Origin: Candidatus Methanofastidiosum methylothiophilum
GTDB lineage: Archaea > Methanobacteriota_B > Thermococci > Methanofastidiosales > Methanofastidiosaceae
Assembly (NCBI GenBank): GCA_001587595.1
Contig: LNJB01000001.1
Span: 55,727-89,167 of the forward strand
DNA length: 33,441 nt
Direction of reading: 5' to 3'
Shown: piece after piece, positions 1 to 33,441 of the stretch
Numbering within the stretch: the first letter of the stretch is position 1
Layout: each line of letters starts with the position of its first letter
Program-made: the position numbers and the translations under genes
The notes under the pieces: generated by a model
Databases searched by the model: none
What the model was told of the DNA's origin: nothing
The model's input: only the letters and a program-made list of their open reading frames with translations

Positions 1-315
1 TATTAGCAGAGTTAATATATGCGAAAGTAATCATATATACAAATACCTTATTAGGATATTCGTAAGAAGATTTATCAGGTGTTACAGTTTTAAAAGAACA
101 TAATATAAAAAAACTATTGAAGTACTAACGAATACCTTAGGATTTGTAGAGCTTCCATAAATAATTTAAAAAATTAGTTTAGACTTCACCTAACATCTAA
201 ATAAACTAATAAGGCAAAATTAATAAAAACAAACAATATTTCAATTAAGTTTAAAACCTAATATATTAATCTCCAGTATATACTGTGAAGCTGTCATCAT
301 TCGGAGGGCTAAGGA
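1..315. other. Upstream region, AT-rich, no complete gene
   Basis: No complete gene is visible. Positions 3-65 on the plus strand read as an open 20-codon stretch ending in TAA at 63-65, which could be the tail of a gene lying to the left, but this is too short to support. A short sequence (AATACCTTA) occurs at about 41 and 131 and may be a decayed duplication. The right end holds the leader of the following TPR gene. Confidence 0.4.
274..308 (+). promoter_or_regulatory. Palindrome and ribosome binding site of the TPR-J gene
   Basis: A perfect 12-bp palindrome, CAGTATATACTG, lies at 274-285 and contains a TATA-like core. A strong Shine-Dalgarno sequence GGAGGG at 303-308 sits 7 nt before a TTG codon at 316 and decides that unusual start. 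Whether the palindrome is an operator is unknown. Confidence 0.5.
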
Positions 316-1905
316 TTGGCAAGGAAAAAAAAAGTTCCTATTTCCTTTTGGGAAGAACAACTTATAAAAGAAAAACAAGAAAATAAAGATCCCGAGAAAA
401 TTAAATTTATCAGAAATGTACTTATTTCCGAATATACTGCTCTTTATGAAAAATATTTGAACAAAGGAAATTATAAAAAAACAAACGAAGTTAATGACAA
501 GATCCATGAACTAAAAAAAGAAATAGATGTTAGCTCAAACGAGGAAGTAGTCTGGTTATTTGAAAAAAAAGCTCTTGATTATCTACAAAGCTCTTCATAT
601 GATGAGGCAATTAGATATTTCAAAATAGCACTTGAAAGATCTCTGACTATATCCACCATAAAACAAGAAGAAATCAATAACATTAAAAAAAGCCTAAAGA
701 AAGCCTATTTTGAAAAAGGATCTGCTCTTTTAAATCAACAAAAATTTGATGATGCTATAGCTGTATTTAAAAAAATATTAGATTTTAGTGTGGAAAATAG
801 TGGTAAAAAATCTGAGGAAACTCTCGAGTCACTAAACAATTTAATAAAGTGTTATAATCAAAAGGGAGAATATCTTGCAAAAAGAGACCGATTTGAAGAT
901 GCAATTAACACAATAGATAAAGCCATAGAGATTACTAACGACATGGGCACTGAAACTGAAACTGTGAAATTTGCTAAAGAAAATATAATGAGAATACAAT
1001 CACTATTCGCTTTTAATCAGATGAAAAATGGCCAATATGATTCTGCAATATTTACACTTAAAAAGATTTTAGATATGGCATTGCAAGTATATGGTAACGA
1101 TTCTAAAGAGTATTTCGAATCCAAGAGCAATTTAATCAAAGGATACAACATAAAAGGGAAAATTCTTCTTGAAAAGACTAGATATGATGACGCGATTTCA
1201 ACATTTGAAAAATCAGTTGAACTAGGAAAGGATGAAAAAGGCTTTTTTAGTGGGCAGGTAAATGACTCGATTGATGGAATCATTATGGCTTATTTCCAAA
1301 AATCATGTGCTTATGAAGAATATGGTAAATATGAAGAGGCAATAATAAATTTGGAAAAGGCATTAAAGATAGCTACTAAGTATCAAGTCAACAAAATAAG
1401 AATTAGCTATGTTACTGACAAATTATTTTTAATTTTAAAAAGTGAATATGAATCTGCTTCTAAAATCCACAATTCTCAAAAAATGAAAGAAGTACTAGAT
1501 ATCGCTTTGAATCTCATAAGAAGCGGATATGATTCTATAAACTTTGATGAGAATACCATACGAGCATACTTTGAAAGAGTTAGAAATAAAACTTCAGAAG
1601 AGAAAAAATCCCACAAATACGACAGTGAAGAACATACAAAAGAGGAAAAGAAGGAAAGGCATGAAAAGAAAAAAAGTATTATTGAAGAGATTTCTACTAA
1701 AGAATTACTTATCAAATTTGAACTAGAGGATAATGGCAATATTACTAAAGAAATAATAAAAGAACAATACAGGTATTGGGTTGATCTTCTTCATCCAGAC
1801 AAGAATATTAATAAAAGTGATGCCACTATAAAAAAGGCAGAAGAAAAATTAAAAGAGATAAATAAAATATACAAAAAACTTATAGAGCTTTACCAGAAAG
1901 AATAA
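316..1905 (+). CDS. TPR-repeat protein with C-terminal J domain
   Basis: This 529-residue, lysine- and glutamate-rich soluble protein has no signal peptide or membrane segment. From about residue 80 to 390 it shows helical tetratricopeptide-type units, with recurring patterns such as YDEAIRYFKIALE, FDDAIAVFKKIL and YEEAIINLEKALKIA. After a very charged linker (about residues 425-455) the last 60 residues form a DnaJ-like J domain with the diagnostic HPD at 493-495, followed by a helix ending KEINKIYKKL. The HPD tripeptide is the element that stimulates the Hsp70 ATPase, so a co-chaperone or adaptor role is likely. No DnaK/GrpE gene is in the window. The start is TTG, supported by GGAGGG 7 nt upstream. 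It converges with the roadblock gene, with 37 nt between the stops. Fold assignment is firm; partner and client are unknown. Confidence 0.85.
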   Translation: MARKKKVPISFWEEQLIKEKQENKDPEKIKFIRNVLISEYTALYEKYLNKGNYKKTNEVNDKIHELKKEIDVSSNEEVVWLFEKKALDYLQSSSYDEAIRYFKIALERSLTISTIKQEEINNIKKSLKKAYFEKGSALLNQQKFDDAIAVFKKILDFSVENSGKKSEETLESLNNLIKCYNQKGEYLAKRDRFEDAINTIDKAIEITNDMGTETETVKFAKENIMRIQSLFAFNQMKNGQYDSAIFTLKKILDMALQVYGNDSKEYFESKSNLIKGYNIKGKILLEKTRYDDAISTFEKSVELGKDEKGFFSGQVNDSIDGIIMAYFQKSCAYEEYGKYEEAIINLEKALKIATKYQVNKIRISYVTDKLFLILKSEYESASKIHNSQKMKEVLDIALNLIRSGYDSINFDENTIRAYFERVRNKTSEEKKSHKYDSEEHTKEEKKERHEKKKSIIEEISTKELLIKFELEDNGNITKEIIKEQYRYWVDLLHPDKNINKSDATIKKAEEKLKEINKIYKKLIELYQKE

Positions 1906-1942
1906 GTTAAAATTTTCCCCAACTAGTTTTGATACAAACTCG

Positions 1943-2311
1943 TTAAATTACTTTAGCGATTTCTTCAGCTGCCCTTTTCATGTCCAAGAATACTAATCCC
2001 AATTTTGCATCTTTTCTTGCTAAGGTTGTTAGAACTGCCTCTTCACCTGCACCCATTAATAAAATATAACCATTTTGTCCCTTTACAAAAACTTCTTCAA
2101 GATTACCTTTCATTAATTCTTTGGAAGTTCTTTCTCCTAATGAAAGCATAGCTGCAGACATTGCAGCAACTCTATCTTCTTCAACGTCTTTTGGTAAAGC
2201 GCTAGCTATTACCAATCCATCTGTAGAAACGATAGCAGAAGCTTCGATATCTGGAGAAGTTCCACTAAGATTCTTTAACATTTCAGTTAATTTTTCAATT
2301 CGACTAGCCAT
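1943..2311 (-). CDS. Roadblock/LC7 domain protein
   Basis: A 122-residue single-domain protein of the roadblock/LC7 (MglB-like) family. It has the typical order: an N-terminal helix (RIEKLTEMLKNL), a strand pair carrying the ASAIVSTDGLVIASALP signature, a central helix (RVAAMSAAMLSLGERTSKEL) and C-terminal strands ending in a helix (MKRAAEEIAKVI). Such proteins dimerise and in bacteria act on small Ras-like GTPases such as MglA; archaeal members are common, mostly with unknown partners. No GTPase gene lies nearby. It is the second gene of a two-gene unit: the gene upstream ends 14 nt before this start, so both are probably co-transcribed from a promoter near 2872. Confidence 0.9.
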   Translation of the reverse strand: MASRIEKLTEMLKNLSGTSPDIEASAIVSTDGLVIASALPKDVEEDRVAAMSAAMLSLGERTSKELMKGNLEEVFVKGQNGYILLMGAGEEAVLTTLARKDAKLGLVFLDMKRAAEEIAKVI

Positions 2312-2325
2312 TAGATCACATCTTT

Positions 2326-2814
2326 TTAATCTTTAAATTTTTCAAATGAAACTAAACAAGGGCTTTCCTTATTAAAGTCAAATTTGTAAAGATATTTTAA
2401 AGACTCACCTTCTTTATTGAATTCCATCGCTCCAAGTAAAGTTATGGCCCTAAGACATGCAATTTCTTTTCCTTCAGTAACAAGCCGTGTACAATGAGAT
2501 TTGTATGGGCATTCAATGGCTTTAAATGTAAAATTATTATCATCTCCATTCATTTCAAAACCAGTATTGTTAAGAAATTCAGCCTTTACCAATGCATCAA
2601 CAAACATCTTAGCAGTATTGTACGGACTGAGGCCCTTTTGAAACTCCATACCTAAATCGTTCCATGATTCGATAAATGGCTTAATTGCTACCGTTCCCCA
2701 TCTTCTATAAAATAATTTTGGTTTGTCAAAAAATATATTTGCAGTATTTTCAACACCATAAAGCCACGCATTCATAATTGTGCTTGTATATTTTAATTTA
2801 ATGTTTATGTCCAT
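2326..2814 (-). CDS. Uncharacterised cysteine-containing protein, first gene of roadblock operon
   Basis: A 162-residue soluble protein that I do not recognise with confidence. It has an N-terminal aromatic-rich helical part, a CPYKSHC motif about two thirds along, a second segment ACLRAITLLGAMEF and a final beta-rich tail with one more cysteine (SPCLVSFEKF). The late cysteines, the helix before them and the C-terminal strands loosely recall the V4R/heterocycle-binding small-ligand domains found in archaea, but this is a weak resemblance. The start is supported by AAAGGTG at 2821-2827, six nt before ATG. Its tight spacing to the roadblock gene (14 nt) suggests a functional pair, for example a ligand sensor with a dimeric regulator; that is inference. 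Confidence 0.75.
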   Translation of the reverse strand: MDINIKLKYTSTIMNAWLYGVENTANIFFDKPKLFYRRWGTVAIKPFIESWNDLGMEFQKGLSPYNTAKMFVDALVKAEFLNNTGFEMNGDDNNFTFKAIECPYKSHCTRLVTEGKEIACLRAITLLGAMEFNKEGESLKYLYKFDFNKESPCLVSFEKFKD

Positions 2815-2820
2815 TTAGTT

Positions 2821-2878
2821 CACCTTTGAGAAATTCGCAATTTAAATTCATTTAATCAATAAACTATTAATATTTAAA
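2821..2878 (-). promoter_or_regulatory. Promoter and RBS of the roadblock operon
   Basis: On the minus strand a TATA-like sequence TTTAAATATTAAT lies at 2866-2878, about 52 nt before the ATG, and a good ribosome binding site AAAGGTG at 2821-2827. A transcript start near 2846 would give a leader of about 30 nt. Confidence 0.5.
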
Positions 2879-3186
2879 GCTTTTCCTTAAATTAAATTTA
2901 AAAAAATAGGCCATAATTAAGTTAAAGTAAAAAAGCTTGGATAAAATTTAGTTTCATACAAATGAATTGTTCTATATACATTAGTAGCATCTGATATCTT
3001 GATATGATTCATAGTTATCTATAAATTAATCTATATTAAATATCGTATTATTATACTTAAGTTATTAATAAAGAATACTATAACTGCCAGTATTTCATTT
3101 ATAAAATAAGGAAAATCAAAAATAACATATTATTGTTTAGATAAATAGTTAAATAACATTCCAAAACTAGTAATTAAAGAGCTCAA
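2879..3186. other. AT-rich intergenic region
   Basis: Very AT-rich spacer between the divergent roadblock operon and the PrcB-like gene. No open frame, strong hairpin or repeat was found. It must carry the promoter of the gene at 3187, but no single TATA box stands out. Confidence 0.4.
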
Positions 3187-3633
3187 ATGAAAGAAAAGAT
3201 AATATTTTCAATTTCAATAGCAGTAATTTTGATTGCTTTGATGTTTCTCACTACTTTACCCCCTAAAAATGCCGATACGATTAAGTTTGATACTGTATTA
3301 ATTGGAGAATACTCAGGAATATCAGAAAAGGATATTTTTGTGATTAATACAAAGGAAGAATGGAATACATTTATAGGCAAAATAAAAAATGACCCAGAGT
3401 ATAATGAAAATATTGATTTCGATGAAAAATACACTTTTATAGCCGTTACTATGGGGGAGAATCAAACAAAAGGTTATAGTATTGAAATAAAAGAAGTCTA
3501 TGAGTTCAAAGATTATGTTAAACTATATATCATACAAGAAATCCCATGTGCCGGGTGTGACTATGAAACTAAAATAACTAGGCCATTCCACATTATTAAA
3601 ATAGCAAAAACTTACAAGACTATACGCCGTTAA
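3187..3633 (+). CDS. Secreted protein with PrcB C-terminal-like domain
   Basis: A 148-residue exported protein. Residues 1-24 form a signal peptide or single N-terminal membrane anchor (MKEK followed by a long Ile/Leu/Ala stretch), with no lipobox. The rest matches the pattern of the PrcB C-terminal domain: a helix NTKEEWNTFIGKI, a strand YTFIAVTMGENQTKGYSIEI where the G-x-x-x-x-KGYSIEI part is the family hallmark, and the ending TRPFHIIKIAKT. In bacteria PrcB assists the protease PrtP of Treponema, and the domain is widespread in small extracytoplasmic proteins of unknown role. An unusual CAGC pair lies in the last third. The gene stands alone 100 nt before the thermosome. Domain call is good; function unknown. 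Confidence 0.75.
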   Translation: MKEKIIFSISIAVILIALMFLTTLPPKNADTIKFDTVLIGEYSGISEKDIFVINTKEEWNTFIGKIKNDPEYNENIDFDEKYTFIAVTMGENQTKGYSIEIKEVYEFKDYVKLYIIQEIPCAGCDYETKITRPFHIIKIAKTYKTIRR

Positions 3634-3691
3634 TTTTTTAAATAGTTTTCAATTACTTAGAACAAATATAGTATTTTTAGTTAGATAATGC

Positions 3692-3732
3692 TTTATTTAA
3701 AATGTTGAATATTTACTTGAAGTAAAGGTGAT
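3692..3732 (+). promoter_or_regulatory. Thermosome promoter and RBS
   Basis: TATA-like TTTATTTAAA lies at 3692-3701, about 35-44 nt before the start. A ribosome binding site AGGTGAT at 3726-3732 is 3 nt before ATG. The predicted leader is only about 10-15 nt. Confidence 0.55.
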
Positions 3733-3735
3733 AAT

Positions 3736-5370
3736 ATGGCAGAGATAAAACAACCAATGGGGATCCAACCAGAAGGGTCTCAACGATATATGGGAAAAGA
3801 TGCCCTTCGAATGAATATAATGGCCGGTAGGATAGTTGCTGAAATAATAAAAACAACATTAGGTCCTAAAGGAATGGATAAAATGTTAGTTGATTATTCT
3901 GGTAATGTAATGATAACAAATGACGGCGCAACTATTCTTAATCAAATAGATATATCTCACCCGGCTGCTAAAATGATTGTTGAAGTAGCTAGAACACAAG
4001 ATCAAGAAGTTGGAGATGGAACTACGACGGCAGTTGTTTTGGCAGGAGAATTGCTTAAAAAAGCGGAAACTTTGCTAGATCAAAATGTCCATGTATCTAC
4101 AATAATTAGTGGATATAATATGGCTACAGAAAAAGCAATTAACATACTTAGAGAATTGGGAGAAAAGGTAACAATAGATAATGAAAAGACTCTTATTGAA
4201 GTTGCAAAAACTTCTATGACTGGAAAAGCGGCCGAGAAATCTATTGAAAAATTAGCTAAGATTGCAGTAGATGCAGTAAAAATTGCAATCAATACCCAAG
4301 AAGGTGTAAATTCTGTTTCAAAAGAAGATATTAAGATAACAGTAAAAGAAGGAGGAGGGCTTGAAGATTCTACCGTCATCAAAGGACTTCTTGTAGACGA
4401 AAATAGGGCTTTACACTCAATGCCACAAAAGATTAAAAATGCAAAGATAGCCATACTTACCAGTCCTATTGAAGTCAAAAAAACGGGTATCGATGCAAAG
4501 ATAAGAATTACCTCTCCTGAGAACGTACAAGCTTTCTTAGATCAAGAAGAGTTTATGCTTAAAAGAATGGTTGACAGAGTTAATAATTCAGGAGCGAACG
4601 TTTTAGTTTGTAAAAAGAATATAGATGACTCTGCACTCCATTTTCTTTCAAACGCAGGAATTTACGCTTTAAAAAATGTAAGCGAAAAAGAAATAAAAAT
4701 GATATCAAAAGCCGCTGGTGCAAAAATAATCAATATGGCTTTAGATCTTGAACCAACTGATTTGGGAAAGGCAGAGTTAGTTGAAGAAAGAAAAGTCGGT
4801 GACGAATATATGACTTTTATAGAGGGCTGTCAAGATCCAAAAATTTCTAGCATCCTCATTAGAGGCGGAACAAAACAATTTGTAGATATCGTTGAAAGAG
4901 TTTTGGATGATGCAATAGGGGTACTAATAGCAGTTGTCAAAGAAGGAATTATCTGTACTGGGGCAGGATCTACTGAAATGGAAATTTCTAAACAACTATC
5001 TACATTTTCTAATTCCATAAAAGGAAGGGAACAGCTTTCAATTAAAGCATTTGCAGAATCATTAGAAGGTATACCTAAGGCAATTGCAGAAAATTCTGGC
5101 ATAGATATGATAGACACGATAGTAAATTTAAGGGCGGCCCATAATAAAGACAATAGCAAAACTATGGGTATAAATGTAAAAAATGGAAAAGTAGAAGATA
5201 TGTTAAAAGCTGGAGTAGTTGAGCCCTTAAAATTGAAAGAGCAGGCAATAAAAAGTGCGTCTGAATCTGTAGTGATGATACTAAGGATAGATGATGTCTT
5301 AGCAGGCAAAGAACTAGCTAAATCAGAATCATATAGAAAAATGAGTGGTTCTGAACAACAAATTGCATAA
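3736..5370 (+). CDS. ths: Thermosome subunit (group II chaperonin)
   Basis: A 544-residue archaeal chaperonin subunit that assembles into a double ring and folds cytosolic proteins using ATP. All hallmarks are visible: TTLGPKGMDKML (residues 40-51), TNDGATIL (61-68), the nucleotide-binding GDGTTTAVVLAGELL starting at residue 93, the apical domain in the middle, and GAGSTEMEISKQL in the C-terminal equatorial part. Length matches the family. The protein ends MSGSEQQIA and lacks the Gly/Met-rich tail (GGM repeats) that many archaeal thermosomes carry into the ring cavity. The start is fixed by the ribosome binding site AGGTGAT. The gene is monocistronic and followed by T-rich sequence. Assignment is certain. 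Confidence 0.97.
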   Translation: MAEIKQPMGIQPEGSQRYMGKDALRMNIMAGRIVAEIIKTTLGPKGMDKMLVDYSGNVMITNDGATILNQIDISHPAAKMIVEVARTQDQEVGDGTTTAVVLAGELLKKAETLLDQNVHVSTIISGYNMATEKAINILRELGEKVTIDNEKTLIEVAKTSMTGKAAEKSIEKLAKIAVDAVKIAINTQEGVNSVSKEDIKITVKEGGGLEDSTVIKGLLVDENRALHSMPQKIKNAKIAILTSPIEVKKTGIDAKIRITSPENVQAFLDQEEFMLKRMVDRVNNSGANVLVCKKNIDDSALHFLSNAGIYALKNVSEKEIKMISKAAGAKIINMALDLEPTDLGKAELVEERKVGDEYMTFIEGCQDPKISSILIRGGTKQFVDIVERVLDDAIGVLIAVVKEGIICTGAGSTEMEISKQLSTFSNSIKGREQLSIKAFAESLEGIPKAIAENSGIDMIDTIVNLRAAHNKDNSKTMGINVKNGKVEDMLKAGVVEPLKLKEQAIKSASESVVMILRIDDVLAGKELAKSESYRKMSGSEQQIA

Positions 5371-5395
5371 ATTTTTTATTTTTTTATAATTTTAA
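5371..5395 (+). terminator. T-rich terminator after the thermosome
   Basis: Runs of T begin directly at the stop codon (five to seven T in a row, repeated), typical of archaeal intrinsic termination. A separate perfect 8-bp inverted repeat (CAATAATG/CATTATTG) lies at 5472-5479 and 5503-5510 in the spacer; its role is unclear. Confidence 0.5.
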
Positions 5396-5621
5396 AAATT
5401 GAAATAAAAAAATTAATTAAAGAGAATTTTTGATTATTTCAGTTATGTTTCCGCTATTAGCATAATTTATACAATAATGGCAAATTTTAGTTTTAAAGAT
5501 AACATTATTGAATATTGCTAGTTAGGAAAAGTACATTTTATCAAAAGACTAAATTAAGCTATTTCAAAAATCTAATCAATAAAGGATAATAAAAAAGTAA
5601 AGCTAATAATTAATCTCTTTA

Positions 5622-6068
5622 TTATGGAATCAATACTTTGTCGATAACATGGCATATCCCGTTAGAACATAGAATATCGGGCTTAATAACTACAGAATTT
5701 TCTAGCATAACTGTTTCAATTTCGTCAGAACCTGCTGTTGATTTAGCAGAGGATATTTTTAATTCTTTACCATGCAATGTTTTTAATTTTGTCATTTCGC
5801 TTTGCATCCCTGATTTACTTCTAAGTTCTGAAAGATCATATTTTCCCGATACGACATGATACTTCAAAATCTCTTCTGATTTAGCTTTATCTTTTAATAA
5901 GCTCTCAAGCGTGCCTTTTGGGAGGGCTGCAAATGCACTATCTTGTGGTACAAAAACTGTGAAAGGTCCTGAGCCGCGTAGGGTATCTTGTAATCCAGCA
6001 GTTTTTAATGCATCAACTAATGTTTTTAAATTTCCAGCGGCAATAGCCGTTTCAACAATATTTTTCAT
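5622..6068 (-). CDS. Fasciclin (FAS1) domain protein
   Basis: A 148-residue protein made of one complete FAS1 domain. The H1 box appears as GPFTVFVPQDSAFAALP (about residues 34-50), the YH motif as LKYHVVSGKYDL (68-79), and the H2 box as ICHVIDKVLIP at the very end. FAS1 domains mediate adhesion or binding and are usually secreted. Here no signal peptide or membrane segment precedes the domain, which begins NIVETAIAAGNLKTLVDAL from residue 3, so either it stays in the cytoplasm or it leaves by another route. A minus-strand GGTGAGACTAAA just before the ATG gives a ribosome binding site. It stands alone between T-rich spacers. Confidence 0.92.
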   Translation of the reverse strand: MKNIVETAIAAGNLKTLVDALKTAGLQDTLRGSGPFTVFVPQDSAFAALPKGTLESLLKDKAKSEEILKYHVVSGKYDLSELRSKSGMQSEMTKLKTLHGKELKISSAKSTAGSDEIETVMLENSVVIKPDILCSNGICHVIDKVLIP

Positions 6069-6191
6069 TTTAGTCTCACCAATATAAAAAAGTTTTTAAG
6101 GATATATATGTTTTACTATTATTTTATAAATAAATAATAAATATATTATTATATTTTATATGCATAAAAATATAATTCAAAAAAAACTCAG

Positions 6192-6404
6192 GTGAAAACT
6201 ATTCAAGAAAATCCAAGAATAATTAATTACTTTAATTTCATTCCCTGGTATTTTACTTGTGACAATTTTAATTTCGATTGGCAATGTAGTTGATTTGAAA
6301 AAAGAGCATTAGGATCTTCAAAAGTTAAGCAGAGATTAGACGATGAAAGCAAATCTATAGCTAAAAACTACTCAAAATTTGATGAAAAACGAAATAAAAC
6401 TTAA
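6192..6404 (+). pseudogene. Possible broken gene for a small membrane protein
   Basis: Three reading-frame pieces follow each other with no full-length frame. The first (from GTG at 6192) reads KTIQENPRIINYFNF. A second frame from 6223 gives a hydrophobic segment, LITLISFPGILLVTILISI, followed by GNVVDLKKEH and a stop at 6310-6312. A third frame gives a charged helix containing KQRLDDESKSIAKNYSKF and ends at 6402-6404. Together they resemble a small protein with one membrane helix and a coiled tail that has lost its frame at two points. Low confidence, because AT-rich spacer can produce hydrophobic frames by chance. Confidence 0.3.
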
Positions 6405-6466
6405 TTGACTCTTCAAAAATAAAAAAATATGAAATTAGTATATTTCCTTTTTAATGTATTTTACAT

Positions 6467-7519
6467 TCAACATTTTGATGCAAAGTGGAATCCCATATCA
6501 ACTACCTTAGAGTCACAAACGCCATCTATAGTAGTTGACCAACCATTTAGCAATTCTAATGTTTCCGAAGTAATAGATCCTGAGTTTATAGAGGGGCTAT
6601 CCTTTGAAAGGAAGTAATCTACCTTTTTTCCATTAATCCAATTGTTCCATGAATAGTTCCCAGATGTAAATTTAGGATCTTTTGAGATGCATCCCTTGCC
6701 TTGAGTTACTTTCAAATAATTATTTTTGTTATTCCAGCTATTGGTGTAAGTAACAGACACTTCACTTGACCCGTTAATGCCAGAGATTTTGTTATCTGTA
6801 GTAATACAGTTGATTATCTCCCCTTTACCTTTGAATTTAATTCCGTTTCCATAATTTTTTGATGATGTGCAGTTAATTATAGAAGATCGATTATCAACTG
6901 ATATCCCGTCATTTGTTTTTGATCCAGTCGTTAGGCAATTCTTAATTGTAGAGTATTCGCCTGCCCTGATATTGTTCCCAATGTTATTAATAGAAATTAC
7001 ATTATTAACTTTCCCATTTCTATTAATTTTAATTCCATCTAGCCCATTGTTTTCAATGTAACAATAATCTATAGTGATGTTAAGGTCCCCATAGATAGCA
7101 TATCCTTTGTTGTCAGTTATGATGCAATTAGATACCGTAGAATCACTACCTAAAGAAAGGGCATCTTTGGCAGAGTTCTTAATTGTAAAGTTTTTAATAG
7201 TTATATTGTTTTTAGTCGTTGTAATTAAGTTCCCAGAGTTACCTGACGCATCAATTATGGTCTTAAATGGATCGTCACCAATTATTTTAATATTTTCAGA
7301 AGATATTGTTATATTTTTCGTAATACTATATGTTCCAGCATGGACACGAATAATATCGCCATTTTTAGCACTTAGTATAGTATTGATTAAATTATTTCCA
7401 TTATCTAAGGTATTTTTTCCTGCATAAACATCTACTCTTGATGCTGAAGCAGTATTTATTGCAATGAAAATTGATGCAACAAAAATACCTAATATTATTA
7501 CACTTGTAGTTTTTTTCAT
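6467..7519 (-). CDS. Secreted right-handed beta-helix repeat protein
   Basis: A 350-residue exported protein. Residues 1-27 are a signal peptide (MKKTTSVIILG, then a hydrophobic stretch ending TASAS). The remainder is a run of parallel beta-helix coils of the NosD/pectate-lyase-like (PbH1) kind: it opens with the DGDTI-like NGDIIRVHAGTYSI, continues with NITISSENIKIIGDD and NITIKNFTIKNSAKDALSL, and then repeated short turns of the form GISVDNRSSIINCTSSKNYGNGI. The C-terminal part carries the usual end of archaeal surface members (NNWINGKKVDYFLSKDSP and MGFHF). Such proteins are common at archaeal cell surfaces; no catalytic residues can be assigned. The start has GGTGAT 4 nt upstream and a TATA-like sequence near 7553-7565. 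Confidence 0.88.
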   Translation of the reverse strand: MKKTTSVIILGIFVASIFIAINTASASRVDVYAGKNTLDNGNNLINTILSAKNGDIIRVHAGTYSITKNITISSENIKIIGDDPFKTIIDASGNSGNLITTTKNNITIKNFTIKNSAKDALSLGSDSTVSNCIITDNKGYAIYGDLNITIDYCYIENNGLDGIKINRNGKVNNVISINNIGNNIRAGEYSTIKNCLTTGSKTNDGISVDNRSSIINCTSSKNYGNGIKFKGKGEIINCITTDNKISGINGSSEVSVTYTNSWNNKNNYLKVTQGKGCISKDPKFTSGNYSWNNWINGKKVDYFLSKDSPSINSGSITSETLELLNGWSTTIDGVCDSKVVDMGFHFASKC

Positions 7520-7705
7520 AAAATCACCATCTTAGGCAGCTCGACTCCGTACAGTTTAATATAAAGATATTTGAACTAAGAAATATGGCCCCTATGAAAG
7601 CCAGCAATTAATTAAAGTGTTAATTTAATAATAAATTATTTAATATAACTTAAATTACAAAGTAGCTTATTAACGATTAAGTAATCGACTATTGGTAATA
7701 GAAAT

Positions 7706-7954
7706 TTATTTATTGAAATAGGAAAAGATCGAGATTCCTTGTCTATTTAAATGAAGAATATATAATATTATAACAAATATTATTATCATTAAAATAAATT
7801 GAAGGTTCTTTGCTCGGCTAAATTCTTGTGAGATTTCATCTGTATTTGCTGAAGGTAAAAATTTTAACTTGAGATGTAAATCACTCAAATTATTAGACTT
7901 CGAAATTGATTTGGATTTTTTGTCCTCAGTTTTATTTGTTGGAAGTAAAGGCAT
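7706..7954 (-). CDS. Small hypothetical single-pass membrane protein
   Basis: An 82-residue open frame without recognisable relatives. Residues 1-20 are Lys/Ser-rich, residues 21-50 are polar and probably helical, and residues 53-68 form one membrane helix (FILMIIIFVIILYILHL) followed by a short tail. A GGCGAT sequence 5 nt before the ATG is a weak ribosome binding site. It could be a tail-anchored protein with a cytosolic N-terminal part. The gene stands alone, so context gives no role. It may also be a chance frame in AT-rich DNA. Confidence 0.5.
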   Translation of the reverse strand: MPLLPTNKTEDKKSKSISKSNNLSDLHLKLKFLPSANTDEISQEFSRAKNLQFILMIIIFVIILYILHLNRQGISIFSYFNK

Positions 7955-8048
7955 TTATAATCGCCAATTTATATCTAATTATCGTGCTTTTATTTCTTTG
8001 GATTAGTATTACATATAAAAAAAATCTAAAATAAATTTTACAGTTATA

Positions 8049-8513
8049 CTATTTCGAAATTTTAATTATTTGTGCATTATTCAATTTTTTTAATTCATTA
8101 GTTTGTATCCTAACGAGGGAAAATTCTGACCCTCCCCCGCCATAAACAACATTGTTTTCCATTACCTTAGTATCTATCAAAAAAGTGGCTTGATACCCAA
8201 GTGGAGGCGTTCCACCACAAGGATAGCCTGTTTTTTCGAGCATTTCTTCTGGTGTTGCCACCCTTAGTTTTTCGAGGGATAAAGCTTTCGATATTCTTTT
8301 TGAACTGGCCCTATCATTACCTCTAACTATTGCAACAATTAAAGAATCATTACTATCGATCATACATATACTTTTAATTAAATTAGCGGGGTCAACTTTA
8401 AGATTATCTGCAGCTTCTTTGACAGAATGGCATGACGTATCAAATGTCAGTATTTCTGCACTACTATTATTCTGTTTTAGAAAACTACTCAATCGTTCTT
8501 CATACGCACCCAT
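8049..8513 (-). CDS. YbaK/ProX-type aminoacyl-tRNA deacylase
   Basis: A 154-residue protein of the YbaK/EbsC/ProX family, which removes wrongly attached amino acids from tRNA (for example Cys- or Ala-tRNA(Pro)). Visible features are HSVKEAADNLKVDPANLIKSICM, where the lysine in NLIKS is the conserved catalytic one; IVRGNDRASSKRISKAL; the GYPCGGTPPLGY loop; and NNVVYGGGGSEFSLVRI near the end. The start chosen is MGAYEERL at 8513; an in-frame ATG three codons upstream (8522) and another at 8564 exist. A TATA-like element at 8536-8543 places transcription at about 8514, so a leaderless mRNA starting at 8513 fits best. Family is firm; exact tRNA substrate is not known. Confidence 0.9.
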   Translation of the reverse strand: MGAYEERLSSFLKQNNSSAEILTFDTSCHSVKEAADNLKVDPANLIKSICMIDSNDSLIVAIVRGNDRASSKRISKALSLEKLRVATPEEMLEKTGYPCGGTPPLGYQATFLIDTKVMENNVVYGGGGSEFSLVRIQTNELKKLNNAQIIKISK

Positions 8514-8564
8514 AAAATGCATTTTTAAATTTATTATATATAGCTTATGTTTGATATTGAACAA

Positions 8565-8953
8565 CTATGGAGCTTGCCACACTAATTTTGCTCATCTGAT
8601 CTAATCCTTCCCCTTCACATGTTTAAAAAATGTGGGATTGGTAAAACTATCTTTTTTAAATCAACTATTATTTGTGTTTGCACAAGCTATACTGCATAAA
8701 GCAGTAAGATTTTACGGAGTTTAAACTTTTCACTTCATTTGAATGAGATTATTTAAAAAACTAAAGAATAAGGAGTTCTTGGAATAAATGTGTATCATCG
8801 GTGATCCTTACATTAAGGCAATGGCCTTGACAATAATAATCTCAGCTAAAAAAATTCTGAACAATAATAATTTTATTTTTTAATTTTAAGTTTTCTATAT
8901 TAGTTGTTTTGTTATTAGAAGAAAAACAGCACCGCATTAACTTTATAAAAAAG
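8565..8953. other. Intergenic region with two tiny tandem ORFs
   Basis: No normal gene is visible. On the plus strand a 14-codon frame (8743-8787) is followed without a gap by a 31-codon frame at 8788-8883 whose product begins MCIIGDPYIKAMALTIIIS. That start loosely resembles the 37-residue symporter accessory protein at 24840 (M-x-x-I-x-DP, then a hydrophobic stretch), with no symporter beside it. A small hairpin ACTGC-ATAAA-GCAGT lies at 8691-8705. I see nothing firm here. Confidence 0.25.
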
Positions 8954-9038
8954 TGCGGGGGAAGGGATTTGAACCCCTGGACCCCTGCGGGAATAGATCT
9001 TGAGTCTATCGCCTTTAGCCATGCTCGGCAACCCCCGC
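8954..9038 (-). tRNA. tRNA-Leu (anticodon CAA)
   Basis: A complete 85-nt type II tRNA on the minus strand. The acceptor stem GCGGGGG pairs perfectly with CCCCCGC and is followed by discriminator A at 8954. The anticodon stem ATAGA/TCTAT closes the loop CTCAAGA, so the anticodon is CAA. There is a long variable arm (typical of Leu and Ser), and a T arm with loop TTCAAAT. CCA is not encoded. A run of six T follows the 3' end (minus strand) and would end transcription. Confidence 0.97.
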
Positions 9039-9060
9039 GTAATGGAAAGTTGATTATGGG

Positions 9061-9075
9061 GGTATAAAAAGGTTT
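9061..9075 (-). promoter_or_regulatory. BRE/TATA promoter of tRNA-Leu
   Basis: Minus-strand AAACC (BRE, 9071-9075) and TTTTTATACC (9061-9070) are centred about 28 nt upstream of the tRNA 5' end. The BRE begins within one nt of the stop codon of the upstream phosphatidyltransferase gene. Confidence 0.7.
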
Positions 9076-9633
9076 CTAAGTCTTAGTTAGATTTTTTGAG
9101 ATGTAATAAAATCTTGTAAGGACAGTAATATAAACAACGATAAGTAGCACATAAAGCCCTAACTCTAAATTGATAAAGGAAAACACAAATATTATTAGTA
9201 TCCTCTCTGCCCTCTCCCCAATTCCTATACCCATCACTTTTACTCCAAGAGCCTCTCCTTTAGCACGCATATAGCTTATTAGATAGGCCCCTATCATTAT
9301 AATAAAGCAAATGGTAAGATCATATGACAATCCAATTCCTAAAAGTACAATTCCATCTCCTATCCTGTCAAATGTCGAGTCTAAAAAGCCACCTAAAATT
9401 GTTGTTCTATTGGTATACTTTGCAACTGAACCATCAACTAGATCAAAAAATCCTGATAAGGCAAGTATAATTGCACCAATATGTGCTAGACCCAGATAAT
9501 AATAATACCCTGAAAAGAATACAACAATTAAACTGATAGTAGTTATAATATTTGGTGGGAGAAAACTAAAAATCCGCCCTATTAAATTAACAATTGAGAT
9601 AAATGACTTATTCTTACGGATGTCATTGAGCAT
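9076..9633 (-). CDS. CDP-alcohol phosphatidyltransferase (probable archaetidylinositol phosphate synthase)
   Basis: A 185-residue integral membrane enzyme with about five hydrophobic helices, joining a CDP-activated archaeal lipid to an alcohol headgroup. The family motif D-x2-D-G-x2-A-[RK]-x8-G-x3-D-x3-D is complete: D64, D67, G68, A71, K72, G81, D85, D89. K72 replaces the more common arginine. The later segments YLISYMRAKGEALGVKV and IGERAERILI match the archaeal inositol-phosphate-type subgroup, but the substrate is inferred. No Shine-Dalgarno sequence is seen; a TATA-like TTTAAATA near 9653-9660 fits a leaderless mRNA. Repeat copy A begins directly upstream of this promoter, and the tRNA-Leu gene lies just downstream on the same strand. 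Confidence 0.88.
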   Translation of the reverse strand: MLNDIRKNKSFISIVNLIGRIFSFLPPNIITTISLIVVFFSGYYYYLGLAHIGAIILALSGFFDLVDGSVAKYTNRTTILGGFLDSTFDRIGDGIVLLGIGLSYDLTICFIIMIGAYLISYMRAKGEALGVKVMGIGIGERAERILIIFVFSFINLELGLYVLLIVVYITVLTRFYYISKNLTKT

Positions 9634-9658
9634 GCCATTTGGATAAATTAAGCATATT

Positions 9659-9907
9659 TAAACCTTTTTTATCTATAGTGCTTTGTTGCATGATTTCAGC
9701 CAAACAATATCATCCCTAATCTGTTCCTTCTTATACACTTACTGTTGCAGCTTGTCATAGGGTTTTGGACCATATTTTTGTTTATTTGAGTTCCGCTCTT
9801 TATCTCAAAAAGCGTTTAATAATCAAAAAAATGCAATACAGCTCCATATTGAAATATTTTTCATTTATGGTGCCACTTGTTTAGCACTATGGAATTAGAA
9901 GAGTTTA
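9659..9907. repeat. Diverged repeat, copy A (relic of a mobile element?)
   Basis: This gene-free stretch aligns along its whole length with 21157-21401. Shared blocks include TTGTTRCATGATTT, AGCCAAACAA, TTGCTTGTCATAG-like, and TCAAAAATGCAATA-type sequence, in the same order. Its ends form an imperfect inverted repeat (9659-9682 against 9883-9907, about 18 of 25 positions, with ATAGTGCT and TAAAC exact). On the minus strand both copies can encode VWLKSCNK near the left end, followed by a stop close to the terminal repeat. This suggests the C-terminus of a lost transposase, but the family is not recognised. Confidence 0.6.
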
Positions 9908-9944
9908 ATTTCTTGTAATATAATTATTCGACCATATCTTGTCT

Positions 9945-11126
9945 TTAACCTACTTTTATAGGTACAATCATTGTTGATATTATAAATAGGATTATTGCAA
10001 TTCCAACCATAATCCAATGCTTTTCATCCAAAGGGGTTATCTCATTCATCGAGCCAGGATGCCCCCTATATGCTAAATAAAGTCCAATTATCCCCCAAAG
10101 ACTCCAACCTGCCCATGTGAATATCCCAATGAAAAAAAGAGATATTGCAACAATAAATGAGAGATACCTGTGGTATATGGGTCCTAGTACTGCTCTCGCA
10201 ATGTGGCCTCCATCAAGTTGGCCCATTGGGATTAAATTCAACATAGTTACAAAAATACCGGCCCACCCAGCAAATGCAACTGGATGAAGGTATAGAGAAT
10301 ATCCTTCGGCCACATTTACAATTGAATTTGCGATTAATTGAAATATGAGTGGCTCTCCCAAAAACAATGAACTTTCGCCAAAAACTGTAATCGGAACAAT
10401 TGGTGAAAGCATGACCCCCACAATTGTTATTGGTATGGCCACCAATATACCTGCAAGTGGGCCCGAAAGACCTAATTCAATTGCACTATTTTTGTCTGGA
10501 ATAAATGATCTTATGTTTATTACTGCCCCCATTGTACCTAGTATAAAAGGTGCGGGTATGAAATAGGGTAATGTTGCATCAACACCATTTTTTCTTGCAA
10601 TAAGGTAGTGCCCCATTTCATGTGTTCCCAAAATTAGCATTATAGAAAAAGAAAAAGTTATGGCACCAACCCAGGGATTTGTTATAAATCCATACTCAAT
10701 ATGTGGTACAGCCATAAAATATCCCGCAATAGTAGTTGAAATAATTGTTAATAAAAATAAAATCAGATTTTTCTTATATGAGAACCCTTTTTTTGGTGGG
10801 GAAGATCTAAGTATTACAAACAGTTTTTCTTTTTCTCTTCGTATAAACGGGTAAAAGTTGATCTTCTCGAAGGAAGATATTACTTCTTCAGGGGTTTTAT
10901 AAAGCTCATCTATATCAAAAAAGACAGAGTAATTATCTGTTTTAATATTTCTATAAACAAAATTCTGATTTGCAACATTAATTATCTCTTGTAATTGTGT
11001 GGGTAGATCATTTTTTTCCTGAGCTATAACTATTGATTGGCATGATGGACATCTATCATAACTCTTTTCTTCCGCCAGTAGATACTCTTTAAATCCACAT
11101 CTCTCACACTCTAAGACTTTTACCAT
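9945..11126 (-). CDS. Site-2 protease family intramembrane metalloprotease (M50) with zinc ribbon
   Basis: A 393-residue membrane protease. Residues 1-35 form a zinc ribbon (C7, C10, C26, C29), followed by a soluble region to about 118 and then six to eight membrane helices. The zinc-binding HEMGH is at 169-173 inside a helix, and the third ligand motif QLDGGH at 303-308; between them lies the long GTMGAVINIRSFIPDK insertion with GLSGPLAG. This layout, including the cytosolic N-terminal part, matches archaeal homologues of plant EGY1. Such enzymes cut membrane-embedded substrates in regulated proteolysis; the substrate is unknown. The gene is head to head with the NAD(P)HX repair gene; only 86 nt separate the two chosen starts, so their promoters must overlap. 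Confidence 0.93.
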   Translation of the reverse strand: MVKVLECERCGFKEYLLAEEKSYDRCPSCQSIVIAQEKNDLPTQLQEIINVANQNFVYRNIKTDNYSVFFDIDELYKTPEEVISSFEKINFYPFIRREKEKLFVILRSSPPKKGFSYKKNLILFLLTIISTTIAGYFMAVPHIEYGFITNPWVGAITFSFSIMLILGTHEMGHYLIARKNGVDATLPYFIPAPFILGTMGAVINIRSFIPDKNSAIELGLSGPLAGILVAIPITIVGVMLSPIVPITVFGESSLFLGEPLIFQLIANSIVNVAEGYSLYLHPVAFAGWAGIFVTMLNLIPMGQLDGGHIARAVLGPIYHRYLSFIVAISLFFIGIFTWAGWSLWGIIGLYLAYRGHPGSMNEITPLDEKHWIMVGIAIILFIISTMIVPIKVG

Positions 11127-11212
11127 AAGGAATGCTTATTCAGATAATATATAAAATTACCCCAATATGCAAAAACTTATTTATTCAAGTTCTTAAGTTA
11201 CTATGGGATAAC

Positions 11213-12598
11213 ATGGACACATACATAATTGATTCAAATTGTAAGTATTATGGTCTTGATACCGATATTCTTATGGAAAATTCAGGGAGGGGGGTGGCAT
11301 CAGAAATTGAGAAACGATTTGGAACAAAAAACAAAATAGCTATTTTCTGTGGGCTTGGTAATAATGGGGGAGATGGATTTGTTTGTGCGAGATATTTGTC
11401 TAAAGAGAATAGAGTTACAGTATACTTAATTGGAGATCCAGTAGACATTAAAGAAGGAGCTGCACGTTTAAACTGGAATCTACTTACACACTTAAATATT
11501 GAAAAGATACTACTTAAAGACTCTTCAGATATAGAAAAAATAAGATCGGATTTTGAAATTTATGTTGATGCTATTTTTGGTGTTGGAGTCAAAGGAACAC
11601 TTAGGCGCCCATTTTCTGATGTTATCAACAGAATAAACGAGATCAATGGAATTAAAGTATCAATTGATGTGAGCTCTCCATATTTTATATCAAATGTTGT
11701 TATATCTCTGCACACACCAAAAGAAGGAGCTACAGCGGTAATTGATATAGGGATACCAAAAGAATTCAATAACTTTACTGGCCCTGGATATGTAAATAAG
11801 CTTAATTTTAGGGCAAGCGATTCCCACAAGGGGGATAACGGTAGAGTACTAATAATTGGTGGATCGGATGAATACCATGGGGCGCCAATATATTCCTCTA
11901 TTGCAGCATCGTATTTGTCAGATTTAGTATACGTTGTATCGCCGAACAAATGTGCCAAAATAATAAAGTCTTATTCTCCTGATTACATAGTTTATTCTAC
12001 TGAAAAAAGGAATTTTGTTTTAGAAGATGTTGAATACCTAAAGGCTCTTTCTGAAAAAGCAGATTCAATACTCGTAGGTGTTGGCATGGGACGATGTAAG
12101 GAAACTATTGAAACTGTTATAGAGTTTATGAAAAGTATCACTTGTAAGAAGATTGTAATAGATGCAGACGGGCTTTTTGCTGTTAAAGGAAATCTCGAAA
12201 TCTTAAAGAAAAACGATGTATGTATAACGCCCCACCTCTCTGAATACAGATTGTTGTTTGGCGAGCATTTAACTGAAGAAAATATATTAATTAACTCTGA
12301 AAAATATAATATTAAAATAGTGGCTAAAGGCGAAATAGATTTAATCTCTGATGGAAAAAGAATCATTAAAAACTTTACTGGAAACGCTGGTATGACTACA
12401 GGTGGAACTGGAGATATTTTATCAGGATTAATAACTGCTTTTTCTAATAAAGGTACAATACTAGAAGCTGCATGTGCAGGGACATTCTTAAATGGCATAG
12501 CAGGAGATATAACATCTGAAGAAATGGGTATGAATTTTAGAAGCTCTGATATGCTTCAAAGAATACCGGAGGCTTTGAAGTTCTGTAGAAAATATTAG
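11213..12598 (+). CDS. nnr: Bifunctional NAD(P)H-hydrate epimerase / ADP-dependent dehydratase
   Basis: A 461-residue two-domain enzyme that repairs hydrated NADH and NADPH. The N-terminal epimerase (YjeF_N) shows GLGNNGGDGFVCARYL and VDAIFGVGVKGTLRRPF. The C-terminal dehydratase, a ribokinase-like carbohydrate kinase fold, has KGDNGRVLIIGGSDEYHGAP, VIDADGL, TPHLSE and the ATP/ADP site NAGMTTGGTGDILSGLI. In the epimerase the usual D-[VI]-PSG-x-x-x-x-TG loop is shortened to DVSSPYFISNVVISLHTPKEG, which may change cation binding. ATG at 11213 is preferred over an upstream in-frame ATG at 11132: homology begins at MDTYIIDSN, and a TATA-like AACTTATTTA at about 11174 predicts a nearly leaderless transcript. 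Confidence 0.93.
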   Translation: MDTYIIDSNCKYYGLDTDILMENSGRGVASEIEKRFGTKNKIAIFCGLGNNGGDGFVCARYLSKENRVTVYLIGDPVDIKEGAARLNWNLLTHLNIEKILLKDSSDIEKIRSDFEIYVDAIFGVGVKGTLRRPFSDVINRINEINGIKVSIDVSSPYFISNVVISLHTPKEGATAVIDIGIPKEFNNFTGPGYVNKLNFRASDSHKGDNGRVLIIGGSDEYHGAPIYSSIAASYLSDLVYVVSPNKCAKIIKSYSPDYIVYSTEKRNFVLEDVEYLKALSEKADSILVGVGMGRCKETIETVIEFMKSITCKKIVIDADGLFAVKGNLEILKKNDVCITPHLSEYRLLFGEHLTEENILINSEKYNIKIVAKGEIDLISDGKRIIKNFTGNAGMTTGGTGDILSGLITAFSNKGTILEAACAGTFLNGIAGDITSEEMGMNFRSSDMLQRIPEALKFCRKY

Positions 12599-12642
12599 AA
12601 AAATTTTAATTGACTTCAGCTCCGTCCTTCTTATAGTATAAT

Positions 12643-13158
12643 TTATTTTTTTAATTCATTTTTAATATAATTGACTATTGCTTTAGCCCAAAGTTGCGCC
12701 GCATCTGGTCCATTTGCAGTTATTATGTTCCCATCTATTACAACATCTTTGCTATCGAAGATAACGCTTTCTTTATCGAAGATATCTTTATCTCCCCATA
12801 CAGTCGCTTTTTTATTTTTTAATGCCCCAGCTCTGGCCATAATATTTGGCGCATAGCATATTCCTCCTAAGAGAGGTATCTTTCTTAAGGCATCTTTTAT
12901 ATAGCTATGAAGTATCTTGTCATCGGCAAGACTAAACGTTCCTGGACCACCTACTAAGAGAAAAGCATCATAATCGTCTATTTTGATTTCATCTATTCCT
13001 TTTACTTCAATTATTTTTCCAAATTTGCTCAAAGCAGTTCCACTATTATGAGAAACTACCGTAACACTATACTTATTTTCCTCAAACAATGATTTTGGGA
13101 TAAAAAGCTCCTCATCCCTAAATCCTTCTTGTGCAACCCACATCAAAATACAAATCAT
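12643..13158 (-). CDS. DJ-1/PfpI family protein
   Basis: A 171-residue class I glutamine amidotransferase-like protein of the DJ-1/PfpI superfamily. The nucleophile elbow GGICYAPNIMARAG carries the conserved cysteine C101, and E16 in GFRDEELF is the acidic partner seen in this family. LLVGGPGTFSLADD is the conserved strand-loop. Members act as chaperones, glyoxalases or deglycases, or hydrolases; the exact activity cannot be told here. It is preceded on the same strand by the DsrE-like gene, with 19 nt between them, so the two form an operon. GGGGGAT just upstream serves as ribosome binding site. It converges with the NAD(P)HX repair gene. Confidence 0.9.
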   Translation of the reverse strand: MICILMWVAQEGFRDEELFIPKSLFEENKYSVTVVSHNSGTALSKFGKIIEVKGIDEIKIDDYDAFLLVGGPGTFSLADDKILHSYIKDALRKIPLLGGICYAPNIMARAGALKNKKATVWGDKDIFDKESVIFDSKDVVIDGNIITANGPDAAQLWAKAIVNYIKNELKK

Positions 13159-13177
13159 ATTATCCCCCGAATATAAA

Positions 13178-13543
13178 TTATATTGATATTATATCGTACC
13201 CTTCTTCCATATACTTTGCCATGCTAGGATGGCCAAATAATTCATCACAAAGAGCTAAGCCTTGTTCCTCTGCTTCTCCAATAGTTCCACTTTTTGTTGC
13301 ACATGCCTTACAAACACAGCTTATTAATCCTTCTTCTTTTGCTTTTGTGTAATAATAATGAAGTGGATTATTAGCTTCATTTAGTTTTCCAATAAGACTT
13401 GTAGCAGAGCCTTCGATAATAAGTTTTACATCATAACCCTTTGCATGAAACTCAAGTGTATTTATCAGTGCATGTATTACACACATTGGATCCCCATTAA
13501 ACGCAAATATTGCTACTTTTCTTTGCATCCAAAATTCTACCAT
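13178..13543 (-). CDS. DsrE-like family protein
   Basis: A 121-residue small protein with a DsrE/DsrF-like fold: first strand RKVAIFAFNGDPMCVIHALINTLEF, second strand YDVKLIIEGSAT, a middle segment LHYYYTKAKEEGLI, and then a cysteine cluster SCVCKACA in the position where DsrE-type sulfurtransferases place the active cysteine. The end, CDELFGHPSMAKYMEEGYDIISI, is typical of this archaeal group. It might handle sulfane sulfur, which is inferred. Several ATGs lie at the start; the ATG at 13543 is chosen because GGTGAT ends 3 nt before it, the same arrangement as at the thermosome. It is the first gene of an operon with the DJ-1 gene. Confidence 0.82.
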   Translation of the reverse strand: MVEFWMQRKVAIFAFNGDPMCVIHALINTLEFHAKGYDVKLIIEGSATSLIGKLNEANNPLHYYYTKAKEEGLISCVCKACATKSGTIGEAEEQGLALCDELFGHPSMAKYMEEGYDIISI

Positions 13544-13577
13544 CATATCACCTTTAATTAATATACTGGGATATACC

Positions 13578-13606
13578 AAATATAAATTTTGCCTTAACTA
13601 ACTACT
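13578..13606 (-). promoter_or_regulatory. Promoter of the DsrE/DJ-1 operon with TTAACTAACT motif
   Basis: A minus-strand TATA box ATTTATATTT lies at 13578-13587, about 35-45 nt before the chosen start. Directly upstream of it, 13594-13603 reads TTAACTAACT (plus strand), related to ACTAAC motifs near the neighbouring HTH regulator's promoter. Confidence 0.45.
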
Positions 13607-13766
13607 GTAATTATCATATTTTTTGATTATATTGGTATAGAAATCACTTCAAATGGCAAATAAAGGGATACAGTGCTAACTTAAAGGAAAAACAAGATTA
13701 TGGAAAAATATAAATGTGTTTTAAAAAAATTATGAAAAAAGAAAAGATTAAAAATCTTTTCTTAAA

Positions 13767-14000
13767 TTAATTTCCTCTACCCTTATAACGTATCTTTTTT
13801 AAGGGCCCTTCGTAATAAATTTCTACTTCTTCATTTAGGTATTCGTAAAGATACCTTTCAACAGTACTTCTTGGTATGTCTGTATCGTTAACAAGTTCCT
13901 GAATGAAGTAATCCCTTCCGCTATTTAGTTTTTGTTTTAGAAGAACCCTTAATTCATTGATACGTTTTTCTCTAGTTTCAAATTGTCTTCTCCATCCCAT
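13767..14000 (-). CDS. Small HTH DNA-binding protein
   Basis: A 77-residue basic protein. After a charged N-terminal helix (RREKRINELRVLLKQKL-like), residues about 29-57 form a helix-turn-helix, with YFIQELVNDTDIPRSTVERYLYEYL as turn and recognition helix. A short strand pair (VEIYYEGPLKKIRYKG) completes a winged-helix fold. No sensor domain is visible, so it may bind DNA alone or respond through a partner. The start has AAAGGTGA 7 nt upstream. It lies divergent to the NifX/MinD operon and beside the DsrE/DJ-1 operon, making both candidate targets. Its own promoter carries a dyad that flanks the TATA box, which suggests autoregulation. Confidence 0.85.
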   Translation of the reverse strand: MGWRRQFETREKRINELRVLLKQKLNSGRDYFIQELVNDTDIPRSTVERYLYEYLNEEVEIYYEGPLKKIRYKGRGN

Positions 14001-14036
14001 ATTTTTTCACCTTTTAGTGCTAACTACCATCACTCA

Positions 14037-14100
14037 AATGTTAGTTATTAATATTGATAATCATTAGTATATAAATCTTTTGGTTATATAGACTAACATT
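14037..14100 (-). promoter_or_regulatory. HTH gene promoter flanked by a 9-bp inverted repeat
   Basis: The minus-strand TATA box TTTATATA lies at 14068-14075. AATGTTAGT at 14037-14045 and its exact complement ACTAACATT at 14092-14100 flank it symmetrically: one copy sits near the predicted transcript start, the other just upstream of the BRE. Another ACTAAC-like block (GCTAACTACC) lies at about 14019-14028. The geometry fits an operator for a repressor, probably the HTH protein itself. Confidence 0.5.
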
Positions 14101-14192
14101 AATGTCATTAATATATCAAATGGTGTTATATATAAGTAAAATATTGGATTTCATTAATTTAAATTAGTTAATTATATCAAAAATAAGGTCAA

Positions 14193-14235
14193 CCGAAATA
14201 TTTATATAACAATGAATATATATTCGTTTGGTGAG
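14193..14235 (+). promoter_or_regulatory. Promoter and RBS of the NifX/MinD operon
   Basis: A BRE CCGAAA at 14193-14198 runs into TATA box TATTTATATAA (14199-14209). A transcript start near 14229 leaves only about 10 nt of leader holding GGTGAG (14230-14235), which favours the ATG at 14240 as start. TTAGTTAA at 14164-14171, the complement of TTAACTAA in the DsrE promoter, lies upstream. Confidence 0.65.
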
Positions 14236-14239
14236 TAAA

Positions 14240-14509
14240 ATGTGGGGAAGAACATTACCTAGGGGATTTCGCACATATCGCGGAAGAAATCTATACTACC
14301 CAGAATACAGAATTGCAGGTCTAGGAAGGGGCCGAGGTGGTCTTGGAAGAGGGCTATGTGCATATCTGGTAGGATCTGAGTTTTTTAAAGAGGGAATAAT
14401 TTCCAAAGAAGAAGAGAAAAAAATTCTTGTGGATAACATAGATCTCTTAAAGAAAGAGATTCAGCAGTTAGAAGCAAGATTAAATAAAATTTCAGAAGAA
14501 GTTGAGTAA
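14240..14509 (+). CDS. DUF5320-like small Gly/Arg-rich protein with coiled coil
   Basis: An 89-residue protein. Residues 1-40 are rich in Gly, Arg and Tyr (for example GLGRGRGGLGRGLCAYL), and residues 50-89 form a charged coiled coil (EEEKKILVDNIDLLKKEIQQLEARL). This layout is typical of the DUF5320 family, which is regularly encoded beside NifX-type and MinD-ferredoxin genes in anaerobes. The usual GPMTGRG-type start is not present here, so membership is by architecture. The ATG at 14240 is preferred to an upstream in-frame TTG at 14228 because GGTGAG lies at the right distance. It is the first gene of a six-gene operon; the next ATG follows its stop without a gap. Confidence 0.78.
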   Translation: MWGRTLPRGFRTYRGRNLYYPEYRIAGLGRGRGGLGRGLCAYLVGSEFFKEGIISKEEEKKILVDNIDLLKKEIQQLEARLNKISEEVE

Positions 14510-14662
14510 ATGGCGGGATATCGCTATGGTAGGGGCCCAGAGGGAGAGTGTATCTGCACTAAATGCGGGCATAAAGAGCCGCATGTGAGAGGAATTCCGT
14601 GCTTGGACAAAAAATGCCCTAAGTGTGGGTCCACAATGATAAGAGACTTGCAGGGATTATAA
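14510..14662 (+). CDS. 50-residue zinc-ribbon/rubredoxin-like protein
   Basis: A short gene read directly from the sequence. ATG at 14510 follows the previous stop immediately, and TAA at 14660-14662 overlaps the next ATG by one base (TAATG). The product has a CIC-x2-C pattern (C14, C16, C19), C31, and a final CPKCG knuckle (C36, C39), giving two metal-binding knuckles. The middle reads HKEPHVRGIPC. This composition matches small zinc-ribbon or rubredoxin-like proteins that accompany DUF5320 and NifX-type genes in anaerobic archaea and bacteria. The tight coupling on both sides makes translation very likely. It may carry iron or zinc; a role in metal-cluster handling is inferred. Confidence 0.85.
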   Translation: MAGYRYGRGPEGECICTKCGHKEPHVRGIPCLDKKCPKCGSTMIRDLQGL

Positions 14663-15030
14663 TGAAAGTAGCTATATCTTCAACAGGAACGGAAATAGAC
14701 TCGGAAGTAGATCAAAGATTTGGAAGATGTAATTATTTTTTAATTTTTGATGATAAAACAAATAATCTTGAAGTATTTCCAAATCCATCTGCATCTACTT
14801 CAAATGGATCTGGCATAGAGACTGCTAAAAATTTAACTAAGAAAGGAATTAAGGCAATAATATGTGGAAACATAGGCCCAAATGCATTTCAAGTTTTAGA
14901 TGCAGAGGGGATAGATATTGTAAATGGATTCAAAGGAACTGTAAGAGAAGCCATTAAAAATTTTAAAGAAGGCAATTACTCTAAAGCTTCTTCACCTAAC
15001 GTCAGAACACATTCAGGTATAATGAGGTGA
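14662..15030 (+). CDS. NifX/NifB/NafY-type iron-molybdenum cofactor-binding domain protein (first)
   Basis: A 122-residue single-domain protein of the dinitrogenase iron-molybdenum cofactor-binding family. Landmarks are MKVAISSTGTEIDSEVDQRFGRCNYFLIFD, in which DQRFGRC is the family signature, then GSGIETAKNLTKKGIKAIICGNIGPNAFQVLDAEGIDIVNGFKGTVREAI. Relatives bind FeMo-co or smaller iron-sulfur fragments. Stand-alone versions occur in many organisms without nitrogenase and their role is unsettled. No nif structural gene is in the window. The start is the ATG that overlaps the previous stop by one base; an upstream in-frame ATG at 14623 lies inside the zinc-ribbon gene and is rejected. Confidence 0.9.
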   Translation: MKVAISSTGTEIDSEVDQRFGRCNYFLIFDDKTNNLEVFPNPSASTSNGSGIETAKNLTKKGIKAIICGNIGPNAFQVLDAEGIDIVNGFKGTVREAIKNFKEGNYSKASSPNVRTHSGIMR

Positions 15031-15037
15031 TGATTAA

Positions 15038-15427
15038 ATGAAACTTTGTTTTCCGACAAATGGATATGCAGGAATTTATGAGTCAATAGGTGAGCATTTT
15101 GGGAGAACGCCAACCTATACAATATATGACATAGAGTCTAATAATATAAAAATAGTAGATAATTCCAGTGAACATATGGGAGGAATAGGATATCCCCCTG
15201 AAATCATGAAAAAAGAAAAAGTCGACATTCTAATATGCAAAGGTTTGGGAAAAAGAGCTCTAGGTATGTTTGTTGATTATGGAATCGATGTATATATCGG
15301 AGCAACCGGAACTGTTGAGAGGTCCATATCTGACTATAAAAACATGAAATTAAAAAAGGCCACGTTTAGTGATTCATGTAGCGAACATAAATTTGGTGAC
15401 CACAATAAAGGAAATTGTCACCATTAA
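15038..15427 (+). CDS. NifX/NifB/NafY-type domain protein (second), His/Cys-rich tail
   Basis: A 129-residue paralogue of the preceding gene with the same fold: MKLCFPTNGYAGIYESIGEHFGRTPTYTIYD, where EHFGR takes the place of DQRFGR, then VDILICKGLGKRALGMFVDYGIDVYIGATGTVE. The last 17 residues (CSEHKFGDHNKGNCHH) are rich in His and Cys, an obvious metal-binding tail that the first copy lacks. GAGGTGATGA overlaps the previous stop codon and lies just before the ATG, so translation is coupled. The paralogue pair may form a heterodimer that carries a cluster for the two ATPases downstream; that is inference. Confidence 0.88.
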   Translation: MKLCFPTNGYAGIYESIGEHFGRTPTYTIYDIESNNIKIVDNSSEHMGGIGYPPEIMKKEKVDILICKGLGKRALGMFVDYGIDVYIGATGTVERSISDYKNMKLKKATFSDSCSEHKFGDHNKGNCHH

Positions 15428-15451
15428 TTTTCTTTCCTAAATAGTGAGAAG

Positions 15452-16285
15452 ATGATACTTTCAATAGCAAGTGGCAAAGGAGGCACAGGTAAGACTACAG
15501 TATCCGTTAATTTGGCATTGAGTCTAGGCCAAGTTCAATTGATAGATTGTGACGTCGAAGAACCAAATGACAATATTTTTATCAAAGCCGATATAGAAGG
15601 CAGTCAAGATGTTAGCGTAGAGATACCTCAAATTGATCCTGAAAGATGTTTAAATTGTGGGGCATGTGCAAATTTTTGTAACTTTAATGCAATAGTTGAT
15701 CTCCCTTCTGGAATAAAGATATTCCCAAGTTTATGCCATTCTTGTGGGGGGTGTAAACTAGTATGTCAAAATGATGCCATAAGTTGGAAAGATAAAAAAA
15801 TTGGATATATAAGAAGAGGAAAAAAGGACGATATTTTATTTTATGATGGATTTTTAGATGTTGGAGAAAGTCGACCGACACCCATAATAAAGTCACTAAA
15901 ATATCAAATAGGAACAGATATTGACACAATACTTGATTGTCCACCTGGAACCTCTTGCTCATTTCTTGAAACGGTAAATGGATCTGACTTTTGTATCCTA
16001 GTCACAGAACAAACTCCTTTTGGATTCAATGACCTAAAGATAGCTGTAGAAGCATTGAAAAAAATGGATATACCTTTTGGAGTTGTAATTAATCGTGATG
16101 GAATAGGTGACGATGAAATTGAAATCTTTTGTAAAAAAGAGACGATTCCTATATTACTCAAAATACCTTATAATAAAGATATTGCGAAGTTGTACTCTAA
16201 AGGAGAATCATTTATAGATTGTTTTCCTGAAATATCTAGGCAGCTTGTTTATACTTTTTATAGTATTAAGAGCATGATAACATGA
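15452..16285 (+). CDS. MinD/Mrp-type P-loop ATPase with ferredoxin domain (first)
   Basis: A 277-residue soluble ATPase. The deviant Walker A motif GKGGTGKTT is at residues 8-16 and IDCDVEEPN at 31-39. An inserted bacterial-type ferredoxin module with two 4Fe-4S motifs follows: C66, C69, C72, C76 and C95, C98, C101, C105. The ATPase fold resumes with DTILDCPPGTSC (Walker B) and ILVTEQTPFG. Members of this group (COG1149) are found beside NifX-type genes and are thought to load or move iron-sulfur clusters, by analogy with Mrp/Nbp35; direct evidence is sparse. The gene overlaps the next by 4 nt (ATGA), so the two ATPases are made together and may dimerise. Confidence 0.93.
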   Translation: MILSIASGKGGTGKTTVSVNLALSLGQVQLIDCDVEEPNDNIFIKADIEGSQDVSVEIPQIDPERCLNCGACANFCNFNAIVDLPSGIKIFPSLCHSCGGCKLVCQNDAISWKDKKIGYIRRGKKDDILFYDGFLDVGESRPTPIIKSLKYQIGTDIDTILDCPPGTSCSFLETVNGSDFCILVTEQTPFGFNDLKIAVEALKKMDIPFGVVINRDGIGDDEIEIFCKKETIPILLKIPYNKDIAKLYSKGESFIDCFPEISRQLVYTFYSIKSMIT

Positions 16286-17145
16286 AGCAGATTGCTATAG
16301 TTAGTGGCAAAGGGGGAACAGGTAAGAGTTCATTAACATTAGCCTTTTCATCTTTGGCTAAAAATGTGGTCATTGCAGATTGTGACGTCGATGCCTCAAA
16401 TCTACATATAGTTTTGAATCCAACATTATTAAAAACTGAAGAATTTATAGGTTCAAAAATAGCCCATGTGGATAAAAATAAGTGTACAAACTGTATGCAG
16501 TGCTACTTTGGATGTAAATTTGGTGCAATTTCTAAAAAAATTGAAATAAAAGAATCGTTTTGTGAAGGCTGTGGCGTATGCCGTTTAGTCTGTCCTGAAA
16601 AAACTATAACTATGAAAGACAGAATATCTGGTTACACATATATATCTGAAACACGTTTTGGACTTTTGTCACATGCATTTTTAAAACCTGGTGCCGAATC
16701 TTCTGGAAAACTAGTAAACGAAGTAAGGAAAAATGCAATAGAGCTTTCAACTAAGAATAACAAAGATCTAATACTTATTGATGGGCCACCCGGAATTGGA
16801 TGCCCCCTAATCTCTACCATCACAGGGGTTGATCTTGCTGTTGTTGTAACAGAACCTACTTTTTCCGCCATTCAAGATCTCAAAAGAGTATTTGGGGTCA
16901 ATAAACACTTTGGAGTCAAATCTGTAGTATGTATAAATAAATCTGATATTAATAATTTCAACACTTCAAAGATTAAAGAATACTGTACACTCAATGATAT
17001 TGTAGTTATTGGTGAGTTACCTTATGATCCAATTGTAAACTCTGCAATAGTATCGCGCAAGACACTACTTGAAATTTCAGATTCGCCACTTTCATCTAAA
17101 ATAATTGAAATATGGGAAAAAATTCTGGATGAAATAAATTGGTAA
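16282..17145 (+). CDS. MinD/Mrp-type P-loop ATPase with ferredoxin domain (second)
   Basis: A 287-residue paralogue of the preceding protein. GKGGTGKSS lies at residues 9-17, IADCDVDASN at 31-40, and two 4Fe-4S motifs at C68, C71, C74, C78 and C94, C97, C100, C104. DLILIDGPPGIGCPLIS (Walker B region) and VVVTEPTFSAIQDLKRV follow. The start overlaps the first ATPase by 4 nt. It is the last gene of the operon that starts at 14240. Tandem pairs of these ATPases are common in anaerobes and suggest an obligate heterodimer. The family is certain; the cargo is not known. Confidence 0.93.
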   Translation: MKQIAIVSGKGGTGKSSLTLAFSSLAKNVVIADCDVDASNLHIVLNPTLLKTEEFIGSKIAHVDKNKCTNCMQCYFGCKFGAISKKIEIKESFCEGCGVCRLVCPEKTITMKDRISGYTYISETRFGLLSHAFLKPGAESSGKLVNEVRKNAIELSTKNNKDLILIDGPPGIGCPLISTITGVDLAVVVTEPTFSAIQDLKRVFGVNKHFGVKSVVCINKSDINNFNTSKIKEYCTLNDIVVIGELPYDPIVNSAIVSRKTLLEISDSPLSSKIIEIWEKILDEINW

Positions 17146-17261
17146 AATGGAGCTAAATAGTAAAATTATTTTTGATCTGTGCTTTTAAAAAATTAAAAAC
17201 AAACTTTAGCTTGAAATGCTCTTAGTTTCGATTCAGTTGATCTAGGAATGTTGAAATGAAT

Positions 17262-18380
17262 TCAATCTTTTAGAAGAAATTCATCTAGTACGTCTTTTGC
17301 CTTTTCTCTGTTTTCTTGGTGTTTTGTGATAAATTTAACAAGTTTCTCACTTAACAGATTTTTACACTCTCCGCAGAATACCTCTCCACTCTTACATCCA
17401 TCGTGTATTTCCTTTATCTTTTGATTGTCCTCTTCAAAAATGAAATATAGATACTGGTAGATTGTACATACCCCAGGATTGCCACCTTTTTCTTTATGTT
17501 CTTTTACGGTCTGGCCACCGCCAGTAAAAGCTCTTTTTATTTTTTTATCTACCTCTTTTGGAGGATCAATTGAAAAAATTGCAGTATCGCCCTTTGATGC
17601 TGACATTTTACCACTTGGGCCTTCTAAACCGGGAAGGAACATATTGTGTATTGCAGCAGGCTTATAATAGCCTAGTTTTGGTGCAACATCACGTGCAATC
17701 CTCCAATAAGGATCCTGATCAATGGCTGCTGGAATTAAAACTGGAACATTATGCCCTTTTAAGATTGAAGGTAAAAAGCAAGGTGCAGTCTGGACAGACG
17801 GAAAAAACATTATACCAATATTAGTTGAATTCTTAAATCCAAAGACTGCCTTTGCTGTAGATGTCGTTACATTTTTTGCAACCTGTATCGATATTTTATA
17901 CATAGTTTTAGCATAATCTATATTGGAAAATATAAAAGTTTTTTTGGGATCAAATCCTAAAGCTATTACATCAAGTGCATTTTCATAGGCAAAAGTATGT
18001 GTTTGTTCAAGTGTCAAATCTGGCCTCATCAGGAATTTTTCATCATCAGTCATCTGAAAATAAAACTCACAATCAAATTTATCTTGAAGCCATTTACAGA
18101 ATATCCAAGGAATTAGGTGTCCAATGTGTGTATGACCAGAAGGCCCCCTTCCGGTGTAGAGTGCAAATTTTTCTCCATCTTCATATTTTTTTAAAATCCA
18201 TCCAAGGTCTCTGTGTGAAAAGAATAATTTTCTTTTAAGGAAGGGATGCAAATCCCCTGTATATTTTTTTATTGTAGTTAATAATTCATCAGTAAGAACA
18301 TCAGTACCAAATTGTTTAATGAGCTTATTATAGTCAATTTCTCCCTCAACTTCCCAAGGAGTGACAACTGATTCGTCCAT
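17262..18380 (-). CDS. trpS: Tryptophanyl-tRNA synthetase, archaeal/eukaryal type
   Basis: A 372-residue class I aminoacyl-tRNA synthetase that charges tRNA-Trp. The HIGH motif reads HIGH at 85-88 within GRGPSGHTHIGHLIPW, and the KMSKS loop reads KMSAS at 258-262. The N-terminal TPWEVEGEIDYNKLIKQFG segment and TDDEKFL mark the archaeal/eukaryal form. Length is normal for archaea. It is the last gene of a minus-strand run trpB2 - NAD-kinase-like gene - trpS, with 36 nt after the middle gene, so it is probably co-transcribed with the enzyme that makes tryptophan from indole. Confidence 0.96.
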   Translation of the reverse strand: MDESVVTPWEVEGEIDYNKLIKQFGTDVLTDELLTTIKKYTGDLHPFLKRKLFFSHRDLGWILKKYEDGEKFALYTGRGPSGHTHIGHLIPWIFCKWLQDKFDCEFYFQMTDDEKFLMRPDLTLEQTHTFAYENALDVIALGFDPKKTFIFSNIDYAKTMYKISIQVAKNVTTSTAKAVFGFKNSTNIGIMFFPSVQTAPCFLPSILKGHNVPVLIPAAIDQDPYWRIARDVAPKLGYYKPAAIHNMFLPGLEGPSGKMSASKGDTAIFSIDPPKEVDKKIKRAFTGGGQTVKEHKEKGGNPGVCTIYQYLYFIFEEDNQKIKEIHDGCKSGEVFCGECKNLLSEKLVKFITKHQENREKAKDVLDEFLLKD

Positions 18381-18416
18381 AGTATCAGAATAACCTGATT
18401 TTACTGCTTTTTAAAT

Positions 18417-19520
18417 TTAATCTTTCCTTATTTCCTTTCTTTGTGCCATCCTATAACTACATATGACAAGAGTTTTTCCGGATAACATATCATCAAGCTC
18501 TGCATCACCGGTGTCAACAAGTAAAAATGGCGTATTTTCAAGTTTTTGTGGTGTTGCTATGATTATAATATTGTCTTTCCCGATTTTTCTTAAAATCTGG
18601 CTCGAAATCTGCTGATTTCCTCTGCCAAAAACAAATCCCTGTGCACCAATAGGGCTTACTATGATCTTTACACTTTTTTCATTTTTAATAAGATTTAAAA
18701 TGTTTTTTTCATTAACATCACTTGCAATCAATTTTTCATCTTTTATCAAGTCTACTCCAAGTATAGTCTTTTTTATACCCATTACTTCTGCAATTTTTGC
18801 TGTTGTAGATCCGGCACCAACAATATATAGTGACCCATCAGACATAAATTCGCTAGCAAAAACTGCTATGCCTTCCTTTGCCATTTCTTCATCGTGACCC
18901 TCAAACAAAGACTTTGCATCTTGAATCAAGTGAGGAATATAAGGTGTTTTTAAATAACCATATAATTTCATCTTAAATTTATCTGCCCTATAACTCTCTT
19001 CATCTATATCCAATACATCAGAATCTTTATATTTCGAACTACCATCTAAAAATGCTTTAAGAATATCTGCTGCTGCTTTAGGATTAATTGCAAATACAGA
19101 TGAAAACATTTTTACTCCTGCAGGAATTCCAATTACAGGTATTTCTGTAGCTACTGCTTCATATATATCTCTTGCAGTTCCATCACCACCACAGAATATA
19201 ATTATCTCAACTTTTCTCTTTTTGAATTCTTCAATTGTCTTTAGAGTATCTATCTTACTTGTTAATCCATTAACTGAATACACTACTTCATATTGAAGCC
19301 CCTTGTTTTTTATTGGGTCTTCTCCCATCTCACCAGAAGGAACTAAAAACAATGTATCTTTTATATTGCCGAGAGACTCAAGGAATATTTCAGCTCTTTT
19401 TGATGATACTTTTTCAGCACCAAGCGCTAAAGCTTTTTCATAGAGGTCATCTGTTCCTTTTAATCCCACTGATCCCCCCATCCCGGAGATAGGATTAATT
19501 AATAATCCAATAGTTTTCAT
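18417..19520 (-). CDS. ATP-NAD kinase-like protein (COG3199 type)
   Basis: A 367-residue soluble protein of the NAD kinase/diacylglycerol kinase superfamily, in the COG3199/AcoX-like group. It opens with IGLLINPISGMGG and has the nucleotide-binding IIIFCGGDGTARDIYEAV (GGDGT at about 111-115), then IPVIGIPAGVKMFSSVFA and GAGSTTAKIAEVMG. Function is probably phosphorylation of NAD or a related molecule, but this subgroup is poorly characterised. Two ATGs are adjacent; the second (19520) is chosen because GTGAT then sits 3 nt upstream, as in other genes here. It lies between trpB2 (29 nt away) and trpS (36 nt). Confidence 0.88.
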   Translation of the reverse strand: MKTIGLLINPISGMGGSVGLKGTDDLYEKALALGAEKVSSKRAEIFLESLGNIKDTLFLVPSGEMGEDPIKNKGLQYEVVYSVNGLTSKIDTLKTIEEFKKRKVEIIIFCGGDGTARDIYEAVATEIPVIGIPAGVKMFSSVFAINPKAAADILKAFLDGSSKYKDSDVLDIDEESYRADKFKMKLYGYLKTPYIPHLIQDAKSLFEGHDEEMAKEGIAVFASEFMSDGSLYIVGAGSTTAKIAEVMGIKKTILGVDLIKDEKLIASDVNEKNILNLIKNEKSVKIIVSPIGAQGFVFGRGNQQISSQILRKIGKDNIIIIATPQKLENTPFLLVDTGDAELDDMLSGKTLVICSYRMAQRKEIRKD

Positions 19521-19549
19521 CATATCACAAAAATAAAAAAAATGGAGGA

Positions 19550-20917
19550 TTAATCCTCCGTTATTTTTGGAAGTTTTTTAAGCGACTGTTTTACAAGTTC
19601 TGTAGGATATTCAAAGTCTGTTAGTTTTCCGTGAAGGTATAGTTCATAGGATTTAAGATCAAAGTGCCCATGCCCACTTGCATTAAATAAAATGACCTTT
19701 TCTTCTCCTGTCTGCTTACACTTTTTAGCCTCTTCTACTACAGATTTTATTGCATGTGCTGTTTCTGGTGCCGGTACATGGCCCTCAGTTTGTGCAAAAA
19801 GCATTGCTGCTTCAAATACTTCTGTTTGGTAGTAAGCTTGGGCTTCTATAATGTTTTGATCTTTGAGTGCACTTACTATCGGTGAAGCTCCGTGATACCT
19901 TAATCCTCCTGCATGAATACCTGGAGGAATAAAGTCATGACCTAGGGTGAACATTTTTGCAATTGGGCCTAGCTTAGTAGAATCCCCATAATCAAATGCA
20001 TAGAGACCTTTAGTTAAGGTTGGGCATGATTGCGGTTCAACTGCTATAACTCTTAAATCCTTTTTATCTCCTTTTAATTTGTCATGTAAGAAAGGAAAAG
20101 AGATGCCGGCAAAATTGGAACCCCCTCCAACACAGCCAATTACTATGTCAGGATACCTCTCTTCCATTTTAAATTGCTCTTTTGATTCAAGACCGATTAC
20201 AGTTTGATGCATACAAACATGATTTAAAACACTCCCAAGAGAGTATTTTGTATCTTCGTGGGTGGCCGCATCTTCAACTGCTTCAGAAATTGCAATTCCA
20301 AGACTTCCTGGATGCTCGGGATTTTCTTTTAGAATAGATCTCCCTGCATTAGTCTTATTACTTGGGCTTGGAAATACCTCAGCACCCCATAAATGAATAA
20401 GGTTCCTCCTATATGGTTTCTGCTCATAACTTACCCGCACCATGTAAACTCTACATGTTATATCAAATAAGCTCGTAGCATAACTTAGTGCAGATCCCCA
20501 CTGGCCTGCACCAGTTTCAGTTGTTATAGTTTGTGTACCTTCCTTCATATTGTAGTAAGCTTGGGGTACAGCTGTATTTGGTTTATGGCTGCCTGCAGGA
20601 GAAACTCCTTCCCATTTAAAGTATATTTTTGCAGGTGTTTTAAGTGCCTTCTCAAGCCTTATTGCTCTGTAAAGCGGAGAAGGCCTCCATACTGCATAAA
20701 TGTCACGTATTTCTTGTGGAATATCTATCCATCTTTCTTGCGATACTTCCTGTTTTAATATTTCCATTGGAAATAGAACTGAAAGTTCTTCCAATGTGGC
20801 CCGTTTTAAAGTTCGTGGGCTATATACTGGTGGCAGAGGTTTTGGTAAATCTGCCTGAATATTATACCATCTTTTTGGCATGTAGTTTTCGTCCAAAAAT
20901 ATTTTGGTTTTTTCCAT
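19550..20917 (-). CDS. trpB2: Tryptophan synthase beta-like protein TrpB2
   Basis: A 455-residue PLP-dependent enzyme of the TrpB2 class, longer than classical TrpB (about 400) owing to its N-terminal extension ([20 protein letters not shown] and onwards). The PLP lysine is K112 in [20 protein letters not shown] binds substrate, and [10 protein letters not shown] is the phosphate-binding loop. TrpB2 makes tryptophan from indole and serine without a stable TrpA partner. No trpA or other trp gene is in the window, so indole salvage is the likely use. GGGAGGAT 5 nt before the ATG is a strong ribosome binding site. It heads an apparent operon with the NAD-kinase-like gene and trpS. A candidate structured RNA lies about 100 nt upstream. 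Confidence 0.95.
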
Positions 20918-21013
20918 GTTTATCCTCCCGTTATTTCATTAATGTTTATAAAATATTTAATCTAATAAAAAAACTTCTAAAGATTTCTAGATGTTTATTT
21001 TATATATAAATTC
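20918..21013 (-). promoter_or_regulatory. Leader/promoter region of trpB2
   Basis: Two TATA-like sequences occur on the minus strand: TTTATATATAAA at about 20999-21010 and AAATATTTTATAAAC nearer the gene. A near-palindrome, TCTAAAGATTTCTAGA, lies between them around 20977-20992. Either TATA could serve trpB2, or the gene could be read through from the RNA element upstream. Confidence 0.35.
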
Positions 21014-21127
21014 CTATGAGTAAGCGTAAACCTAAATGTAGGTTCGCTTAGTATCGCCACCACCAAAATCTAAGAAAAGAGTCTTTTTTGACCATTTTGT
21101 TTGCATTGGATGGCTCTATGCTCATAG
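21014..21127 (-). ncRNA. Candidate structured RNA upstream of trpB2
   Basis: A 114-nt segment closes on itself. The outer stem CTATGAG/CTCATAG pairs 21014-21020 with 21121-21127. Stacked directly on it is a hairpin at 21021-21050 with 12 base pairs, a 2-nt bulge and a 4-nt loop. A second arm pairs 21056-21061 with 21108-21114 (one mismatch), 21064-21069 with 21094-21099 (6 bp), and ends in an A/T-rich hairpin around 21073-21089. On the minus strand TTATATAG near 21151-21158 would start a transcript at about 21129, almost exactly at the outer stem. No known RNA family was recognised. It may be a free RNA or part of the trpB2 leader; the strand is inferred. Confidence 0.4.
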
Positions 21128-21156
21128 TACCAAACACTAAGTTATAAATCCCTATA

Positions 21157-21401
21157 TAAGTCTTTTTGTTATGGATTTGTTACATGATTTAAGCCAAACA
21201 ACATTTAATTCAATTCTTCTTTTAGTTTTACACCAGTCGTTATTGCTTGTCATAGCGTTTGAATATATTTTTGCCCGTTTTAGCCCCCCTCTTTATACCA
21301 AAAGTGTTTGTGATCAAAAATGCAATACTCATCATATTAAAGTACTTTTAATTTATGGCGTTATTTTTTAGTGCTGATCCCTATAATTAGATAGATTTAA
21401 G
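21157..21401. repeat. Diverged repeat, copy B (relic of a mobile element?)
   Basis: This is the second copy of the 9659-9907 element, in the same orientation, with substitutions and small indels throughout. It includes a plus-strand open frame of 66 codons (21171-21371) that is broken in copy A and so is not a conserved gene. The minus-strand peptide VWLKSCNKS near the left end matches VWLKSCNKA in copy A. In both places the element lies immediately upstream of a minus-strand promoter. The terminal inverted repeat is weaker than in copy A. Confidence 0.6.
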
Positions 21402-21482
21402 TTTTTTAGTCTATTTATACAACAACAGGCACCCCATTACACTTCCAGAAGATATATAAGTAATATTTTAATAATTATATCG

Positions 21483-22016
21483 ATGAAGATATTAGTAGGC
21501 TCTAAAAATCCTGTAAAGATTGATGCTACAAGGGAAGCATTCTCTTGTTACTATAAGGATATAGAAGTAGAAGGGATTGAAGTGAATAGTTCAGTTCCTA
21601 CTCAGCCAATAGACGAAGAAACATTTGAAGGCGCTGAGCATCGTGCCAAAGTTCTAAAAATTTTTAATGAAAAAGCCAGAATAAATGCATCTTTTTTTGT
21701 AGGTATTGAAGGCGGAATTATCAATATTTATTCTAAGTGGTTTGGTATAGGGGCTGTATGTATAATGGACGACAAAGGCAACTCTGGATTTGGGGTTTCC
21801 CCAATGTTTGAAATATGGAATGATGCTATAGATGAGCTATTAGATGGAAGTGAACTTGGGGATGTAATGGCTGAACTAACTGGTGATATTGACATAAAAA
21901 GAAAGGGTGGGGCCATTGGTTTTTTAACTGAGGGAGTTGTTGAAAGAAAGGAACTATACGTATCTGCACTTAAACTAGCTATCGTCCCATTTTTGAAAAA
22001 AGATCTCTACTTTTAG
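21483..22016 (+). CDS. DUF84 inosine/xanthosine triphosphatase (YjjX type)
   Basis: A 177-residue house-cleaning enzyme of the DUF84/YjjX family, which hydrolyses ITP and XTP to keep damaged purines out of nucleic acids. The family pattern is plain: MKILVGSKNPVKIDATREAF, VNSSVPTQPIDEETFEGAEHRA, FFVGIEGGI, ELGDVMAELTG, KGGAIGFLTEG and a final VSALKLAIVPFL. Length is normal. The start follows an AT-rich promoter zone (AATATTTTAATAATTATATCGATG) with no clear ribosome binding site, consistent with a leaderless mRNA. It is followed 57 nt later by the DUF3783 gene on the same strand. Confidence 0.93.
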   Translation: MKILVGSKNPVKIDATREAFSCYYKDIEVEGIEVNSSVPTQPIDEETFEGAEHRAKVLKIFNEKARINASFFVGIEGGIINIYSKWFGIGAVCIMDDKGNSGFGVSPMFEIWNDAIDELLDGSELGDVMAELTGDIDIKRKGGAIGFLTEGVVERKELYVSALKLAIVPFLKKDLYF

Positions 22017-22073
22017 CAGTATTTTCTTAGTACTTACAAAGAAGTTATAAAGTTAAAAAAGTAATCTACTTTG

Positions 22074-22460
22074 ATGAATAAGCAAAAGCATATAGTTGTT
22101 TACGGATATTCAGAATCAGATGTATTGAAATTAAAAGAATTCATCGACACCAAACTTGACGTGAATTTACAAATAATTTCTGCTTCTGGGAAGGAAAATA
22201 TTAAAGTAGCAGATATTATTGAAAGGAATGAGAATCCTTTTTTTGAAGAAAAAGTAGAAAAAGTTTTGATGCTTCTGGATTTTACAGATGGGGAGATAAG
22301 GTATTTATTGCATAATTTTTCTACCATCAACATTCCAAAGCCCTTGTTTTGTGCTTTGACTGAACATAATTTTGAATGGACTTTTGATAAGTTGATCTTA
22401 GACCTCATGGAAGAAAGAAAATATTTTGAAGAAAAGCGAAAATCTGAAAGAAGTTGTTAA
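22074..22460 (+). CDS. DUF3783-like protein
   Basis: A 128-residue soluble protein. The fold appears as a beta-alpha unit (KHIVVYGYSESDVLKLKEFI), a middle part (VEKVLMLLDFTDGEIRYLLHNF), and the C-terminal signature FCALTEHNFEWTFDKLILDLMEERKYF, which matches the DUF3783 pattern of T-E-x-N-x-x-W followed by an acidic helix. The family's function is unknown. The ATG at 22074 is chosen over an in-frame TTG just before it; a TATA-like GTTATAAAG at about 22044-22052 fits a leaderless start. The next gene begins 2 nt after its stop, so the two are coupled. Confidence 0.82.
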   Translation: MNKQKHIVVYGYSESDVLKLKEFIDTKLDVNLQIISASGKENIKVADIIERNENPFFEEKVEKVLMLLDFTDGEIRYLLHNFSTINIPKPLFCALTEHNFEWTFDKLILDLMEERKYFEEKRKSERSC

Positions 22461-22462
22461 TT

Positions 22463-22714
22463 ATGGAACTAACTGAAATGCCAAATATCGGAAAAGAAGG
22501 GAGTAAGAAACTCATTGCAGCCGGTATAAATACACCTGAAGAACTAACTAAGATAGGCAGCAAAGAGGCATTTATCCGAATAAAATCTATTGATGACACC
22601 GCATGTTTTAGCATGCTTCAAGCATTGGAAGGTGCGATCCGTGGCATCAGGTGGCATCACTTGCCAGAACCCATAAAAAAAGATTTGAAAATATTTTTTG
22701 ATTCATTAAAGTAA
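22463..22714 (+). CDS. TfoX C-terminal domain-like protein
   Basis: An 83-residue protein consisting only of a TfoX_C-type helical domain with helix-hairpin-helix character: MPNIGKEGSKKLIAAGINTPEELTKIGSKEAFIRI, then the cysteine segment DDTACFSMLQALEGAIRGIRWHHLP and a final helix PIKKDLKIFF. In bacteria this domain ends TfoX/Sxy, a competence regulator, but stand-alone versions are common and of unknown function. ATG at 22463 starts 2 nt after the stop of the DUF3783 gene, which implies translational coupling. Confidence 0.88.
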   Translation: MELTEMPNIGKEGSKKLIAAGINTPEELTKIGSKEAFIRIKSIDDTACFSMLQALEGAIRGIRWHHLPEPIKKDLKIFFDSLK

Positions 22715-22734
22715 GTACTAATAAGCATAGAAAT

Positions 22735-22803
22735 AACTAGAAATAATAACATACCTAGTTCTGATCAACAAAATAGATTATAATAATATTGACTATTAGT
22801 CAA
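22735..22803. terminator. Two dyads between convergent genes
   Basis: AACTAG at 22735-22740 pairs with CTAGTT at 22755-22760. TTGACT-ATT-AGTCAA at 22789-22803 is a perfect 6-bp hairpin. Both lie between converging transcription units and may act as a two-way terminator, though archaeal termination does not normally need hairpins. Confidence 0.35.
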
Positions 22804-22824
22804 GTGTTAACGACATTATTAAAA

Positions 22825-23865
22825 TTAATAATTAATTTTATCTTGTGCTTTTAATTCTAAAATATACGAGCTCATTCTACCTTTGATTTTCTCTGAATTT
22901 TCAAGAATTTCTTTTTTAATATATTCATTTTTGTAGACTGGATTTTTAGGAAATTCTAGTTTATTTTTTAACAAAGAAATATCCGTCATGCTACCTTCAA
23001 ATCGTCTCTTTGATATTTTTTGAAATTCGAGTATTTCAGAAGTGAGTGATTTTCCAAGCTTTGAGCCATAAAACTTTTGCCAGGGAAATTTAGTAATACC
23101 ATTTGAGCCTGCCATTAACAGTGGGCCGACAAGAGCTATCCTATCCGACCAAATTCCTGTGATAATCTCAATTTCTGGGAACATAATCCTTGTTTCAGAT
23201 ACAACATCAATATAGTACAAAGAAGGGGGCGACACAAAATTTTCAAAGGGCGTTCCTTTGTGGGGATTTAAAGAATAAAATGTAATCCTATCTATTTTGT
23301 AATTTTTAATTATATCAAAAAGATTTGCAAGATCTTCTCTTTTTTCACCAACACCTAGTATTATAGTGAGTCCTTTTTTATAGTTTAAATCAGAAGCATT
23401 ATCTAAGAAGTTCATCAATTTATCCCAGCTCTTTGATGGACATAGTTTAGTAAAGAGCTTTTCAGTAAAAGTTTCTATTGATGCTGTCACACCCTTAATT
23501 TCATTTTCAAATAAAGAAAGGGCTTTTTTATCAAGTACTCCCGTATTTAGCCATACCGGTTCCCCAGTTATGGATGCAACTCCTTTTGCAATATTTGAAA
23601 TATTTTTAATATCATAAACACCGTAACCTGAAGAAAGGAACTCTACTTTCCAATTAGCCATCTTAACAAGAAAAGCCTCTGCAAAGACGGACTCGATGCT
23701 TCTTAGCCCTTTTTTAGGACTATCTTTAATTGTGGACATATAGCAGAATTTGCAATCCCTTAACTCACAAAAATACGATAAAAAAATAGCTCTTTCGATA
23801 TTAATAGAATCAAAATTCTTCTCAGTTAATTCGAATGCTTTTTGTAATCTCCTATTAAAGTCCAT
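22825..23865 (-). CDS. Radical SAM enzyme with CX4CX2C motif, biotin synthase-like
   Basis: A 346-residue radical SAM protein. The cluster-binding cysteines are C33, C38 and C41 in FCELRDCKFCYMS, a CX4CX2C spacing rather than the standard CX3CX2C. Later motifs fit a TIM-barrel enzyme of the biotin-synthase-like type: FLSSGYGVYDI (glycine-rich), WLNTGVLD, GVTASIETF, LTIILGVGE, ITFYSLNPHKGTPFE and GSNGITKFPWQKF. I do not know its substrate. The ATG at 23865 is preferred: AGGGAT overlaps the preceding stop codon just upstream, whereas the upstream in-frame ATG at 23907 would overlap the regulator gene by 35 nt. It is encoded directly after a FilR1-type regulator, with 7 nt between them, as one operon. 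Confidence 0.87.
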   Translation of the reverse strand: MDFNRRLQKAFELTEKNFDSINIERAIFLSYFCELRDCKFCYMSTIKDSPKKGLRSIESVFAEAFLVKMANWKVEFLSSGYGVYDIKNISNIAKGVASITGEPVWLNTGVLDKKALSLFENEIKGVTASIETFTEKLFTKLCPSKSWDKLMNFLDNASDLNYKKGLTIILGVGEKREDLANLFDIIKNYKIDRITFYSLNPHKGTPFENFVSPPSLYYIDVVSETRIMFPEIEIITGIWSDRIALVGPLLMAGSNGITKFPWQKFYGSKLGKSLTSEILEFQKISKRRFEGSMTDISLLKNKLEFPKNPVYKNEYIKKEILENSEKIKGRMSSYILELKAQDKINY

Positions 23866-23872
23866 TTTATCC

Positions 23873-24628
23873 CTAAATTTCCTTAGAGTTATCCCATAAA
23901 AATTCAAAATTTGATATTGACCAATCTAAAAATCGCATTCCTTTTCCACTGATAATATTAAGATAATCAAATTCATGTTCATTGTTTTCAAATCCTACCC
24001 ATGAAAAGTTCCTATCGCATACTTGCATAACACAGTACATCTCTTTTCTTTCTATGAATCTAATCCCATAATTTTCAGCATCAGGAAAATGAGTTATATC
24101 ATTAAAGTTGTTCTTTTCTTCAATTGGATATATTGCCCTAATATTTACAGTTTTTGTCACATTCAAAAATATGTCCTGAATATCTTTTGATACTTTAGAA
24201 AAAATACAAAGGTGTTCTTTTATAGAATCTTTTACGTTTTTTGATATAAAGGGAAAAACATCAATTGGGGTAAGATAAGTCAATTCATTGTTTTTCCAAG
24301 TCAAAAAATCTCTGACAAAAGAATTTGGAATCTTTCCAATATTATGTTTTTCAATGAAACAAGAGAACTTCTCCACATTAGATTCTAAATCTTGGAGATT
24401 TTTGATCTGTGATTTATAAATTTGTCCTTGTTTAGATAGGTAAAATTGTGTTCCATCCTTTACAGCAAGCTTTCTTTCGACAAAGAGGTTTAACTGGGTA
24501 GAAACATCTTGCCATCGCATTTCAAGTTTTTTTGCAATATCTAAGCTTTTTTGAGGAGTTGTAAGGGATAATTCATCTAAAATATCCATTCTTTTTTGAC
24601 TGTTTAAAATAAAATTCCAAAGTTCCAT
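23873..24628 (-). CDS. Winged-helix transcriptional regulator, FilR1 (DUF1724) type
   Basis: A 251-residue archaeal regulator. Residues about 1-75 form a winged helix-turn-helix (SQKRMDILDELSLTTPQKSLDIAKKLEMRWQDVSTQLNLF, then a wing with LAVKDGTQFYLSKQG). The remainder resembles the FilR1 middle domain (former DUF1724): IPNSFVRDFLTWKNNELTYL, DVFPFI, VNIRAIYPIEE, IRFIERKEMYCVMQV, and the closing GMRFLDWSISNFEFLWDNS. FilR1-type proteins were first described in a methanogen, with an acyl-homoserine lactone system; the ligand here is unknown. It precedes the radical SAM gene in the same operon and probably controls it. The ribosome binding site is weak (GATGG about 8 nt upstream). Confidence 0.82.
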   Translation of the reverse strand: MELWNFILNSQKRMDILDELSLTTPQKSLDIAKKLEMRWQDVSTQLNLFVERKLAVKDGTQFYLSKQGQIYKSQIKNLQDLESNVEKFSCFIEKHNIGKIPNSFVRDFLTWKNNELTYLTPIDVFPFISKNVKDSIKEHLCIFSKVSKDIQDIFLNVTKTVNIRAIYPIEEKNNFNDITHFPDAENYGIRFIERKEMYCVMQVCDRNFSWVGFENNEHEFDYLNIISGKGMRFLDWSISNFEFLWDNSKEI

Positions 24629-24793
24629 TAAAAACCCATCTTAATTTAATATGCTATCACAAAAATAGAAGATTTCATATTATTTAAAGTTATTGTATAT
24701 AAAATAATTTTAGGCCATTATTACATAATTGGGATAATAAAAATATGTTATTATAGTATAGCTATAATTTTATATAAAAATTCTTATAACAAA

Positions 24794-24834
24794 CGAAATA
24801 TTTATAAATATTAAAATGGAATCAGATATGTGAT
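24794..24834 (+). promoter_or_regulatory. Promoter and RBS of the symporter operon
   Basis: A BRE CGAAA at 24794-24798 is followed by TATA box TATTTATAAATA (24799-24810). A transcript start near 24830 and the sequence TGTGAT at 24829-24834 precede the small ATG at 24840. The same AACGAAAT arrangement precedes the surface-protein gene. Confidence 0.65.
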
Positions 24835-24839
24835 TAAAA

Positions 24840-24953
24840 ATGTTAGGAATTTCTGATCCATGGGTTTGGTCGGCATATTTGTTGACTATTCTGGCTACCT
24901 TGTTATGTGTAGGGTGGTCGCTAGTTAATCTAAAAGAAAATAAAGGTGAATAA
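24840..24953 (+). CDS. Symporter small accessory protein, 37 residues
   Basis: A 37-residue single-pass membrane protein read directly from the sequence. It begins MLGISDPWVW, continues with one hydrophobic helix (SAYLLTILATLLCVGWSL) and ends with a short basic-acidic tail. Its stop codon is followed without a gap by the ATG of the symporter. Small proteins of this kind, with the M-L-G-x-x-DP start and a single helix ending in LLCV, are known to precede sodium:solute symporter genes in archaea and anaerobic bacteria and are annotated as symporter small accessory proteins. AAAGGTGAATAA at its own end supplies the ribosome binding site of the symporter. The role is probably assembly or regulation of the transporter. 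Confidence 0.88.
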   Translation: MLGISDPWVWSAYLLTILATLLCVGWSLVNLKENKGE

Positions 24954-26702
24954 ATGGAAAATGTAGTCATATCCATAATTATACTTGTTGCATACCTTGT
25001 TATCACTGGTTTTTTAGCACACAAAGGCTGGAAAGAAACAAAAAATAAAGAAGATTATATGTTGGCTGGACGGAAAGTCCACCCATATATAATAGCAATA
25101 TCTTATGGGGCCACATTTATCAGCACTTCTGCTATAGTTGGTTTTGGTGGATCTGCGTCAATGTTTGGTATGGGTTTATTGTGGCTTACGTTCATGAATG
25201 TTTTTGTTGGAATATTTTTGGCATTCGTAGTATGGGGAAATCGGGCAAGGCATGTTGGAAAAAATCTTGGAGCTTTGACCTTTCCAGAAATAGTTGGAAA
25301 GCGATTTAATTGCAAATTTTTACAGGGTTCTTTTGGGCTTTTAATAACTATATTCATGCCGATATACGCATCAGTTGTCATAATAGGTGCTGCAAGAATG
25401 ATAGAATCAACATTTAATTTAAATTTTAATCTAGCACTTATTGTGATGACCGGCATTGTTGCAATTTATGTCCTCTTTGGCGGATTGCTTGCCGTCCTTT
25501 ATACAGACGCACTTCAAGGCACCATAATGGTTGTTGGAATGATACTACTACTAGTTGGAACTTATGCCGCATTTGGAGGAGTCACAGAAGCTCATCAAGC
25601 ACTCGAAAACTTTCAGCTTACGGACTCTTATTCTATATTAACAAATAAAGGGGCACCATTATCAGTATTTGGCCATCAAGGATTTACTACTTTTCCAGTA
25701 ATGAGTTTGGGAAATATACCGGCAAGCGCAAGCGGATTAAATAATACGCAAGGTATATTCTGGGCCGTCTTAATGGGTCTGATATTTGGGGTTGGAGTTG
25801 GGGTACTAGCCCAACCACAATTGGCAGTTCGTTGTATGACCGCAAAAAGTAAGCGTGACCTAACTAAAGCCGTTGGAATAGGAGGAGTTTTCATCCTTTT
25901 GATGACAGGGGTCGCTTTTACGGTAGGCTCCCTCACAAACGCATATTTTGAGAAAGAAGGTGTGGAAGTAATAAAGGCAGAATACAAACCCACACTTACA
26001 AATCAGCAGATTAGGGATCTTTACTTCAAATATGATGAAAATGGAAAGTTAATTGGACGACCTTCTGAATATGTATATTGGACTGATTCAGCAATACCCG
26101 AATATGTCAATTACAGATTCCCAAGTTGGTTTGTCATTCTCTTCATGTTAACACTATTGTCTGCTGCAATGTCAACTATTTCAGGACAATTCCACGCAAT
26201 GGGCACCTCTTTTGGGCATGATTTTTATCATGTATGGGTTAAAAATTCATCAGAAAAAATTAATGCAGTAACAGCTACAAAAGTAGGCATTGGAGCTACT
26301 GTCTTAATTTCCCTTGCATTAGGATACATACTTCCGCCAGCAGTAATTGCCAGAGGAACAACAATATTCATGGGAATGTGTAGTGCAGTATTCTTGCCTG
26401 CTTACACAGGCGCATTGTTTTGGAAAAGGTCAACAAGGGTGGGGGCTATAGCTTCGATGACAGGAGGTTTCTTATCATGGCTTATATGGACACTCTTCTT
26501 CAAGGTATCGGAATCAGAGCCATTAAGGATATGCAATCTGATATTTGGAAAATCATGCCTTCTTAATGCAAAGGCATCGCTAACTCAGCTAGATCCATTC
26601 TTCATTGCTATACCGATTGCTGTCATACTCATGATAGTGGTGAGCCTTCTGACAAAACCTCCTGAACAAAAGTTAATTGACAAGGCATTTGAAGGAATCT
26701 AA
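24954..26702 (+). CDS. Sodium:solute symporter family (SSS) transporter
   Basis: A 582-residue membrane protein with about 13 hydrophobic helices, of the SSS/SLC5 LeuT-fold family. Recognisable parts are KNKEDYMLAGRKVHPYIIAISYGATFISTSAIVGFGG (the start of the core, with the conserved serine-rich segment), GGLLAVLYTDALQGTIM, VGVLAQPQLAVRCMTAKSKRDL, and SAAMSTISGQFHAMGTSFGHDFY, where the paired serine/threonine residues near the second sodium site lie. A periplasmic-type loop at about residues 325-385 contains charged residues. The substrate (organic acid, amino acid or vitamin) cannot be told. The gene is translationally coupled to the small accessory protein. It is followed by repeated T tracts. 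Confidence 0.93.
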   Translation: MENVVISIIILVAYLVITGFLAHKGWKETKNKEDYMLAGRKVHPYIIAISYGATFISTSAIVGFGGSASMFGMGLLWLTFMNVFVGIFLAFVVWGNRARHVGKNLGALTFPEIVGKRFNCKFLQGSFGLLITIFMPIYASVVIIGAARMIESTFNLNFNLALIVMTGIVAIYVLFGGLLAVLYTDALQGTIMVVGMILLLVGTYAAFGGVTEAHQALENFQLTDSYSILTNKGAPLSVFGHQGFTTFPVMSLGNIPASASGLNNTQGIFWAVLMGLIFGVGVGVLAQPQLAVRCMTAKSKRDLTKAVGIGGVFILLMTGVAFTVGSLTNAYFEKEGVEVIKAEYKPTLTNQQIRDLYFKYDENGKLIGRPSEYVYWTDSAIPEYVNYRFPSWFVILFMLTLLSAAMSTISGQFHAMGTSFGHDFYHVWVKNSSEKINAVTATKVGIGATVLISLALGYILPPAVIARGTTIFMGMCSAVFLPAYTGALFWKRSTRVGAIASMTGGFLSWLIWTLFFKVSESEPLRICNLIFGKSCLLNAKASLTQLDPFFIAIPIAVILMIVVSLLTKPPEQKLIDKAFEGI

Positions 26703-26719
26703 TTCATTATTAAAAAATA

Positions 26720-26767
26720 TTTTTTTCTTATTATATTTTTTTCTTATTATATTTTTTCTTATTAATA
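26720..26767 (+). terminator. Tandem T-tract terminator
   Basis: Two perfect tandem copies of a 16-nt unit (seven T, then CTTATTATA) at 26720-26735 and 26736-26751 are followed by a slightly changed third copy to 26767. Repeated T tracts of this kind terminate transcription efficiently in archaea and should insulate the symporter operon from the surface-protein gene. Confidence 0.65.
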
Positions 26768-26794
26768 ATAGTTTGATTATTTCTCTAAAGCAAA

Positions 26795-26814
26795 CGAAAT
26801 CTTTTTATATATAA
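26795..26814 (+). promoter_or_regulatory. Promoter of the DUF11 surface-protein gene
   Basis: A BRE CGAAA at 26795-26799 is followed by TATA sequence TTTTTATATATAAA. The TATA centre is about 24-26 nt before the ATG at 26831, so the mRNA is probably leaderless. Confidence 0.6.
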
Positions 26815-26830
26815 ACAATGCATAAATACT

Positions 26831-28003
26831 ATGAAAAAGTTATCAATTTTTTTAACTATATTAGTTTTCCTAATAAATTTTTCTTTGTTATTCGTTTCTG
26901 CACAGATTATTGATGTTAGTATTGATGGAAACTCAACAGTTTATATGTGCTACCCTTACGATTACAATGTAACTCTTAGGAATAATTCAGTTAATCAAAG
27001 TGCAACAAATATTAATTATGTAATCACTTTGCCAATAGGGTTTAACACTACAGATCCTTTAGCTTACAATATCTCCTCTTTAGGGCCAGGGATTTCAAAC
27101 AAGATAAAGATTCATGTTGATACATTATGTAGTGCTCAAGGTGGAAATATTTCTGTTAACGGAACTTATGATTATAATAACACCCACGCTATATTCACTA
27201 CTACAAAGCCAATATCTTTGTATCAAGGGGCAGTTACAATAGAAAAAACACCATCGACACAAAATGCCACCTTAGAGGAAAATGTTTCGTGGACCATAAC
27301 AGTAAAGAGTACCGGTCTTGGGCCGATTGAAAATGTATTAATTACAGATACCCTTGGGCAAGGATTAAAATACATTTCATCATCACCTGCAGGCGCTTTG
27401 GACTCACCTGGAACATATAAATGGACATCCAATGAAGTTCCTGCACTTTCCCATATGAATCCTAATGATGAAGTAAAAATTGAACTAAAAGCCAAAGTTA
27501 TTGAATGTAATAATTTAACTAATTTAGCTAAAGTTTCATGGGGATGCGAACCAGGATGTTTAGGACAAGAAACGATTGCAAGTATTGCTTTTCAGCCAAA
27601 TCCTCCCAAGATAGATTACATCCTTCCCACTTTTAATCTAACATACTGTGGAACTGGAAATAAGTTCACCATACCTATAACAAATACTGGCGGTACTGCT
27701 TACGACTTTAATTTATCGGCAGACTTTGGGCCATTGACGGTTACTAATATAACTTCTCCTTCTGGTGCGTCTTATAGTGGGGGTAAATTTATTTTAGGTA
27801 ATGTTCCAAATGGAACTACTAATCTAACTTTTGATCTGACTCCAATGGGTAGTTGGTGTAGTGATTTACCTTCAGGAGTAGTAATCTTTGAACCACTGCT
27901 TCTTCAAATTACAATTTTGAGAAGTGTACTCCTATTGAGTATAAAAATACTTATCAGTTCCCAGATAACAATTTCTGGGACGATGTTAATATATCATCCT
28001 TAA
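26831..28003 (+). CDS. Giant DUF11-repeat surface protein, N-terminal part (frameshifted)
   Basis: A 390-codon frame. Residues 1-25 are a signal peptide (MKKLSIFLTILVFLINFSLLF, ending VSAQ). Beta-rich repeat domains follow, including a clear DUF11 unit at about 135-220 (ATLEENVSWTITVKSTGLGP, then IENVLITDTLGQGLKYISSSPAG). The sequence is rich in Asn, Thr and Gly, with paired cysteines such as CEPGC and CGTGN. After about residue 355 (DLPSGVVIFEP) the frame turns into a non-matching Leu/Ile-rich tail and stops at 28003. The domain sequence continues instead in the next frame, which is open from 27892 into the large frame that follows. The two pieces are therefore one gene with a frameshift near 27890-27905. 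Confidence 0.85.
   Translation: MKKLSIFLTILVFLINFSLLFVSAQIIDVSIDGNSTVYMCYPYDYNVTLRNNSVNQSATNINYVITLPIGFNTTDPLAYNISSLGPGISNKIKIHVDTLCSAQGGNISVNGTYDYNNTHAIFTTTKPISLYQGAVTIEKTPSTQNATLEENVSWTITVKSTGLGPIENVLITDTLGQGLKYISSSPAGALDSPGTYKWTSNEVPALSHMNPNDEVKIELKAKVIECNNLTNLAKVSWGCEPGCLGQETIASIAFQPNPPKIDYILPTFNLTYCGTGNKFTIPITNTGGTAYDFNLSADFGPLTVTNITSPSGASYSGGKFILGNVPNGTTNLTFDLTPMGSWCSDLPSGVVIFEPLLLQITILRSVLLLSIKILISSQITISGTMLIYHP
27890..27905 (+). other. Frameshift site within the DUF11 gene
   Basis: Upstream the coding frame reads GVVIFEP and then degenerates. In the frame one base earlier the sequence from 27892 is open and reads on as SSNYNFEKCTPIEYKNTYQF and further, in the style of the repeat domains, up to the ATG at 28144. 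A single extra base (or two lost bases) around CCACTGCTTCTTC would restore one frame of about 1,950 residues. No obvious heptamer slippery site was seen. Confidence 0.75.
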
Positions 28004-28143
28004 AATTCCGGGAAGAGTTACCAAACAATCAAGTTCTTGTAAGCCCTGTTAAAATTACTATTGACTCCTGCAGTGTTAATTACACACCACCTGTTTCACC
28101 ATACCTTGATGTTAATTTTTCAGATACAGTTTTACAAAATCTC

Positions 28144-31100
28144 ATGTGGGCTACTTGCTCCTTAGATTCAAATACAACAAGCGTTAGAAGCAAAAAAATT
28201 ACTATTGAGTATAATCTATCAAATCAGAAACTATCAGAACCAATATGCGCAAGCTCTCACACATTTTTTGACTGGTCAATATTAAATACTGGTAAATCTT
28301 CAAGTGGCGGGGATTGTTACGATAATTCTATGCAGATCAGAAACGGAGTATTTGTTACAGTAAACGGTGCTGATGTAAATGTCAACTTAAGTAATCTTCC
28401 TACAGTAATCGATAGATGTGGAACGTATATAGTTACACTTAACATCAGTAGAGACTCAATTGGAGGTGCATATGATGTTAATGTATCCTTCCCAACTAAT
28501 AATTATCATGTTAATAACATTACTATAAACGGCGGTTCGCCTAATCAAATATTAGGCTCAAACGGCTATGAATGGAAGTATGGGGACTTTTTTGTTAATA
28601 ATACTTCGGCAAGTATTGATCTAAATGTTACTAAAAGATGTGATTCAAATGGACAAATGACTGCAAACGTCGTATGGCATGATAGATGTAATAACGACGC
28701 ACCCGACAATATTTGTAGTGATAGTACTTCTTCAACACCTAGATTAATTTTATCTGGGAATGTATGCTTAATGAAAGTGCCAGAGTTGTTATGGGCTACA
28801 ACCGACAAAGCTACTTGGAAACTATGTCTTACAAATGCAGGCAGTGGAGGGGGCTATAATGTCTGGCTTGAAGATAAACTTGGATCTGGACTTTCATACA
28901 ACTCATCCACTGGAACGTATTCTCAAGTCACCATTAATAAAGACAGAAATGGAAATCCGATCAATGGGGCAACATGGTTTATCCCTAAAATTGATGCTGG
29001 AGATAGGACTGAAATTCTGTTAACTGTAAATATCGACGCATGTAGTAATCTAACAAATAATGCATCTACAAGTGCAGGATGCCTAGGGGTAGACTGTCAG
29101 CCTATTAAGACAGATAATTCCTCAATCAGAATACCTCCTTCAGAAGCTATTACAGCCAATCATATACCCGGATCAATAAATATGTGTGGCGAGGAAAATG
29201 TAACTATTATTGTTAAAAATACAGAGCTGACATATGTTTATGATGTCAATGTCACTGCCTCCCTACCAACAGGAATAATCTATGTAAGTGGAACAAGTCC
29301 TAATCCAGAAAATCCAAATAGTAATCCTCTCAGGTGGACAAAATCTCAAATTTCAGGGTTAGAGGCCCTTGCCCCTTCAAGTGAAATTGCAATAAATTTT
29401 AAAATTCGCTCAAGTTGTAACATGCCATCCTCTGGAAATTTTATTAGCCAAGCTACATATAAATCTCCATGTAATGCTGTAAAAATATCTACGCAGGAAA
29501 TTTCCCAAATTGTCAGGAGAACTCCGACATTATCAATATCTAAACATGGAAGAAATCACACCACAGGAACTTCATTTGCCGACAACGTCGCTGCAGAACC
29601 AGGGAATATTGTGGAATGGAGGCTTGTTATCACAAATAGCGGTAGTGCTGCAGCAACAAACGTTGAATTTTATGATGTCTTGCCTTCTAATATGACTTTC
29701 GGAGGTATAAGCACAAGTCAATATCCTGCAGTAGGCACTATACCTTCAGGCTCAGGAACATTAGCAGATCCATGGAAGCACGGCACATTATCAAATGTAT
29801 CAGGTAGCAATGCTGCTACTTATTATGTTTGGGGAACAGTAAATGCTGGGGGTTGCCAAGCCGCTACAACTAATATAGCACATGTTAGGTATGGTTGCGA
29901 TAATCCGGACTGCAGATTTAATTTCATTTCATCAAGTAGCCGTTCTTTAAGGACTAGGCCAAACTTTGTTAGATCTCAAACTATTGGAACCTTTACTACT
30001 TGCGATGGAATTATTACAATTAATTTAAGAAATGATTCGGGCTATCCAACTGCTTACAATGTTTTTGTAACTTCTACATTGCCACCAGGTTATATTTATG
30101 ACTCTATGATTACAGGGCCAAATCCAACTCCAAATCCTCCTTCGAATCCTGCTCAACCTATATGGTCACTCGGCAATATGGCAGCTAGTGGAGCAAATAC
30201 TGTTCTTCAATTTAGAGTAAAAAATGATGGATTAAGCTGTGGTACTGTAACCCCTGGAACAAACAATGTAAGAATTGATTATCAGGATAGCTGTCATAAT
30301 CCACTAAGTGTAAGTTATACTAGCCCGACTATAACTCCATTGAAGCCTATTATTTCTGTTTCTAAAACTCCAGCACTACAGCCTGTTTCACCTGGTGGCA
30401 CTGGAAGCTGGACTATCACCGTTACAAATATAGGTAACACTCCCGCTTACAATGTAACTGTTATTGATACATTGAGTTCTGATTGGGAAACACCAATAGT
30501 TGCAGGAAATGGAACTAACGGAGAAACACCGATTGTTTCGGGCAACACTATAACTTGGCATATACCCGGTCCAATCGCGCAATCAGGAGGCACTTGGTCA
30601 GCGACTTTATCTGCTAGATTAAAAGGCAATGCAGGTACTGGTACAAATGGAGTTATTGTAGTAGGTAAATGTTCCAATGGATGCATATACAGCAGTGCAA
30701 CTGATAGTGCAAGAATAATCAATATCCAAGGACTATTTAAAGAATCAGAAAAAGAAAAAGCAACAATAGGTGAAGAAGTAGTATTTGATTTGGCAGTTGT
30801 ATATTCGGGAGTCGGATCAAACTACACCAATACAACAATAGTTGACCATTTACCTGATGGAATTGAATACATTTCACATACCTATACTGATACTTTTGGT
30901 GGAACAATACAACAATTTAATCAAAATGGACAAGTTCTTACTTGGAAACTTGGAACTCCATTGGGGGCACCTAACAGAAACTTTGTTGGGCCCAACAACA
31001 TACTTATCAAAATTACAGGAAGGATTAAGAATATTCTACCTGATAATGTTAGGGATGTTACACTTGTAAACAATGCTAATACTAGCTTTATTCAAGATGG

Positions 31101-32703
31101 GGCTCCATACAACATAAGCGATTTAGATGATGTCAGAATTATTGAACCTACTTTAACTATTGAAAAGCGGGGTGATAAAACTGAAGGGCTGCCTGGAGAA
31201 AATGTGCACTACACAATTACTGTTAGAAATACTGGAAACAGCTCTGCATATGATGTAGTCATCCAAGATCAGATACCCTTGGGTTTAATACTAGTTGGGG
31301 GATCGATTACATCTTCTCCCACAGCATATAATACTATGGTCTTTGGGGACACTATCCAATGGGGATATCTTTCAATTACTCCAAATAATTCAGTCACTTT
31401 GGAATACGATGTTACAATTCCTCCACAAGGAGGAAGCTTCACAAACACAGTTACAAATACAGAGTATTGGTCTCTACCTAGCGGCAATGAAGGAAGAAGG
31501 CAATATGGCCCACTTTCTGACACTTGGAATGTAATATCCCCCGGAACAGATTTGCAGAAAGTCACCTTAAATACCGATATTAACGTTCCATCCCCTGGAG
31601 GAATAGTCTACTTTAGGCTTACTATCACAAACACCGGGGCTATGAATCTAAATCCCGTGAAATTAAATGACTATTTACCTGATGGACTTACATACAGGCC
31701 GGGATCTAGCACTGTTGGCGGAGTACCACATGAACCAGATTCAATAACTGGATCGCCTCAAATTTTAACATGGAACAATATAGGCTCAATGAATCCAACA
31801 GACACAATAATCGTTGAATTCCAGGCAACTGTTGACGCGGGTAGAACTGGAACTTTCATTAATAGAGCTGAAGTAATTGGAACATCAAGAATAGGTGACG
31901 TTACAGATTCGGACACTTCAACTGTTGGTGTAAAAGGTCCAGCAATAAACATAACAAAATCTGTTGAACCTCCCTGGGGTAAAAATGGATTTAATAATGA
32001 ATTTACTTTAGTAATAAAAAATACTGGAGAGGTAATGCTAAATCCAGTAACTGTTACAGATACATTACCTATAGGGCTTACATATGCTAACTTGGCTTCC
32101 ATAATCCCAGATTCAGTTGTATTAAATGCAGATGGAACAACTACAATCAAATGGAACAATATTGGACCTTTAGCTGTTGGAGAAAGTAAAACAATAAAGT
32201 TCTCCGCTAAGTTTAACGGCCAAGAGATTAATAGCATTAATTATGCCATAACTGAAGGATGGCCTCCAAATGGAGATCCCGTGTCAAATGACGATCAAGT
32301 TGAAATACAAAAACACCCTGGAGGAAGTCCAAAGGAAACGCTAAGAGTGATCACAAAGGGTTACATGAAGAGGTGCGATTTGTGTTATACCCAAGAATTA
32401 ATCAGAGAAGCTAAATTACTGATTTCAAAACAAGACATACTTGTCGAAGAAGATAATACATGTTGTAAGCCAGAAGACATAATTGAGGCACTCAAAATAG
32501 AAACAATAAAAAATGATCTAGACAAAGATCCTAGATATATCAGAGCTCTTACACTGTTGGAAAATTCGGAAAGACTATGCAAAGAAGCTAATGAAGCATT
32601 CGCAAAAGGCAATTATGGTCTTGCACAAAGATTAACAAAAGAAAAGTGTGAAGCAATCACTGAAGCAATGAAACTTATGATAGAGGTCCTATCTCCTAAA
32701 TAA
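28144..32703 (+). CDS. Giant DUF11-repeat surface protein, main part
   Basis: A 1,519-codon frame without its own signal peptide. Coding sequence in this frame extends upstream to 27892 without a start codon, so it is the continuation of the gene at 26831. It carries a string of beta-sandwich DUF11-type domains; at least six are clear, each built on the pattern [VT]xxGxxVxYxITVxNTG, a DxLPxGLxY turn and a TNTAxV-like strand (for example ENVHYTITVRNTGNSSAYDV and IVYFRLTITNTGAMNLNPV). Earlier domains carry extra cysteines (RCGTYIVTL, MCGEENVTI). The last 130 residues differ: a helical, charged region with two cysteine pairs (RCDLCYTQE, NTCCKPED) and no membrane anchor or sorting signal. Such proteins form part of archaeal cell envelopes or adhesins; attachment here is unclear. 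Confidence 0.88.
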   Translation: MWATCSLDSNTTSVRSKKITIEYNLSNQKLSEPICASSHTFFDWSILNTGKSSSGGDCYDNSMQIRNGVFVTVNGADVNVNLSNLPTVIDRCGTYIVTLNISRDSIGGAYDVNVSFPTNNYHVNNITINGGSPNQILGSNGYEWKYGDFFVNNTSASIDLNVTKRCDSNGQMTANVVWHDRCNNDAPDNICSDSTSSTPRLILSGNVCLMKVPELLWATTDKATWKLCLTNAGSGGGYNVWLEDKLGSGLSYNSSTGTYSQVTINKDRNGNPINGATWFIPKIDAGDRTEILLTVNIDACSNLTNNASTSAGCLGVDCQPIKTDNSSIRIPPSEAITANHIPGSINMCGEENVTIIVKNTELTYVYDVNVTASLPTGIIYVSGTSPNPENPNSNPLRWTKSQISGLEALAPSSEIAINFKIRSSCNMPSSGNFISQATYKSPCNAVKISTQEISQIVRRTPTLSISKHGRNHTTGTSFADNVAAEPGNIVEWRLVITNSGSAAATNVEFYDVLPSNMTFGGISTSQYPAVGTIPSGSGTLADPWKHGTLSNVSGSNAATYYVWGTVNAGGCQAATTNIAHVRYGCDNPDCRFNFISSSSRSLRTRPNFVRSQTIGTFTTCDGIITINLRNDSGYPTAYNVFVTSTLPPGYIYDSMITGPNPTPNPPSNPAQPIWSLGNMAASGANTVLQFRVKNDGLSCGTVTPGTNNVRIDYQDSCHNPLSVSYTSPTITPLKPIISVSKTPALQPVSPGGTGSWTITVTNIGNTPAYNVTVIDTLSSDWETPIVAGNGTNGETPIVSGNTITWHIPGPIAQSGGTWSATLSARLKGNAGTGTNGVIVVGKCSNGCIYSSATDSARIINIQGLFKESEKEKATIGEEVVFDLAVVYSGVGSNYTNTTIVDHLPDGIEYISHTYTDTFGGTIQQFNQNGQVLTWKLGTPLGAPNRNFVGPNNILIKITGRIKNILPDNVRDVTLVNNANTSFIQDGAPYNISDLDDVRIIEPTLTIEKRGDKTEGLPGENVHYTITVRNTGNSSAYDVVIQDQIPLGLILVGGSITSSPTAYNTMVFGDTIQWGYLSITPNNSVTLEYDVTIPPQGGSFTNTVTNTEYWSLPSGNEGRRQYGPLSDTWNVISPGTDLQKVTLNTDINVPSPGGIVYFRLTITNTGAMNLNPVKLNDYLPDGLTYRPGSSTVGGVPHEPDSITGSPQILTWNNIGSMNPTDTIIVEFQATVDAGRTGTFINRAEVIGTSRIGDVTDSDTSTVGVKGPAINITKSVEPPWGKNGFNNEFTLVIKNTGEVMLNPVTVTDTLPIGLTYANLASIIPDSVVLNADGTTTIKWNNIGPLAVGESKTIKFSAKFNGQEINSINYAITEGWPPNGDPVSNDDQVEIQKHPGGSPKETLRVITKGYMKRCDLCYTQELIREAKLLISKQDILVEEDNTCCKPEDIIEALKIETIKNDLDKDPRYIRALTLLENSERLCKEANEAFAKGNYGLAQRLTKEKCEAITEAMKLMIEVLSPK

Positions 32704-32722
32704 AAAATAATTTTTTTATTTT
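32704..32722 (+). terminator. T-rich spacer between convergent genes
   Basis: A run of seven T and a further T tract lie in the 21 nt between the DUF11 stop and the topoisomerase stop on the other strand. The sequence can end the plus-strand transcript; the complementary A-rich side gives no matching signal for the other strand. Confidence 0.45.
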
Positions 32723-32724
32723 AC

Positions 32725-33441
32725 TTAAGGTAAAAATACCTCATTTTCTATTTTCTGAGGCAAGTACTCTTTAGCGACAAATTCAAGAGATTTGTTTGCA
32801 AGTGCCTGCTGTTCTATCCTGACTCCTAATTTTAGGCATTTTTTCATCTGCTCTTGCCAGTCCTTGTGTTTAAACCATTCATAGTCCATTATCTCGTTGA
32901 TTCTTTTTTTGTCTATATCCTTTAGCTTTTCTGTGACTTTTTGGAGTCCATATTCATCTATATCATCCATAGTCATTCCAATAAATTTAGAATCGGGGAC
33001 TCCAAGTCTCTTGGAAAGGTAAGCTAAATTCATTGAGCCTTGCTTTAACGTAGAGTAGATATACCAACCATATGGATCGCCATCTGTAAACACATAAACA
33101 GGTAATTTGTTTTCTGTATGCAATCTGTTAACTAATCTTCTTATACCTCTTGGAGCCTGTCCCTGGCATGCAACTAAAAGAGCATTGTTTTTTTGTGTAA
33201 ACTTTTCCTCAATAAGACGATCACACATTGCAGCAGTTTCAATTACAAGTATGTATTCTGCATTAACATTTAGAAATTCTATGTCTTCAACAGTGCCTGG
33301 TACAGCCCAGCCACCTCTACCGAGTTTTGCAGCGTTAAACTCATCTTCCCCATCTTTTAAGACTAGATCCCCGTATATGTAGCCCCTTCTATCTGCTGTA
33401 AGGTTCAATTCTTCCCTAAGTATGTCAAGTGTTGTTTCAAT
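32725..33441 (-). CDS. top6A: DNA topoisomerase VI subunit A, C-terminal part (cut by window edge)
   Basis: The C-terminal 238 residues of the A subunit of topoisomerase VI, the Spo11-related type IIB enzyme that passes one duplex through another. The TOPRIM domain is complete: the acidic residue in [17 protein letters not shown] and the DGDPYG motif bind magnesium. LRRELNL-like [20 protein letters not shown] precedes it, and [19 protein letters not shown] follows. The frame is open to the window edge at 33441, so the winged-helix domain with the catalytic tyrosine lies outside. An in-frame TTG at 33408 is not the true start. The B subunit is not in the window. Assignment is certain. Confidence 0.96.

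Follow-up and report, generated by a model that had tools for sequence, protein, structure and literature searches.

The 114-nt segment upstream of trpB2 in the uncultivated, methane-producing archaeon Candidatus Methanofastidiosum methylothiophilum quite likely forms the 5′ leader of a transcript of trpB2, NADK and trpS, where it would function as a tryptophan (Trp)-responsive leader-peptide attenuator. The sensing part of this element, in which the position of a ribosome would read the supply of charged tRNA-Trp, is well supported by sequence comparisons, and its output is probably termination at a downstream U-tract. The features that lead to this proposal are collected in Table 1, where positions refer to the window, by which we mean the whole stretch of 33,441 nt of DNA that was analysed.

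Table 1. Features of the trpB2 leader and the genes that follow it, in order of transcription
Feature	Position	Strand	Evidence
BRE/TATA-like element AAAGACTTATATAG (AAAGATTTATAAA in relatives)	21152–21165	−	Conserved in nine genomes
Folded leader with outer stem P0 (21121–21127/21014–21020)	21014–21127	−	98% of P0 cells paired
Leader-peptide ORF, MSIEPSNANKMVKKDSFLRFWWWRY and stop, 25 codons	21048–21125	−	Translation; start, frame, WWWRY and stop kept in 9 of 9 orthologues
Stem P1, GCCA (21111–21114) with UGGC (21056–21059)	21056–21114	−	Invariant, nine genomes
Three consecutive Trp codons TGGTGGTGG	21057–21065	−	Invariant in all nine genomes
Hairpin A, UAAGCG...CGCUUA	21021–21050	−	96% of stem cells paired
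Hairpin T (core UCUAGA 20986–20991/UUUAGA 20976–20981) and U7 tract (20967–20973), candidate terminator	20965–21003	−	Conserved, compensatory change
Shine-Dalgarno sequence GGGAGGAT of trpB2	20922–20929	−	Conserved
trpB2 (TrpB-like PLP enzyme)	19550–20917	−	NCBIfam NF009057/TIGR01415 above cut-off
ATP-NAD kinase-like gene (NADK), second in operon	18417–19523	−	Pfam PF01513
trpS, tryptophanyl-tRNA synthetase, third in operon	17262–18380	−	TIGR00233 and NF008927 above cut-off

Gene content of the trpB2 operon

Relatives of the TrpB2 protein with 90–98% identity come from Candidatus Methanofastidiosum/Methanofastidiosia genomes, and the order and spacing of trpB2 and trpS are kept in relatives wherever the contig permits. 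TrpA was detected in only one of ten congeneric genomes, and a TrpB1-type homologue is present in only two genomes of the genus. Because TrpA is missing from nine of the ten, TrpB2 is here probably an enzyme of indole salvage. An earlier note on this DNA had described the genes as ones for making and charging Trp; with TrpA missing, the cluster does not make Trp de novo. Between trpB2 and the NADK-like gene, the coding strand has a T8 run (19535–19542) at which transcription might terminate within the operon. Elsewhere in the order, second TrpB2-like copies in family f2 (L157 and L163) have one in-frame TAA each and are either pseudogenes or assembly errors.

A Trp-codon ORF within the structured leader

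No protein gene had been thought to explain the segment. This view fails, since an ORF of 25 codons occupies 78 of the 114 nt, and its C-terminus reads FWWWRY followed by the stop. Nine genomes of the genus include the beginning of trpB2, and all of them keep the ORF, WWWRY, a stop codon, the hairpins and the TATA box; the contig of the tenth ends inside trpB2. Across these genomes the peptide has 24 or 25 residues, and the sole indel within the ORF in the nine-genome alignment is one codon (3 bases). The 124 alignment columns after the stop hold 19 gap runs, and the length of most of these is not divisible by three. In one genome (L017), the loss of one base at the stop codon converts TAA to TAG, and the matching base is lost from the opposite arm, leaving hairpin A one base shorter on each side.

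The N-terminal codons drift between genomes, and hardly any change affects the final twelve. Changes in the first half of the peptide show no codon-position bias (8, 6 and 7 of 13). Furthermore, synonymous sites within WWWRY are conserved as well, and RNA constraint alone could therefore explain part of the conservation. A drifting N-terminus combined with an almost fixed end would be expected of a cis-acting leader, in which distance and regulatory codons matter and the peptide product does not.

The genome has 22 occurrences of the sequence TGGTGGTGG, 20 of which were assessed (the leader site and 19 others). Among them, the leader site is the only clear WWW in an intergenic start-to-stop ORF. 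Seventeen of the others coincide with a long ORF in another frame, one is in frame in a long ORF and the last, located where a contig ends, is ambiguous. Since a short peptide with WWW is encoded, we take the RNA most probably to be a leader that is translated, and not a structured RNA without any coding function.

Conservation and linkage to trpB2

A covariance model of the element matches the nine genomes once each and none of 106 other genomes searched in the phylum, 105 of which lie outside the genus. The promoter and leader stay with trpB2-NADK-trpS while the upstream neighbour differs. Specifically, the neighbour in the window is a divergent inosine/xanthosine triphosphatase gene, and the sequence before the promoter in L011–L017 looks like the final part of a protein gene, which its translation suggests to be phosphoglycerate mutase. 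An element that is conserved, has its own promoter, is tied to trpB2 and is present once per genome supports the earlier suggestion of a cis-regulator for the trpB2-trpS cluster. We judge the accompanying alternative, a free small RNA, to be less likely, and the overall interpretation given in the earlier note is partly supported.

In the closest relative (L024), about 2 kb (605–2666) with ORFs of 273 and 75 amino acids separate the leader from a DUF84 gene. An uncharacterised intergenic repeat (21176–21358) adjoins the leader promoter in the window; it is about 72% alike to the intergenic stretch at 9682–9870, and a further partial copy is found on contig C12 of the same genome. The possibility that the leader segment is itself a repeat or mobile element was rejected, as a search of its own genome gave one full match and no second copy.

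Comparable leaders were also sought at other loci. WW leaders before trpB2 in 74 other archaeal loci amounted to scattered noise only. Other families of the order had no WW leaders linked to trpB2 or trpS; the two WW ORFs that did turn up there stand alone, over 300 nt upstream. Within the genus, no leaders with F or H runs precede pheS and hisS.

Promoter and fold of the leader RNA

A TATA-like box (AAAGACTTATATA, or AAAGATTTATAAA in relatives) is located 34–36 nt upstream of the ORF start. The usual archaeal spacing between TATA box and transcript start would place the latter about 5 nt before the ATG, and thus at the foot of the outer stem. A start at this stem had been predicted previously from the minus-strand TATA box, which lies where the earlier note put it and is conserved in nine genomes. 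Unlike trpB2 with its conserved GGGAGGAT, the leader ORF has no Shine-Dalgarno sequence and is predicted to be practically leaderless. Almost all archaea mix leaderless and Shine-Dalgarno-led mRNAs (PMC7531240).

The minus strand of the segment has a minimum free energy of −31.1 kcal/mol compared to a mean of −18.8 for shuffled sequences (z −4.08), and none of 200 shuffles is as good. The plus strand folds nearly as well (z −3.43), owing to the inverted repeats that make up the segment. The three-way-junction-like fold proposed in the earlier note was recovered on the minus strand with all of its parts, namely the outer stem of 7 bp (CUAUGAG/CUCAUAG), the bulged hairpin and a second arm of consecutive helices. 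Each of the nine orthologues also beats its own shuffled versions (sense z −1.85 to −4.70). Standard pairs fill 96% of the cells of P0, P1, H1 and hairpin A in the nine-genome alignment, versus 31–50% when the partners are slid. Double changes affect two pairs of the leader helices, plus one pair in the downstream hairpin; covariation is modest because most helix pairs never vary.

Several elements of the ORF are embedded in this structure. The AUG start codon sits within P0, P1 pairs part of the Trp codons and the UAA stop codon provides the first three bases of the 5′ arm of hairpin A. A known Rfam family was considered as the identity of the element and rejected: Rfam covariance models run over the window gave only a tRNA at gathering score and no match for the element, Trp_leader included, and a search of 20850–21550 with an E limit of 5 gave a single match, a chance one outside it.

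Ribosome position and a candidate termination site

The influence of a translating ribosome on the leader was simulated by masking a ribosome-sized stretch in the fold, with the A site set at each Trp codon or at the stop. With the A site at Trp1 or Trp2, hairpin A is predicted to form with a mean pairing probability of 0.76–0.78, and this value falls to 0 at Trp3 or the stop. The AU-rich hairpin T, located upstream of trpB2, has a probability of about 0.83 in every simulated ribosome state. Because hairpin T is constant across these states, terminator/antiterminator exclusivity of the bacterial type is not predicted, and no mutually exclusive pair was found in the ribosome-masked folds. A classical 3:4 terminator competing with hairpin A was likewise rejected, there being none among the conserved stems or masked folds, and a scan for bacterial-type terminators found no GC-rich terminator before trpB2.

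Archaeal termination is not known to require a strong hairpin. U-runs of at least six follow 12 of the 29 genes in the window, compared to 5 of 29 upstream, and the U7 tract before trpB2 therefore resembles gene ends. L015 has a weak form of this tract, and L012, L014, L016 and L017 have a shorter one.

A model for Trp-responsive attenuation and its alternatives

In the attenuator that we propose, RNA polymerase would start about 5 nt before the AUG, and ribosomes would load at the 5′ end of the transcript without a Shine-Dalgarno sequence and translate the 25 codons. When charged tRNA-Trp is scarce, the ribosome would stall on the earliest of the Trp codons, where it would not quite reach hairpin A, and this hairpin could form. 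When Trp is plentiful, the ribosome would reach the stop codon within hairpin A, melt the hairpin and depart. Ribosome position would in this way set RNA structure and ribosome occupancy, and through them determine whether polymerase goes on into trpB2 or terminates at the U-tract, which lies about 50 nt upstream of this gene. The regulated targets would be TrpRS and, through TrpB2, the salvage of indole. The sequences themselves document the conserved ORF with its WWW and stop, the promoter, the helices and the predicted effect of ribosome position on hairpin A. We infer that the leader is translated, that ribosomes stall on it, in which direction the operon responds and that transcription ends at the U-tract, whether intrinsically or through an FttA-type factor on untranslated RNA. 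FttA has been credited with polarity in archaea (PMC12548453), and a putative FttA-type factor acting on ribosome-free RNA is our preferred agent of the output.

The same Trp-sensing leader peptide might instead exert its effect when stalling alters mRNA stability or trpB2 translation rather than termination. This reading, which we consider rather unlikely, would accommodate both the absence of terminator/antiterminator exclusivity from the masked folds and the weakness of the U-tract in some genomes. However, the best conserved stems show no anti-Shine-Dalgarno pairing near GGGAGGAT beyond short UUCUU pairs, and the leader stop is 130 nt away from trpB2, beyond the archaeal translational-coupling distance (PMC12548453).

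Two further explanations dispense with the leader peptide as a cis-acting sensor. The strong fold, the near-invariant nucleotides (synonymous sites included) and the lack of an Rfam match could all belong to a purely non-coding, riboswitch-like RNA that binds Trp or indole and carries the ORF by accident. Such an RNA is improbable given that the indel is in frame, that start and stop are kept, even as TAA becomes TAG, that WWW precedes trp genes and that the promoter is positioned at the AUG. Still more improbable is an action in trans, either by the peptide or by the leader transcript as a small RNA with separate targets, in the manner of rhizobial peTrpL/rnTrpL. Trans roles are known for bacterial leader peptides (PMC7298713), and leader RNA could build up after termination; against them, the N-terminal residues vary freely between genomes and the element is a single copy that is always 5′ of trpB2.

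A similar arrangement upstream of haloarchaeal trpS

A lead towards a possible further case in archaea, which is not proof of one, comes from haloarchaeal trpS genes. The H. volcanii gene (HVO_A0127) is listed with a 23-residue uORF in its long 5′ UTR (Babski et al., PMC4983044, Table 2), and the section of that paper on the trpS uORF does not discuss attenuation. A conserved uORF (MVSTSxAxCWRWxxxxEVDSxAV) of the same 23-residue length precedes the plasmid trpS of three haloarchaea (L252, L253 and L257) by 164–166 nt, and its stop codon lies within the next hairpin. Four other haloarchaeal trpS genes (L254, L255, L258 and L259) have a 13-residue uORF with one Trp that ends in LWR or RWR. A TATA-like box is found 32–33 nt before the leaderless haloarchaeal uORF, at 32 nt in the case of the conserved 23-residue form, and the trpS leaders reside in strong hairpins (z −5.1 for one).

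These uORFs share with the Methanofastidiosum leader the TATA box, a leaderless short ORF with Trp codons, flanking hairpins and a location 5′ of trpS. They differ from it in having WRW instead of WWW and, in some species, the 13-residue form with a single Trp, and no sequence similarity was noticed. It is conceivable, although we hold this only tentatively, that archaea have their own class of Trp attenuator, with leaderless uORFs, structure near both the start and the stop codon and U-tract/FttA termination in place of a bacterial terminator/antiterminator. The Methanofastidiosum trpB2-trpS and haloarchaeal trpS leaders would then be independent examples.

Comparison with known systems

Leader-peptide attenuation of amino-acid genes is a textbook bacterial mechanism that needs ribosomes close behind RNA polymerase. 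If our model is correct, transcription-translation coupling controls genes in a second domain, with a eukaryote-like polymerase, and the operon would provide a concrete test system as well as an archaeal regulator of Trp supply other than TrpY or Tar. A 2010 survey gave leader peptides as shown only in Proteobacteria and Actinobacteria, to which it added Firmicutes (PMC2965389). Archaeal Trp regulation is little known, with the exception of TrpY and also Tar (2019 paper, PMC6737238). The parts of the open-access literature covered by our search describe no leader-peptide or ribosome-mediated attenuation in archaea, and the Methanofastidiosum element would provisionally be the first such attenuator in this domain.

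Like bacterial trp attenuators (E. coli trpL, the rhizobial trpE(G) leader with its WWW, and those of Actinobacteria), the element has a short leader ORF upstream of trp genes, with translation predicted here, tandem Trp codons directly before the stop and an overlapping alternative RNA structure. In contrast to them, it has an archaeal TATA promoter and a practically leaderless ORF, has no GC-rich terminator and no predicted mutually exclusive terminator and antiterminator, and its predicted targets are trpB2 and trpS, not an operon for de novo synthesis. Leaders of the tnaC type likewise encode a Trp-related peptide. The tnaC leader responds to free Trp and has a single key Trp, whereas the tandem Trp codons of the Methanofastidiosum leader suggest the sensing of starvation. 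TrpY (Methanothermobacter) and Tar (Thermococcus) also control archaeal Trp-related genes (PMC6737238). However, these regulators are DNA-binding proteins, whereas the proposed sensor in Methanofastidiosum is a ribosome on nascent RNA.
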